64,000 bases of DNA from NCBI GenBank assembly GCA_029573495.1, contig JAKQEI010000195.1:1-64000 (forward strand), in the 5' to 3' direction. Below, piece after piece: positions 1-64,000 of this stretch. Position numbers and translations under genes: made by a program. The notes beneath the pieces were generated by a model. The model was not told the DNA's origin. It made no database searches and saw only the letters and a list, made by a program, of their open reading frames with translations. How positions within the stretch are numbered: the first letter of the stretch is position 1; every line of letters starts with the position of its first letter. The DNA is from Bacteroidota bacterium. GTDB lineage: Bacteria > Bacteroidota > Bacteroidia > Flavobacteriales_F > PHOS-HE28.

Positions 1-146
1 GGAACAAGGCCGAAGAATGGATGGACGACTACAACAACCACAGACCTCATAAAGCGCTCGGCTACCGATCACCGGCGCAAACACAACCCTAACACGCCCC
101 TTGGAACCTCCAGTTATGATCGGACCGAAAACAGGGGAAGCCTACA
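1..146 (+). mobile_element. Right end of an IS3-family insertion sequence; right terminal inverted repeat probably ~122-146
   Basis: Transposase C-terminus followed by GGACCGAAAACAGGGGAAGCCTACA, which resembles an IS3-family right end finishing in CA. The left end is outside the window, so the repeat cannot be paired. Confidence 0.5.
3..92 (+). CDS. C-terminal end of an IS3-family transposase (DDE integrase core), truncated by the window edge
   Basis: Frame 3 reads NKAEEWMDDYNNHRPHKALGYRSPAQTQP*, the typical 'E.W...YN..RPH.ALGY.SP' end of IS3-family OrfB. Not in the ORF track because it has no start codon in the window. Confidence 0.85.
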   Translation, partial: NKAEEWMDDYNNHRPHKALGYRSPAQTQP

Positions 147-220
147 CCCACACCCTCGCGTTGACACTTTCCAGCATGGCAAGGCGTTTTCCTCCCGTGC
201 CGCGTCCCACTTTCGCTTCC

Positions 221-1063
221 ATGTTCCGGTGCGTCGTCTTGTTCTGCGCATTCCTGGTTGTCGGTCAGGCTTCGGCCCAGCGCCTGATGGAGCGCAAACG
301 ACCGGACCTGATACCGCTGGATGGTCAAGCGCGCCGCATCGGTTGGTTCGTGGCGCCCGGTCTCACCTACACCCTGCCACGCTTCAACGATGAAGAAGAG
401 GAGGTCTTCCGCCGTGGGGATACCTCCTACGTCGCCACCTATGATCCGAACGGTCGCATCGGCCTCTACCTCGAAGGGGGCCTGTCGTGGTATACCCGCG
501 ATCCGGTGATCGTGGACTACCTCGATCTCGGCATCGCCTACAAGAACCTGCGCGGCCGCGAGGATCTCACCGGTCGTTATGCCATCGCGGACAGTGCCGT
601 GGACCTGACGAACGAAGGCACCTTCGCGGAGCGCCTGCTCACCCTGCACTTCAACGCGAACAAGTTCATCCCTACCTGGCGCTATCAATTCGTGCAGCTC
701 TCGCTCGGCGCCAACGCGGACTTCCGCCTCGGCAGCGACTACGGTCATACCGGCGACTCGCTGTTGAACAGCCATGCCTTCCCTCCCGATCTATGGGGAC
801 AAGTACATTTCAAGGTGGGCTACGGCTTCAAGCTCACGGGCAAGCTCTTTGTCATCCCCACGCTGGAAACACCGGTGTTCAGCATGCAGCCCGCGGACGA
901 CGGCCGCTTCGGGGAACTGCAGTGGTTCAGCAGCGACTACCGCCCCATCATCTTCAGCGTGCGTTTCCTCTTCCTGCGACCGCGCAAAGGCTTCGATTGC
1001 CCTCCGCCCATCAAGCACAAGGGACAGATGAAGAGCTACAAGCAGGACGGGTACCACCCATAG
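221..1063 (+). CDS. Hypothetical outer-membrane/beta-barrel-like protein with signal peptide
   Basis: ORF 101..1063; internal ATG at 221 gives signal peptide MFRCVVLFCAFLVVGQASAQ. Aromatic-alternating, barrel-like sequence. Confidence 0.6.
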   Translation: MFRCVVLFCAFLVVGQASAQRLMERKRPDLIPLDGQARRIGWFVAPGLTYTLPRFNDEEEEVFRRGDTSYVATYDPNGRIGLYLEGGLSWYTRDPVIVDYLDLGIAYKNLRGREDLTGRYAIADSAVDLTNEGTFAERLLTLHFNANKFIPTWRYQFVQLSLGANADFRLGSDYGHTGDSLLNSHAFPPDLWGQVHFKVGYGFKLTGKLFVIPTLETPVFSMQPADDGRFGELQWFSSDYRPIIFSVRFLFLRPRKGFDCPPPIKHKGQMKSYKQDGYHP

Positions 1064-1178
1064 ACAGGAGTACGGCAGGAGCAAGACACACCCAAGCCCC
1101 TCGAAGCGTGGATGGGTGTTCAAGTCGGACTCATCCGACCTCGCAGTCCGGATCGACCCTGTCCCAGCCACCTCACAC

Positions 1179-1814
1179 TCACCGCAGGAAGGGATTGCTC
1201 CGCTTCTCCCGCCCGATGGTCGTTTCCGGGCCGTGACCGCTGTACACCACCACCTCATCGCCGAGCGGGAAGAGCTGCTCGCGGATGCTGCGCAGCAAGG
1301 TGTCGGTATCCCCACCGGGCAGGTCCGTGCGGCCGATGCTGTTCTGGAACAACACGTCGCCACTGAGGACGAAGGGACCGGCTGCGTGGTACAAGGCGAT
1401 GTGCCCGGGCGCATGACCCGGCACGAAGAGCACCTTCAATTCCTCCTTGCCCAGTGTGATCGTCGATCCCTCGGTGATGAGATCCTTGGGCTCAGGAGCA
1501 GGGTCGTAAGGGACACCGTACATCTGCGCGGTGCGTTCGCCCATGGCCAGCGTGGGCAGGTCGGCGCGGTGCACTTCGGGCAGCAGGCCATACCGGTCAT
1601 GCATCCAAGCACAGCCGAGAATATGGTCGATGTGCGCATGGGTGAGCACAAGACGGACCGGGGTCAGCGCGTTCTGCCGGAGGTATTCCTCCAGTTCGCG
1701 TTGCTCCTGGCGGTTCCAACATCCCGGATCCACCACGATCGCTTCGGTGCCATCGTGCACCACATAGGTGTTCTCCTGGAAGGGGTTGAAGGTGAACTTG
1801 GCGATGCGTAGCAT
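1179..1814 (-). CDS. MBL-fold metallohydrolase (glyoxalase II-like)
   Basis: MLRIAKFTFNPFQENTYVV...THAHIDH...GHAPGHIALY...SGDVLF...GRTDLPGGD...SGHGPET. The upstream part of ORF 1179..2567 is antisense to the next gene. Confidence 0.9.
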   Translation of the reverse strand: MLRIAKFTFNPFQENTYVVHDGTEAIVVDPGCWNRQEQRELEEYLRQNALTPVRLVLTHAHIDHILGCAWMHDRYGLLPEVHRADLPTLAMGERTAQMYGVPYDPAPEPKDLITEGSTITLGKEELKVLFVPGHAPGHIALYHAAGPFVLSGDVLFQNSIGRTDLPGGDTDTLLRSIREQLFPLGDEVVVYSGHGPETTIGREKRSNPFLR

Positions 1815-1862
1815 GGTCGGAATTACCCGAAATTCGCACCTCGCGCTCGGTCCCGGGCGGTT

Positions 1863-1870
1863 CAAAGCTA
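1863..1870 (-). promoter_or_regulatory. -7 promoter-like element TAGCTTTG for the MBL-fold gene
   Basis: CAAAGCTA on + strand in a divergent gap; 49 nt from the ATG at 1814. Confidence 0.45.
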
Positions 1871-1880
1871 ACTTCAACCC

Positions 1881-4800
1881 GTGCGCGCAATGTTCCGCTC
1901 GTTCCAGACCCATCGCCTGGCCGCCATGCTGGCCTTGGTGGGGATGGTCGCGCTGCCCGCCACCGCGCAGTTCTACTCCGGTTCTCAGCAGGAGTACGGG
2001 AAGAACCGGGTGCAGTATCAGGACTTCCTCTGGCAGCAATACCGCTTCAAGGGCATGGAGGTCTTCTTCTACAAGGAGGGCCGGGACCTCGCCCGTTACG
2101 TGGCACAGGCCGCCATCGTGCACCAGAAGGAACTGGAGAAGCGGTTCGACTTCGTGCTGGATGAGCGGCTCCAGTTCATCGTGTACAACTCGCTCACCGA
2201 CTTCCGGCAGAGCAACATCGGTATCTCGGGGGTCGACGGTCAGCAGAACATCGGTGGTCTCACCCGCATCGTGGGCACCAAGATCTTCGTCTACTACGAA
2301 GGGGATCACGTCCTGCTCGATCAGCAGATCCGATCGGGGATCGCGCATGTGATCGTGGACCAGATGATGTTCGGCGGCAACTGGCGCGACATGCTCAAGA
2401 GCTCCACGTTCATGAGCCTGCCGGACTGGTACACCGATGGGATCATCTCCTACCATTCGCGCTCCTGGGATGCCGAGTTGAACAACCGGATCCGGGATGG
2501 GGTGATGAGCGGTCGTTACGACAAGTTCAATCGGATCCAGGGCGAGGAGTCCAAGTATGCGGGCCACATGATCTGGAAGTACGTGGCGGACGTGTACGGT
2601 CAGGGTGTGATCCCGAACATCCTTTACATGACCCGTGTGAGCCGTAATCCCGAGAGCGGCTTCCTCTTCGTGCTCGGTGTTTCACTGAAGACCCTGACGC
2701 AGGAATGCCTCGCTTACTACAAGGGCCGCTTTGCCGAGGAGGACCGCTTCCGCAAGGAGATCACGCTGGAGGAGCTTCCCATACGCACCAAACGTTCCCG
2801 GGCGTACAGTCAGTTCAAACAGAGCCCCAACGGCCGCTACCTCGCCTGGGTGAGCAATGAGCTGGGGCAGTACAAGGTGTGGGTGTATGAGATCGCGACG
2901 AAGAAGGTGAAGCGGATCGTGAAGGGCGAGAAGAAGCTGGAGCGCATCGTGGACCGCAGCTTCCCCGTGCTGGCCTGGCACCCGAACAGTCAGGTGCTCA
3001 GCTATGCATTGGAGCGGAAAGGTGAGCTCTTCCTCCGATCCTACACCCTGGAGAACGGCCGCACCGAGGAGCGACCGGTCTTTCTTCTGGAGAAGATACT
3101 CGACATGTCCTACAGCCCGGATGGTCGGAACATGGTCTTCAGTGCGGTTCGTGATGGGCGGACGGACCTGTACTATTACTACCTGATCGGCAACCGCCAG
3201 GAGCAGCTCACGGATGACCAGTTCGATGACCTGGATCCCCGCTTCGTGGATGACGGTCGGCGCATCATCTTCAGCAGCGACCGGCAGGACGATACGCTTC
3301 GTGCCAACGCCGATGTCGCCCTGGTGAACGGTCAGAAGGACATCTACCTCTTCGACCTCGAAACGCGCTCCAACCTCCTTACCCGGCTTTCGGCCACGCC
3401 GGAGATCGACGAGCGCCAGCCGGCCCAGTACGACAGTACCAGCTACACCTACCTGAGCGATGCGGATGGCATCCAGGACCGCTTCATCGTGCGCTACGAC
3501 AGCACCATCAGCCATATCGATACGGTGATCCATTACCGGTACTTCACGGTGGAGAAGAGGCTTACCGAGTTGCGTCGGTCCCTGTTGGAACAGGATGTGA
3601 ACGCGGGGCGCGGACGCTATACGCAGCTGCAGTACCGCGATGGTCGCTATCACTTCTATGCCGGTCGGATCGGTGATGACCGGTCCGCGGAGGGCGGCGC
3701 CATAGCGCCTGGCGATCCCGACGAACGGGTGACCGCCCCCACATCGCTGACCGATGACATGAGCCCTGTGGTGAAGGTGCCACCGCGTGATCCGCGACCG
3801 ACAGGAGAGGGCGCCATCGATGTGCGCAACTACGTGTTCTCGGATGAGCCTGGACAGGCAACGACCCCGCAGGGGCGGCACGGCGGTCAGCAGGGACCCG
3901 ACCAGGTGCAGGCGACCCCGCAGGACTCTGCTGCCACAAAGCCCTTCGCCTATCCCGACCAGCGCAACTACAACGTGAACTTCGCCATCGATGGGGTGGT
4001 GACCCAGTTGGACAACTCGTTCTCCAATCAGTTCTACCAGCCCTTCATCGGTCCCGGTTCCTTGAACCCGGGTCTGAGCGGACTCACCCGCATGGGCATC
4101 AGCGACCTGTTCGAGGATCACCGCATCGTCGGTGGCTTCCGGCTCGCGCTGGACCTCAACAACAATGACTACCTGATCGCCTACGAGAACCTGAAACGTA
4201 GGCTGGACAAGCGCTTCTCCTTTCAGCGGCAGGCCTACCAGAACATCACCGACTTCGGCGTTGAGAAGGTGAGCACCCACAACGTCCGCTACCAGGTGAG
4301 CTGGCCCTTCAGCGAACTGGCGAGCATCCGGGCCTCGGTCATGTACCGCAACGATCGTCGCGTGATCCAGGCCATCGACCCGCTGAGCCTGCGTGAACCG
4401 AACACGTACGACCACATGGCCGGTGCCAAGCTCGAGTACATCTACGACAGCAGCTTGCCGCGCGGACTCAACCTCTGGACCGGCTGGAAGCTGAAGTTCT
4501 TCGCGGAGTATTACCAGCAACCCGAGAACCGCAGCGACATGCAGGTGGTGGGCATGGACCTGCGCCACAGCCTGAAGATCCACCGCGAGATGATCTGGGT
4601 GGCACGCCTGGCCGGTAGCAGTTCCTTCGGCAGTCGGAAAGTCGCCTATTTCCTGGGTGGTGTGGACAACTGGCTATTCGCCAAGGTGGACAATTCGATC
4701 CCCATCGACTTCACCCAGAACTACTTCTACCAGTCCATGGCGGTGCCCATGCGTGGCTTCTTCTACAACGCACGCAACGGAAGCAGTTTCGGTGTGTTCA

Positions 4801-5141
4801 ACACCGAGGTGCGTGTGCCCATCTTCCGTTACCTCATCAACAAGCCGATCCGCTCCGACCTCATCCATAACTTCCAAGTGGTGGGCTTCGGCGATGTCGG
4901 TTCCGCGTGGACCGGAACACAGCCGTATTCGGAGGACAACAGCTTCAATCGGGTCATCATCCGTCGCAATCCCCTCACCATCACCCTCGACAGCAAACGT
5001 GAACCGGTGGTGGCGGCATACGGCTTCGGCTTGCGCACGCGGCTGCTCGGCTACTTCGTGCGCGCCGATTGGGCCTGGGGTATCGATGATGGCGTGATAC
5101 AGCCGCGTGTCTTCCACTTCTCCCTAAGCCTCGATATCTGA
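1881..5141 (+). CDS. TolB-like beta-propeller protein with N-terminal peptidase-MA-like domain and C-terminal BamA-like barrel
   Basis: Signal peptide; LPDWYTDGIISYHS motif; repeated WD40/PD40-like units (SPNGRYLAWVS, SPDGRNMVFS, DDGRRIIFSSDR); C-terminal 'FGDVGSAW...GFGLRTRLLGYFVRADWAWG' typical of a BamA/surface-antigen barrel. Confidence 0.75.
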   Translation: MRAMFRSFQTHRLAAMLALVGMVALPATAQFYSGSQQEYGKNRVQYQDFLWQQYRFKGMEVFFYKEGRDLARYVAQAAIVHQKELEKRFDFVLDERLQFIVYNSLTDFRQSNIGISGVDGQQNIGGLTRIVGTKIFVYYEGDHVLLDQQIRSGIAHVIVDQMMFGGNWRDMLKSSTFMSLPDWYTDGIISYHSRSWDAELNNRIRDGVMSGRYDKFNRIQGEESKYAGHMIWKYVADVYGQGVIPNILYMTRVSRNPESGFLFVLGVSLKTLTQECLAYYKGRFAEEDRFRKEITLEELPIRTKRSRAYSQFKQSPNGRYLAWVSNELGQYKVWVYEIATKKVKRIVKGEKKLERIVDRSFPVLAWHPNSQVLSYALERKGELFLRSYTLENGRTEERPVFLLEKILDMSYSPDGRNMVFSAVRDGRTDLYYYYLIGNRQEQLTDDQFDDLDPRFVDDGRRIIFSSDRQDDTLRANADVALVNGQKDIYLFDLETRSNLLTRLSATPEIDERQPAQYDSTSYTYLSDADGIQDRFIVRYDSTISHIDTVIHYRYFTVEKRLTELRRSLLEQDVNAGRGRYTQLQYRDGRYHFYAGRIGDDRSAEGGAIAPGDPDERVTAPTSLTDDMSPVVKVPPRDPRPTGEGAIDVRNYVFSDEPGQATTPQGRHGGQQGPDQVQATPQDSAATKPFAYPDQRNYNVNFAIDGVVTQLDNSFSNQFYQPFIGPGSLNPGLSGLTRMGISDLFEDHRIVGGFRLALDLNNNDYLIAYENLKRRLDKRFSFQRQAYQNITDFGVEKVSTHNVRYQVSWPFSELASIRASVMYRNDRRVIQAIDPLSLREPNTYDHMAGAKLEYIYDSSLPRGLNLWTGWKLKFFAEYYQQPENRSDMQVVGMDLRHSLKIHREMIWVARLAGSSSFGSRKVAYFLGGVDNWLFAKVDNSIPIDFTQNYFYQSMAVPMRGFFYNARNGSSFGVFNTEVRVPIFRYLINKPIRSDLIHNFQVVGFGDVGSAWTGTQPYSEDNSFNRVIIRRNPLTITLDSKREPVVAAYGFGLRTRLLGYFVRADWAWGIDDGVIQPRVFHFSLSLDI

Positions 5142-5515
5142 TGACACTGGACGTCCAATCCATCGTGCTTCTTCTCCTTGTCGGCCTTGTGGCCGGTGTC
5201 CTCAGTGGCTTCGTCGGCATCGGAGGCGGTGTGATCATGGTACCGGCACTGATCTGGCTGCTCAGCTATTCCCAACAACAGGCACAGGGCACGAGCCTGG
5301 CCGTGCTGATGTTCCCGGTCGTCTTCCTGGCGGTGCGCAACTATTACAAGGCCGGTGCGATAGACCCCAAGGTGGTGGGCTTCATCGCCGTCGCTTTCGT
5401 GGTCGGTTCCTACTTCGGTAGCAAATGGTCACTGGCCCTGCCCATGGAGACCGTACGCAAGGTCTTCGGTGCGGTGATCCTGCTCGTGGCCCTCAAGATG
5501 ATCTTCAGCAAGTGA
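5141..5515 (+). CDS. TauE/SafE (TSUP) family membrane transporter
   Basis: SGFVGIGGGVIMVPALIWLLSYSQQQAQGTSLAV motif; hydrophobic 124-aa protein. Confidence 0.8.
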   Translation: MTLDVQSIVLLLLVGLVAGVLSGFVGIGGGVIMVPALIWLLSYSQQQAQGTSLAVLMFPVVFLAVRNYYKAGAIDPKVVGFIAVAFVVGSYFGSKWSLALPMETVRKVFGAVILLVALKMIFSK

Positions 5516-6723
5516 TCGATCGCATCAAGTCGACAGTGGCCGCTTTGGAAGCCGACATGATCGGCTGGCGCCGCCACCTCCATCAACACCCCGAACTCTC
5601 GTTCCATGAGACGAGCACCGTGCGTTTCGTCGTGGACGAGCTGCGGAAAGAGGGCATCGAGGTGCGCGATGGGGTGGGGAGGCTCACGCCGGATGCGCCG
5701 GGTACCGGAGCGATCGCATTCGTACGCGGGGAGAAGGGGAAGGACAAGGCCTGCATCGCCCTGCGCGCCGATATGGACGCCCTGCCGATCACTGAAGTGG
5801 GCAAGGAGGGCTATTGCTCGAAGAACCCCGGGGTGATGCACGCCTGTGGTCATGATGCGCATACGGCCATGGTGCTGGGCGCCGGCATCGCGCTGCACCG
5901 CCTTCGCCAGGAGTGGAGCGGGACCGTCATGTTGGTGTTCCAGCCGGGCGAGGAGAAGGAACCTGGCGGCGCTTCCTTGCTGGTGAAGGAAGGGGTGTTC
6001 AACGATCCGAAGCCTTCCGGGATCCTCGGTCAGCACGTGACACCTGAATTGCCCATTGGCAAGGTTGGCTTCCGTTCCGGTCCGTTCATGGCGGCGGCGG
6101 ATGAGCTATACATCACCGTGAAAGGTCGTGGCGGTCACGCCGGTTCGCCGCACCTGTGCATTGATCCCGTACCCATCGCAGCGCAACTGATACTCGCCCT
6201 GCAGCAGATGGTGAGCCGCCGCAACAAGCCCGGTCAGCCCATGGTGCTGTCCTTGGGCAAGGTGATCGCCAACGGCGCGACCAATATCATCCCCGATGAA
6301 GTGCGGATCGAAGGCACCATGCGCACCTTCGATGAAGGCTGGCGATCGGAGCTGCACAGGATGCTTCCGGACCTGGTGCGCAGTACATGTGAAGCCCTGG
6401 GCGCCACGGTGGAGTTCACGCTCGTGAAGGGGTCGCCGGTGGTCAAGAACGATCCGGAGCTCACCGCGCGCATCCGTGCTGCGGCCGTGGACTTCATCGG
6501 CGGATCGAACGTTGTGGACATGGACATCCGCATGGGGGCTGAGGACTTCGCCTATTACACCCACGTGATGCCCGGTTGCTTCTTCCGGCTCGGGACGGGG
6601 AACCCGGCCAAGCCGGGAACCCAGAGCGGCCTTCACCGCGCAGAGATGGACATTGATGAGGATGCCCTCGCGATCGGTGCAGGGATGATGGCGTGGGGGG
6701 CGATCATTGAACTGGAGGGTTGA
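5512..6723 (+). CDS. M20-family amidohydrolase/peptidase (hippurate/IAA-amino-acid hydrolase type)
   Basis: ALRADMDALPI, MHACGHDAHTAM, LVFQPGEE, GGHAGSPH, GAEDFAYY. GTG start at 5512 overlaps the preceding stop. Confidence 0.9.
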   Translation: MIDRIKSTVAALEADMIGWRRHLHQHPELSFHETSTVRFVVDELRKEGIEVRDGVGRLTPDAPGTGAIAFVRGEKGKDKACIALRADMDALPITEVGKEGYCSKNPGVMHACGHDAHTAMVLGAGIALHRLRQEWSGTVMLVFQPGEEKEPGGASLLVKEGVFNDPKPSGILGQHVTPELPIGKVGFRSGPFMAAADELYITVKGRGGHAGSPHLCIDPVPIAAQLILALQQMVSRRNKPGQPMVLSLGKVIANGATNIIPDEVRIEGTMRTFDEGWRSELHRMLPDLVRSTCEALGATVEFTLVKGSPVVKNDPELTARIRAAAVDFIGGSNVVDMDIRMGAEDFAYYTHVMPGCFFRLGTGNPAKPGTQSGLHRAEMDIDEDALAIGAGMMAWGAIIELEG

Positions 6724-6726
6724 AGA

Positions 6727-7062
6727 TCAAGCGACGATGATGTCGTCCACCTCGATCACCGGTCTTCCGTCCTTGCTGTGAACGGTCAGCTCCACCGTGT
6801 TCGAAGTACGGCCACGCGCCGTCCATAGGTCAAGACGCAGGTTGAAGGCGCCCGGCCAGTTGCGTACCGGGGTGATCCGAAGCTCACGCCACACGTTCTC
6901 AGGCGGCATCACCAACGTGCTGCCTACATCATCCACCGCGCCCTCCATGTCGTCCGCGCTCAAGCCCTCGCCGCCCGAGGCTTCCTCCAATTCATCGAAA
7001 CGGCGCTCAACGAGCAGCCTCATCACATGCTTGGCGACGAGTGTGAGGTCGTTGGGGCTCAT
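6727..7062 (-). CDS. Hypothetical protein (111 aa)
   Basis: ORF MSPNDLTLVAKHVMRLLVERRFDELE...VIEVDDIIVA; plausible composition, no firm family recognised. Confidence 0.6.
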   Translation of the reverse strand: MSPNDLTLVAKHVMRLLVERRFDELEEASGGEGLSADDMEGAVDDVGSTLVMPPENVWRELRITPVRNWPGAFNLRLDLWTARGRTSNTVELTVHSKDGRPVIEVDDIIVA

Positions 7063-7074
7063 CTGATGTCATTT

Positions 7075-7136
7075 GGCAGGAGCAGTAGTGGTTGGCAACG
7101 GCGCACCGGATCATTGACCCTCCGCCTGCTCCTGCC
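7075..7136. repeat. 11-bp perfect inverted repeat GGCAGGAGCAG/CTGCTCCTGCC with 40-nt spacer
   Basis: Arms at 7075-7085 and 7126-7136, filling the gap between recQ and the 111-aa ORF. Confidence 0.75.
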
Positions 7137-7144
7137 CCTTGCAC

Positions 7145-9328
<2,184 letters not shown>

Positions 9329-9507
9329 TACAGTGGCGGCGGGAGGAATAGGCCGCGCTTTGATTGCGAGCTTAAATGTACGGTGCGCGACTTTTCCGGA
9401 CCAGTATTATTATGTCTACTTAACGATCGTGGGTTTCCCACCGATAGGGTGCCCAAGGGTCGTTGAAAACTGAGGCCGGCAGGCCGAAAGCCCCAAGGAC
9501 CCGCGGC

Positions 9508-9515
9508 TATCTTTG
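9508..9515 (+). promoter_or_regulatory. -7 promoter-like element TATCTTTG upstream of tatC
   Basis: TAnnTTTG match, 46 nt upstream of the ATG at 9562. Confidence 0.5.
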
Positions 9516-9561
9516 GCCCACGCGGCTCCAAGCTTTGGCCTCATCCCGTAACAGTCAGGAA

Positions 9562-10383
9562 ATGACCTTCCTGGAGCACCTCGAAGAGCTCCGGTGGACC
9601 TTGGTGCGCGCAGCGATCGCCATCGCCCTTGGTATGGTCGCCTGCTTCATCGCCAAGGATCTCCTCTTCGATACGGTGATCCTGGCTCCCAAGGATGCCT
9701 CCTTCATCACCTACCGCGCCATGTGCGCCTTGGGCCACCGCTTGGGCATGGGCGATGCCATGTGCGTGGGCGATCTGGTGTTCACGTTGCAGAACATCAG
9801 TATGAGCGGCCAGTTCTTCACACACCTGATCGTCTCCTTCGTGGGTGGCTTCATCATCGCATTCCCATATGTGCTTTGGGAGATCTGGCGCTTCATCGCC
9901 CCTGGCCTGCACGATTCCGAGAAAGGCTCCGTGGGTGGGCTGGTCTTTTCCGCGTCCATCCTCTTCCTCTTCGGGGTGGCCTTCGGCTACTTCCTGCTCG
10001 CCCCGCTCAGCATCCAGTTCTTCGGCACCTACCAGGTGAGCACCACCGTACAGAACACCGTGGCATTGGACAGCTACATCGCCATGGTCACCTCCGTGAC
10101 GCTCTGGACCGGTCTGGTCTTCGAACTGCCCTTGGTCATCCTTTTCCTCACGCGTGCCGGCCTCATCACCCCCGCCATCCTGCGCACCTACCGCAAGCAT
10201 GCCTTCGTGGGGATCCTGATCATCTCGGCGATCCTGACCCCACCGGACGTTGTGAGCCAGTTGATCGTCTCCGGTCCACTGATGCTGCTTTACGAGTTCG
10301 GCATCCTCATCTCCTCCCGCACCGTGAAACGCATGGAACGCGCGGCACAGACCCGTGCCGTGCAGCAACGAACCACCCGATGA
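9562..10383 (+). CDS. tatC: Sec-independent (twin-arginine) translocase subunit TatC
   Basis: MTFLEHLEELRWTLVRA... multi-helix membrane protein; FPYVLWEIWRFIAPGLHDSEK and ILTPPDVVSQ motifs. Confidence 0.95.
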   Translation: MTFLEHLEELRWTLVRAAIAIALGMVACFIAKDLLFDTVILAPKDASFITYRAMCALGHRLGMGDAMCVGDLVFTLQNISMSGQFFTHLIVSFVGGFIIAFPYVLWEIWRFIAPGLHDSEKGSVGGLVFSASILFLFGVAFGYFLLAPLSIQFFGTYQVSTTVQNTVALDSYIAMVTSVTLWTGLVFELPLVILFLTRAGLITPAILRTYRKHAFVGILIISAILTPPDVVSQLIVSGPLMLLYEFGILISSRTVKRMERAAQTRAVQQRTTR

Positions 10384-12875
10384 TGGCCGCGCTCCGCTCC
10401 CTCGCCGCCCTGATCGCCTTCGTGCTGGCGCCCTTGGCCTGGTCGCAGACGACCAAGGTGAGCGGCCTGGTGACCGATGCGAAGACCGGTGAGCCGATAC
10501 CCTTCGCGAGCATCGCCTTCGTGGACAGCCGCATCGGCGCGAGCACCGACCTGGACGGGCGCTACGCGATCGAGACCTATTACGCCACGGACAGCATCCG
10601 GGTATCCACGGTGGGTTACGTGGCACGCTCCTTCGCCGTGAAGAAGGACAAGGTGCAGGTGATCGACATCGCCCTGCAGCCCAACAGCTTCGAACTGGCC
10701 GAGGTGGTGATCAAGCCCACGGAGGAGAATCCAGCCTTCGGCATCCTGCGTCGGGTGATCAAGAACAAGCCGGTGAACAACCGCGAGAAGCTCTCAGCCT
10801 ATCAGTATCATGCCTACAACAAGATCGAGTTCGACCTGAACAACATCACAGAGGACTTCACCCAGAAGAAGATCTTCAAGCCCTTCGCCTTCATCTTCGA
10901 CAACATCGACAGCACGGACGCCAAGCCCTACCTGCCGATCTTCATGACGGAGACGCTGAGCGACGTCTACTACCGGCAGCAGCCGAAGAAGCAACGCGAG
11001 TTCATCCGGGGAACCAAGGTGAGCGGTGTGGAGAACGAGAGCATCGCCCGTTTCATGGGCGACATGTACCAGAACGTGAACATCTACGAGAACTTCCTGG
11101 TGATCTTCGGAAAGAACTTCATCAGCCCCATCGCGGACGGTGGCCGGGGGTACTATGACTACTACCTGACCGATAGCGCCTTCGTCGGTAAGAACTGGTG
11201 CTACAAGCTCACGTTCACCCCGAAACGCGTTCAGGAGCTCGCCTTCACCGGGGAGATGTGGATCAGCGACACCACCTATGCCGTGCACCGGATCGAGGCG
11301 GGGATCGCCAGCGGGGCCAACCTCAACTTCGTGCAGGGCTTCTGGGTGAAGCAACAATACGACCAGGTGCAGAACGAGGTATGGATGCTCACGCGCGATG
11401 AGCTGGTGGTGGACCTGAACGTGATCCGCGATACCGGCGAGAAGAACAAGAACGCGGTACAGGGGTTCTACGGGCGGCGCACGGCCACCTACCGCGACTT
11501 CGTCATCAACGAACCGCGTGAGGACGCGTTCTACGACGGCGTGGACGACGTGGTGGTGGAACTCGACCCCTTGAGCCTGGGCGCGGACTATTGGGACCAG
11601 CACCGTCACGTGCCCTTGACGGCCAAGGAGAACGCGATCTACCACATGGTGGACACCATGAAGACGATCCCGCGCTTCCGGACCTATGTGGACATCATCA
11701 GCACCCTCGCCACGGGTTACTACGAGAAGGGGAAGGTCGAGATCGGACCCTACTTCACCACGATGAGCTACAACCCGGTGGAAGGCCTGCGCTTCCGGTT
11801 GGGGGGACGCACGAGCAACAGCTTCAGCAACTGGGTGGAGTTCGAGGGTTACTCGGCCTATGGCCTGCTCGATGAGCGGTTCAAGTTCGGCCTGGCCACG
11901 CGGGGCTTCATCAGCAAGGAACCACGCATGCTCTACCGCGCTTCGTACAAGCACGACGTGGAGCAGCTGGGGCAAAGCACCAACGCGTTCCGCAACGACA
12001 ATATCCTTGGGAGCTTCTTCCGCCGCAACCCCAACACCAAGCTCACCGATGTGGAGCAATGGAAGGCGAGCCTGGAGCGCGAGTGGTTCAGCGGCTTCAC
12101 CAGCGAGGTGATGGTGCGCTACCGGACCCTGCAGGCGCTCGGCGACCTCCGGTATACGCGACTCTCGTTCGAACCCCTGCCACGACTGGACAACATAGGC
12201 AGCATCCGCACCGCTGAGGTGAGCCTGAACACGCGCTTCGCCTATGGGGAGAAGTACGTGAGCGGTGAGTTCGATCGCATCGCGGTGGGCATCCTCAAGT
12301 ACCCGACCATCGAACTGCACCTCGCCTACGGTGTTCCCGGTCTGCTCAACAGCGACTACGAATACACGAAGGTGGTGGCACGCAGCTACAAGCGTTGGCA
12401 GCTGGGTACCGCGGGCTGGACACGCACCACCATCGAAGGCGGTCGCATCTTCGGCACCCTGCCTTATCCATTGCTCGTGATCCATAGCGGCAACGAGACC
12501 TTCTACCTGGACGATGCCTCCTTCAACACGATGAACTTCTTCGAATTCATCAGCGACCGCTACGTGCAGCTCTTCGCCGAGCATCATTTCGAAGGCCTCT
12601 TCTTCAACCGCATCCCCTTGCTGCGTCGGCTCAAGTGGCGCGAAGTGGCGACCTTCAAGGCCGTGGCCGGTTCGCTCGACATGAAGCACAGTGATGCGTT
12701 GCTCTTCCTGCCAGGCATGTACTCGCTCTACAACGGCCCCTTCATGGAAGCCAGCGCCGGCATCGAGAACGTGCTGAAGGTGCTCCGCTTCGACATCATC
12801 TGGCGCCTGCGTTACAACGATCATCCACGCACCGCGCCATGGGCCCTGCGCGCCAAGCTCTACATCAACTTCTGA
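10380..12875 (+). CDS. DUF5686/carboxypeptidase-like regulatory domain outer-membrane protein
   Basis: Signal peptide; [20 protein letters not shown]...TDLDGRYAI...STVGY (CarboxypepD_reg-like); long barrel-like C-terminus. ATG overlaps the tatC stop. Confidence 0.8.
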
Positions 12876-13960
12876 TGCTCCGCGCCGAGAACATCTTCAA
12901 ACGATACAAGCGCCGCACCGTGGTGAACGGCGTTAGCGTGGAGGTGAACCAGGGCGAGATCGTCGGGCTGCTCGGCCCCAACGGTGCGGGCAAGACCACG
13001 AGCTTCTACATGATCGTCGGATTGATCAAACCGAACGAGGGCCGGATCTTCCTGGATACCGAGGACATCACCGACCTGGCCATGTACAAGCGGGCCAAGA
13101 AGGGGATCGGTTACCTGCCGCAGGAGGCGAGCGTCTTCCGCAAGCTCAGCGTGGAGGACAATATCAAAGCGATCCTGGAAGTGAGCGGCAAGAGCAAGGC
13201 CGAACAAGCGGCGAAGCTGGAGGAACTGCTCAACGAGTTCAGCCTGCAGCACGTGCGGAAGAACATGGGTGATGTGCTCAGCGGCGGCGAACGTCGTCGT
13301 ACCGAGATCGCGCGCGCCTTGGCCACCGAGCCGCGTTTCATCCTCCTGGACGAACCTTTCGCCGGGGTGGATCCCATCGCCGTGGAGGACATCCAAGGCA
13401 TCGTGGCCAAGTTGAAGGAAAAGAACATCGGCATCCTCATCACGGACCACAACGTGCAGGAAACGCTGAGCATAACGGACCGGGCCTACCTCCTCTTCGA
13501 AGGCAAGATCCTGAAGCAGGGGACCGCAGAAGAGCTCGCAGCCGATGAGACCGTGCGGCGGGTGTACCTCGGGAAGAACTTCGAGTTGCGTCGTGCAGGC
13601 CGCGGCGATGATACCCGTGAATTCCTCGGTTCCCTGAGTCAGGAGGAACTCGCGTTCATGATGAAATTCAAGTATCCGGGACTTGGCACAGCCTCCAAAC
13701 AGCTGGTCGATGAATACCTCGCCTCATTGGAGTTGTCGCCGGCTTCTTTGATCACTGTCGCGCTAAGAGTGGCCGGCCCTCCGGTCGAAGGACGCTGTCC
13801 ACGATGTGGGTCGAGCAAGTTGTTGAAGACAATGGAGGCCAAGGTCGATACCCGCCGTAATGAGGCACTCTCGGCGGCCACTGGTGGCCAGGTGCCGATG
13901 GTCGAGAAGATCGTTTGCCGGGTGTGTGACTTTGTGATCTCGGACCCGAACAAAGGGTGA
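12875..13960 (+). CDS. lptB: LPS export ABC transporter ATP-binding protein LptB with unusual C-terminal zinc-ribbon-like extension
   Basis: Walker [10 protein letters not shown], signature LSGGERRR, Walker [14 protein letters not shown], LptB-like end YLGKNFEL; then ~110 extra residues with CPRC...CRVC. Confidence 0.9.
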
Positions 13961-14015
13961 TGTCATACCGGCGTTGCGCCTGTATCGCGCGAAAGGCTTA
14001 GAGGCCTAGTGAGAC

Positions 14016-14027
14016 CTGGTATACCAG
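14016..14027. repeat. Perfect 12-bp palindrome CTGGTATACCAG in a convergent intergenic gap
   Basis: Read directly between lptB (+) and purS (-). Confidence 0.7.
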
Positions 14028-14031
14028 ACTG

Positions 14032-14289
14032 CTATGCCGTCTCTTCCAACGAGAAGCTGTACTTCTCCATGATCTGGTTGGCCAGCAACTTCTTGCAGGC
14101 CTCGTCCACCTTCGCTTCGGCGGTCTTCCTGTCCTTGGCCTCCACGTGCAGGGTGATGTGCTTGCCGATGCGTACACCGGTGATCTCGGGCAGGCCCAGG
14201 TTCTGCATGCTGCCGCTCACCGCCTTGCCTTGCGGGTCCAGCAGGTTGTCGTGAGGCATCACATCGATGGAGGCGCGGAAGGTCTTCAT
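14032..14289 (-). CDS. purS: Phosphoribosylformylglycinamidine synthase subunit PurS
   Basis: 85-aa MKTFRASIDVMPHDNLLDPQGKAVSGSMQNLGLPEITGVRIGKHITLHVEA...; typical PurS pattern. Confidence 0.9.
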   Translation of the reverse strand: MKTFRASIDVMPHDNLLDPQGKAVSGSMQNLGLPEITGVRIGKHITLHVEAKDRKTAEAKVDEACKKLLANQIMEKYSFSLEETA

Positions 14290-14402
14290 GGGTTCCTGAT
14301 CCAACGCAGAGGCGCGGAGGGTGCAAAGGTCGCAGGGAATTGTGAATGCGCAATGGAATGCACCGTGTTCGGCATCGTGGTGCGGTGGTTCGATCGCACC
14401 CG

Positions 14403-14431
14403 TAGCGTCGACCCAACGGGTCGACACGCTA
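14403..14431. repeat. Intergenic palindrome GTCGACCC-AAC-GGGTCGAC with outer TAGC/GCTA arms (REP-like)
   Basis: Perfect 8-bp stem 14407-14414/14418-14425, outer stem interrupted by an AC bulge; no T-tract. Confidence 0.65.
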
Positions 14432-14463
14432 GATGGTGCGGTACGAACGCGGACGGCTGCGGA

Positions 14464-15291
14464 TCACGCTGCCTTCGGGAACAGCCGCCCCCATAACGGC
14501 GACAATAGGTAGACCACCAGGATCAACGGAAAGGCCAGCACCCCGTACAGCACCACCAGCACCGCCCCGATCCCCAACAGCAGGTAGATGACCTCGTTGC
14601 CCTTCCACTTGAAATGCTTGAACTTGAGGGAGGGGAGGGGGAGCTCGGAGAGCATGAGGATGCCGAGGAGGAGCGCGCTAACGAGGATCACGGACGGGTC
14701 ATTCATTCCGGCTAGAAATAGAATTACGGTCGAACCAGTCCCTGCAGTGGCATCGGGAAGTACGGAGGCTGAAGCTGCAAGTGAATAACTTGCCCAGAAG
14801 AGTGCATTGGCCGGTGTAGGAAGGCCGAGGAATCCGCTCGTCTGTCTCGTATCAAGATTGAATTTCGCAAGACGCCAGGCTGAGCAGATGGGAATGAGAA
14901 CGGCGGCAGCCCAGATGAACGGGTGGTGCGGTGGATGAGGGGAAAGTCCGGCTTCAATCAATTCACCGGTGAGGTATACGTCCGACATGTAGAAAGAACC
15001 ACCTTCGAGGAGCGCAGCGGTTCCGTTCATGAACGGAAGAGAGAACAACAACATCCCCGGCGCCACCCCGAACGTCACCATATCCGCCAAACTGTCCAAC
15101 TGCGCCCCCAGCGGCGTGCCCCCGCCCAAAGCCCGGGCGGCCAGCCCATCAAACACATCGAACAGCGCCCCGGCGAACACCAGCCAACACGCCCATGTTA
15201 GCTGTCCTTGCGAGGCCAGCAGGATGGATGCGACCCCGCAGGCTAGGTTCGCGGTGGTGAGCAGGTCGGGGATCCTTGGAAGGCGGGCCAT
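14464..15291 (-). CDS. pssA: CDP-diacylglycerol--serine O-phosphatidyltransferase
   Basis: DGLAARALGGGTPLGAQLDSLADMVTFGVAP matches the CDP-alcohol phosphotransferase motif. Confidence 0.9.
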   Translation of the reverse strand: MARLPRIPDLLTTANLACGVASILLASQGQLTWACWLVFAGALFDVFDGLAARALGGGTPLGAQLDSLADMVTFGVAPGMLLFSLPFMNGTAALLEGGSFYMSDVYLTGELIEAGLSPHPPHHPFIWAAAVLIPICSAWRLAKFNLDTRQTSGFLGLPTPANALFWASYSLAASASVLPDATAGTGSTVILFLAGMNDPSVILVSALLLGILMLSELPLPSLKFKHFKWKGNEVIYLLLGIGAVLVVLYGVLAFPLILVVYLLSPLWGRLFPKAA

Positions 15292-15403
15292 CAGGCGTTA
15301 CCCGGCCGTGAACGTTCACGGCGCGGAACGGGCCGAAGTTGGGATAATTTCGGGCAATGATCAAGGCCACCCGCCGTTGGAAGCTGCGTCAACCATTTAG
15401 CGA

Positions 15404-16510
15404 ATGAAGAGCGTGAAGATCAAGGGGATGCGCGTCGGCTTCCTGGCATTGCTGAGCACCATGAGCGTCGGCGCCGTCCTCGGCCAGACCGACGCGCCGA
15501 AGTACAGCAACGAATTCCTGGCCGTTGGGGTGGGTGCCCGGGCCCTCGGCATGGGGAGCGCCTACACGGCTGCGGTGAACGACGTGACCAGCGGTTACTG
15601 GAACCCCGCCGGCTTGCTTGGTGTGCGCGGCGATCTGCAGATCGGGGCCATGCACAGCGAGTATTTCGCGGGCATCGCCAAGTACGACTACATCGGCCTG
15701 GCCAAGCCCATCGATTCCGCCAGCACCATCGGCTTCACCTTCATCCGCTTCGGCATCGACAACATCCCGAACACCATCGACCTGATCGATCCCAGCGGCA
15801 ACATCGACTACGACCGCATCACCTCCTTCAGCTCCGCCGACCACGCCTTCCTCATCTCCTACGCCCGCAAGTTGAAGGTGCCCGGCCTGCAGGTCGGGGG
15901 CAATGTGAAGGTGATCTACCGCCGCGTTGGAAGCTTCGGCAAGGCCTGGGGCTTCGGACTCGATGCCGGTGCCCAATACCAGAAGGACCGCTGGCGCTTC
16001 AGTGCCGTGGCGCGTGATGTCACCAGCACTTTCAACGCCTGGAGCTATTCGCTGGACCAACGCACCATCGACGTGTTCACCCAGACCGGCAACGAGATCC
16101 CCGCCAACAGCATCGAGGTCACCCTGCCGCGCCTCCACCTCGGTGTGGTGCGCGAGTTCAAGTTCGGCAGCAAGTTCGACCTGCTCGCCGCCGTGGACCT
16201 GGAGAACACCTTCGACGGCAAGCGGAACACCCTGATCAAGTCGGATGCCATCAGCACCGACCCGCGCGTGGGCATCGAACTGGGTTATGCCGGTGTGGTC
16301 TACGTGCGTGCGGGCATCAGCAACATCCAGTACGTCACCGACATCAGCGACAAGGAGCAGCTCTCCATGCAGCCGAACATCGGCCTCGGCCTCAAGATCA
16401 AGAGCGTTTCGCTCGATTATGCGCTGACCGATGTGGGTGACAACAGTGTGGCGCTCTACTCCAACATATTCTCGCTCAAGTTCGATCTGTTCAAGAAGTC
16501 CGGTTCATGA
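15404..16510 (+). CDS. PorV/PorQ family T9SS-associated outer-membrane protein
   Basis: Signal peptide; KYSNEFLAVGVGARALGMGSAYTAAVNDVTSGYWNPAGL motif. Confidence 0.85.
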   Translation: MKSVKIKGMRVGFLALLSTMSVGAVLGQTDAPKYSNEFLAVGVGARALGMGSAYTAAVNDVTSGYWNPAGLLGVRGDLQIGAMHSEYFAGIAKYDYIGLAKPIDSASTIGFTFIRFGIDNIPNTIDLIDPSGNIDYDRITSFSSADHAFLISYARKLKVPGLQVGGNVKVIYRRVGSFGKAWGFGLDAGAQYQKDRWRFSAVARDVTSTFNAWSYSLDQRTIDVFTQTGNEIPANSIEVTLPRLHLGVVREFKFGSKFDLLAAVDLENTFDGKRNTLIKSDAISTDPRVGIELGYAGVVYVRAGISNIQYVTDISDKEQLSMQPNIGLGLKIKSVSLDYALTDVGDNSVALYSNIFSLKFDLFKKSGS

Positions 16511-19500
16511 TGAGACGTCTAACGCTGGTACTGGTCCTGTTGCAGGCGGTCGCAGCCGCTGCCCAGATCGTGGGCAACGAGTGGATCGACCACGACCGGC
16601 AGTATTGGCGTTTCGACGTGTACCGCACCGGGCTCCATCGCCTGGACTCCGCGACCCTTGCGGCCTCCGGCTTTCCCGTCGCTTCGGTGGATCCATCGTA
16701 CATCATGCTCTTCGGGCGTGAACAACAGGTGCCCATCTACATCGAGGGCGGCGAGGATGGCGTGCTGAACGCGGGCGACTTCATCGAGTTCATCGGGCGG
16801 AAGAACGACGGTTGGATCGATGAACGGATGTACGATTCGCCCTATTACCACTCCAATCCGCACTACAGCCTCATCAACGACACCATCCACTACTTCCTCA
16901 CCTGGGACCCGGACCCCGGTGTGCAGAAGGAACGCGTGGTGTCCTATGCCGATCCCGACCTCACCTCGCACACCGTTCGTCCATGGGTCTGGGGCCGCGG
17001 CCTCAATGGTTACGGCGATGCCTATTGGTATGGGGTGGTGATGGAACCCTACAACTTCACCAGTGGAGCCATGCTCGCCAGCGAGGGATTCGGGGGACCC
17101 GGGTTGATCGTGACGGACGGCGTTCAGTCCGCCGACCTGTACGCACCGACCCCGCGCGCGTATGCCGGACCAGATGCACCCAACGTGAACGTGCGGGTGA
17201 CCACCGGCGGGCAGCAACGATGGCCGACCGCACTGCCCGATCACCATCTCCAGTTGGTCTCCGGTCCTGCGCAGACGGTCCGTAAGGACACCATCTTCCT
17301 CGGGAACCGTGTGATCCGAAGCGACTTCCAGGTTCCGGCCTCCGAGATCGCCTCTTTCTTCTCTGTGACGATGCGTGTGCTCCACGACCTGCCGATCGGC
17401 CAGAGCAACCCGAGCTACGAGGATTTCCAGGTGGCCTTCGCCGTGGACGTCACCTACCCGCGTGATCTGCAAGGCCTCGGCGACGGACCCTTCGACCTGT
17501 GGATCCCACATGATCCTGCAGATGCTTCCGCGCGGTTGCAGCTCGGAGGCGCGGGAAGTACGCCGATCCTCTATTGCTTCGGTGATGTGCCACGCCGGGT
17601 GGTGCCCGAGTTGGTCGGTGCGAACTACGAACTGGCCGTTCCCACGCACCCGGACAGCACCCGCACGCCGGCGTACCTGCACACGGAGTCCGCGGTATTC
17701 CAGGTGGCCTCGCTCACGCCGGTGAACGGCAGTGGCTACTTCACCGATCTAGTCGCGCTCGATCTGGATTCGGCCATGGTGATCGTCAGCCATCGATCGC
17801 TCTGGAACGGTGCGATGGCCTATGCGTCCTATCGCTCCACACAAGCCCCGCGACCGGTGCCCGTGGTGTTGGTCGACGTGGATGAACTATACGATCAGTA
17901 CGGCGGTGGTGTGCCGAAGCATCCGCTGGCGATACGGTCGTTTCTCCGCGATCTGGTGGTCTCCTGGGATCAGGTGCCGCAAGGGCTCTTCCTCATCGGG
18001 AAGTCGACATCCTCCTTCAGCACCTTCTTCGAACCACAAGGCGCGCGCCCCAACGTCAACGGCGCATACGAACGCATGCTCGTGCCGAGCTACGGTGCCC
18101 CGGCATGCGATCAGTGCTTCACCATCGGGATCGGCCCCACAGCCGATCCGCGGAAGGTGGAGGTTCCCGTGGGACGCCTGAGTGCTGTCAACGAGCAGCA
18201 GGTCTTCGACTACCTCGACAAGGTGAGCACATTGGAGAGCCAGGATCCGGCGGCGTGGATGAAGAACGTGGTGCATCTGAGCGGTGGGTTCGATGCGGCA
18301 GAGCAGGAGAGCCTGGCCAACCGTCTCCGCTTCATGGAACCCATGATCAGTGATACCACTCAGTTCGGTGCACAGTTCTGGCGATTCAGGAAGAGCAGTT
18401 CCTCCATCTTCAGCACGGCCGCGGCCGATTCAGTGCGGAACCTGATCGAGAACGGGGTGACGCTCATGAATTTCTTCGCGCACGCCTATTCGGAGAGCTT
18501 CGACATCACGATAGACGACCCCTCGAACTATGAATGGAACGGGCGTTATCCCTTTGTGATCGGGAACTCCTGCTATATCGGCAATGTCCACCTCAACGAT
18601 GACGGGGCCAGCACGAGCGAGGATTGGGTGATGCGTCCTGCTGCGGGACCGGTGACCTTCATGGCCACCACCAAGGTGGGCGTTGACTTCGACCTGGCGC
18701 TGTACGGCCGGTGGTTGTACAACAGCATCGGCAGTGTGAACTACGGCAAGCCCTACGGCAAGCACATGCAGCACGCGGCCTACAACCTGCTGGCCAATAC
18801 GAACAACTGGGGCACGATCCATACGGTGCACACCTTCACGCTGCAGGGCGACCCCATGCTGGTGATGAACTCCCCGCTTGAACCCGACTTCGATGTGCGG
18901 GCCGAGGACATCCTCTTCGAACCGGAGACCGTCACCGCCGATGTGGACACGTTCACGGTGAAGGTGGTGGTGCGCAACATCGGGCGCATGTACCAGGGCC
19001 AGATCGGCGTGCAACTGCAGCGCTCGAACCAGGGCCTGGCGGAGGTCGGTATCTACAACACCCAGATCACCGGGATGGGCTTCCAGGATACCGTTGCCTT
19101 CCGGATACCCACGCTGGCCTTCACCGGTGGACAGGGCGTGAACCAGATCACCGCGCGGGTCGATCTGGACCCGGACCTGATCACGGAGCTATCTCCGGAA
19201 TACGGGTCGAACCAGGCTTCCACCACGCTCTTCATCACCTCCGGTGATCTTGTGCCGATCTACCCCTATGACTTCGCGATCATCCCGGATCCGCAACCCT
19301 TCCTCCGCGCCAGTACCGGTGATCCCCTCGCGGCCGAGCGGACCTATGTCTTCCAGATCGACACCACGGACCTCTTCAACAGTCCGATGCTGGAGATGGC
19401 GAGTGTCACCGCACCCGGTGGTGTCGTGAGCTGGCAGCCACAGAGCATCTATTCGCTGAACACCCAGGACAGCACGGTATTCTTCTGGCGATGCAGCATC

Positions 19501-21627
19501 GACAGCACCGGCAATGACGGGTACAACTGGTACGAACGCTCCTTCCAATACATCGATGGCCGCTACGGCTGGGGTCAGTCCCACTACTTCCAGTTCAAGG
19601 ATGACGACTACAACTCCATCGTCTATGACAGGCCGGAGCGTGACTTCGACTTCAGCAGTGCACCCCATGAGCTCACGGCCTTCACCTCATCCAACCCCTA
19701 TGGTGATATCGGATGGCGCCTTGATCTGGTGAACCAGGACTTCGGGGGATGCTGGGGGAACCCGGCCTGGAACATCGCGGTGATCGACCCCTACACCTAT
19801 GAAGCGTGGGGCACTCGCTTCGTGGACAACTCCGTCGATCCACCGGTGATCTACAACCCGGACAACGACTTCGGCAACTTCACCCCATGCGGCACCTTCC
19901 AGCGGCCGCGTCTCTACTTCCATTTCCGGCAGAACTCCCCGGAGGAGATGGCGGCCATGGCCACTTTCCTGTCCGAGACCATTCCGGATGGCTACCATAT
20001 CCTCGCTTACACCTGGTTCTACTTGGATCAGGACGGCATGTCCGGCACACCAGCCGTGGCCGCGTTGAACGGCCTCGGGGTGCCATCCTTCGCCACCCTC
20101 CAGGATAGTGTGCCGTACATCTTCTACGTCCGCAAGGGTTTCGCTGGCACCTTCGTGGATACGATCGCCGCCACGCAGACCACGGACATCACATTGACGG
20201 CATACGCCCAGAGCAACGGGGACCGCGGCAGCATCACCACCATGGAGGCAGGCCCCGCGCTCGCCTGGAACGCGTTGTACTGGCACGATCGTCCGTTGAG
20301 CGCATCGGACAGTACGGTGATCGAGGTCCGCGGCATCACGAACACAGGCCTGGAAGTGCCACTGGGTGAATGGCCTGATGAACTGGGAGAGTTCCTGGAC
20401 CTTGGTTCGATCGCCGATGCCACCGAGTACCCTCGCTTGCGCATCCGCGGAAAGTTCCATGACCTGGCAGCGGCGGACCCACGACCCGCGCAGATGGACC
20501 GTTGGCAGTTGCTCAGTTCGCCGGTGCCGGAATGTGCCATCGACCCACAGCTCGGCCTGCTCACCAGCCTCGAGGGCTTGTTCCAAGGTGAGGAAGCCGC
20601 GCTGGCGGTGGCCATCCACAACATCAGTCCGCATGACATGGACAGCCTGCTCGTGACGGCCTGGGTGGTCAACGCGAGCAATCAGCGTCATCGGGTGTGG
20701 TACAAGCGGAACGAACCACTTGCGGCGGGTGCCGTCCTGTTGGATACCATCCGCTTCAATACCTGGGGTTTCGGTGGGCTCAACACCTTGGTGGTGGAAG
20801 CGAACCCGGTGGACACGCTCACAGGGGAGTACGACCAGCCCGAGCAACACCACTTCAACAACATCGCCCAATGGCGCTTCGATGTGGCCGTGGACCGCGA
20901 GAATCCCTTGCTCGATGTCACCTTCGATGGCATTCACATCCTCGACGGCGACATCGTGTCGGCACGTCCGGAGATCGAGATCCTGCTCAATGATGAGAAC
21001 ACGGTGCTGCTCCTCGACTCACCGGCGGACACGGCCCAGTTCAAGGTCTTCCTCACCCGCCCCGGCAGGCCCATCGAACGCGTCTTCTTCCGCGATGGGC
21101 AGGGCAATGAAGTGCTGCAGTTCATCCCGGCGGATGGTCCCGATAACGAAGCGCGGATCCTCTACCGGCCGCGCTTCGCGGATGACGGCAAGTACCTGCT
21201 CACCGTGCAGGCCATGGACCTTAGCCGCAACCCCTCCGGCGACAACGACTACAAGGTCTCCTTCGAGGTGATCAACCGCAGCACGATCACCGAGGTGCTC
21301 AACTATCCGAACCCCTTCACCACGAGCACGCGCTTCGTCTTCACGCTCACCGGCAGCACGGTGCCCACCTACATGAAGATACAGATCATGACCGTGACCG
21401 GTCGGGTGGTGCGCGAGGTGAGGATGCACGAGCTCGGTCCGTTGCGCGTGGGTCGGAACATCACCGAGTACGCCTGGGATGGCACGGATGAGTTCGGTGA
21501 TCGACTGGCGCGTGGGGTCTACCTCTACCGCGTGATCACCCAGATCAACGGCGAGGACATCGAATACCGCGCCACCGACGCTGCCAGCTACTTCAACAAG
21601 GGCTTCGGCAAGATGTACAAGCTCTGA
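16507..21627 (+). CDS. Putative second T9SS sortase (C25/gingipain-like, PorU2-type) with C-terminal sorting domain
   Basis: 1706 aa; signal peptide; C25-like MNFFAHAYSES...VIGNSCYIGN; C-terminal VLNYPNPFTTSTRFVFTL...RGVYLYRV. Overlaps the PorV/PorQ-like gene by 4 bp. Confidence 0.75.
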   Translation: MMRRLTLVLVLLQAVAAAAQIVGNEWIDHDRQYWRFDVYRTGLHRLDSATLAASGFPVASVDPSYIMLFGREQQVPIYIEGGEDGVLNAGDFIEFIGRKNDGWIDERMYDSPYYHSNPHYSLINDTIHYFLTWDPDPGVQKERVVSYADPDLTSHTVRPWVWGRGLNGYGDAYWYGVVMEPYNFTSGAMLASEGFGGPGLIVTDGVQSADLYAPTPRAYAGPDAPNVNVRVTTGGQQRWPTALPDHHLQLVSGPAQTVRKDTIFLGNRVIRSDFQVPASEIASFFSVTMRVLHDLPIGQSNPSYEDFQVAFAVDVTYPRDLQGLGDGPFDLWIPHDPADASARLQLGGAGSTPILYCFGDVPRRVVPELVGANYELAVPTHPDSTRTPAYLHTESAVFQVASLTPVNGSGYFTDLVALDLDSAMVIVSHRSLWNGAMAYASYRSTQAPRPVPVVLVDVDELYDQYGGGVPKHPLAIRSFLRDLVVSWDQVPQGLFLIGKSTSSFSTFFEPQGARPNVNGAYERMLVPSYGAPACDQCFTIGIGPTADPRKVEVPVGRLSAVNEQQVFDYLDKVSTLESQDPAAWMKNVVHLSGGFDAAEQESLANRLRFMEPMISDTTQFGAQFWRFRKSSSSIFSTAAADSVRNLIENGVTLMNFFAHAYSESFDITIDDPSNYEWNGRYPFVIGNSCYIGNVHLNDDGASTSEDWVMRPAAGPVTFMATTKVGVDFDLALYGRWLYNSIGSVNYGKPYGKHMQHAAYNLLANTNNWGTIHTVHTFTLQGDPMLVMNSPLEPDFDVRAEDILFEPETVTADVDTFTVKVVVRNIGRMYQGQIGVQLQRSNQGLAEVGIYNTQITGMGFQDTVAFRIPTLAFTGGQGVNQITARVDLDPDLITELSPEYGSNQASTTLFITSGDLVPIYPYDFAIIPDPQPFLRASTGDPLAAERTYVFQIDTTDLFNSPMLEMASVTAPGGVVSWQPQSIYSLNTQDSTVFFWRCSIDSTGNDGYNWYERSFQYIDGRYGWGQSHYFQFKDDDYNSIVYDRPERDFDFSSAPHELTAFTSSNPYGDIGWRLDLVNQDFGGCWGNPAWNIAVIDPYTYEAWGTRFVDNSVDPPVIYNPDNDFGNFTPCGTFQRPRLYFHFRQNSPEEMAAMATFLSETIPDGYHILAYTWFYLDQDGMSGTPAVAALNGLGVPSFATLQDSVPYIFYVRKGFAGTFVDTIAATQTTDITLTAYAQSNGDRGSITTMEAGPALAWNALYWHDRPLSASDSTVIEVRGITNTGLEVPLGEWPDELGEFLDLGSIADATEYPRLRIRGKFHDLAAADPRPAQMDRWQLLSSPVPECAIDPQLGLLTSLEGLFQGEEAALAVAIHNISPHDMDSLLVTAWVVNASNQRHRVWYKRNEPLAAGAVLLDTIRFNTWGFGGLNTLVVEANPVDTLTGEYDQPEQHHFNNIAQWRFDVAVDRENPLLDVTFDGIHILDGDIVSARPEIEILLNDENTVLLLDSPADTAQFKVFLTRPGRPIERVFFRDGQGNEVLQFIPADGPDNEARILYRPRFADDGKYLLTVQAMDLSRNPSGDNDYKVSFEVINRSTITEVLNYPNPFTTSTRFVFTLTGSTVPTYMKIQIMTVTGRVVREVRMHELGPLRVGRNITEYAWDGTDEFGDRLARGVYLYRVITQINGEDIEYRATDAASYFNKGFGKMYKL

Positions 21628-21655
21628 TCGAAGGGCCAAGTACCTTCGACGCCCG

Positions 21656-23359
21656 ATGGCACTGCGGCGTGCGCACATCATACTCTGGGCGTCCCTTTGC
21701 GGCCTGCTCTGGGCCCTGGCCTGGCCCGCCGTCGGTGGCCTGACCTTCCTGGCCTTCATCGCATGGCTGCCGCTACTGCACGCCGAGCGCCTTCATGACA
21801 AGCGCCTCGCGGGGCGGAAGCGCGCCTTCACCCCTTATGCGTTGCTGGCCGTCTTCATATGGAACGCGGCTTGTTCCTGGTGGTTCTTCGAAGTGAGTGA
21901 ACCGATGGGCACGCGGCTCGTCAGTGGTCTGGCGCCGATGACCCTCAACTCACTGTTCATGTTGGTGCCCTGGTGGCTCAAGCGCGTCACCCGTCGCATC
22001 GCCGGTGCGAACATCTCGGCGCTGGCCTTCATCGCCTACTGGCTGGCTTTCGAGCGCCTGCACCATGATTGGGACCTGCAATGGCCCTGGTTCTCCATCG
22101 GCAACGTGTTCGGCACCCGCCCGGCATGGGTCCAGTGGTATGAGTTCACCGGCATGCTCGGTGGAAGTGCGTGGGTCCTGCTCATCACCATGTTCCTCGA
22201 CAGGGCGATCGTACGCCGCATCCGTGACCGTCGCACCGCCGTCGCCAATGCCTCGGTGGCGTTCGGCTTGCTGGTCGTACCTCTCATTGGCTCCTACTAC
22301 CGCTTCCACACCATCAGCACCGCTGGCGTCCGTGCCATCGAGGTCGTCGTGGTCCAGCCGAACATCGATCCATACACGCAGAAGTTCGGTGGGATGGATC
22401 CCTTGCAACAGCTCGATCGGATGCTGGCCCTGGCCGACAGCGTGATGACGGACTCGACGGCGCTCGTGGTGATGCCCGAGACCGCCCTCCAGGAGACCGC
22501 CACGCTCGATTTGAGCGGCGAGGGACCGATCTACAAGGGGCTTTGGGAGAACGGGATCGATGCAGCACGAAGCACCATCCGACTGCGCAGCTTCCAGAGG
22601 TCGCATCGCCGCGTCACCCTGCTCACCGGCATGTCGTCAGATACCCTGTACGGATCGGAAGAGGAAGCGCCCGCCTTCGCGCGACCGTTGTTCCGGGAGG
22701 AAGGCCTGCCGCCCGGTGCACAGCGCTGGTACACCTCGTATAACGCCGCGCTCTTCCTTCCGGCTGAAGGTCCGGTGGAGATCTACCACAAGTCGAAGCT
22801 CGTGGCCGGGGTGGAGCTCATGCCTTTCGAAGGGGTGCTCGGTCACCTTGCGGATCTCTCCATCGATCTGGGCGGTGTCTCCGGAAGTCTGGGCATGCAG
22901 GATGACCGGGAAGTGCTGGTGGACGACAGCGACAGCCTTCGACTGGTTCCCGCCATCTGTTACGAATCCGTCTTTGGTGAGCATGTGGCCGCACATGTCC
23001 TCAACGGAGGGAACCTGATCGCCGTGATCACGAACGATGCCTGGTGGGGCGATTCCCCCGGATACCGCCAGCACCTGACCTATTCGTCCATCCGTGCCAT
23101 CGAGACCCGTCGGGAAGTGGTGCGTTCGGCCAATACCGGCATCTCCTGTTTCGTGGACCGACGCGGGATCATCCATCAAGCCTCGTCCTGGTGGGTGCCG
23201 ACCGCCTTGAGGCGCACGGTCCAGCTCCACGAGGACATCACCTTCTTCGTTCAACACGGTGATCTGATCGGTCGCCTGGCGGTCTCGCTCTCGGGCCTGC
23301 TCTTCGTGTACCTGTTGGTCATGCGTTTCCGCAAGCCCATGCTGGAGCACAGCCGGTAA
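21656..23359 (+). CDS. lnt: Apolipoprotein N-acyltransferase
   Basis: Multi-helix N-terminus plus nitrilase-like domain: VMPETALQE, YHKSKLVAGVELMPF, PAICYESVFGE, NDAWWGDSPGYRQHL, RSANTGIS. Confidence 0.92.
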   Translation: MALRRAHIILWASLCGLLWALAWPAVGGLTFLAFIAWLPLLHAERLHDKRLAGRKRAFTPYALLAVFIWNAACSWWFFEVSEPMGTRLVSGLAPMTLNSLFMLVPWWLKRVTRRIAGANISALAFIAYWLAFERLHHDWDLQWPWFSIGNVFGTRPAWVQWYEFTGMLGGSAWVLLITMFLDRAIVRRIRDRRTAVANASVAFGLLVVPLIGSYYRFHTISTAGVRAIEVVVVQPNIDPYTQKFGGMDPLQQLDRMLALADSVMTDSTALVVMPETALQETATLDLSGEGPIYKGLWENGIDAARSTIRLRSFQRSHRRVTLLTGMSSDTLYGSEEEAPAFARPLFREEGLPPGAQRWYTSYNAALFLPAEGPVEIYHKSKLVAGVELMPFEGVLGHLADLSIDLGGVSGSLGMQDDREVLVDDSDSLRLVPAICYESVFGEHVAAHVLNGGNLIAVITNDAWWGDSPGYRQHLTYSSIRAIETRREVVRSANTGISCFVDRRGIIHQASSWWVPTALRRTVQLHEDITFFVQHGDLIGRLAVSLSGLLFVYLLVMRFRKPMLEHSR

Positions 23360-23370
23360 CTTGGTCCGCG

Positions 23371-24594
23371 ATGCGCGTTTCCATCGCCCTTGGTCGCCTG
23401 CCAGGTTTCGACTGGTCCGTACTTCGGGAGGAGCGGCACTTTCTCTTCCGCCGCATCGCTGACCGACATCGCGCCGTGCTGGCCGTGGGCGAGTTGGAGC
23501 GCGTGGAAGCGCCTGACTTCGATCAGTTCGGTCGTGCGCGTGATTGGTACTTCGCGACCCTTCCCTATGAATGGGACGAGGCGATCCATCACAAGGAGGA
23601 GGCGGATCCCGCGCCCGGTACCTGGTTCGTCCCGCGCTTCGTGGTGGAGTGGAAGAACGAGGAAGCCTGGATCCATGTCCGACCATCGGATGAGGACGGG
23701 GCACGGCAATGGGCGGAGAAGGCCTTGGTGAATACGGCGGATGAAGGAAGCATGCCACGGATCGCCTGGACCTTGCGCTGTGAACGTGAACGTTACCTCG
23801 CCAACGTGCGACGCTTGTTGGCTCACATCCAACGCGGTGACATCTACGAGATCAACTACTGCACGACGCGCACCGCGACCGTTCCCGATCTCGATCCCTT
23901 CCAGGTCTTCCGCACCCTGCTGCTCCATGCCGATGCCCCCTTCGCGGCGTTCGCTCGCTCCGATGATGGCTACGTGCTCTGCGCCAGTCCCGAGCGCTTT
24001 CTCGCGTTCGACGGTCGGCGAGTGACCGGCCAACCGATGAAGGGCACGCGACCCCGATCATTCGAATCGGCGACCGATCAGCGCTACAAGGAGGAGCTCG
24101 AGTCCGATGCCAAGGAACGCAGTGAGAACATCATGGCCTTGGACGTCATGCGTAATGACCTTTCGCGGATCGCAGCGAGCAGTACCGTGGAGGTGGAGGA
24201 GTTGTGCGCAGTGCGGTCCTACCCGCGTGTGCATCAGATGGTCAGTACGGTGTCCGCCCTGATCGCCGAAGGGCGCACACCGCTCGATATGCTCCGCGCC
24301 GCTTTCCCCATGGCCAGCATGACAGGCGCGCCCAAGGTCCGGGCCATGGAGCTGATCCGTGAGGTGGAGGATGGCCCACGAGGGATGTTCAGTGGAAGTC
24401 TCGGTTTTCTGGCACCAGATGGCACCGGCGACTTCAATGTGGTCATCCGCTCCCTTCTTTTTAATGCCGGCAGTGGGCACCTGTCCCTCACCACGGGAAG
24501 TGCGATCACCGCACGCTGTGATGCCGGGCAGGAGTTTGAGGAGTGTCAGGTGAAGGCATTATCCGTGATCGATGCCCTCCATGATGATCGGTGA
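23371..24594 (+). CDS. pabB: Chorismate-binding protein, aminodeoxychorismate synthase component I-like
   Basis: GDIYEINYC, CASPERFLAF, GQPMKGTRPR, ENIMALDVMRNDLSRIA, MTGAPKVRAMELI, SAITA. Confidence 0.85.
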   Translation: MRVSIALGRLPGFDWSVLREERHFLFRRIADRHRAVLAVGELERVEAPDFDQFGRARDWYFATLPYEWDEAIHHKEEADPAPGTWFVPRFVVEWKNEEAWIHVRPSDEDGARQWAEKALVNTADEGSMPRIAWTLRCERERYLANVRRLLAHIQRGDIYEINYCTTRTATVPDLDPFQVFRTLLLHADAPFAAFARSDDGYVLCASPERFLAFDGRRVTGQPMKGTRPRSFESATDQRYKEELESDAKERSENIMALDVMRNDLSRIAASSTVEVEELCAVRSYPRVHQMVSTVSALIAEGRTPLDMLRAAFPMASMTGAPKVRAMELIREVEDGPRGMFSGSLGFLAPDGTGDFNVVIRSLLFNAGSGHLSLTTGSAITARCDAGQEFEECQVKALSVIDALHDDR

Positions 24595-25900
24595 GGTGCG
24601 TCGCACGATGCGGGTCCACGAACTCGCGCAGCCGGGCCAGCCGTTATGGGTGGCGGTGAGCGGGGGCCTTGATAGCATGGTGCTGTTGCATGTGCTCCGC
24701 GCACTTGGTCATCCCTGCCATGTGGCTCACGTGGACCATGGTCTGCGCGGATCCGAAAGCGATGAGGACCGTGAATTCGTGGTGGCACAGTGTGCTGCAC
24801 TGAGGATACCCTGTGAGGTGCGCCGCGTGGATGTGATCGGCCGTGCTCGCATCACCGGTGAAAGCACCCAGATGGCCGCACGGGCCCTGCGACTCGGGTG
24901 GTTCCGGGAGTTGGCCGCAGCAGGACCGGACCGGGTGGCGCTCGCACACCATGTCGATGATGCCCTTGAATCCTTCTTCCTGGGCCTGATGCGCGGGCTT
25001 GGCGCCGGCGGATGGAGCGGGATCCGTCCGCAGAGCGAGGCCTTCATCCGACCTTTCATCGGCGTGGATCGTGCAGCCATCCTGGCATACGCGCAAGCGC
25101 ATCGGATACCCTGGCGTGAGGACGTCAGCAATGCGGACGGCACTTACCTGCGCAACCGGGTCCGACATGAACTGCTTCCGCTCTTCGAGCAATGGCGACC
25201 GGGAACACGGCACAACCTGTCGCGGAACATGCGGCTGTTCGCTGAACTGGACCACCTCGCGCGCGAAGCCGGCGATACGGCGATGAAGGAGATCACGATC
25301 GATGCGGATGGTGTGACGAGGATACCGTTCCGGACCATCTTGAACGGTGCGCCGCTCATCGTCCTCCATCGCTTGTTGCGCGACAAGGGCTTCCATCCCG
25401 ACCGCTTGGAGGACATCCTCGCCGCCATCCGTGACCAGCACACTGGTACGCGTTTCCCGGCCGATGGGGTGGAGGCGCTCGTGGACCGCGAGGAACTGGT
25501 CATCATGCCACGAGCATCGCGCCCCGGTCCGTGGCGGTTCGAGCATGTCGACGACGTGCATCCGGATGCTCCGTTGCGGATCACTGCCGCCGCCTTTGAA
25601 GAGGTGGATCCGGCCATGGGCCCATTGACGGCCTGGTTGGATGCGGAACGGATCGCGTGGCCATTGGACCTGCGCCCCTGGCGCCCAGGTGATCGCATGC
25701 GTCCGGATGGTCTGGGTGGCAGCAAGTTGATCAGCGATATCCTGATCGATGCCAAGGTCCCTGGGGACAGGAAGGACCGGGTGCTCGTCCTTGCCGATGC
25801 GGAACGCATACTATGGCTTTGTGGTCATCGGATCGCCGAGGGTGCGAAGGCCACAGCAGCTGGTTCAAGGGTGCTCCGGTTGGACCTCCTTGGGGCCTGA
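24572..25900 (+). CDS. tilS: tRNA(Ile)-lysidine synthetase
   Basis: AVSGGLDSMVLLHVL PP-loop, HVDHGLRGSESDEDREFV, LAHHVDDALESFFLGLMRG. Start may be downstream of 24572. Confidence 0.9.
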   Translation: MPSMMIGEVRRTMRVHELAQPGQPLWVAVSGGLDSMVLLHVLRALGHPCHVAHVDHGLRGSESDEDREFVVAQCAALRIPCEVRRVDVIGRARITGESTQMAARALRLGWFRELAAAGPDRVALAHHVDDALESFFLGLMRGLGAGGWSGIRPQSEAFIRPFIGVDRAAILAYAQAHRIPWREDVSNADGTYLRNRVRHELLPLFEQWRPGTRHNLSRNMRLFAELDHLAREAGDTAMKEITIDADGVTRIPFRTILNGAPLIVLHRLLRDKGFHPDRLEDILAAIRDQHTGTRFPADGVEALVDREELVIMPRASRPGPWRFEHVDDVHPDAPLRITAAAFEEVDPAMGPLTAWLDAERIAWPLDLRPWRPGDRMRPDGLGGSKLISDILIDAKVPGDRKDRVLVLADAERILWLCGHRIAEGAKATAAGSRVLRLDLLGA

Positions 25901-25978
25901 CGGAAGCGGCAGCTTTGAACGGTTCTTGGTTCCGGGTCGGACGGTACCTATCTTCAGGGCACTTTCAACCCCGGACCC

Positions 25979-26269
25979 ATGCTCGCGTTCAACGTACAGA
26001 TCATTCCGAAGGAACGGATCCCTTCGCTGCGTTTCCCGCGTCAACCCCTGATGTTGAGCGAGCGTGAGCGCAGGGACATCCTGCAGAACATGGAGGAGGC
26101 CACCCGGCTGGGCAATGCAGAGCACGGGAAATGCCGCATCGTTTTCCAGGATGATGAAGGGCTCAAGGCAGTGGAGACCACGATCTGGACCTATGACCCC
26201 GATAATATCGTGCTCAAGTACGGCATGACCATTCCCGTGAGCCGCGTGGTCAGTGTGGATATCCCCTAA
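25979..26269 (+). CDS. Conserved-looking hypothetical protein (96 aa)
   Basis: MLAFNVQIIPKERIPSLRFPRQPLMLSERERRDILQNMEEATRLGN...; intact ORF in an operonic position. Confidence 0.65.
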   Translation: MLAFNVQIIPKERIPSLRFPRQPLMLSERERRDILQNMEEATRLGNAEHGKCRIVFQDDEGLKAVETTIWTYDPDNIVLKYGMTIPVSRVVSVDIP

Positions 26270-26334
26270 GGAAGCCGCGGCGTAGGAGTCCTAGTATCTT
26301 GTTAACGGCTGGGAGTCCTGCGCTGGTGCGGGTC

Positions 26335-26342
26335 TATTTTTG
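26335..26342 (+). promoter_or_regulatory. -7 promoter-like element TATTTTTG upstream of the DsbD alpha-like gene
   Basis: TAnnTTTG match, 14 nt before the ATG at 26357. Confidence 0.5.
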
Positions 26343-26356
26343 CTTCACACTTCGGC

Positions 26357-26809
26357 ATGTACCCGCTGTTGCTCTCTTTGTCCATGGCGCTCGGTCCGGT
26401 AGACGGTCCTGTGAGCTGGTCGTTCCTAGCACGTCCGGCCATCGATGGCCAGGTGGCCGTGGAGATCACCGCCCAAGTGGACGAGGGCTGGCACATCTAC
26501 GCTACCCGGTTGGAGAACGACCTGGGACCCATCCCTACCAGCATCCGCTTCGATGCGAACGAGCAGTGGACCCCCGTCGGCGGCCTTGCGGAGCCGGTGC
26601 CGGAGGAGGTCTTCGATCCCAACTTCGAGATGCAGGTGCGTTATCATTCCGGTTCGCCCGTCTTCGTGCAACGGTTCAAGCCTTCGACCATTGGTGTGCA
26701 TCCATTGCGCGGTGAGGTGGAGTTCATGGTCTGCAACGACAAGACATGCTTGCCACCGGAGGTGGTCCGTTTCAGCATCGATGTGCCTGCGGTCGAAGTG
26801 AAGCCTTGA
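26357..26809 (+). CDS. Stand-alone DsbD alpha-domain-like protein
   Basis: VDEGWHIYATRLENDLGPIPTSIRF...FMVCNDKTCLPPEVV; same pattern as the N-terminus of the next gene. Confidence 0.75.
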   Translation: MYPLLLSLSMALGPVDGPVSWSFLARPAIDGQVAVEITAQVDEGWHIYATRLENDLGPIPTSIRFDANEQWTPVGGLAEPVPEEVFDPNFEMQVRYHSGSPVFVQRFKPSTIGVHPLRGEVEFMVCNDKTCLPPEVVRFSIDVPAVEVKP

Positions 26810-26812
26810 TCC

Positions 26813-28852
26813 ATGAAGCAGTTACTCACGATCCTCCTCTTCCTGGCGTTCGGGCTTCTGCGTGCGCAACCACCGTCGGCGGATGCCGCCGAGGAACCGG
26901 TGAAGCTTGCGGTGTCCGCAGTGCGGAACGGCACCTCATGGGATATCAAGGTCACTGCCTCCATCGAACATGGTTGGTCCGTGTATTCGATGAACAATTA
27001 CGGGGACATGGGCCCCTGGCCGACATCCATCCATGTGGACAGCGTGGCCGGTCTGGCCGTGGTCGGTGAGCCTGCGGAGACCGGAGCGAAGGTCATCGAA
27101 GGGGTGGATGAGATCTTCGGGATGTTCGTGAAGAAGTTCAAGGATGAGGCCGTCTTTACCCAGCGCATCACGGTGGCCGATCCCACCACCCCCGTCACCG
27201 GGTCCTTCGAGTACATGACCTGCAACGATGAGATGTGCCTGCCTCCGGCCACGGTCTACTTCATCGTTCCAGGTCTTGCAAGCGGTCGTTTCGAACTGGG
27301 TGCCATCCCCTTCGATCCCAATGACACCCGCTTTCAAGGGCTGGCCACGCGCTCTGGTTCGGCCGAGCTCAAGCTTGCCAATGTGGACCTTGCCGCACCC
27401 GTCATCAAAGGCGGTGAAGCGACCGTGGCGGAAACGAAGTCGTTATGGTCCATCTTCTTCCTCGGCTTCATCGGAGGGCTCGTTGCATTGCTCACACCGT
27501 GCGTGTTCCCGATGATCCCGCTCACGGTGAGCTTCTTCACCAAGGGCAGCGAGGACAAGAAGAAGGGATTGCGGAACGCGCTCACCTACGGCGGTTTCAT
27601 CCTGGGCATCTACCTGCTCTTCAGCCTTCCATTCCACCTGCTCGGTTCGGTGAACCCGGAGATCTTCAACGAGATCAGCACGAACCCGTGGCTGAACATC
27701 TTCTTCTTCGTGATCTTCCTGGTCTTCGCGGTGAGCTTCTTCGGCTACTTCGAGATCACCCTGCCCAGTAGCTGGGTGAACAGCATGGACCAGAAGGCCT
27801 CCAAGTTCGGCGGCATGATCGGCATCTTCTTCATGGCGCTCACCCTGGCGTTGGTCTCCTTCAGCTGCACGGGTCCCATTCTCGGCTCCCTGCTCGCGGG
27901 GGCGCTCACGGCCGATGGTGGCGCGTGGCAGCTTACCGCCGGTCTTGGTGGCTTCGGCATGGCGCTCGCCCTGCCCTTCGCGCTCTTCGCCCTCTTCCCG
28001 AGCTGGCTCAACTCCCTGCCCCGCAGTGGCAGCTGGCTCAACAGCGTGAAGGTGGTGCTCGGTTTCGCGGAGATCGCCCTCGCCTTCAAGTTCCTCAGTA
28101 ACGCTGACCTGGTGAAGCAGTGGGGCATCGTACCGTACGAATTGTTCATGGTCGTTTGGGTGCTCTGTGCGTTGGGGATCGTGTTCTACCTCTTCGGGTT
28201 CATCCGCTTCCCGCATGACAGCCCGGTGAAGAACCGCTCCACGGTGCGCTGGGCCTTCATTGCCCTGTTCACGATCACCACGGGGTACCTCGCTTTCGGC
28301 CTACGGGTGGACAAGGAAGAGAAGACCTTCCGTCCGGTGGCGCTGATGAGCGGCCTCGCACCTCCCGCCGGCTACAGCTGGGTGCTGCCCAAGAAGGCCG
28401 AAGCATTTCACGATCTGGCGGCGGCGATGGAACACGCACGATCCGTCAACAAGCCGGTCATGGTGGACTTCACCGGATGGGCCTGTGTGAACTGCCGGAA
28501 GATGGAGGAGCATGTCTGGCCCGAACAAGGCGTGAAGGAGATCATCGAGAACGACTATGTACTTGTCTCGCTCTATGTCGACGACAAGCGGGAGCTGCCC
28601 AAGGAGGAGCAGTTCATCCACGAAACATCCACCGGAGCGAAGAAGCCGATCATCACGCATGGGAACAAGTGGGCCACCTTGCAGGCTGAGAACTTCGCCA
28701 GTGCGAGCCAGCCACTGTATGTACTGCTGAGCCCCGAAGGGAAGCTGCTGACCGATCCGGTGGGCTATACGCCGGACAAGGAGGAGTACGCCGGTTTCCT
28801 GCGCCGTGGACTGGATGCCATGAAGATGCTCACCGCACAGGCGAGCCTTTGA
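26813..28852 (+). CDS. dsbD: Thiol:disulfide interchange protein DsbD-like
   Basis: N-terminal domain with CNDEMCLPP; membrane domain LLTPCVFPMIPLTVSFF...SFSCTGPILGSLLAG; C-terminal thioredoxin-like VDFTGWACVNCRKMEE. Confidence 0.92.
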   Translation: MKQLLTILLFLAFGLLRAQPPSADAAEEPVKLAVSAVRNGTSWDIKVTASIEHGWSVYSMNNYGDMGPWPTSIHVDSVAGLAVVGEPAETGAKVIEGVDEIFGMFVKKFKDEAVFTQRITVADPTTPVTGSFEYMTCNDEMCLPPATVYFIVPGLASGRFELGAIPFDPNDTRFQGLATRSGSAELKLANVDLAAPVIKGGEATVAETKSLWSIFFLGFIGGLVALLTPCVFPMIPLTVSFFTKGSEDKKKGLRNALTYGGFILGIYLLFSLPFHLLGSVNPEIFNEISTNPWLNIFFFVIFLVFAVSFFGYFEITLPSSWVNSMDQKASKFGGMIGIFFMALTLALVSFSCTGPILGSLLAGALTADGGAWQLTAGLGGFGMALALPFALFALFPSWLNSLPRSGSWLNSVKVVLGFAEIALAFKFLSNADLVKQWGIVPYELFMVVWVLCALGIVFYLFGFIRFPHDSPVKNRSTVRWAFIALFTITTGYLAFGLRVDKEEKTFRPVALMSGLAPPAGYSWVLPKKAEAFHDLAAAMEHARSVNKPVMVDFTGWACVNCRKMEEHVWPEQGVKEIIENDYVLVSLYVDDKRELPKEEQFIHETSTGAKKPIITHGNKWATLQAENFASASQPLYVLLSPEGKLLTDPVGYTPDKEEYAGFLRRGLDAMKMLTAQASL

Positions 28853-28885
28853 TGTCGGATCCCCGATCTGACGCATCTTTGAACG

Positions 28886-29485
28886 ATGAGCGTCGACCGG
28901 ATCCGTTCCCACTTCACCGAGGCCCAGGATGTGCTCGGCCGTTTCCTCGCCGATCCTGCCAACATCGCCGCCGTGGAGCAGGCCGCAGCCTTCATCAGCT
29001 ATTGCCTGAAGCAGGGCGCCAAGGTGATCAGCTGTGGCAACGGCGGCAGCATGTGCGATGCCATGCACTTCGCCGAGGAGCTCACCGGACGCTTCCGGGA
29101 TGACCGCCCGCCGATCGCCGCGCTCAGCATCAGCGACCCCGGCCACCTCACCTGTGTGGGCAATGATCATGGGTTCGGTCAGGTCTTCGCCCGTTTCGTG
29201 GAGGCTCATGGTCGTGAGGGCGATGTGCTCCTCGCCATCAGCACCAGCGGGAACAGCCCGAACGTGCTGCGCGCTGCGGAGGTCGCCCGTGGCAAGCATA
29301 TGCATGTGATCGCACTCACCGGCAAGGACGGTGGCGCACTCGCCGACCTGAGCACGGTGGAGGTCCGTGTGCCGCACGAGGGCTATGCCGATCGCATCCA
29401 GGAAGTGCATATCAAGGTCATCCACGCCATCATCGATCACATCGAACGCGACCTCGCCGAACCACGCCGCGCGGACCGCACCTAA
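28886..29485 (+). CDS. gmhA: D-sedoheptulose-7-phosphate isomerase
   Basis: [65 protein letters not shown] domain of GmhA type. Confidence 0.9.
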
Positions 29486-29494
29486 TCCGAAGTC

Positions 29495-31033
29495 ATGCTC
29501 GTCAAGGTCCACGGTAGTGCTGTCTTCGGCATCAATGCCACCATCGTCACCGCCGAGGTGAACGTGGAGAACGGTGCCTTCTTCTTCCTTGTGGGCCTGC
29601 CTGACAGTGCGGTGAAGGAGAGCCAGCAGCGCATGGACGCAGCGCTTCGTAACAACGGTCTCTATTTCCCTCGGGGAAAGGGTGTCACCATCAATCTCGC
29701 ACCGGCGGATATCCGCAAGGAGGGGACCGCCTACGACCTTCCGCTCGCGGTGGGACTGCTTGCCGCCACGGAGCAGGTGCCGGCGGATCTCCTCACCACG
29801 CATCTGATCATGGGTGAACTCTCACTGGACGGTGGCGTGCGGCCGATCAAAGGCGCCTTGCCCATCGCCATCGAAGCGAAGAAGCAGGGCTTCAAGGGCA
29901 TCATCCTTCCTGCCGGTAATGCGCGTGAGGCGGCGATCGTGAGTGGACTGGAGGTGTTCGGTGTGGAACACCTGCGCGAGGTGGTGGACCTGCTGAAGGG
30001 GTCACCGACCATCGCCCCGACGATCGTGGACGTGGAGGCGGAGTTCGCCAACAGCAGCCGCAGCTACCCCGTGGACATCGCCGATGTCAAGGGGCAGGAG
30101 AACATCAAACGCGCCTTCGAGATCGCCGCGGCCGGTGGACACAACATCATCCTCATCGGGCCTCCCGGTGCGGGTAAGACGATGCTGGCCAAACGGCTCC
30201 CCACGATCCTGCCACCGTTGAACATCGACGAGGCGCTGGAGACGACCAAGATCCATAGCGTGGCCGGGAAGTTGAGGAAGGAGGACAGCCTGCTGAGCGT
30301 TCGGCCCTATCGTTCACCACACCATACGATCAGCGATGTGGCGCTCGTGGGTGGCGGCTCGTTCCCACAACCGGGTGAGATCAGCCTCGCACACAATGGG
30401 GTGCTCTTCCTGGATGAACTTCCTGAGTTCAAGCGTCAGGTGCTGGAAGTACTGCGCCAACCCTTGGAAGATCGCGTGGTCACCATCAGCCGGGCGAAAT
30501 TCACCGTGGAGTACCCGGCCAGCTTCATGCTCGTGGCCGCCATGAACCCGTGCCCCTGTGGTTATTACAACCACCCGGAAAAGCAATGCGTGTGCGCGCC
30601 GGGCGTGGTGCAGAAGTACCTGAACAAGGTGAGCGGTCCATTGCTGGATCGGATCGACATCCATATCGAGGTGACGCCCGTGCCCTTCGCGGAGTTGAGC
30701 GCCGAACGACCGAGCGAGCGGAGCGCGGACATGCGGGAGCGGGTGATCACGGCCCGCCGTGTGCAGCAGGACCGATATGCCGGCAGGAAGATCCATTGCA
30801 ATGCGCAGATGGGGAGCAAGGAATTGCGCGAGATCTGCCGCATCGATGCTGCTGGAAAGGCCCTGCTGGAGAAGGCGATGGAGCGGCTCGGCCTGAGTGC
30901 ACGCGCCTACGATCGCATCCTCAAGGTGAGCCGCACCGTGGCCGATCTCGCCGGCAGCGCGGACATCCGCACGGAGCACCTGGCCGAAGCCATCCAGTAC
31001 CGGAGCCTGGACCGCGAGGGCTGGGCGGGGTAG
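29495..31033 (+). CDS. YifB family Mg-chelatase-like AAA ATPase
   Basis: LVKVHGSAVFGINATIVTAEV, GPPGAGKTMLAKRLPTILPPL, PFRSPHH-like PYRSPHHTISDVALVGGG, NPCPCGYY. Confidence 0.93.
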   Translation: MLVKVHGSAVFGINATIVTAEVNVENGAFFFLVGLPDSAVKESQQRMDAALRNNGLYFPRGKGVTINLAPADIRKEGTAYDLPLAVGLLAATEQVPADLLTTHLIMGELSLDGGVRPIKGALPIAIEAKKQGFKGIILPAGNAREAAIVSGLEVFGVEHLREVVDLLKGSPTIAPTIVDVEAEFANSSRSYPVDIADVKGQENIKRAFEIAAAGGHNIILIGPPGAGKTMLAKRLPTILPPLNIDEALETTKIHSVAGKLRKEDSLLSVRPYRSPHHTISDVALVGGGSFPQPGEISLAHNGVLFLDELPEFKRQVLEVLRQPLEDRVVTISRAKFTVEYPASFMLVAAMNPCPCGYYNHPEKQCVCAPGVVQKYLNKVSGPLLDRIDIHIEVTPVPFAELSAERPSERSADMRERVITARRVQQDRYAGRKIHCNAQMGSKELREICRIDAAGKALLEKAMERLGLSARAYDRILKVSRTVADLAGSADIRTEHLAEAIQYRSLDREGWAG

Positions 31034-31093
31034 AGCGAAACCTTTTCGCCCGATCCACCGTTCGAGGGGGACGAACAAATCCCTTCCGACGCC

Positions 31094-31789
31094 GTGCGCC
31101 TATTCCTTGCAGTTCCTTTCCTTGTCCTAACGCTGACCAGCACGGCGCTCACCGCCGGTGACCCGAAGTCCGGACGGATCTACCTGAGCGAGGTGCTTGA
31201 GCCGACCTCGAAGGGGCGGGCTGCCTATTACATGCAGGCGGATGGCAAGATGGGGGAGCTGTTCATCGGGAAGATCTTCACGATGGACGGGAAGCTCAAG
31301 GCCGAGGGCCAGTTCCTCGATGAGAAGTTGACCTTGGAGCAGGGTACGTTCGTATTCTATCATCCCAACGGGAAGGTGGAAAGCAAGGGTGAGTACGTCA
31401 AAGGGAAGAAGACGGGTGTTTGGTTGCGGTATGATCCCTGGGGCGGGGCGCTGGCGGAGAAGGTGTACGATCCGGAACCGCTCGAGAACATCCTCTACAC
31501 ACGTGCTGAGACCATGCCCACCTTCAAGGGAGGCGATGAGCGTGCCTTGGTGCGCGTGATCAGGGAGGGGGTGAAACTTCCTCCGGGAACGGTCGTGAAA
31601 GGTCCGGTGGTGGCCGCCTTCGTGGTGGAGAAGAACGGTGATCTGAGCGATGTGAAGGTGATCGAAGGGAAGGACAAGGAGGTGGATGATCAAGTGGTGG
31701 ACATGATCAAGTCCACCGCGCCCTGGACACCGGGCGTTGACAAGGGTGTTCCCGTGCGTGTGCAGATGCGCGTGCCGGTCCAGTTCTAG
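31094..31789 (+). CDS. Hypothetical protein with YwqK-like repeats and TonB C-terminal-like domain
   Basis: GQFLDEKLTLEQGTFVFYHPNGKVESKGEYVKGKKTGVWLRYD; C-terminal FVVEKNGDLSDVKVIEGKD...VQMRVPVQF. Confidence 0.7.
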   Translation: MRLFLAVPFLVLTLTSTALTAGDPKSGRIYLSEVLEPTSKGRAAYYMQADGKMGELFIGKIFTMDGKLKAEGQFLDEKLTLEQGTFVFYHPNGKVESKGEYVKGKKTGVWLRYDPWGGALAEKVYDPEPLENILYTRAETMPTFKGGDERALVRVIREGVKLPPGTVVKGPVVAAFVVEKNGDLSDVKVIEGKDKEVDDQVVDMIKSTAPWTPGVDKGVPVRVQMRVPVQF

Positions 31790-31815
31790 AACCCAACTAC
31801 ATACACCATAAGCAG

Positions 31816-31842
31816 GAAGGCCCCCGAGCGATCGGGGGCCTT
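31816..31842. terminator. Probable bidirectional intrinsic terminator between convergent genes
   Basis: AAGGCCCCCGAGCGATCGGGGGCCTT hairpin between ORFs ending at 31789 (+) and 31865 (-). Confidence 0.8.
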
Positions 31843-31864
31843 CGGCGTTCCAATGGTGTCGTGG

Positions 31865-34800
31865 TCAGGCGTCCTTGCCGTGGCACTGCTTGTATTTCTT
31901 GCCACTTCCGCAAGGGCAGGGGTCGTTCCGACCAGGAGCCTTCTCCACACGGACCGGTGCGCTCGGCCGTGGCGGGGGAGGGGGCATGGCACCACGCCCT
32001 GGCGCGGCAGGGCCAGCGGTCGGGCGTGCTGCACCGGCCGCCGCACGTGCACCTGCATATTGCGGCACCTCCGTACGGCTGGTCTGCACCCGTTGTTGGG
32101 GAGGCGGCGCCTGCTGTGCTTCGCGCACCTGCGGTTGTGCCGTGGGCAGTCCGGCCTTCGCGAGGAATCCGACGACCTCGCCGTTGATCCGGTCGATCAT
32201 CGCTTTGAACAGGTTGAAGCTCTCCAGCTTGTAGATCAGCAAGGGGTCCTTCTGCTCGATGCTCGCGTTCTGCACGCTCCGACGCAGTTCGTCCATCTCG
32301 CGCAAGTGCTCCTTCCACTCATTGTCGATGATGGCGAGGGTGATGTAGCGCTCGATGCTGGCGATGAGCTCCCGGCCCTGGCTCTTGTACGTCTTGGCCA
32401 GGTCGGTCACCACCTGCATGGTCTTGCTGCCATCGGTGATGGGTACCACGATGTTCTGGTATTGCTGACCCTGGTTCAGGAACACATCGGTGATCACCGG
32501 CATGGCCTGGTCCGCGGTCAGCTTGCCGTGTCGCTCATAGCTTGACAACGCGGCTTCGTAGACCTGTTCCGCGAGTTCCTCCGGCTTGATGCTCTTGAAG
32601 CCTTCGGCGTCCACCGGGCTCTCGCAGCTCAGACGGCGGAACAGTTCCAGCTGGAAGCCCTCGAAGTCGCCGCTGTCCTGATATTCGTTCACCACGCTGG
32701 CGCTCACTTCGTAGAACATGTTCAGGATGTCCAGCTTCAAACGCTCCCCGAATAGGGCGTGGTGGCGGCGCTTGTAGATCACCGTCCGCTGACTGTTCAT
32801 CACATCGTCGTACTCCAGCAACCGCTTCCGGATCCCGAAGTTGTTCTCCTCCACCTTCTTCTGTGCCCGCTCGATGCTGCGCGTGACCATGCTGTGCTGG
32901 ATCACCTCGCCCTCCTTCAGGCCCATGGTGTCCATCAGCTTGGCGATGCGCTCACTATTGAAGAGGCGCATCAGATCGTCCTCCAACGAGACGTAGAACT
33001 GCGACGAACCGGGATCACCCTGGCGACCCGCACGACCGCGCAGCTGGCGATCCACGCGGCGGCTCTCATGCTTCTCCGTACCGATGATGGCCAGTCCGCC
33101 GGCCTCCTTCACGCCGGGCCCAAGCTTGATGTCGGTACCGCGACCCGCCATGTTCGTGGCGATGGTCACCGTGCCTGCCAGCCCGGCCTGCGCCACGATC
33201 TCCGCTTCACGTTGGTGCTGCTTCGCGTTCAACACGTTGTGCGGGATCTTGCGCATGGTGAGCATCTTGCCCATCAATTCGCTCACCTCCACGCTCGTGG
33301 TACCCACCAGCACCGGACGGCCTGCGTTGCGCAATTGCTCGATCTCCTCGATCACCGCGTTGTACTTCTCACGCTTGGTCTTGAAGACCATGTCCTCGTT
33401 GTCCTTCCGAACCACCGGCCGGTTCGTGGGGATCACCATCACGTCCAGCTTGTAGATGTCCCACAATTCCTGCGCCTCCGTCTCGGCCGTACCGGTCATG
33501 CCGGCCAGCTTGTGGTACATCCGGAAATAGTTCTGCAGGGTGATGGTGGCGTAGGTCTGCGTGGCCGCCTCCACCTTCACCTTCTCCTTGCTCTCGATGG
33601 CCTGGTGCAGCCCGTCGCTGTAACGTCGGCCTTCCAGGATACGACCGGTCTGCTCGTCCACGATCTTCACCTTACCGTCCATCACGACGTACTCCACGTT
33701 GTTCTCGTAGAGCGCGTACGCGCGGATAAGCTGGTTCACCGTGTGGATCCGCTCGCTCTTGATCGCGAAATCGCGCAGCAGCTCGTCCTTGCGTTTGGCC
33801 TTCTCCTCCGCGCTCGCACCGCTCTTCTCGATGTCGGCGATGCTGCCACCCACATCGGGCATGATGAAGAAGCTCGGGTCGTTCACATCCCCGCTGATCA
33901 GGTCGACCCCTTTCTCGGTGAGTTCGATGCCGTGCTGTTTCTCGTCGATGGTGAAATAGAGCTCCGCATCCACCTTCGGCATGTCCTTGCCCTGGTCCTG
34001 CAGGTAGAAGTTCTCCGTCTTCTGCAGGTGGGCGCGCACGCCGTTCTCGCTTAGGAACTTGATCAACGCACTGTTCTTCGGCAGTGCTCGATGCGCGCGG
34101 AGCAGGGCCATGCCCCCTTTCTCCAGCTGTTCCTTCGATGGTGATCCACCTTCGGCAAGGGCCTTGAGGTTGTCCTTCGCCTCGGTCAGCAGTCTGGTCA
34201 CGAGCTGGCGCTGGGCGCTGTAGAGGCGTTCCACGCGCGGCTTGTACTCGTCGAACTGGTGCACCTCGCCCTTCGGCGTGGGACCGCTGATGATGAGCGG
34301 TGTACGCGCATCGTCAACGAGCACGCTGTCCACCTCATCCACGATGGCGAAGTGGTGCTTGCGCTGCACCAGTGCAGAAGGCGCATGCGCCATGTTGTCG
34401 CGCAGGTAGTCGAAGCCGAATTCGTTGTTGGTGCCGTAGGTGATGTCGGCCAGGTAGGCGTTCCGGCGCTCGGCTCCGTTCGGCTGGTGCTTGTCGATGC
34501 AGTCCACCCGCATGCCGTGGAACTCGTGCAGAGGACCCATCCATTCGGCATCGCGCTTGGCGAGGTAGTCGTTCACGGTGACCACGTGCACACCACGGCC
34601 GGGCAGGGCGTTCAGGAACACCGGAAGGGTGCTCACCAGCGTCTTCCCTTCACCGGTGCTCATCTCGGCGATCTTCCCGGTGTGCAGGGCCACACCACCG
34701 ATGAGCTGTACATCGTAGTGCACCATGTCCCATGTGATGGGGATGCCTGCAGCCTTCCAGGTGTTCTTCCAAATGGCCTGGTCGCCTTCGATCCGGATGG

Positions 34801-35248
34801 CATCCGGGCGCTTCGCGACCAGCTCACGGTCAAGGTCCGTGGCACGCACGCGCAGCTCGCTGTTCTCCGTGAAACGTCGGGCCGTCTCCTTCACCACGGC
34901 GAAGGCTTTGGGCAGGATCTCCAGGAGTACCTCCTCGATCTGCTTCAGGCTCGCCTCCTCCAGCTTGTCGATCTCCTGGTAGCGCTGCTCACGCTCCTGG
35001 ATGTCCATGTGCGGATCCCCATCGATCTCAGCGCGCAACGCCTCCACGCGGTCGTCATTCACCTTGGTGCGTTCCTTGATCCGGGCTTTCAGCGCCGTGG
35101 TGCGCTCGCGCAGTTCATCGTTGCTCAACCCTTGCAGTTCGGCGAAGGCCGCCTTGGTCCGGTCCACCAATGGCATCACCTCCTTGAGGTCGCGCTGTGC
35201 CTTGTCGCCGAATACTTTCTTGAGTGCCTTGGTGAATGAACCGATCAT
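31865..35248 (-). CDS. secA: Preprotein translocase subunit SecA
   Basis: [16 protein letters not shown]..., [61 protein letters not shown] motif [16 protein letters not shown]. Confidence 0.97.
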
Positions 35249-35301
35249 GGGAACTGGTGGAGCGGCAGGCCGGGGCGAGCAGGTCCTATTAATGGGGTGG
35301 C

Positions 35302-35309
35302 AAAGGTAG
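35302..35309 (-). promoter_or_regulatory. -7 promoter-like element TACCTTTG upstream of secA
   Basis: CAAAGGTA on + strand; secA ATG at 35248. Confidence 0.5.
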
Positions 35310-35434
35310 CAGGCTGGTCCGAGCACAGACCTTGCCGGGGTGAAGGTCCCTGCCAAGCCGTCAGGACGGGCCTTGAAGCAGGAACCCCGGTCGTGAGCAG
35401 CGCTCGGACCGGGGTTCCCAGAATGGAGGGGATC

Positions 35435-35656
35435 TCAGTATTCGTCCTCGTTGAAGAAGAAGTCCTCTTTGCTGGGGTAATCGGGCCAGATGTCCTCGAT
35501 CGTCTCGAAGACCTCTTCATCGTCCTCGATGCCTTGCAGGTTCTCGACCACCTCCAGCGGTGCGCCGGTGCGCATGGCGAAATCGATCAGCTCGTCCTTG
35601 GTGGCGGGCCAGGGCGCATCCTCTAGGTACGACGCGAGTTCAAGTGTCCAATACAT
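35435..35656 (-). CDS. DUF2795-like small acidic protein
   Basis: MYWTLELASYLEDAPWPATKDELIDFAMRTGAPLEVVENLQGIEDDEEVFETIEDIWPDYPSKEDFFFNEDEY. Confidence 0.8.
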   Translation of the reverse strand: MYWTLELASYLEDAPWPATKDELIDFAMRTGAPLEVVENLQGIEDDEEVFETIEDIWPDYPSKEDFFFNEDEY

Positions 35657-35690
35657 CGATAGGCCGTGTTAGGGTCCGTGAAATTGGCCG

Positions 35691-35698
35691 CAAATATA
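35691..35698 (-). promoter_or_regulatory. -7 promoter-like element TATATTTG upstream of the DUF2795-like gene
   Basis: CAAATATA on + strand; ATG at 35656. Confidence 0.55.
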
Positions 35699-35748
35699 GA
35701 CGGATCGTCATGCCGGGCCTCCGGACTTATCAACCGGCCAGGAAAGCC

Positions 35749-36300
35749 CTACGGACGCGGGTTCCAGGGCGTATCGGCCACCCCATCCACATGGGCGAGG
35801 TGGCGGGCGAGCACGAAAAGGAGGTCGCTCAGCCGGTTCAGGTAGCGCACGGCCATGGCGGGCACCTCCTCCTCGTTGGCCAGCGTCACCAGCAGGCGTT
35901 CGGTACGGCGGCAGACCGTGCGGCACACATGCGCCTGCGATGCGGCCAGGTGGCCACCGGGTAGGATGAAGTTGCGCATCTCGGGAAGCTCCTTGTCCAT
36001 TTCATCCATGGCTGCTTCCAATGTGGTGATATCCGTTTCGGACACCTGTGGCACCTTGAACTTATCCGCCTGTTCCTCGCTGCCGCTCGCCAGTCGTGAG
36101 CCCAGGCTGAACAACTTCTCCTGAATGGGCACCAGCAGCGCATCGCGAGCGCCTGATGCGTGATCGCGGAGGAGGCCGATGTGACTGTTCAGTTCGTCGA
36201 GGGTGCCGTACACCTCGATGCGCAAGGCGTCCTTGGCAACCCGTCGCCCGCCAAGCAAGCTGGTCTCTCCCTGGTCCCCTGTTCGCGTGTAGATCTTCAT
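35749..36300 (-). CDS. PduO/CobA-type ATP:cob(I)alamin adenosyltransferase
   Basis: MKIYTRTGDQGETSLLGGRRVAKDALRIEVYGTLDELNSHIGLL, RTVCRRTERLL, YLNRLSDLLFVLAR. Confidence 0.93.
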   Translation of the reverse strand: MKIYTRTGDQGETSLLGGRRVAKDALRIEVYGTLDELNSHIGLLRDHASGARDALLVPIQEKLFSLGSRLASGSEEQADKFKVPQVSETDITTLEAAMDEMDKELPEMRNFILPGGHLAASQAHVCRTVCRRTERLLVTLANEEEVPAMAVRYLNRLSDLLFVLARHLAHVDGVADTPWNPRP

Positions 36301-36308
36301 GTCGTACC

Positions 36309-37097
36309 TCAGTATCGCAGCGTGAAATGCTCCTTCGCCTGCTCGGCGCGCAGGAACACGAGGCCGAGGTCGTACAGGTCCACGGTGACCGTTACGAGCG
36401 GATGGTCCTTGATCGCCGCCCAAGCCTGTTCCATGCCGCGGCTCCAGTGGATGTCGTCGAAAACGAACACCGTGCCGTTATGTGCGAAGGGTAGGATGGT
36501 CTCGAAGTACGCAAGCGTCGGTTCCTGGGCATGATGCCCATCGATGAAGGCGAGGTCCACACGACCCATGTGCTTCAGCACTTCCGGCAGTTTACTCTTG
36601 AAGCTGCCTAGAACGGCATGGATATTCTCCGATCCGAGGTGATCGAAATGGTGCTGGGCGATGCGCTGGGTCTGGGGACAGCCCTCAATGGTATGGACCG
36701 TTCCATCCTCCGCAGCCGTGGCGAGGTAAAGCGTCGTGATCCCGAAGGAGGTGCCGAGTTCCAGTACACGGGTGGCCTGGAAATAACGCGCCGTACGGTA
36801 CAACAGCCGGGCCTGTGCGGCCGGCTTCAGCGCTGTGCGGGCGATCCCTGATACCACCCGGATGGGCCGTTGCGAGACCCGGGAGCCTGCTCCCAGGTCG
36901 TTCACCGTGATGGTCTGATCGCTTTCCAGCAGGTCCTCGCGAAGCGCCTCGATCTCCTCGAACTGCGGCACGTCCACTCCATGTCGCAGCACGTGTGTGA
37001 TCAGGTCGTAGACGAAGGGGCTATGTACCCCATGACGCGTCCGCGCCTTCACCAGGTGTTCCAGGTAGCTTCCGATCCGTTTCAGGTGTTCGCCCAT
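36309..37097 (-). CDS. Class I SAM-dependent (O-)methyltransferase
   Basis: VLELGTSFGITTLYLA, HTIEGCPQT, LAFIDGHHAQEPTLAYFE, VFVFDDIHWSRGMEQAW. Confidence 0.85.
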   Translation of the reverse strand: MGEHLKRIGSYLEHLVKARTRHGVHSPFVYDLITHVLRHGVDVPQFEEIEALREDLLESDQTITVNDLGAGSRVSQRPIRVVSGIARTALKPAAQARLLYRTARYFQATRVLELGTSFGITTLYLATAAEDGTVHTIEGCPQTQRIAQHHFDHLGSENIHAVLGSFKSKLPEVLKHMGRVDLAFIDGHHAQEPTLAYFETILPFAHNGTVFVFDDIHWSRGMEQAWAAIKDHPLVTVTVDLYDLGLVFLRAEQAKEHFTLRY

Positions 37098-37121
37098 GTA
37101 CCCAGGCCCATGGACCCGTTC

Positions 37122-37129
37122 AAAGGTAG
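37122..37129 (-). promoter_or_regulatory. -7 promoter-like element TACCTTTG upstream of the methyltransferase gene
   Basis: CAAAGGTA on + strand; ATG at 37097. Confidence 0.45.
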
Positions 37130-37189
37130 CTGGTCACCCGTGCGGAAGATCACTTCCCTGCCGACCGGGCGGACCGGAGCCTATCGGAC

Positions 37190-37672
37190 TCAGTGGCGCT
37201 GGTTGGCCAGGGCCTTTCGTGCTTCGCGGAAATACTTCAACGGCACCCAGAGCATGCCGAAGCACTCGCCATCCTCCTTGCCCAGGTGCTTGTGGTGCAC
37301 CTTATGCGCCTTGCGTATCCCAAGGAAGTAAGCGTTGTGCGTGTTGCGGAGCCACTTGATCCGCTGATGGATGAAGACCTCATGCACCAGGAAGTAAGCG
37401 ATGCCATAGACGAGGATGCCGAGCCCGATCCAGAACCAGGGCGTGTGGAACCCGAGCCAGCTTCCAATGGCGAACAAGGCCATGGAGGGCACGGCGAAGA
37501 TCAGGAAGAAGGTGTCATTCCGCTCAAGGAAGCCATAATGGTCCTTCTTGTGGTGGTCGGCGTGCAGGTGCCACAGGAAGCCATGCATCACGTACTTGTG
37601 CGTGGCCCAGGCCACACCTTCCATCAGGACGAAGGTGAGCGTGATGATGGCTAGTATGGTCCACGTGCCCAT
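37190..37672 (-). CDS. crtZ: Beta-carotene hydroxylase/fatty-acid hydroxylase-like
   Basis: THKYVMHGFLWHLHADHHKK...VHEVFIHQRIKWL...AHKVHHKHLGKEDGECFGMLWVPLKYF; CrtZ histidine boxes. Confidence 0.88.
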   Translation of the reverse strand: MGTWTILAIITLTFVLMEGVAWATHKYVMHGFLWHLHADHHKKDHYGFLERNDTFFLIFAVPSMALFAIGSWLGFHTPWFWIGLGILVYGIAYFLVHEVFIHQRIKWLRNTHNAYFLGIRKAHKVHHKHLGKEDGECFGMLWVPLKYFREARKALANQRH

Positions 37673-37673
37673 G

Positions 37674-38171
37674 TCAAGATCGAACGTCTGACCCGCCAGT
37701 TGGTTCGCTCTCCGGTAAGAGGATGGTCGCCAAGGTCAGCGCCCGATGATCGAAGATCCGGTCCAATTCGCGCCTTACCCAAAGCATATGTGCGAGTTCG
37801 CCCAACGGTCCTAAAGGTAGCTCGTACTCCACACGATCCCTCATGTGTACACCATTCGGGACCGCCTCGAACGCGTGCGTATGCCGCCACAGCCGATAAG
37901 GCCCTTGGAGCTGGGTGTCCACGAAGCGTACCGGGGCGCTCACCTCTTCGATGCGTGTCACCCAGCGGAGCGGTATCCGCAGCAACGGGCGTACCGTGTA
38001 CGTGATCAGCTGTCCATTGAAGGCCGGTCGGTCGTCGAACGGTTCACGGATGCTCAACCCAAGTCCCGGAGGTGTTATCAGGGCAAGGTTGCGAGGGGTG
38101 CTGAAGAAGTCCCACGCACGTTCCAACGTGATGGGCAGGGTCTGCGACCGTTCCAGCACGTGGCGGGCCAT
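37674..38171 (-). CDS. SRPBCC family protein
   Basis: MARHVLERSQTLPITLERAWDFFSTPRNLALITPPGLGLSI; one base separates its stop from the crtZ start. Confidence 0.85.
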   Translation of the reverse strand: MARHVLERSQTLPITLERAWDFFSTPRNLALITPPGLGLSIREPFDDRPAFNGQLITYTVRPLLRIPLRWVTRIEEVSAPVRFVDTQLQGPYRLWRHTHAFEAVPNGVHMRDRVEYELPLGPLGELAHMLWVRRELDRIFDHRALTLATILLPESEPTGGSDVRS

Positions 38172-38175
38172 GGTA

Positions 38176-38337
38176 TCAGCCGATGACCTCGAGCTTCGGA
38201 TAGCGCTGCTTCCAGGCGGCAAGCGCCTTCTGGGAGGAAACAGTGATGACCGTCCGCGAATCGAGACGGACCTTGATCTCCTTCACTCCCGCTTTGATCG
38301 GACGTTCCAGGATGAGCGCGGGTTTCTTGCGTGGCAT
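38176..38337 (-). CDS. Small 53-aa protein, tandem paralogue A (not in ORF track)
   Basis: Manual translation MPRKKPALILERPIKAGVKEIKVRLDSRTVITVSSQKALAAWKQRYPKLEVIG*; 38/53 identical to paralogue B. Confidence 0.75.
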   Translation of the reverse strand: MPRKKPALILERPIKAGVKEIKVRLDSRTVITVSSQKALAAWKQRYPKLEVIG

Positions 38338-38359
38338 GTTGCTTACGTTGCGTTGGTGA

Positions 38360-38521
38360 TCAACCGATCACCTCCAGTTTGGGGTAGCGCTGACGCCAGA
38401 ACTCCAACGCCTTCTTGCTGGCTACCGTTATGATCGTACGTGCGTCCAACCGGACCTTGATCGCTTTCAAGCCTTCTTTCACCGGTTGGCTCAGGATGAG
38501 CTGTTTCTTCTTGCGTGGCAT
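38360..38521 (-). CDS. Small 53-aa protein, tandem paralogue B (not in ORF track)
   Basis: Manual translation MPRKKKQLILSQPVKEGLKAIKVRLDARTIITVASKKALEFWRQRYPKLEVIG*. Confidence 0.75.
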   Translation of the reverse strand: MPRKKKQLILSQPVKEGLKAIKVRLDARTIITVASKKALEFWRQRYPKLEVIG

Positions 38522-38628
38522 CTTGTTGTTCTTGTTGGGTTACCAAGCGGACCTGGGAGTATCCCATTGACGGGTGCTGAACCGGTCCTGCTGCCCCAAG
38601 AACGTCCAAGCGGCTTGCATAGTTCGCA

Positions 38629-38651
38629 TTCCTACCGGTAATGGGTAGGAA
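38629..38651. repeat. Inverted repeat TTCCTACC-N7-GGTAGGAA upstream of the small-ORF pair
   Basis: Perfect 8-bp arms 38629-38636 and 38644-38651. Confidence 0.65.
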
Positions 38652-38883
38652 ATTGACATTGTTTAACGGGAGGCGGGGAATTGTCCTTTGCAAAACTTAA
38701 ATAGCTGTATACCAGACAAATACGAGTGTAGCTGCGGTTGGTTTCCGTTCGCTCCCAGCGCCTCCAAGGTAATGATTTTCAGCGCAGTTGAGCCCACTAG
38801 CAGGAGATCCTTGTGTCCATGGGAGGAAGAGCCTTGATCAGATCGACCTTGCCGCGGTTGAGGCAGGGCGCATTCAATTAACT

Positions 38884-39122
38884 GCACCTAGCCGCTCAAT
38901 GCGCAAGCGGGGCTTCTACTCATATACCTGATGTTCGCGGCGCGTGGCAGAGACCTTTTCAGCACGATCCTCCACGAACACGGTCCGCCCGTCCTTCGCC
39001 GGTCAGGTCCATGCCTTGTGCTCGCCGTGGTGATTACGCAGCCGCTCGGCCAAGGGTACTTCCGGGTGCCCTACATAATACATACCCAGGTCGGTGGTGC
39101 GTAGGATCGAACGAGTCCACAA
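38884..39122 (-). pseudogene. Degraded GIY-YIG nuclease family gene
   Basis: One reading frame gives LWTRSILRTTDLGMYYVGHPEVPLAERLRNHHGEHKAWT*PAKDGRTVFVEDRAEKVSATRREHQVYE*KPRLRIERLGAV; in-frame TGA (39005-39003) and TAG (38918-38916). Confidence 0.75.
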
Positions 39123-39149
39123 CAAAAAACCCCGACCATGGTCGGGGCT
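39122..39149 (-). terminator. Intrinsic terminator downstream of tRNA-Val
   Basis: Minus strand AAGCCCCGACCATGGTCGGGGTTTTTTGT: GC-rich stem followed by T-tract. Confidence 0.85.
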
Positions 39150-39151
39150 TG

Positions 39152-39226
39152 TGGGACCTACTGGATTCGAACCAGTGACCTCATGCGTGTGAAGCATGCG
39201 CTCTAAACCAGCTGAGCTAAGGTCCC
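39152..39226 (-). tRNA. tRNA-Val(CAC)
   Basis: GGGACCTTAGCTCAGCTGGTTTAGAGCGCATGCTTCACACGCATGAGGTCACTGGTTCGAATCCAGTAGGTCCC; cloverleaf folds by hand. Confidence 0.92.
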
Positions 39227-39266
39227 AATATGTCAAGTGCGGTCGTGCTCGACACTTCCGCGGTGT

Positions 39267-39340
39267 GGAGGCAGCCGGATTCGAACCAGCGACCCTCTGC
39301 TTGTAAGGCAGATGCTCTGAACCAGCTGAGCTATGCCTCC
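39267..39340 (-). tRNA. tRNA-Val(TAC)
   Basis: GGAGGCATAGCTCAGCTGGTTCAGAGCATCTGCCTTACAAGCAGAGGGTCGCTGGTTCGAATCCGGCTGCCTCC; anticodon loop CTTACAA. Confidence 0.92.
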
Positions 39341-39382
39341 TGATACTTGAAAGAACAAGCGCCGGTCGGCGCTAAGGGGCGG

Positions 39383-39390
39383 CAAATATA
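39383..39390 (-). promoter_or_regulatory. Bacteroidota -7 promoter-like element TATATTTG upstream of the tRNA pair
   Basis: CAAATATA on + strand; fits the TAnnTTTG consensus. Confidence 0.6.
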
Positions 39391-39400
39391 GCGGAACCGT

Positions 39401-40618
39401 TCAAACAACCTCGGCCACGACGAACACACTTCCGGTGATCAGGATCAAGTCGTTCAGCCCTGCAGCCCTGGAGGCCGCTCGCATGGCTTCCTGGACCGTG
39501 GGGAAATGGGCACCGGTGAGCCCCATTCCAACAGCAGCATGAGCCAATTCCGCCGCGTCCAGGCCACGGGGGATGTCCGCCTTGCAGAAGTAGTAGGTGG
39601 CCGATCGGGGCAGGATGTCCAGGACACCACCGATGTCCTTGTCGTTGACCATGCCCAACACGATATGCAGTCGCTCAAACGGCTGGCATTCGACCATCCG
39701 CATCAGGGTGCGCATACCATCCACATTGTGCGCCACATCGGCCACGATCAGGGGCGCGTCCCCCAATACCTGCCAACGGCCCATCAGACCGGTGTTCCGG
39801 ACCACATGCTTGAAGCCGGCGCTGACCGCGACCTCCGGGATGGACCAACCGCCCTCACGCAACTTGAGCACGGCGGCATACGCGGTTCTTGCGTTGCGTT
39901 CCTGATGGTCGCCAGGCAATCCACTGGGGTAGGGTGCCCGTGGTCCTTGGTCGGCGAAGGTGATCGGCGAGCCGGCCTTCAGCGCCGCGTTCAGGAAGAC
40001 CTCGGCGATCGTTCCATCGGCCTCCCCGATGACCACGGGAACGCCGGGTTTGATGATGCCTGCTTTTTCCGCCGCGATGGCCTCCAAGGTGTTCCCGAGG
40101 AAGTCCATATGGTCCCAGCCGATGTTGGTGATCACGCTCACTTCCGGTGTGACCACGTTGGTGCTGTCCAGGCGGCCGCCCATACCCGTCTCGAGCACCG
40201 CCATGTCCACCTTCCGCTCACGGAACCACCAGAAGGCCAGGGCTACGCCCCATTCGAAGAAGGAGGTCTGGATGGGTTCGAAACCCTCGCGATAGCATTC
40301 GACGAAACGCACCACGTCCCTCTCCGGGATCATCTCGCCGTTGATCCGGAAGCGTTCCCGGAAGTCCTTCAGGTGGGGCGAGGTGTGGAGACCTACCGTA
40401 TATCCGGCCTCCTGCAGTACGCTGGCGAGGAGGTGGCTGGTGCTGCCCTTTCCATTGGTGCCGGCCACATGCACGCAGCGCAGGCCACGCTCTGGGTGGC
40501 CCGTCAACCTCATCAACTGTTCGGTGCGCGAAAGGTCAGGCTTGTATGCGGCCTTGCCGATCCGCTGGAACATGGGAAGCTGTGCGTAGAGGTACGCCAG
40601 CGTTTCCGTGTAATCCAT
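39401..40618 (-). CDS. folC: Folylpolyglutamate synthase/dihydrofolate synthase
   Basis: HVAGTNGKGSTSHLLASVLQEAGYTVGLHTSPHL, ERFRINGEMI, EVSVITNIGWDHMDFLGNT. Confidence 0.95.
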   Translation of the reverse strand: MDYTETLAYLYAQLPMFQRIGKAAYKPDLSRTEQLMRLTGHPERGLRCVHVAGTNGKGSTSHLLASVLQEAGYTVGLHTSPHLKDFRERFRINGEMIPERDVVRFVECYREGFEPIQTSFFEWGVALAFWWFRERKVDMAVLETGMGGRLDSTNVVTPEVSVITNIGWDHMDFLGNTLEAIAAEKAGIIKPGVPVVIGEADGTIAEVFLNAALKAGSPITFADQGPRAPYPSGLPGDHQERNARTAYAAVLKLREGGWSIPEVAVSAGFKHVVRNTGLMGRWQVLGDAPLIVADVAHNVDGMRTLMRMVECQPFERLHIVLGMVNDKDIGGVLDILPRSATYYFCKADIPRGLDAAELAHAAVGMGLTGAHFPTVQEAMRAASRAAGLNDLILITGSVFVVAEVV

Positions 40619-40620
40619 CG

Positions 40621-41397
40621 CTATCCGGGGAAGAAGCGCAGCTTGATGTAGTGCGCCTGTTCAGGAGGTCCGTCCGGCAGTGGCACGAAACGACAGGTCT
40701 TGGCGGCTCGCAAGGCCACGTTCTGAATGGCGACATCCGCCGTTCCCGTGTTCGCCACTGACACCCGAAGTACGGTTCCAGCGCGATCCACGACCACCTT
40801 CACCTCCACCCAGGTCGCATTCTGCAACTGGGGGCGCTCGCTGAGGTCCGGACCACGCGCCAGACCGCGGCTACCACCGCGTAATTCCCATCCATTGCCA
40901 CGCATGGCGCCCAGGCCTCCCGGCTTGCCATCCGGAGCACCGGGGTCACCCGGCTTGCTGTTGTCAGGTCCGTCGGCCGGCTGCTGGCCCGGCTTGTTCC
41001 AGTTGTTCAGGGCATCGGAAAGGCGCGTGTCCACCTTCGGCTCCTTGGGCTTGTCCGGTTTGGGCTTCGGGTTGGTGACGGGCTTGGGTTGCTTGGGCTT
41101 CACCACCTCGACGTCGCTGTTCTCCTCCGTGGCCACGTCCTCGTGCTCCTCAGGCACGACCGGGGCTGCGCTCTGTTCGCCGCCGGGATCCTTGGTGGGT
41201 GTATCGCCACCGCCATCATCCGTGGTGCCGAAGTCCGCCATGGCCACCTCCACCGTTTCCTCCGGCAATGGTGGATCGAAGTGCTTCAGCCCGATGAAGA
41301 GGAAGAGGATCAACAGAAGCACATGCACCACGATGGTGGTGACCAGACCCGTGGTCCTATCCCGTCGTTCGTGGGGGTATAGCGCTGCCGTGCTCAT
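40621..41397 (-). CDS. TonB-like energy transducer
   Basis: Single N-terminal TM helix, proline/lysine-rich linker (KPKQPKPVTNPKPKPDKPKEPK), TonB-like C-terminus VEVKVVVDRAGTVLRVSVANTGT. Confidence 0.8.
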   Translation of the reverse strand: MSTAALYPHERRDRTTGLVTTIVVHVLLLILFLFIGLKHFDPPLPEETVEVAMADFGTTDDGGGDTPTKDPGGEQSAAPVVPEEHEDVATEENSDVEVVKPKQPKPVTNPKPKPDKPKEPKVDTRLSDALNNWNKPGQQPADGPDNSKPGDPGAPDGKPGGLGAMRGNGWELRGGSRGLARGPDLSERPQLQNATWVEVKVVVDRAGTVLRVSVANTGTADVAIQNVALRAAKTCRFVPLPDGPPEQAHYIKLRFFPG

Positions 41398-41822
41398 TTC
41401 GCCGGTGCGTTCGGTTCGCCGGGCGGGGTGGGTGCTGCGGCCAGCACGATCCGCCACTTGTGCGTCTTGGCGATGTTCAACACGTCCACCATCCTCCCAG
41501 TGGGCACATCTTGTGCCACGCTGAGGACGATGGCATCGCTCTCGGTGTGCTTCGCCATCTCAGCCACCAGCGCGCCTTCGATGGCATCCATGCCAATGGG
41601 GGAGCCGTTGAGGGTGCCGCCTTGTTCATCCATGAGCCGCAGCGCCACCTTGGGCTGGGTCTTGCTCGAACTGGTCTTGTTCTTCGGCAGGTCCACGGGC
41701 AGGGCGAAGGGGCTCACCATGGTGCTCACGATCACGAAGAAGATCAGCAGCAGGAAGACCAGGTCGGTCATGCTGCTCAGGCTGAAGCCCGCGTCCACCC
41801 GGTGTGTGCTGCGTATGGCCAT
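41394..41822 (-). CDS. exbD: ExbD/TolR family biopolymer transport protein
   Basis: One TM helix; THRVDAGFSLSSMTDLVFLLLIFFVIVSTMVSPFALPVDLP. Confidence 0.9.
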   Translation of the reverse strand: MAIRSTHRVDAGFSLSSMTDLVFLLLIFFVIVSTMVSPFALPVDLPKNKTSSSKTQPKVALRLMDEQGGTLNGSPIGMDAIEGALVAEMAKHTESDAIVLSVAQDVPTGRMVDVLNIAKTHKWRIVLAAAPTPPGEPNAPAK

Positions 41823-41823
41823 G

Positions 41824-42222
41824 TTACTTCGGTCGGGTGGCTATGATGACCTTCCAATTGTTGCGCTTGGCAATGTCCATCACCCCAACGGTGACCCCGG
41901 CGGGCACGCGTTGGTCCACATGGATCACCAGGCTCGGGTCCTTGGCCTCGAACAGGGCCATCTTGTCCTTCAACGCACCTTCGAGGTCCAACGGAGCCAC
42001 AGGCTTGTCGTTCACGCTGAAGGCACCGTCCGCATCGATCCGGACTCCGACGCGCGGTTTCTCCTTCGTCTTGTTGGCACTTACGGGCAGGTCCACCGGC
42101 ATGGTCGTCGGGCTCACCATCGTGCTGATGATGACGAAGAAGATGAGCAGCAGGAAGACCAGGTCGGTCATACTGCTCAGGCTGAAGCCCGCGTCGATCC
42201 TATTGTTGCTCCGCAGCTTCAC
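41824..42222 (-). CDS. exbD: ExbD/TolR family biopolymer transport protein (second copy)
   Basis: NNRIDAGFSLSSMTDLVFLLLIFFVIISTMVSPTTMPVDLP; paralogous to the adjacent ORF. Confidence 0.9.
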   Translation of the reverse strand: MKLRSNNRIDAGFSLSSMTDLVFLLLIFFVIISTMVSPTTMPVDLPVSANKTKEKPRVGVRIDADGAFSVNDKPVAPLDLEGALKDKMALFEAKDPSLVIHVDQRVPAGVTVGVMDIAKRNNWKVIIATRPK

Positions 42223-42231
42223 GGTGGATGA

Positions 42232-42954
42232 TCACTTCGCCGGGGACTCCAGCACTTCCATGAACTCGATGCTGCGCGATTCCATCTTCTGCACAACCTT
42301 GTTCACGCGCGCCACCAGCAGGTTGTAGCCCACGTACGCGGGGATGCCGATGATGAGACCTGCCACCGTGGTGATCATGGCCTGCATCATGCCTCCGCTC
42401 AGCTGGCTCAGCTCCACACCGGCGCCGCTCACCTCCATGGTGTGGAAGGTGACGACCATGCCTACCACCGTTCCCAGGAAGCCGATCATGGGGGCGGCTC
42501 CCGATATGGTGGCCAGGATGGGCAGGCCCGCCTCCAGGCGGTACACCTCCAACTTGCCTTGGTTCTCCACGCTCACCTCGATGTCCTTCAGCGGTTTGCC
42601 GATGCGGCTGATCCCCTTCTCCAACATGCGGGCCACCGGCGAATTGGTCGTCTGGCACAGGTTGCGGGCACTGTCGATCTTGCCATCGCGGATGTAGTCG
42701 CGGAGCTTGGCCATGAAGTCCTTCTCATCGCGCAGGGCCCGGTTGATGGCCATGCTCCGTTCGATGATGATGTAGACAGCGGTGAGCGACATGAGAGCGA
42801 GGGGCCCCATGATGTACCAGCCGCCCATCTTGATCAGCTCCCACACGGAGAGGGTCGTCTCCTGGGGGACCACCGGTGTGGTGGCGGTGCTGTCCAACAT
42901 CTGGCGGGCGGCCTCGGAGGCGTCCTGGATCTGGGCGAAGAGTTCGAGGGACAT
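42232..42954 (-). CDS. exbB: MotA/TolQ/ExbB proton channel family protein
   Basis: MSLELFAQIQDA...; GLPILATISGAAPMIGFLGTVVGMVVTFHTM; ITTVAGLIIGIPAYVGYNLL. Confidence 0.92.
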   Translation of the reverse strand: MSLELFAQIQDASEAARQMLDSTATTPVVPQETTLSVWELIKMGGWYIMGPLALMSLTAVYIIIERSMAINRALRDEKDFMAKLRDYIRDGKIDSARNLCQTTNSPVARMLEKGISRIGKPLKDIEVSVENQGKLEVYRLEAGLPILATISGAAPMIGFLGTVVGMVVTFHTMEVSGAGVELSQLSGGMMQAMITTVAGLIIGIPAYVGYNLLVARVNKVVQKMESRSIEFMEVLESPAK

Positions 42955-42998
42955 GGTTGCAGGTTGAAAGTGGAACGCGGGGGTGCCGCTCTTAATTG

Positions 42999-44225
42999 TC
43001 AGGTAAGTCGTTCCAGCGCGATCTCGAACGCGGTCCTGGTGAAATGTCGGGAGGTGTTGTTGCGTGCATGAACGGCCTCGATCGCCTTGCGGATGACCAT
43101 GCTCACGTCCTCGAAGATGGCCTTGTCGCCGAGGTCGTTCCCCGGCTGCATGCAATAGGCGAACACACGGGCCATGCCACAGTTGGCGATGAAGTCCGGG
43201 ATCACGCTCACCTGGTCATCGGCATGCTCGGCGACAGGTCCGTAGAAGATCTGCGGATCGGCGAAGGGTACGTTGGCGCCACTGCTGATCACCTCGAGCC
43301 CCGCAGCGGTCATGCGGTCCAACTGTTCCCGGGTCACGAGGCGGCTGGCCGCACAAGGCAGGAAGACCTCCGCGCCGATCCCCCAGATCGCATCGTTGAC
43401 CTCATTGAACGACAGCAGGCTGGCGGTGCGCAATTGGTTCGCCTCCTTCTGCACGAAGAGCATCTTCACCGCTTCCGCATCCAGGCCCTTCGCGTCGATC
43501 AGCCCACCGTTGCGATCGATGATCCCCACGATCAGTGCACCTTGCTGTGCGAGGTAGTAACCGGCCGCCGCCGCCACATTGCCCCATCCCTGTACGATCA
43601 CCCGCTTCCCCTTCACGCTTCCGCCTTTCACCGCGTAATAGTGGCGCACGCTCTCGGCCACACCCCAGCCTGTGATCATGTCGGCCACGGCGTACTTTCC
43701 AGCCACAGGCACGTACGAGATATCGTCCACGATCTTGCTCACGCCGGTGCGCAGCTGTGCGATCGCCGTGCGCTTCACCTCATCGGCCGAGCCGATGTGG
43801 CCGTTCACCACCCCTTCCTGCGGATGCTGGAGCCCGTATCGTTCCGTGATGGGGATCACCTCGTGCAGTTCGTCCACGTTGAGGTCGCCACCGGTGCCGT
43901 AGTAGTTCTTCAACAGAGGCATCACCGCCTTGTACCAGCGGTCCAGCACCTCGCCTTTGCGCGGGTCGGCCGGGTCGAAGTCGATGCCGCTCTTGGCACC
44001 ACCGATGGGCGGACCGCAGACGCTGAACTTCACCTCCATGGTCTTCGCCAGGCTCTCCACTTCGCGGCGATCAAGACCTTTCCGCATGCGGGTGCCGCCG
44101 CCGGCCGCACCACCGCGCAGGCTGTTGATGACCACCCAGCCCCTGGCGCCCGTGGGCGCGTCGTTCCATTCGAAGACGATCTCAGGGGCACGCTCCTCGA
44201 AGCGGCGCAGGGCTTCACGCATCAC
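42999..44225 (-). CDS. Glu/Leu/Phe/Val dehydrogenase
   Basis: NSLRGGAAGGGTRMRKGLD, GGAKSGIDFDPADPRKGEVLDRWYKA, VIVQGWGNVAAAAGYYLAQQGA. Confidence 0.9.
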   Translation of the reverse strand: MMREALRRFEERAPEIVFEWNDAPTGARGWVVINSLRGGAAGGGTRMRKGLDRREVESLAKTMEVKFSVCGPPIGGAKSGIDFDPADPRKGEVLDRWYKAVMPLLKNYYGTGGDLNVDELHEVIPITERYGLQHPQEGVVNGHIGSADEVKRTAIAQLRTGVSKIVDDISYVPVAGKYAVADMITGWGVAESVRHYYAVKGGSVKGKRVIVQGWGNVAAAAGYYLAQQGALIVGIIDRNGGLIDAKGLDAEAVKMLFVQKEANQLRTASLLSFNEVNDAIWGIGAEVFLPCAASRLVTREQLDRMTAAGLEVISSGANVPFADPQIFYGPVAEHADDQVSVIPDFIANCGMARVFAYCMQPGNDLGDKAIFEDVSMVIRKAIEAVHARNNTSRHFTRTAFEIALERLT

Positions 44226-44308
44226 GGTTCCAGGTCAGGTGGGGCGAAAGTAACCAGCCCCTCGGGGCGGCTCCGGAAGCACGCCGGGAAGGTTATCCCG
44301 ACACGCTG

Positions 44309-45376
44309 TTAATTGGCATTGAACAGGCTCCCACCCGATGCCTCCCGCCGTGCACCGGTCACACTGGCCAATGCCGTGCTCTCACCGCGCAACCGGCGCA
44401 CCCCGAGGAAGGCGAAGATCACCGCCTCCTTGAAGTCCACGATACCTTTCTCCGGAACGTTGATACGCGCCCGGGTCTGCGCTTGGATCCGCTCGATGAG
44501 GAAGCTGTTATGCGCGCCACCACCGGTCACCAGGAGTTCCTCGGTTCCCGCAGCTACCACACCGGCCACCATCAAGGCGATGTGTTCGACAACCGTGCGC
44601 ATGCGGTCCTTCAAGGCGATCCGCTCATCCTTGATCAACGGTAGTACCTCTGCATCGAACCATTCCCTTCCGAGCGAACGCGGCGGTGTTCGGTGATGGA
44701 AGGGCAGGGCGTTCAACTGCTTCAGCAGTCCTTCGTCCACTGATCCGGTCCGGGCCATGGCGCCATCGCGGTCGAAAGGTTGCCCGGCTTCCGCTGCGAG
44801 CAGGTTCAACGCCTGGTTGCCGATGCAGACGTCATAGCCCAACACATCCCTTCCACCGTGCAGGGCGATGTTGCAGATCCCGCCTATGTTCAGGAAAGCG
44901 CGGTGGTCGGGGAAAAGCAACCGTTCGCCCAGGGGTACGAGCGGTGCACCCTGCCCACCCAGGGCCACATCCAACGAACGGAAGTCGGTGATCGTACGCC
45001 TGCCGGTGACGGCCGCGATGCGCGCACCATGGCCGATCTGTACCGTCAGCCCCTCGTCAGGCTTGTGGAAGATGGTATGGCCGTGCGAAGCGACAAGGTC
45101 CACGTGGCGGCCAATGAGGAAGTCCAGTGCTGCGTGGCCGATGCGATCGCCGAGGTCACGGTCCAGCCGGGCGAGGTCCAATGCGGACCCGTTCATCACG
45201 GCCACGAGCTTCTGCTGGAACGCCCGATCATAAGGGACGGTTCGAGCATCCTCGAGGGTGAACGACCATCGTCCACCCCGCAGCGCGAAGTGGCACAGGG
45301 CCAGGTCCAGGCCGTCCAACGAGCTGCCGCTCATGACGCCGAGGGCGGTATAACGAACTTCTTCCGGAGCGGCCAT
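44309..45376 (-). CDS. anmK: Anhydro-N-acetylmuramic acid kinase
   Basis: ALGVMSGSSLDGLDLALC, SHGHTIFHKPDEGLTVQIGHGARIA, DFRSLDVALGGQGAPLVPLGERLLF, LNIGGICNI. Confidence 0.93.
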   Translation of the reverse strand: MAAPEEVRYTALGVMSGSSLDGLDLALCHFALRGGRWSFTLEDARTVPYDRAFQQKLVAVMNGSALDLARLDRDLGDRIGHAALDFLIGRHVDLVASHGHTIFHKPDEGLTVQIGHGARIAAVTGRRTITDFRSLDVALGGQGAPLVPLGERLLFPDHRAFLNIGGICNIALHGGRDVLGYDVCIGNQALNLLAAEAGQPFDRDGAMARTGSVDEGLLKQLNALPFHHRTPPRSLGREWFDAEVLPLIKDERIALKDRMRTVVEHIALMVAGVVAAGTEELLVTGGGAHNSFLIERIQAQTRARINVPEKGIVDFKEAVIFAFLGVRRLRGESTALASVTGARREASGGSLFNAN

Positions 45377-45394
45377 CGTGGCGAAGGTATCCGC

Positions 45395-45402
45395 TACTTT
45401 TG
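45395..45402 (+). promoter_or_regulatory. -7 promoter-like element TACTTTTG upstream of the acyl-CoA dehydrogenase gene
   Basis: Matches TAnnTTTG, 19 nt upstream of the ATG at 45421. Confidence 0.55.
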
Positions 45403-45420
45403 CCCGGTACACGTACCGCC

Positions 45421-46590
45421 ATGCAAGACACCGCCACCCTCGCCGGATTGAACTTTGAATTGAGCGAAGAACAGATCGCAGTGCGCGATGCAGCCCGCGA
45501 CTTTGCCCAGAACGTGCTGAAGCCCGGCGTGATCGAGCGGGACCGGGATCAGAAGTTCCCCACCGACGAGATCAGGCAGCTCGGCGAGTTGGGCTTCCTG
45601 GGCATGATGGTGGATCCGAAGTACGGCGGCGGTGGCATGGACACCATCAGCTACGTGCTCGCCATGGAGGAGATCAGCAAGATCGATGCGAGCACCAGCG
45701 TGGTGATGAGCGTGAACAATTCACTCGTGTGCTGGGGCCTGGAGCAGTTCGGCAACGAGGAGCAGAAACAGAAGTACCTCGTGCCCCTGGCGAAAGGGGA
45801 GAAGATCGGCGCCTTCTGCCTGAGCGAGCCGGAGGCCGGCAGCGATGCCACCAGCCAGCGCACCACCGCCATCGACATGGGTGACCACTACCTGCTGAAC
45901 GGTACCAAGAACTGGATCACCAACGGCGGAAGCGCGAGCACCTACCTGGTGATGGCGCAGACGGATGCCGCGAAAGGCCACAAAGGGATCAACTGCCTGA
46001 TCGTCGAGAAGGGCATGCCCGGCTTCGTGGTGGGTGCCAAGGAGGACAAGCTCGGCATCCGTGGCAGTGATACCCACACCCTGATGTTCCAGGATGTGAA
46101 GGTGCCCAAGGCGAACCGCATCGGCCAGGACGGTTTCGGTTTCACCTTCGCCATGAAGACCTTGAGCGGTGGCCGGATCGGTATCGCTTCACAAGCATTG
46201 GGCATCGCCAGCGGAGCTTACGAACTCGCCCTGGCATACAGCAAGGAGCGCAAGGCCTTCGGCAAGGCCATCAGTGAGCACCAGGCCATCGCCTTCAAGC
46301 TGGCGGACATGGCCACGGAGATCGAGGCCGCGCGCCTGCTGTGCCTGAAGGCGGCCTGGCTGAAGGACCAGCATCTGAACTACGATCAAGCCAGCGCCAT
46401 GGCGAAGGTCTTCAGTAGTGAGGTGGCCATGCGCACCACGGTGGAAGCGGTGCAGATCCATGGTGGTTACGGGTACGTGAAGGAGTACCACGTGGAACGC
46501 CTGATGCGCGATGCCAAGATCACCCAGATCTATGAGGGCACCAGCGAGGTGCAGCGCATCGTGATCAGTCGTGGGGTGCTGAAGGGCTGA
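45421..46590 (+). CDS. Acyl-CoA dehydrogenase
   Basis: LGFLGMMVDPKYGGGGMDTISYVLAMEEIS, GAFCLSEPEAGSDATSQRTTA, IHGGYGYVKEYHVERLMRDAKITQIYEGTSEVQRIVI. Confidence 0.95.
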   Translation: MQDTATLAGLNFELSEEQIAVRDAARDFAQNVLKPGVIERDRDQKFPTDEIRQLGELGFLGMMVDPKYGGGGMDTISYVLAMEEISKIDASTSVVMSVNNSLVCWGLEQFGNEEQKQKYLVPLAKGEKIGAFCLSEPEAGSDATSQRTTAIDMGDHYLLNGTKNWITNGGSASTYLVMAQTDAAKGHKGINCLIVEKGMPGFVVGAKEDKLGIRGSDTHTLMFQDVKVPKANRIGQDGFGFTFAMKTLSGGRIGIASQALGIASGAYELALAYSKERKAFGKAISEHQAIAFKLADMATEIEAARLLCLKAAWLKDQHLNYDQASAMAKVFSSEVAMRTTVEAVQIHGGYGYVKEYHVERLMRDAKITQIYEGTSEVQRIVISRGVLKG

Positions 46591-46606
46591 GCCCATCCGG
46601 GCTTTT
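46590..46606 (+). terminator. Weak intrinsic terminator after the acyl-CoA dehydrogenase gene
   Basis: AGCCC-ATCC-GGGCT-TTT immediately at the stop codon, in a convergent gap. Confidence 0.55.
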
Positions 46607-46653
46607 CCAGCATGGCCCGATAGGCCCGACCTCCAGGCCACCACTTCGGCGAC

Positions 46654-47946
46654 CTAGAGCAAGGGCACCAGGGTCTCGAGCTTGATCCCCCGCGATCCCT
46701 TCACAAGGATCAACCTCGCATTGACCGGTGCTGTTGTGAACCGCTCATTCAGATCGGCGGCGGATCGCACCGCTTCGGGAGTGACCTTCATGAACTCACC
46801 ACCGACGAACCAGACGTCGAGCTTCAGGCGCGCCACAAGATCCACGATGGCCCGGTGCTCCTTCGCGCTGTCCGCACCGAGCTCGAGCATGTCGCCGAGG
46901 ATCGCCAGCTTGGGCCGGTCGCTCCGCATGGCGGCGAAATTCTCCAGCGCCGCAGCCATGCTCGTGGGGTTGGCGTTGTAGGCATCTAGCACGAGCTGGT
47001 TCCGCCCCGTATCCGTGAACTGTGACCGGTTGTTGCTCGGCGAATACGTCGATAAGGCTTCCGCGATCACGTCGTCCGGAACGCCGAAGTGTTGTCCCAC
47101 CGCCACGGCCGCGAGCACGTTCGGCAGGTTGTACGCGCCGATGAGCTTCGTGACCACATGGTAGGCGCGTTCATCCCCTCCCACGAAGACGACCTCCAGG
47201 AAGGGACCCGATCCATTCACGGTCCCGCTGGTATCGGCCCCGGCTGAACGACCATAGGTGACGCGCCGCTGCCCTTCGCTCTTGCGCATGAGCAGTTCAT
47301 CATCCGCGTTCACGAAGAGCACACCCTGCCTCGTGCCGATGTCAGCGTACAGTTCCGTCTTCGTCGCGATCACCCCTTCATAGCTGCCGAAGCCTTCGAG
47401 GTGGGCCTTGCCGATGTTCGTGATCAACCCGTACGTGGGCTCGGCGATGCCGGAGAGCTCGGCGATATCACCCGGCTTGTTCGCCCCCATCTCGATGATC
47501 GCGACCCGGTGTTCCGGATCGAGGCGCAGCAGGGTGAGCGGGACACCGATGTGGTTGTTGAGGTTGCCGCTCGTGGCCAGTGTGGATCGATCCGCGGCGA
47601 GCACGGCATGCACCAGTTCCTTGGTCGTGGTCTTGCCGTTCGACCCGGTGATCCCTATCACAGGCAGATCGAACTGTCTTCGGTGATGCGTGGCCAGTTG
47701 TTGCAAGGCTCCCAGCACGTCCGGTACGACCAGGTAACGGTCGTCCAAAGCCACGTCGGGGTCATCCACAACAGCGCACCGTGCACCCTTGGCCAAGGCC
47801 TCCGCAGCGAAGGTGTTCGCATCGAAGTTCGGGCCCTTCAATGCGAAGAACATGCTGTCCGGGTTGATGGTCCGCGTGTCCGTGCTCGTGCCGTTGCAGG
47901 CCAGGAAGTGGCGGTGCAGATCCGCGATGGAGGGTTGACCAGGCAT
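46654..47946 (-). CDS. murF: UDP-N-acetylmuramoyl-tripeptide--D-alanyl-D-alanine ligase
   Basis: GITGSNGKTTTKELVHAVL, GNLNNHIGVPLTLLRL, EMGANKPGDIAELSGIAEPTYGLITNIGKAHLEGFGS. Confidence 0.95.
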   Translation of the reverse strand: MPGQPSIADLHRHFLACNGTSTDTRTINPDSMFFALKGPNFDANTFAAEALAKGARCAVVDDPDVALDDRYLVVPDVLGALQQLATHHRRQFDLPVIGITGSNGKTTTKELVHAVLAADRSTLATSGNLNNHIGVPLTLLRLDPEHRVAIIEMGANKPGDIAELSGIAEPTYGLITNIGKAHLEGFGSYEGVIATKTELYADIGTRQGVLFVNADDELLMRKSEGQRRVTYGRSAGADTSGTVNGSGPFLEVVFVGGDERAYHVVTKLIGAYNLPNVLAAVAVGQHFGVPDDVIAEALSTYSPSNNRSQFTDTGRNQLVLDAYNANPTSMAAALENFAAMRSDRPKLAILGDMLELGADSAKEHRAIVDLVARLKLDVWFVGGEFMKVTPEAVRSAADLNERFTTAPVNARLILVKGSRGIKLETLVPLL

Positions 47947-47955
47947 GAACGAAGA

Positions 47956-47979
47956 ACCCCCGGCGCGGGGGCCGGGGGT
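47956..47979 (-). terminator. Strong GC hairpin between gldJ stop and murF start
   Basis: ACCCCCGGC-GCGGGG-GCCGGGGGT on + strand; minus-strand hairpin is followed by TCTTCGTTC. Confidence 0.65.
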
Positions 47980-48000
47980 CCAAATTAGGTCGAGGAAGGA

Positions 48001-49761
48001 TCAGCGCTTCTGTTCCAGCTTCTTACTGTTCTTCTCTTCACCAAGACCGCGCGGGCTGCCCACACGGGTCATGGCGCACCGGAAGCCGATGGTGGCGGTG
48101 CTCTGACGCTCGTCCAAATGACGGCGTGTGCTCGGGCTGGCCCAGTAGATCCGGTCGGCCCAGCTGGCTCCCTTGTACACACGGCTCCGGTCGTTGACTA
48201 GGCTGGTCTTACCCCAGTCGTACATCGCATTGCCCTCGAAATCGGGGTTCTCGAAGTAGATGCTGCTCTCCACATCACCGTCGCGGAAGTCGATGTTGTC
48301 ACTCTGGCGGTAGTTCCGGCGGTCGATGTTCTCCTCCACCGTCACATTACGCACCCGCACATCGCCTGGCTGGTCGCTCTGGTAATCGCTGATGCCACTC
48401 AACAGCTTCGGACAGATCTCCAGGTCCTTGCTCTTGATGTTGTCCACCATGTCCTGCACGCGCTGCATGGCGGCATCCTGCTTGCGGGTGTTATTGAACT
48501 CGATGGCCTGATCGATCGCGGTCAAGAGCTCATCGATGAGCGCGGCTTCCTCATCCGTGGCACGGCCCTGCATGATGGTCTGGAACTCGGTGAGGTAGTA
48601 CTTGATGCCGTCCACGTCGTACACCACGATGTCATGTTTGTCCTGGACTACGCCATCGCTGTTGAGCACTTTAGTCTTGAAGACGTTGCCACGGAAGGGG
48701 CGGAAGTCATCCTTGTCCTCCGGGCTGAGCGGACGATAAACGTCCATCACCCATTCGCTCACGTTGCCGGCCATGTTGTACAGACCATAGTCGTTCGGCC
48801 AGTAGCTGAACACCGGGGCCGTCACGTCCGCGTTGTCATTCAGGCTGCCGGCAACACCCATGTAATCACCGCGGCCGCGCATGAAGTTGCCACGGAAGTC
48901 TCCGTAGAACGCCCCGCCTTTCTTGCGGCTGTCGTAACGCACCCAGTGACCGTTCCAAGGATAGATGCGACGCTCCACCACGCGCTCGTCGACAGTGTTC
49001 CCCACCAGGCCGTAGGCAGCGTACTCCCATTCGGCCTCGGTCGGCAGCCGATAGCGGGGGAGCAGCACCCCGTCCTCCATGCGGATGTTCCGGGTGTCCT
49101 TGTTCGGGTTGAAATCCTGCACGCCATCCACCTTCTTGCCGCTTTCATACTGCCCGGCCAGGTACGCATCCGTGCTGAAGTGGTCCTCGTTGATCTGGTT
49201 CGGGTAGTGCTCGAAGAGACCTTCGCGGATGAGGATGATCTCGTTCACGCGATCCGTACGCCAGGCGCAATAGTCGTTCGCCTGCAGCCAGTTCACGCCC
49301 ACCACGGGATAGTCGCGGTAGGCCGGGTGACGGAGGTAGTACTCCACGTATGGCTCATTGAAGGCCAGCTTGCTGCGCCATACCAGGGTATCCGGGAGGG
49401 CCTTCTTGTAGATCTCGGGATAGTCGGCGGCGAACACCCGGTCCAGCCAGTAGAGGTACTCGAGCCAGTAGAAGTTGGTCACCTCCACCTCGTCCATATA
49501 GAAGGAGGATACCGTCACGGTGCGAGGGATCATGTCCCACTCGTGCCGCAGGTCATCGGTGACCCGGCCCATGGTGAACTGGCCCCCTTCCACGAGGATG
49601 AGGCCCGGTCCGGTCTCCTGGTCCGCGAACTCGGTCTTCTCGAACCCGCCGTTCTTGGAGTCGTTGTAATTCCAGCCTGTGGCGCCGCTCTTCTCGAACT
49701 GGCACCCGCTGAGCACGGCGGCAGCCACCGTGAGCAAGGCGATGTTCCTGGAATGGTTCAT
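48001..49761 (-). CDS. gldJ: Gliding motility/T9SS lipoprotein GldJ-like (FGE-sulfatase/SUMF1 fold)
   Basis: Lipobox LSGCQFEK; GGQFTMGRV...FYMDEVEVTNFYWLEYLYW...YPVVGVNWLQANDYCAWRTDRVNE...YRLPTEAEWEYAAYG...GNVSEWVMDVYR. Confidence 0.88.
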   Translation of the reverse strand: MNHSRNIALLTVAAAVLSGCQFEKSGATGWNYNDSKNGGFEKTEFADQETGPGLILVEGGQFTMGRVTDDLRHEWDMIPRTVTVSSFYMDEVEVTNFYWLEYLYWLDRVFAADYPEIYKKALPDTLVWRSKLAFNEPYVEYYLRHPAYRDYPVVGVNWLQANDYCAWRTDRVNEIILIREGLFEHYPNQINEDHFSTDAYLAGQYESGKKVDGVQDFNPNKDTRNIRMEDGVLLPRYRLPTEAEWEYAAYGLVGNTVDERVVERRIYPWNGHWVRYDSRKKGGAFYGDFRGNFMRGRGDYMGVAGSLNDNADVTAPVFSYWPNDYGLYNMAGNVSEWVMDVYRPLSPEDKDDFRPFRGNVFKTKVLNSDGVVQDKHDIVVYDVDGIKYYLTEFQTIMQGRATDEEAALIDELLTAIDQAIEFNNTRKQDAAMQRVQDMVDNIKSKDLEICPKLLSGISDYQSDQPGDVRVRNVTVEENIDRRNYRQSDNIDFRDGDVESSIYFENPDFEGNAMYDWGKTSLVNDRSRVYKGASWADRIYWASPSTRRHLDERQSTATIGFRCAMTRVGSPRGLGEEKNSKKLEQKR

Positions 49762-49800
49762 GGTTCTGTCTGGTTCCGTTCGGTCTGGGTTCCTTGCGAT

Positions 49801-50790
49801 CTAGAAGGTCGGGCACGCCACCACGCGGAAGCGGCGCTTCTTGGGCTTGCAGTTGAAGGTGAGCTGCATGCTGATCTCATGCGAGCCCGCCGTGGCCGTG
49901 GTCAGTTTCGAGGTGGTCACGTCGTAGCTGTATCCGAACTTGAATTTGTCCGCTTGGAAACCGATCAAGGCGATGAAGGCATCGCGGGTACGATACCAGA
50001 CTCCGGCGGTGATCGGGCCATGGTCCACGTACAGACCAAGGTTCAACTGACGGAACGCGGCTTGTTGCTGGTATAGTACGTTCGGGGAGATGCGGGTGCG
50101 AGCCTCACCATACTTCCCCTTCATGCCGATGGGGATGGCGGCACCGGCGTGACCGGTCAATTTCATGGGCAGCTTGCTCGTGCCCACGATGAGGGATTCG
50201 TTCGGTTCGGTCAAGTGGTGCGCTGCGAAGCCAACGAAGAACACGTCGCTATAGCCCAGTACACCAGCACTGAAATCGGCGTTCCCGACGCTACCACCAC
50301 GAGGCACATCGTTCGTCTGGTAGATGAAACCCCGGCGTGGGTCGATCTGATCGCCGAAGGTGAGCTTGCTCCAGTCCAGCGATTTCTGGAAGTAGGTGGC
50401 TTGGAATCCCACCTTCATCGAAAATTTCCGGGAAATGGCCTGCTGATAGCTGTAGATGCCGCTCACCGTGGTGGTGTTCAGGGTGCCTTTTCCCGCCTGG
50501 TCATGGGTCACCAGCAAGCCGAGACCCCCGTTCAAGCCATCCACGTGCTGGTCATAGCTCGCACTGGTGGTGACGAAGGTGCCCGTGAGCGCCGGCCACT
50601 GATTGCGGTAGTTCAACACCACGCGTGGACACCTCGCGGTGCCTGCGAACGCGGGGTTCAGGTAAAGGGGATTGGCGTAGAACTGTGTGAACTGTGGGTC
50701 TTGGGCCGAAGCCTGCAGAGCCGCGATCACGATCAGTGCACACCCAAGGGCCGCACGCCTAACGGTCCATTCCATCATGCTCGTTATCAT
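49801..50790 (-). CDS. PorP/SprF family T9SS membrane protein
   Basis: DPQFTQFYANPLYLNPAFAGTARCPRVVLNYRNQWPAL...; start may be an ATG slightly inside the ORF. Confidence 0.92.
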   Translation of the reverse strand: MITSMMEWTVRRAALGCALIVIAALQASAQDPQFTQFYANPLYLNPAFAGTARCPRVVLNYRNQWPALTGTFVTTSASYDQHVDGLNGGLGLLVTHDQAGKGTLNTTTVSGIYSYQQAISRKFSMKVGFQATYFQKSLDWSKLTFGDQIDPRRGFIYQTNDVPRGGSVGNADFSAGVLGYSDVFFVGFAAHHLTEPNESLIVGTSKLPMKLTGHAGAAIPIGMKGKYGEARTRISPNVLYQQQAAFRQLNLGLYVDHGPITAGVWYRTRDAFIALIGFQADKFKFGYSYDVTTSKLTTATAGSHEISMQLTFNCKPKKRRFRVVACPTF

Positions 50791-50955
50791 CGAGGCCTAG
50801 CGGCCAAGCGCCAAGTATACGAAGCAGTTCCAGTTACGGTTCCCCCACCCCCCGCAATAACCTGATGCACTTGCCGTTGGTGGGTGGTCCGGGAACGCAA
50901 GGGTCGAAGGTATAACTTTCGGTCCGATCTGTTGAAAACCTGTTCATCACTGTTC

Positions 50956-53900
50956 ATGAAGCGCCTTCACGCCCTCGTCCTGATCCTCGCTTGTGGCGGG
51001 GCGACGACCGCCATTGCTCAGCTGCCGGAAAGGCGCGTCGTTCCTTGGACGGCCACCACGAAAAGCAACGTGGACCCGGCCTCGACCAAAGGCGTGGTCA
51101 CCCCCCCGATCCCGGAGTCCGTGAAGGAGGACCCCGCTCTCATGTCGGGGGATGTGTATCTGGACATGGGTAGAGGCGGGATCCCCTTATGGACACCGGC
51201 CGTGACCATTCCTCAGGGCTCCGCTTCGTTCAAAGTGGCACTAGAGGATGCCGTTTGGGAGCCCGTTCCAGAGGCCTTGTTGAAGCGCTATCCATTGTTG
51301 GAGAAAGTGGGGGAGTCCCCCGTTATCCGGACCCAGGTCGCGACCCAACGAAAGGAGACCGTTGCCTCGGTGGTGGTTGAACCCTTCAAACGGAACAGCA
51401 CCACCGGCCGGATCGAACGCCTGCTGGAAGCCCGGCTCAGGTATTTCGATGTGGTTCCGGCAGGGCCGGTCCAGCGGAAGAGCTACCCACCCAGTTCCAA
51501 GCTGGCCAGTGGTAGTTGGTACCGCATGAGCGTGCCGGATGATGGCGTTTACAAGGTGACCTATCAGACCTTGGTGCAACTCGGGGTCGATGTCGGCAAC
51601 CTGGGCTCGGACCGGATCAACGTCTATGGCAACCATACCGGGATGCTCCCCTTCCAGAACAGCGAACTCCCGGCCACCGATCTACGCGCCAATGCCATCG
51701 AGGTGGTCGACGGTGGGGACGGTGTCTTCGGTCCGGGTGATCATCTGCTCTTCTATGCCAGTGGTCCACAGCGTTGGTCCACGGGAGGGAAGGGATTCGT
51801 GCACACCAAGAACGTCTATTGCGACAGCGCCCATTACTTCATCGGTATCGATGTTGAGCCTGCGGTCCGTGTGGGCCCGGCTTCGCAATCCACCGATGGT
51901 CCCAACCAGCTGGTCACCTCCTTCAATGAGCGCGCTTTCATCGAACGGGACCTCATCAATCTCCTGAAGAGCGGGCGTACATGGTTCGGCGAGGTCTTCG
52001 ATCAAACGCTTTCGTATCCCTACGCCTTCAGCGTGCCGGGCATCATTCTGACCGACTCGGCCTTTGTCCGGGTGGCGGGCGCGGCCCGCACCATCGGTAC
52101 CGGGAATTCGAGCACCTTCGACCTGAACATTCCCGGCCAGTTCACTGCCAATTTCCCGGTCAATGGGGTGCCCGAGAATTACACGAGCGTCTATGGTCAA
52201 CTCTTCGACCGCACCTATGGTTTCCTCCCGACCAGTGGCAGCCTTTCGGTCACCATGACCTTCAACAAGTTCAATCCGGTCACTTCCGTGGCCTGGATGG
52301 ACTTCCTTGAACTGAACTGCCGCCGGCAACTGCGGCAGTTCAGCGACCAACAGTCCTTCCGCGACCTCCGGTCAGTGGGCCCAGGGGCCATTTCGGAGTT
52401 CGTGTTGGAGCAGGCACAGAACGTACATCGGATCTGGGAGATCACCGATCCGGCCCAAGTCCGCGTAGTGCAGACCACTGCGGACGGCAATAACCTGCGA
52501 TTCACCGTGGCCACCGACAGCCTCCGCCAGTTCATCGCCTTCCGGAACAGCGGCTACCCGGAACCCACGCCTATCGGGCGCGTGGAGAACCAGAACCTGC
52601 ATGCGACCCCGGTAGGCATCGATCTGACCATCATCTGCCCACCACAGTTCCAGGGCGCTGCGAGCATGTTGGCGGAACGTCGGATGGGCGAAGGGCTCGA
52701 TGTCATCATCGTCAGCCCGCAGCAGGTATACAACGAGTTCTCCAGCGGCTCCCGCGATGGCACGGCCATCAAACGGTACATGCGCATGCAATACGACCGT
52801 GCGAGCACGCCGGAGGAGCTGCCGCGTTACCTGCTCTTGTTCGGGGATGGATCCTACAACAACGTTTCACTTGCTGAAAGCAACCAGAACTGGATCCCCA
52901 GTTACCAGACGGTGAACGTGCTCGACCCCGCCCGTTCCTATGGCACCGATGATTACTACGGCTTCCTCGACGAGAACGAGGGTGAGCGCACGAGCGACCT
53001 GGTGGACATCGGTATCGGACGATTGCCGGTGAGTTCGGTGGAACAGGCCCAGCAGGCGGTGGCCAAACTGTTGCGCTACGATGCCACGCGCACCCTGAGC
53101 TTCGTTGGCAGCAGCTGTAGCGCGAACGGGGATGGAGGTTTGCCGGACTGGCGCACACATGTCCTGTTCGCCTCGGACGATCAGAACGGCGAGTCGTTCG
53201 AGAACACGATCCATCTGGGACAGAGCGAGACGCTGGCCCAACGGGTCGTGAATGAGCATCCTTACCTCAACGTGGACAAGGTGTACCTGGATGCCTATCA
53301 GCAGATCTCCACACCTGGAGGCGCCCGCTATCCGCAAGCCGCCACCGATCTGGAGGATGCCGTGGAGAACGGCCTGCTCCTGGTGAACTACATCGGCCAT
53401 GGTGGCGAGGTGGGCTGGGCGCATGAGCGCTTCCTGGACAATACCACCATCCTCGGCTGGACCAATGGGGACCGTCTACCGCTCTTCATGACCGCCACCT
53501 GCGAATTCACGCGCTGGGACGACCCATCACGCACCTCGGCCGGCGAGTACGTCTTCCTCAATCCGAACGGTGGCGGTATCGGGTTGATGACCACCTCCAG
53601 GCTGGCCTATTCCCTGCAGAACTTCAACCTGGGCAGTAAGTTCTATGATCACGTGTTCCGGCGGGTGGATGAGTTGGGACGCGATGAGCGGCTCGGGGAT
53701 ATCTACCGCCAGACCAAGCGTTCCATCGCCACCGCGGATCCGAACTCGTTCAATCACATGAACTTCTGCCTGCTGGGTGATCCGAGCCTGCGCCTGGCAC
53801 TGCCTCGGAACAGCCTCAGCATCACCTCCATCACCGATACGCTGGGGACTCCGGTGGATACCTTGAAGGCCCTGTCCACCGTCCGTATCAGTGGTTTCGT

Positions 53901-54882
53901 GGACGACGGGTCCGGGCAGCCGATGCAAGACTTCAACGGGGTCGTGGTTCCGATCGTCTATGACAAGTCCCAGCAGCAGTTCACCCTGGCCAACGATGGA
54001 GGCAATCCCTTCCCCTACCAACTTCGGAAGAACGTCATGTACCGGGGTCGTGCGACCGTGACCAACGGCCAGTTCAGTTTCACCTTCGTCGTTCCGAGGG
54101 ATATCAACTACCAAGTGGGATCGGGACGGGTCAGCTGCTACGCGGAGAACGCCACCACCAACGCATGTGGCTTCACCAATGATCCCCTCGTCGGTGGTAC
54201 GGCGACCGATGTCGCGGCCGATGGGTCGGGTCCGCAGGTGGACCTCTACATGAACGACGACAACTTCGTGAGCGGTGGCATCACGGACGAGAATCCCCTG
54301 ATCTTCGCCAAGCTGTTCGATGAGAATGGGATCAACACCGTCGGTTCGAGCATCGGGCATGACCTGCTCGCCGTGCTGGACGAGAGCACCGATCAGGCCA
54401 TTGTCCTGAACGACCTGTATCAGGCGGATATGGACACCTACAAGAGCGGTGAGGTGCGCTATCGCCTGAGCGAGCTTGCGGAGGGAGGGCACACGATCCG
54501 ACTGAAGGCGTGGGATACCTTCAACAACTCCTCCGAGGCCACCACGGATTTCGTGGTCGCTTCCTCCGAGGGGCTGGCGCTGGACCATGTGCTGAACTAT
54601 CCGAACCCGTTCACCACCTATACGGAGTTCTTCTTCGAGCACAACCGCCCCTGCACCAATCTGGAGGTACAGGTGCAGGTGTTCACCGTGAGCGGCCGTT
54701 TGGTGAAGACCCTGAGCCGGCAGCTGGCCTGCGAAGGCTATCGGAGCGAGGGGCTTGCTTGGAACGGCCTGGACGACTACGGCGACAAGTTGGGCCGTGG
54801 CGTGTACGTGTACCGGCTCAACGTGACCACACCGGATGGGGAGCGGGCGGAGAAGTTCGAGAAGCTGGTGATCCTACGCTGA
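50956..54882 (+). CDS. porU: Type IX secretion system sortase PorU
   Basis: C25 fold: LLFGDGSYNN, LLVNYIGHGGEVGWAHERFL, LFMTATCEFTRWDDP, LLGDPSLRL; C-terminal VLNYPNPFTTYTEFFFEHN...RGVYVYRLNV. Confidence 0.92.
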   Translation: MKRLHALVLILACGGATTAIAQLPERRVVPWTATTKSNVDPASTKGVVTPPIPESVKEDPALMSGDVYLDMGRGGIPLWTPAVTIPQGSASFKVALEDAVWEPVPEALLKRYPLLEKVGESPVIRTQVATQRKETVASVVVEPFKRNSTTGRIERLLEARLRYFDVVPAGPVQRKSYPPSSKLASGSWYRMSVPDDGVYKVTYQTLVQLGVDVGNLGSDRINVYGNHTGMLPFQNSELPATDLRANAIEVVDGGDGVFGPGDHLLFYASGPQRWSTGGKGFVHTKNVYCDSAHYFIGIDVEPAVRVGPASQSTDGPNQLVTSFNERAFIERDLINLLKSGRTWFGEVFDQTLSYPYAFSVPGIILTDSAFVRVAGAARTIGTGNSSTFDLNIPGQFTANFPVNGVPENYTSVYGQLFDRTYGFLPTSGSLSVTMTFNKFNPVTSVAWMDFLELNCRRQLRQFSDQQSFRDLRSVGPGAISEFVLEQAQNVHRIWEITDPAQVRVVQTTADGNNLRFTVATDSLRQFIAFRNSGYPEPTPIGRVENQNLHATPVGIDLTIICPPQFQGAASMLAERRMGEGLDVIIVSPQQVYNEFSSGSRDGTAIKRYMRMQYDRASTPEELPRYLLLFGDGSYNNVSLAESNQNWIPSYQTVNVLDPARSYGTDDYYGFLDENEGERTSDLVDIGIGRLPVSSVEQAQQAVAKLLRYDATRTLSFVGSSCSANGDGGLPDWRTHVLFASDDQNGESFENTIHLGQSETLAQRVVNEHPYLNVDKVYLDAYQQISTPGGARYPQAATDLEDAVENGLLLVNYIGHGGEVGWAHERFLDNTTILGWTNGDRLPLFMTATCEFTRWDDPSRTSAGEYVFLNPNGGGIGLMTTSRLAYSLQNFNLGSKFYDHVFRRVDELGRDERLGDIYRQTKRSIATADPNSFNHMNFCLLGDPSLRLALPRNSLSITSITDTLGTPVDTLKALSTVRISGFVDDGSGQPMQDFNGVVVPIVYDKSQQQFTLANDGGNPFPYQLRKNVMYRGRATVTNGQFSFTFVVPRDINYQVGSGRVSCYAENATTNACGFTNDPLVGGTATDVAADGSGPQVDLYMNDDNFVSGGITDENPLIFAKLFDENGINTVGSSIGHDLLAVLDESTDQAIVLNDLYQADMDTYKSGEVRYRLSELAEGGHTIRLKAWDTFNNSSEATTDFVVASSEGLALDHVLNYPNPFTTYTEFFFEHNRPCTNLEVQVQVFTVSGRLVKTLSRQLACEGYRSEGLAWNGLDDYGDKLGRGVYVYRLNVTTPDGERAEKFEKLVILR

Positions 54883-54907
54883 CACAATAAACCCCTGGGG
54901 TGCAGCG

Positions 54908-54915
54908 TATATTTG
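54908..54915 (+). promoter_or_regulatory. -7 promoter-like element TATATTTG upstream of porV
   Basis: Exact TAnnTTTG match, 26 nt upstream of the ATG at 54942. Confidence 0.6.
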
Positions 54916-54941
54916 CCGTCCTTTTTCCGAATCACCCGCGT

Positions 54942-56243
54942 ATGACCTTCCTCCGGCCCATTTCCGCCGTCACTGTCGTCACCGCATTGGGTCTTTTGCC
55001 GGGGTCGGTCTTCGCCCAGCCCTGTGATCCTCAGTTCCGCGCTTCCGGGCAGCAGTGCAACGACCAACTGAACACGATCACCACGGCAGTCCCTTTCCTG
55101 CTCATCAGCCCTGATTCCAGGGCTGGCGGCATGGGCGATGCCGGCGTGGCGATCTCGCCGGATGCCAACGCCATCCATTGGAACCCGTCGAAACTGGCGT
55201 TCGCGGAGAACGATGGTGAGTTCAGCATGAGCTACAGCCCTTGGCTGCGCAACCTGGTGCCCGACATGAGCCTGGCCTACCTGGCCGGGTACAAGCGATT
55301 GAGCAACAAGCGCAGCGCGATCGGCGGCTCCTTGCGCTACTTCAATCTCGGGAGCATCCTGTTCACCGATGTCAACGGGTCCACCATCCGTGACTTCAAG
55401 CCGGCCGAGTTCGCCGTGGACCTGGCCTTCGCCCAGAAGTTCAGCGATCGGTTCTCCGGGGGCATCGCCATCCGGTACATCAACAGCAACCTCACCGGTG
55501 GGATCAGCGTCCAGGGGGCCAATTCCAAGGCGGGTCAATCAGTGGCTGCTGACGTGTCCTTCTTCTACATGAACGACCAGGCGCAGATGGGTGACAAGGA
55601 CGCCACCTTCGCTTTCGGCGTGAACGTCTCGAACATCGGGGCGAAGATGTCCTATACGGAGACCGCCGCACAGAACTTCATCCCCATCAATCTCCGACTC
55701 GGCCCCTCCATCAAGCTCGAGCTCGACCAGTATAACAGCATCGCGTTCAATATGGACGTGAACAAGCTGCTGGTGCCGACCCCGCCGGTGTACCTGCTTG
55801 ATGAGAACGGTGCACTGATCATCGATCCCGTCACCGGCAACTACCAGGTGGCGAGCGGCCGGGACCCGGACGTGGGGGTGATGAGCGGCATCCTGGGTTC
55901 CTTCACCGATGCACCTGGGAACGTGGGTTATGATGACAATGGCAAGCCTTACGTGGAGAGCGGCAGCCGCCTGCGCGAGGAGTTACGTGAGATCAACCTG
56001 GCCGGTGGTTTCGAGTACTGGTACGCCGAGCAGTTCGCCTTCCGCACGGGTTACTTCTGGGAGCATTACACCAAGGGCAACCGCAAGTACTTCACGTTGG
56101 GCGCCGGGGTCAAGTACAGCATCTTCACCCTTGACCTCAGCTACCTGATCGCGAACACCCAACGGAGCCCGCTGGCCAATACCCTGCGGTTCACCTTGGG
56201 CTTCAAGTTCGACAAGGCCAAGAAGAAGCCGGAGTCCAATTGA
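54942..56243 (+). CDS. porV: Type IX secretion system outer-membrane protein PorV
   Basis: LLISPDSRAGGMGDAGVAISPDANAIHWNPSKLAFAEND; directly after porU. Confidence 0.93.
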   Translation: MTFLRPISAVTVVTALGLLPGSVFAQPCDPQFRASGQQCNDQLNTITTAVPFLLISPDSRAGGMGDAGVAISPDANAIHWNPSKLAFAENDGEFSMSYSPWLRNLVPDMSLAYLAGYKRLSNKRSAIGGSLRYFNLGSILFTDVNGSTIRDFKPAEFAVDLAFAQKFSDRFSGGIAIRYINSNLTGGISVQGANSKAGQSVAADVSFFYMNDQAQMGDKDATFAFGVNVSNIGAKMSYTETAAQNFIPINLRLGPSIKLELDQYNSIAFNMDVNKLLVPTPPVYLLDENGALIIDPVTGNYQVASGRDPDVGVMSGILGSFTDAPGNVGYDDNGKPYVESGSRLREELREINLAGGFEYWYAEQFAFRTGYFWEHYTKGNRKYFTLGAGVKYSIFTLDLSYLIANTQRSPLANTLRFTLGFKFDKAKKKPESN

Positions 56244-56719
56244 TGTTCCGGGTCGGCTTCGGTTTCGACGTCCACCAGCTGGTGGAAGGCCGTGAATTCT
56301 GGCTCGGTGGCGTTCTGGTCCCACATCATGTCGGTGCCCTCGGTCACTCCGATGCCGATGTGCTGTTGCATGCGCTCTGCGATGCCCTGCTCGGCGCCGC
56401 CGGTCTCGGGGATATCGGCAGGCATTTCCCGGATACCGATGACCGGTGGAAGGGCGCTGATAGCAAGTTGCTTCTGAAGCAGGTGGTGCGTTTGCTCGGG
56501 GAGAAGGGCTGGCAGGTCGGCAACGTGGACTGCACGCTGATCCTGGAAAAGCCGCGTATCATGCTCCACGTACCTGCTATGCGCGCCATCATCGCCCCCA
56601 TCCTGGGAGTGGCCGAGGATGCGGTGAGCATCAAGGCCACCACGAACGAGAAGCTGGGCTACGTGGGGCGCCAGGAGGGAGTGGCCGCGCATGCGGTGGC
56701 CCTCATCCAGAAGGCCTAA
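56240..56719 (+). CDS. ispF: 2-C-methyl-D-erythritol 2,4-cyclodiphosphate synthase
   Basis: RVGFGFDVHQLVEGREFWLGGV, GHSDADVLLHALCDALLGAAGLGDIGRHFPDTD, TTNEKLGYVGRQEGVAAHAV. Confidence 0.95.
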   Translation: MMFRVGFGFDVHQLVEGREFWLGGVLVPHHVGALGHSDADVLLHALCDALLGAAGLGDIGRHFPDTDDRWKGADSKLLLKQVVRLLGEKGWQVGNVDCTLILEKPRIMLHVPAMRAIIAPILGVAEDAVSIKATTNEKLGYVGRQEGVAAHAVALIQKA

Positions 56720-57366
56720 TCGTCCCCGTCGTCGGCGGGCGCCGCGGAGAAGGAGGCATACCCCTGCTCGTCCTCGAAGTAGAACACCTTCAATTCAGCC
56801 GTGTCCTTGAGCAGGTCGATCTTGCCGATCTCCACGCGCGAGGTCTTCACGCCCAGTCGTTGGTGCAGGTCCTCGTAGAGGGCCACCCGGTTCTCCGGCT
56901 TGATCAGATCGATGCGCTCGTAGATCAGGAACTTGACGGCCTCGTGACGCGTGAGCCAGACATGTTCCAGTGCGTAGGTCATGAGCAGGATCATGCCATC
57001 GGTGAAGAGCAGTTCGGCCAGGCTCACCTTCTTGCTCGCAAGGGCATTGATCACCGCCACACTGATCGTGGCGAAGAGGTAGGTCATGTCCTTGATGCTG
57101 ATCTGCTCGGTCCGGTAGCGCAGCACACCGAAGATGGCGAAGAGGCCGAAGGCGAAGCCGATGCTCAGCTTCACGCTGTTGAGCAGCACGCACAGGAAGA
57201 AGATGAGCGTGTTGAAGAGGAAGTAGGTGAAGAGGTAGTCCTTCTTGCGGTGGATGGGGTAGTAGATCAGCCGGATCAGCACGAACAGAACGATCGTGTT
57301 GATGTTGAACTTGAACAGGAGCTCCCACATGTCGGCGTGGATGAGCGGCATTCCGAAGATCTTCAT
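56716..57366 (-). CDS. DUF4956-like membrane protein
   Basis: Several TM helices; SIGFAFGLFAIFGVLRYRTEQISIKDMTYLFATISVAVINALAS. Confidence 0.85.
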   Translation of the reverse strand: MKIFGMPLIHADMWELLFKFNINTIVLFVLIRLIYYPIHRKKDYLFTYFLFNTLIFFLCVLLNSVKLSIGFAFGLFAIFGVLRYRTEQISIKDMTYLFATISVAVINALASKKVSLAELLFTDGMILLMTYALEHVWLTRHEAVKFLIYERIDLIKPENRVALYEDLHQRLGVKTSRVEIGKIDLLKDTAELKVFYFEDEQGYASFSAAPADDGDD

Positions 57367-57382
57367 GGTGCGATGATAGGGC

Positions 57383-58135
57383 TTAGGCGGCCTGGCGGAT
57401 CCGGTCCAGTTTGAGCAGCACGGCCTTGAACGCGTTGTGCTTGACCCGTTTCCCCAATAGCAGCAGGCCTACACAATACTTGCTCATGCCCGAGGAGGCG
57501 AATATGCGTTCACGCATGATCCTGACGAAAGGGGAGGTGCGATCGGCGCGTTCCTGCTTCAGTTCCGCGATCACGATCCCACCCAGACGACGGTCCTCGC
57601 CAGCGCTGCTGTACCGCAGGTCGATGTCCATGGTGAGCCGCTCCGGGCTGGTCCGGTTCACGAAGGTGTAGCGGGTGAAGTGGTTCCAAAGCGTGGCCTG
57701 GAGCGGTGCGTCGCTCTGGCTGGCCTGGGCCACGAAGGCCTGTTGCTCAGGGGTCAATTCCTCCGGGATCGCCTCCACCCGCATCCGTTTCTTGTCCGTT
57801 CGGCCCCGACCGGTCTTCCGTTTCACCTCCAGGAAGACAAGGTCGCTACCGATGTATTCGCGAAAGCGCACCTTGCTCCGGAAGGTCCTCCGGTTGTGGT
57901 GCGCATAATAGTCGCGCAGGTCGGGTGTGTCGAAGTAGAGGCTGCGGTACGGGGTGCCACGCTTGCCGTCCACTTCCAACAACCGGTAGTGTGGCAGCAT
58001 GGCCTCGAGCACCTCGGCAAGTCTTCCCTCCCCGAAAACGTACTTGGTATCCACACGGTCCTGCAACTTCACCCCGTCCATTTCCTCCAAGGAAATGGGT
58101 TCGAAGCGTTCGAGGAGCGTTGCGGGGGTGGTCAT
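57383..58135 (-). CDS. VTC-domain (polyphosphate polymerase-like) protein
   Basis: LQDRVDTKYVF, YRSLYFDTPDLRDYYAHHNRRTFRSKVRFREYIGSDLVFLEVKRKTGRGRTDKKR, MSKYCVGLLLLG. Confidence 0.87.
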   Translation of the reverse strand: MTTPATLLERFEPISLEEMDGVKLQDRVDTKYVFGEGRLAEVLEAMLPHYRLLEVDGKRGTPYRSLYFDTPDLRDYYAHHNRRTFRSKVRFREYIGSDLVFLEVKRKTGRGRTDKKRMRVEAIPEELTPEQQAFVAQASQSDAPLQATLWNHFTRYTFVNRTSPERLTMDIDLRYSSAGEDRRLGGIVIAELKQERADRTSPFVRIMRERIFASSGMSKYCVGLLLLGKRVKHNAFKAVLLKLDRIRQAA

Positions 58136-58241
58136 GGCCGAAAGCAGCCGCCAAACTTAAGGATACCGGGGTCGGCGGGAGGCCATGGGCATCCGAAGAG
58201 GCTGGGCGCCACGTTATTTTTAGCCCCCTTTACCACGACCC

Positions 58242-58730
58242 ATGGGCATTCCCCACAGCGTACCTCTCGATCTGGTGATCCATGCCTCGGCGTCGGACCT
58301 GCCCGAAGCGGACCAGGCGCTGCTGAACGCCGCCCACGAGGCGGCGCTGCGGGCCTATGCACCGTATTCGAATTTCCAGGTGGGCGCGGCGCTGCGGATG
58401 AGGGATGGTCGTGTGGTCCTTGGGAATAACCAGGAGAACGCCTCCTTTCCGGCCGGGACCTGTGCGGAGCGAACAGCCTTGCACGCCGCCATGGCCTTCG
58501 ACCCGAACGGTGTGGCGGAGACCATGGCGATCGTGGTGCCTTCGGTGACGGGTGAGCGGCCGGTGACCCCCTGTGGGATCTGCCGGCAGGCTCTTCTGGA
58601 GCAGGAGATGCGTCAGAAACGCGAGCCCTTGCGACTGTTGATGGGCGTGCCGAACGGCCCAGTGTATGAAGTACGGAGCGCCGGACAACTGCTGCCGCTC
58701 TCCTTCGACGCCTCCTTCCTCAACGGGTGA
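58242..58730 (+). CDS. cdd: Cytidine deaminase
   Basis: AYAPYSNFQVGAALRMRDGRVVLGNNQENASFPAGTCAERTALHAA, TPCGICRQALLE. Confidence 0.95.
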   Translation: MGIPHSVPLDLVIHASASDLPEADQALLNAAHEAALRAYAPYSNFQVGAALRMRDGRVVLGNNQENASFPAGTCAERTALHAAMAFDPNGVAETMAIVVPSVTGERPVTPCGICRQALLEQEMRQKREPLRLLMGVPNGPVYEVRSAGQLLPLSFDASFLNG

Positions 58731-58758
58731 ACCGCCATCCTACCGGAAGGGGCCGGGC

Positions 58759-58766
58759 TATATTTG
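58759..58766 (+). promoter_or_regulatory. -7 promoter-like element TATATTTG immediately upstream of pdhA
   Basis: Exact TAnnTTTG match, 10 nt before the ATG at 58777. Confidence 0.55.
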
Positions 58767-58776
58767 CCCTCACCTC

Positions 58777-59835
58777 ATGAGCACGAAGACAGCCGCTGCC
58801 GCCAAGGGCAGCAAGTCCAGGAAAGCGGAGACCGGAAAAGGCGGCGAGACCGGCTTCGGGAAGGAGACCTACCTGCGCTGGTTCAAGGAGATGGTGCTGA
58901 TGCGCCGCTTCGAGGAGAAGACCGGCCAGCTCTACACCATGCAGAAGTTCGGTGGGTTCTGCCACCTCTACATCGGGCAGGAAGCCATCCTCGCGGGCAT
59001 GATCACCGCCATCCGCCCCACGGACCGGCTCATCACCGGCTACCGTGACCATGCGCATCCGCTCGTGCTCGGCACCCCCAGCAAGCATGTGATGGCGGAG
59101 CTCTTCGGCAAGATGACCGGAACGAGCAAGGGCAAGGGTGGCAGCATGCACTACTTCGACAAGCAGCGGAACCTCTTCGGTGGGCACGGCATCGTGGGGG
59201 GGCAGATCGGTCTGGGTGCGGGCATCGCCTTTGCCGACAAGTATCGCGGGGAGGACCATGTGACCCTCTGCTTCATGGGTGACGGCGCCATCCGCCAGGG
59301 CATGTTGCACGAGACCTTCAACATGGCCATGACCTGGAAGTTGCCCGTGGTCTTCATCATCGAGAACAACAACTACGCGATGGGGACTAGCGTGGAGCGC
59401 ACGAGCAATGTGCACGACCTCAGCACCATCGGCGAGAGCTACGACATGCCTGGCCTCGGCGTGAACGGCATGCGCTGTGAGGATGTGCACCAAGCCATTG
59501 CGATGGCCTGCGCGCATGCGCGGGATGGCAACGGCCCCTACCTGCTGGACATCAAGACCTATCGTTACAAGGGGCACAGCATGAGCGATCCCCAGAAGTA
59601 CCGCACGAAGGAGGAGGTGGAGGCCTACAAGAAACAGGATCCGATCGAAAGCGTGCGCGCCACCCTGTTGAAGAACAAGTGGGCCAGTGAGGCGGAGCTT
59701 GAGCGTATCGATGCAGACGTGAAGAAGGAGGTGGAGGCCGCGGTGAAGTTCGCCGAGGAGAGCCCCATGGCCACGGAAGACGAGCTGTACAACGACGTGT
59801 ACGCCGAGAAGAACTACCCATTCGAGAAAGACTGA
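58777..59835 (+). CDS. pdhA: Pyruvate dehydrogenase E1 component subunit alpha
   Basis: GFCHLYIGQEAILAGM, GKGGSMHYFDKQRNLFGGHGIVGGQIGLGAGIAFADKY, FMGDGAIRQGMLHETFNMA, RYKGHSMSDPQKYRTKEEV. Confidence 0.95.
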   Translation: MSTKTAAAAKGSKSRKAETGKGGETGFGKETYLRWFKEMVLMRRFEEKTGQLYTMQKFGGFCHLYIGQEAILAGMITAIRPTDRLITGYRDHAHPLVLGTPSKHVMAELFGKMTGTSKGKGGSMHYFDKQRNLFGGHGIVGGQIGLGAGIAFADKYRGEDHVTLCFMGDGAIRQGMLHETFNMAMTWKLPVVFIIENNNYAMGTSVERTSNVHDLSTIGESYDMPGLGVNGMRCEDVHQAIAMACAHARDGNGPYLLDIKTYRYKGHSMSDPQKYRTKEEVEAYKKQDPIESVRATLLKNKWASEAELERIDADVKKEVEAAVKFAEESPMATEDELYNDVYAEKNYPFEKD

Positions 59836-59848
59836 ACGCCCCAACGAC

Positions 59849-61165
59849 ATGGCCGAGATCGTACGCATGCCGAAGTTGAGCGACACCATGACCGAAGGGG
59901 TGGTGAGCGCCTGGCACAAGAAGGTGGGGGATGCCGTGAAGAGCGGTGAGGTGCTCGCGGAGATCGAGACCGACAAGGCCACCATGGAGTTCGAGAGCTT
60001 CACCGACGGGGTGCTGCTGCACATCGGAGTGGAGAAGGGCAAGGCCGCGCCGGTGGACAGTGTGCTGGCGGTGCTCGGGAAAGCGGGAGAGGACATCACC
60101 GCATTGCTGGCCGGAGAGGCCGCATCGGCACCCAAAGCCGAGGCCGCACCGAAGAAGGATGAACGCAAGGAGCAGGCGCAGGGGCAAGAGACCATTGCTG
60201 CTGCCCCTGCACCTGCTCCTGAAAAGGCGAAACCCGCTGCCTCAGGAAGCGTTCCCGCGCCGAAGCCGATGTTCGGCGGTCCTGCCACAGCCGCCGCACC
60301 TGCGCAAGCCGGCAACGGCCGCGTGAAAGCAAGCCCGCTGGCCCGTCAGCTCGCGGAAGAGAAAGGCATCGACATCGGCCGGGTCACCGGCAGTGGTCCG
60401 GACGGAAGAGTGACGAAGCAGGACATCGAGAATTTCGGCGGTGGCGGCTACATCGGAGCGCCGCAGATCGAGAAGTTCGAGGAGGTGCCGGTGAGCCAGA
60501 TGCGCAAGACCATCGCGCGTCGCCTCAGCGAGAGCCTCTTCACCGCGCCGCACTTCTACCTGACCCTGGAGATGGACATGGCGCGTGCGATGAGCGTCCG
60601 CGAGGCCATCAACAAGCAGATCGCACCGGACAAGATCTCGTTCAACGACCTGGTGATCAAAGCCTGTGCAGTGGCGCTGAAGCAGCATCCGAAGGTGAAC
60701 AGCAGCTGGCTCGGCGACAGGATCCGCTACAACGAACACGTGCACATCGGCGTAGCCGTGGCGGTGGATGAAGGCCTGCTGGTGCCGGTGGTGCGCTACG
60801 CTGATGGCAAGCCGCTGCGCACGATCGGCAATGAAGTGCGCGATTTGGCGAAGCGTGCGAAGGACAAGAAGCTGCAACCATCGGACTGGGAGGGCAACAC
60901 CTTCACCATCTCGAACCTCGGCATGTTCGGTATCGACGAGTTCACCGCGATCATCAACCCGCCCGATGCGTGCATCCTGGCCGTGGGTGGCATCATGGAG
61001 AAGCCCGTGGTGAAGCAGGGGCAGATCGTCATCGGTCACACGATGAAGGTGACCCTGAGCTGCGACCACCGCGTGGTGGACGGCGCCACGGGCGCGGCGT
61101 TCCTTAATACCGTGAAGAGCCTGCTGGAGGAGCCGGCGTTGTTGCTGGGTGTCGGAGCGATCTGA
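59849..61165 (+). CDS. pdhC: Dihydrolipoamide acetyltransferase (PDH E2), single lipoyl domain
   Basis: Lipoyl motif EIETDKATMEFES; Ala/Pro linker; E3-binding domain ASPLARQLAEEKGIDIGRVTGSGPDGRVTKQDIE; catalytic HRVVDGATGAAFLN. Confidence 0.95.
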   Translation: MAEIVRMPKLSDTMTEGVVSAWHKKVGDAVKSGEVLAEIETDKATMEFESFTDGVLLHIGVEKGKAAPVDSVLAVLGKAGEDITALLAGEAASAPKAEAAPKKDERKEQAQGQETIAAAPAPAPEKAKPAASGSVPAPKPMFGGPATAAAPAQAGNGRVKASPLARQLAEEKGIDIGRVTGSGPDGRVTKQDIENFGGGGYIGAPQIEKFEEVPVSQMRKTIARRLSESLFTAPHFYLTLEMDMARAMSVREAINKQIAPDKISFNDLVIKACAVALKQHPKVNSSWLGDRIRYNEHVHIGVAVAVDEGLLVPVVRYADGKPLRTIGNEVRDLAKRAKDKKLQPSDWEGNTFTISNLGMFGIDEFTAIINPPDACILAVGGIMEKPVVKQGQIVIGHTMKVTLSCDHRVVDGATGAAFLNTVKSLLEEPALLLGVGAI

Positions 61166-61206
61166 GGGCAGGCAATTCCCGGCTGGACCTTTCGTTCTTA
61201 CAACCA

Positions 61207-61599
61207 ATGAAGACCATGCCAGCCATTATTATCACCGCGCTCCTGATGGGTTGCGACGGTCAGACGATCGTGGAGCATCGGGTGGATAATGCCAGCTCCC
61301 ACACGGTACGGATGGTGTTCCATGCTGACGCCTACCACGGCTTCGAAGGGGATACGCTGGTACTTGCTCCAGGCTCCGTCACGCGGGTGGGATGGAACGA
61401 TATGCGCGGTGGGCGAAGGGACTACCGCCGGCCGGCTGAAGGCATCGACTCAGTGCATGTGGAGGTCGAAGGTGGAGGTAGTTTGAACCGCGATCTCCGG
61501 AGCGATGCGGAGTGGGCCGTAGACAGCAAAGGCAAGGGTATTCGGGGTAGCTTCAGCCACATCTGCACGTTCCACTTCACCGATGCCGATATCGACTGA
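61207..61599 (+). CDS. Hypothetical small secreted/lipoprotein-like protein
   Basis: MKTMPAIIITALLMGCDGQTIVEHRVDN..., lipobox-like LLMGC. Confidence 0.6.
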   Translation: MKTMPAIIITALLMGCDGQTIVEHRVDNASSHTVRMVFHADAYHGFEGDTLVLAPGSVTRVGWNDMRGGRRDYRRPAEGIDSVHVEVEGGGSLNRDLRSDAEWAVDSKGKGIRGSFSHICTFHFTDADID

Positions 61600-61638
61600 C
61601 ACCTGGTCCATCGGATCTTCCGACCTTCACGCCGCACC

Positions 61639-62385
61639 GTGAAGGACTTGTTCAAGCTTCTCACACCAGCCCCGCTCAAGGAATTGATCCGCAAGGCGGT
61701 CCTGCGCGGCGACACCGTGCACTGCCCCGTCTGTGAGCGCGGTGCCATCACCTTCCTGCCGTCGGGCTCACCCCCTCGTCCCCATGTGCTGTGCCCTTTC
61801 TGTGGATCGCGCGAGCGCGCACGGATGGCCTGGCTATTCCTGAAGGAGCGCAAGGTCCTGCGGGCGGGACTGCGTGTGCTGCACGTCGCTCCGGAGCGCT
61901 GCCTCAGCGAGCGGCTCACCAGCCTGCCCGGTGTGAAGTATACCGCCGGCGACAAGTTCACGCCGGGTTATGATTATCCGCCCGGGACCATCGATCTGGA
62001 CATCACGGCCATGCCCTTTGCGAACGACTCCTTCGACCTGATCCTCTGTTCGCATGTGCTGGAACATGTGCCTGATGATCGCACCGCGATGAAGGAATTG
62101 TTCCGTGTCCTGGCCCCCGGCGGCATGGCGATCCTGATGGTGCCCATCGCACTGGAGCGGGCCACCACGGATGAGGACCCCTCGGTGATCGATCCACATG
62201 AACGGATCAAGCGCTTCGGGCAGTTCGACCATGTGCGGCTCTATGGTCGGGATTACATGGATCGGTTGAGGGCCGCCGGTTTCGAGGTGATCGAGGATGC
62301 GATGACCGCGCGCATGGATGCGGAGTCGGTGTTCCGGTACGGGCTGCTACGCAGCGAAGTGGTGCACGCGGGCACCAAGAAGTAG
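61639..62385 (+). CDS. SAM-dependent methyltransferase with N-terminal Cys-pair motif
   Basis: GTG start; CPVCERGAITF...LCPFCGSRERAR; VLHVAPERCLSERL; NDSFDLILCSHVLEHVPDDRTAMKELFRVLAPGGMAILMVP. Confidence 0.85.
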   Translation: MKDLFKLLTPAPLKELIRKAVLRGDTVHCPVCERGAITFLPSGSPPRPHVLCPFCGSRERARMAWLFLKERKVLRAGLRVLHVAPERCLSERLTSLPGVKYTAGDKFTPGYDYPPGTIDLDITAMPFANDSFDLILCSHVLEHVPDDRTAMKELFRVLAPGGMAILMVPIALERATTDEDPSVIDPHERIKRFGQFDHVRLYGRDYMDRLRAAGFEVIEDAMTARMDAESVFRYGLLRSEVVHAGTKK

Positions 62386-62405
62386 CCGTCCCTCCGGAAC
62401 CTGGA

Positions 62406-63821
62406 TCACCGCAGGACCCGGAACGGTTCCGGTGGCAGATCGAAGTAGGGTGATGGTGAATTCCAGATGAGCGGCACGTTCTCGGCACGCAACTTCTCCT
62501 CGAATTCCATCTCGAACGTGTGCCTATCCATCGATGGGTCGTGCATCGGCACCAGCGCCACGGTGTGCTGCGGACCTTGCTCCGCGGAGAAGAGCATCAC
62601 CTCCATCGCGTTCAGGGGTGCCACCTCCACCCGGCCCCAGCAGTGCGCGATGAAGGTGGGCAACTTCGCGACCAAGCCCCGGCGGATGCCCTGGTCGTGC
62701 GCTGCTGCTATGCGATCGCGCATCCAATCCACGCGGTCCACATAGGTCGGCGAAAGGACGATCCATAGCAGGCACCGGAACGCCAGCGCGATACACAGGA
62801 CACGCCTCCACCTCGCAGCGCCCACCAGTTCCTGAGGCCATAACGCCCATGGAACGATCACCACCCACACGGCGAACGGGAAGTCCACGAACTCACGGTA
62901 CACCGAATGGGTGCCGTCCGGGAAGTAGAACGATTGCAGGACGTAGAGGACGAAGAGCCCACCAACGAGAACGACCAGTGGATACCAGCGACGCGCCTTC
63001 ACCAGTGCCGTGGCGAACAGCACGCTGAGGAAGATGACATCCGGATAGACCGACACGGCGTGCTCCAGATGGCCGATCAGACGACCGGGCCGGAAGAGCC
63101 AGGCCCAGCCCAGCCCTTCGAGCCGGATCCACAACGAGCTGATGGCGCGGAGCTCATATGCGGACAATACGTTCACGCGGATGATGGTGTGCATTGCAAG
63201 GACCGCGAGCGCGACCAGTGCGATCCTGCGCTCCCGATGGATGCCTGCCGCGGCCACGGCCATTACGGTGACGATCATCGCCAGGAAATGGGCGGACAAA
63301 ACGAGGAACAGGAGCACGGCGAAGATGACCGTACGTGGCAGTGGCGCTAGGCGTGTGCTCTTCAACAAGGCGAGACAGGCCACCAGCAGGGGAGCCGCGT
63401 AATAGAACTCGAACACCGGGCAGAAGACCGCATGCCCCACACCAACGAGCTGTGTGCCGATCACCACCAGGCCTGCCTGACGGTCCTTCAAGGCGTACCG
63501 TACGAAGAGGTAAGCGCAAGTAACTACCATCACGCTGCCCAACGAATACAACGTGATCACGGTGGTCATGGACATCCCAGCCTTGATGCCGATGACCGCC
63601 GACCATTGGGATAGCGGCATGATCCAGCGGCCCTGGTTCACGAAGAAGCCGCCGCGATCCACCATGCAGAGCAGGAAGTAGGAGGCATCGTTCAGGATGC
63701 GTTCCGCCGCGAAGTGCACCGCGAACCAGGCCATGAAGGCCAGGGCACCCCAACAGAACAGGTCCGTTGCACGGTCCGTGTTCCACCATCCATCCCTCGT
63801 TCGCCTTTCGCCCAGCGGCAT
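62406..63821 (-). CDS. Hypothetical polytopic membrane protein
   Basis: Long hydrophobic ORF with many TM segments; likely start MPLGERRTRDGWWNTDRATDLFCWGALAFMAWFAVHFAAERILND. Confidence 0.7.
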   Translation of the reverse strand: MPLGERRTRDGWWNTDRATDLFCWGALAFMAWFAVHFAAERILNDASYFLLCMVDRGGFFVNQGRWIMPLSQWSAVIGIKAGMSMTTVITLYSLGSVMVVTCAYLFVRYALKDRQAGLVVIGTQLVGVGHAVFCPVFEFYYAAPLLVACLALLKSTRLAPLPRTVIFAVLLFLVLSAHFLAMIVTVMAVAAAGIHRERRIALVALAVLAMHTIIRVNVLSAYELRAISSLWIRLEGLGWAWLFRPGRLIGHLEHAVSVYPDVIFLSVLFATALVKARRWYPLVVLVGGLFVLYVLQSFYFPDGTHSVYREFVDFPFAVWVVIVPWALWPQELVGAARWRRVLCIALAFRCLLWIVLSPTYVDRVDWMRDRIAAAHDQGIRRGLVAKLPTFIAHCWGRVEVAPLNAMEVMLFSAEQGPQHTVALVPMHDPSMDRHTFEMEFEEKLRAENVPLIWNSPSPYFDLPPEPFRVLR

Positions 63822-63861
63822 GGCGGCGAAAGTAGCCCGGCCGCCGTGGTACTTTTCGGCC

Positions 63862-64000
63862 ATGCAGGAGGTGCTCGCCACGCCCATCGAATTCCTCAAG
63901 GGTGTGGGCCCGCAGCGAGGGGCCTTGCTGCGTTCCGAACTGAACATCGCGACCTATCTGGACCTGCTCCAGCACTTCCCGTTCCGCTACGTGGATCGCA
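63862..64000 (+). CDS. recG: ATP-dependent DNA helicase RecG, N-terminal fragment (cut by window end)
   Basis: MQEVLATPIEFLKGVGPQRGALLRSELNIATYLDLLQHFPFRYVDR. Confidence 0.88.
   Translation, partial: MQEVLATPIEFLKGVGPQRGALLRSELNIATYLDLLQHFPFRYVDR

Follow-up and report, generated by a model that had tools for sequence, protein, structure and literature searches.

What are the two short open reading frames, A and B, that stand in tandem on the minus strand in front of an SRPBCC gene and a crtZ-like gene in this genome? The earlier note on this DNA had described them as paralogues of a family that it did not recognise, duplicated, then held by purifying selection, and probably sharing a transcript with SRPBCC and crtZ. 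These parts of its interpretation have stood in our analysis of the window (the whole stretch of 64,000 nucleotides); what it missed is that the pair lies in an eroded operon and has many paralogues, both at other places in the genome and in other Bacteroidia. New here are a wide, unnamed protein family, an eroded light-protection operon and the remnant of a photolyase gene. The features of the locus are collected in Table 1.

Table 1. Features around ORFs A and B, with coordinates in the window.
Feature	Coordinates	Strand	Remarks
Methyltransferase (Methyltransf_24) gene	36309..37097	(-)	after crtZ here and in several relatives; part of operon uncertain
crtZ-like (beta-carotene hydroxylase) gene	37190..37672	(-)	1 nt after SRPBCC
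SRPBCC (Polyketide_cyc2-like) gene	37674..38171	(-)	4 nt after B; Pfam 20.3 bits, below curated cut-off of 27.4
Small basic protein gene B	38176..38337	(-)	53 aa, pI 10.8; tandem paralogue of A
Small basic protein gene A	38360..38521	(-)	53 aa, pI 10.8; first gene left in operon
Decayed photolyase 3' end	38543..38692	(-)	clearest at 38600-38692; photolyase directly precedes A in relatives
Terminator-like hairpin	39127..39150	(-)	after tRNA-Val genes; consensus match only
Two tRNA-Val genes (CAC, TAC)	39151..39340	(-)	upstream; landmark common to relatives L044 and L098

Both ORFs are intact, with 53 codons each and the translations previously given for them. They align without gaps, 38 of 53 residues being identical (the local score of 199 compares with at most 51 in 2000 shuffles). 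An ORF listing includes them at a cut-off of 40 amino acids; the default cut-off is 60, which is probably why they were missing from the earlier ORF track. Among orthologues within the genus, mean pS and pN are 0.56 and 0.084 for A (pN/pS 0.15) and 0.45 and 0.060 for B (pN/pS 0.13); the ratio near 1 that had been named in advance as evidence against selection was not found. Within a single genome, A and B differ from each other with pS of 0.49 to 0.73 and pN of 0.20 to 0.25. The reading frame is maintained in more than 130 distinct family members. To judge from these sequence comparisons, A and B are genuine protein genes. Chance ORFs are plentiful in a GC-rich genome such as this one and A and B are short, but the idea that they are chance ORFs or a structured RNA has practically no standing: it is refuted by the substitution pattern, and the maintained frame, the invariance of T29, W42 and P47 and the limitation of Rfam matches in the stretch to tRNAs all speak against it. 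The intergenic gaps read from the sequence are those reported before, 22 nt between A and B, 4 nt between B and SRPBCC (whose start ATG is at 38171) and 1 nt between SRPBCC and crtZ. Together with a gene order conserved in the genus, this spacing supports the shared transcript as probable.

Homologues in related genomes, whose absence would have counted against the pair, are general: all 45 genomes of the order (one genus) carry between 1 and 5 copies. The genome studied here has five, A and B and one each on contigs C183, C289 and C277, and A and B match the family profile with E of about 1e-28 to 1e-29. In an even sample of the class Bacteroidia, searched with a balanced 12-row alignment, matches were found in 89 of 395 genomes and 35 of 196 genera; with the 16 genomes of the own genus subtracted, homologues are present in 73 of ~379 sampled genomes of other Bacteroidia. 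When a genus-dominated model was run on a sample of the phylum, only 2 of 396 genomes matched; set against 89 of 395 for the class, this low figure reflects sensitivity and sampling. Family members are defined by a length of 45-74 amino acids with the core [IFV]K[VL]x[LI]Dx[RK]T...W..[RK]YP, and by purifying selection on the frame; A and B have this length and core, and show such selection (pN/pS 0.13-0.15). Public libraries fail to recognise the family just as the earlier note did: Pfam, NCBIfam, PHROGs and PADLOC gave no credible match, only weak scattered ones or none, and no homologues were found in collections of phages, plasmids and viral contigs. These searches mark it as a chromosomal family, found mostly in Bacteroidia, that has no name in the libraries covered. 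Although neither Pfam nor NCBIfam contains it, roughly one in five of the sampled Bacteroidia and all genomes of the order carry it, frequently as several copies and frequently next to stress genes; gene tracks may have missed it because its proteins are so small.

One copy, 77% identical to A, lies on a contig labelled Patescibacteria (L055:4001-4374, from a genome of 0.5 Mb, G760). It sits between mnmA and alaS and adjoins a second small ORF (P0001), for which no clear homologue was found in the order. No other clear copy of the family was found in a phylum sample of 287 Patescibacteria genomes. The GC3 of the copy is 0.66, against 0.20-0.30 in the neighbouring genes, and the copy has the appearance of a recent acquisition from Bacteroidota.

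In the family tree, which is built on 53 columns and leaves many forks open, all 12 B copies fall in one clade (support 99/81) and on one side of a branch in 98% of bootstrap trees. The B clade is nested in the A+B group (support 91/76). B is best read, from this topology, as the product of one old tandem duplication within the light-protection operon, in agreement with the duplication and subsequent purifying selection proposed for the pair. A tandem pair of small genes, a few hundred bases apart, also occurs in another family of Bacteroidia (L158-L162), with a thioredoxin-like gene beside it in several genomes. One genome of the set (G016) has a fast-evolving B copy (L006:1322-1480, branch 0.61) and a further family match with an internal TGA (G016:C13:23354); copies may therefore decay in some genomes.

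The common gene order in the genus is crtI-crtB-idi-folE-photolyase-A-[B]-SRPBCC-crtZ, often with the methyltransferase gene next. The places of crtI, photolyase, the small genes, SRPBCC and crtZ in this order come from mapping across the loci, those of crtB, idi and folE from the ORFs in one relative, L096; photolyase and crtI (amine-oxidase family) in the relatives were confirmed by Pfam. The crtZ-like gene has no Pfam match at E<=1 and takes its name from the earlier reader and from its conserved position beside crtI and crtB in relatives. The linkage of crtI, crtB, photolyase and crtZ by which a light-protection operon is recognised is found in the relatives. In the window only crtZ, SRPBCC and the photolyase remnant are left beside A and B; the segment from crtI to photolyase has been lost. 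The remnant aligns with the photolyase 3' end of L011 with a score of 58, against a maximum of 32 in 200 shuffles. The sequence GGAATGCGAACTATGCA, upstream of gene A, was considered as a regulatory element and rejected, since it aligns as part of this remnant. L044 represents an intermediate stage: it has lost folE and photolyase and still carries the tRNA-Val genes, crtI, crtB and idi, together with intact A and B. L098 follows the same order, with folC, tRNA-Val genes, crtI, small gene and crtZ. In L044 and L047 the small gene is retained without a detectable SRPBCC gene. The decayed photolyase end stands beside intact A and B, which have therefore outlived the adjacent photolyase, and intact copies beside a dead gene suggest a role of the family's own. 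The hairpin of Table 1 would separate the tRNA-Val genes from the A/B operon. Upstream of the operon, at 39003-39110, lies an apparent decayed fragment of a GIY-YIG endonuclease (YVGHPEVPLAERLRNHHGEHKAWT), judged by eye; L044 seems to have a comparable decayed stretch after its tRNA genes.

Outside this operon the settings of the family vary. In L060 a clade F copy immediately precedes a fatty-acid desaturase gene, and sequence likeness points to the same arrangement in L090; the L004 copy has a cold-shock protein gene ~1.2 kb away. Clade C copies are found near GH3 and Sua5 genes (L059, L063) and clade D copies near yajQ and a FAD/NAD-binding oxidoreductase gene. In other families, copies lie 52-100 nt downstream of clpB (L153, L155, L156 and L183), and yaaA-adjacent copies are seen in five genera of one family. 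Further copies follow rplT or efp, or are flanked by a gapdh-like gene and a tRNA-tuf-nusG cluster. Many of these neighbours are stress or translation genes, as judged by eye and with no enrichment claimed. An upstream element, YGGCAYGnTnTT, precedes the ATG by 25-35 nt in 10 of the 12 genes of clade D and in 2 of the 6 of clade C. For clade D, TGGCACGnTnTT stands 25-29 nt ahead of the ATG in 10 of 12 genes, among them those of L071, L075 and L079, with 0.0013 occurrences expected per 60 nt. The element resembles a sigma-54 promoter, but this reading was rejected: the GG-GC spacing falls one base short of the canonical one, and no such element stands before gene A.

All 137 of 137 family members are basic (pI 8.98-11.80). 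A variable, basic N-terminal tail of ~20 residues is followed by a core of ~33 residues. Across 56 diverse members, T29, W42 and P47 never vary, D26 and Y46 hardly do, and positions 21, 23, 25, 31, 33, 39, 49, 51 and 52 are hydrophobic in 98-100%. Lysine or arginine is found in 96% of these members at position 22, 96% at 28, 91% at 45 and 70% at 34, those at 22, 28 and 45 alternating with wholly hydrophobic positions. AlphaFold2 places strands at 21-24 and 30-33, a helix at 36-45 and a short strand at 50-51, with moderate confidence (pLDDT 81, pTM only 0.48); a second model, from a more diverse alignment, was weaker (pLDDT 72.7). The predicted fold is a compact beta-beta-alpha core with a short last strand and a flexible basic tail, and the proteins are predicted to be soluble. 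Foldseek gave no match in the PDB at E<=0.001, the best E being 1.6. The sole lead from PDB sequences, and a borderline one, is a local match of 28 residues to the Venus flytrap solute-binding domain from the periplasmic part of BvgS (PDB 3mpk/4q0c; E 0.003-0.004). Kinship with BvgS was rejected: the match covers a short stretch of a large secreted domain in one protein only, no member of the small family has a Pfam solute-binding match, and the fold search gave no match either. The resemblance is probably convergence or coincidence.

What might such proteins do? We favour, as a tentative answer with somewhat less than an even chance, that A and B are small nucleic-acid-binding accessory proteins, with RNA or the ribosome a likelier target than DNA, embedded in separate stress operons. 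The conserved basic residues on a small core and the basic tail are compatible with binding, and are not proof of it. As the earlier note had supposed from the basic composition, for nucleic acid or the ribosome, charge and conserved basic positions suggest that core and tail together would bind nucleic acid. Each copy would be made together with the stress operon that hosts it, which in this genus is the light or photo-oxidative operon, and A and B might support the expression or protection of RNA or DNA while the operon is induced. The preference for RNA or the ribosome over DNA comes from the very small size of the proteins, their single predicted helix and the location of their genes inside operons and not in regulator positions, although this argument is weak. 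Against the proposal as a whole stand the absence of a relative of known function and of a fold match, and the variation of neighbours between taxa; searches of Pfam and NCBIfam by sequence and with Foldseek by fold found no match of the family to a known nucleic-acid-binding family. A basic composition is also common in small proteins. Small basic nucleic-acid-binding proteins of the cold-shock type have several paralogues per genome in different operons. The A/B family resembles them in size, basic charge and this distribution of paralogues, but has no cold-shock domain match and a different predicted fold, with one helix; the likeness may extend to the manner of working only. If RNA or the ribosome is bound, the expression of stress genes in Bacteroidota would become directly accessible through this family; according to one report (PMC6847099), Bacteroidota lack Shine-Dalgarno sequences. 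A bolder extension, for which we see only a slim chance, is that these are class-wide plug-in RNA- or ribosome-binding proteins, inserted into individual stress operons of Bacteroidia (light, heat, membrane fluidity, peroxide) and favouring translation, or protecting the mRNA, of that operon. Operon-specific factors of this kind for translation or mRNA protection would not have been described before.

The basic beta-beta-alpha core with its conserved lysines and arginines, and genes within or at the edge of operons, could be expected of small, dimeric DNA-binding transcription regulators, each controlling its host operon. This seems unlikely, since there is one predicted helix only and no match to helix-turn-helix or ribbon-helix-helix proteins, and the gene is usually internal to its operon and not at the head. 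It is likewise doubtful that the proteins serve as adaptors or small subunits, binding through the tail to a protein whose gene lies near (photolyase, SRPBCC, desaturase or ClpB): the spacing to photolyase, SRPBCC and clpB genes is tight and a small stable core with an invariant W and a YP could form an interface, but no single partner is conserved across the class, A and B have persisted where the photolyase next to them was lost, and two loci retain the small gene where SRPBCC is undetectable. A part of a toxin-antitoxin, defence or mobile element, or a phage remnant, is very improbable: tandem small genes, sporadic occurrence outside the order and one apparent transfer to a Patescibacterium would suit it, but PADLOC and the phage, plasmid and viral collections hold no match, all genomes of the order have the family at conserved places, and A and B are homologous to each other.

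For the operon of the preferred accessory-protein reading, the nearest known systems are the LitR/CarH light-response sets. In the available portion of a study of Pseudomonas (PMC9758184), LitR controls phrB and folE. Photolyase and folE are thus common to both, and the operon here has crt genes as well. The small A/B family was not found in that portion. Because of its gene set and of LitR-controlled phrB and folE in Pseudomonas, we infer that the operon may be light-induced. No regulator gene lies next to A and B in the window, and a light response is read here from the genes. Another contig of the same genome, C299 (L192:2694-8397), carries genes for a MerR-B12 (LitR/CarH-like) regulator and an ECF sigma factor with crtI, crtB, idi and photolyase; one in-frame TGA was reported in the photolyase match. 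The small-protein gene is absent beside this cluster, and its proteins are 53-60% identical to those of a relative. The C299 cluster may have replaced the lost half of the A/B operon.
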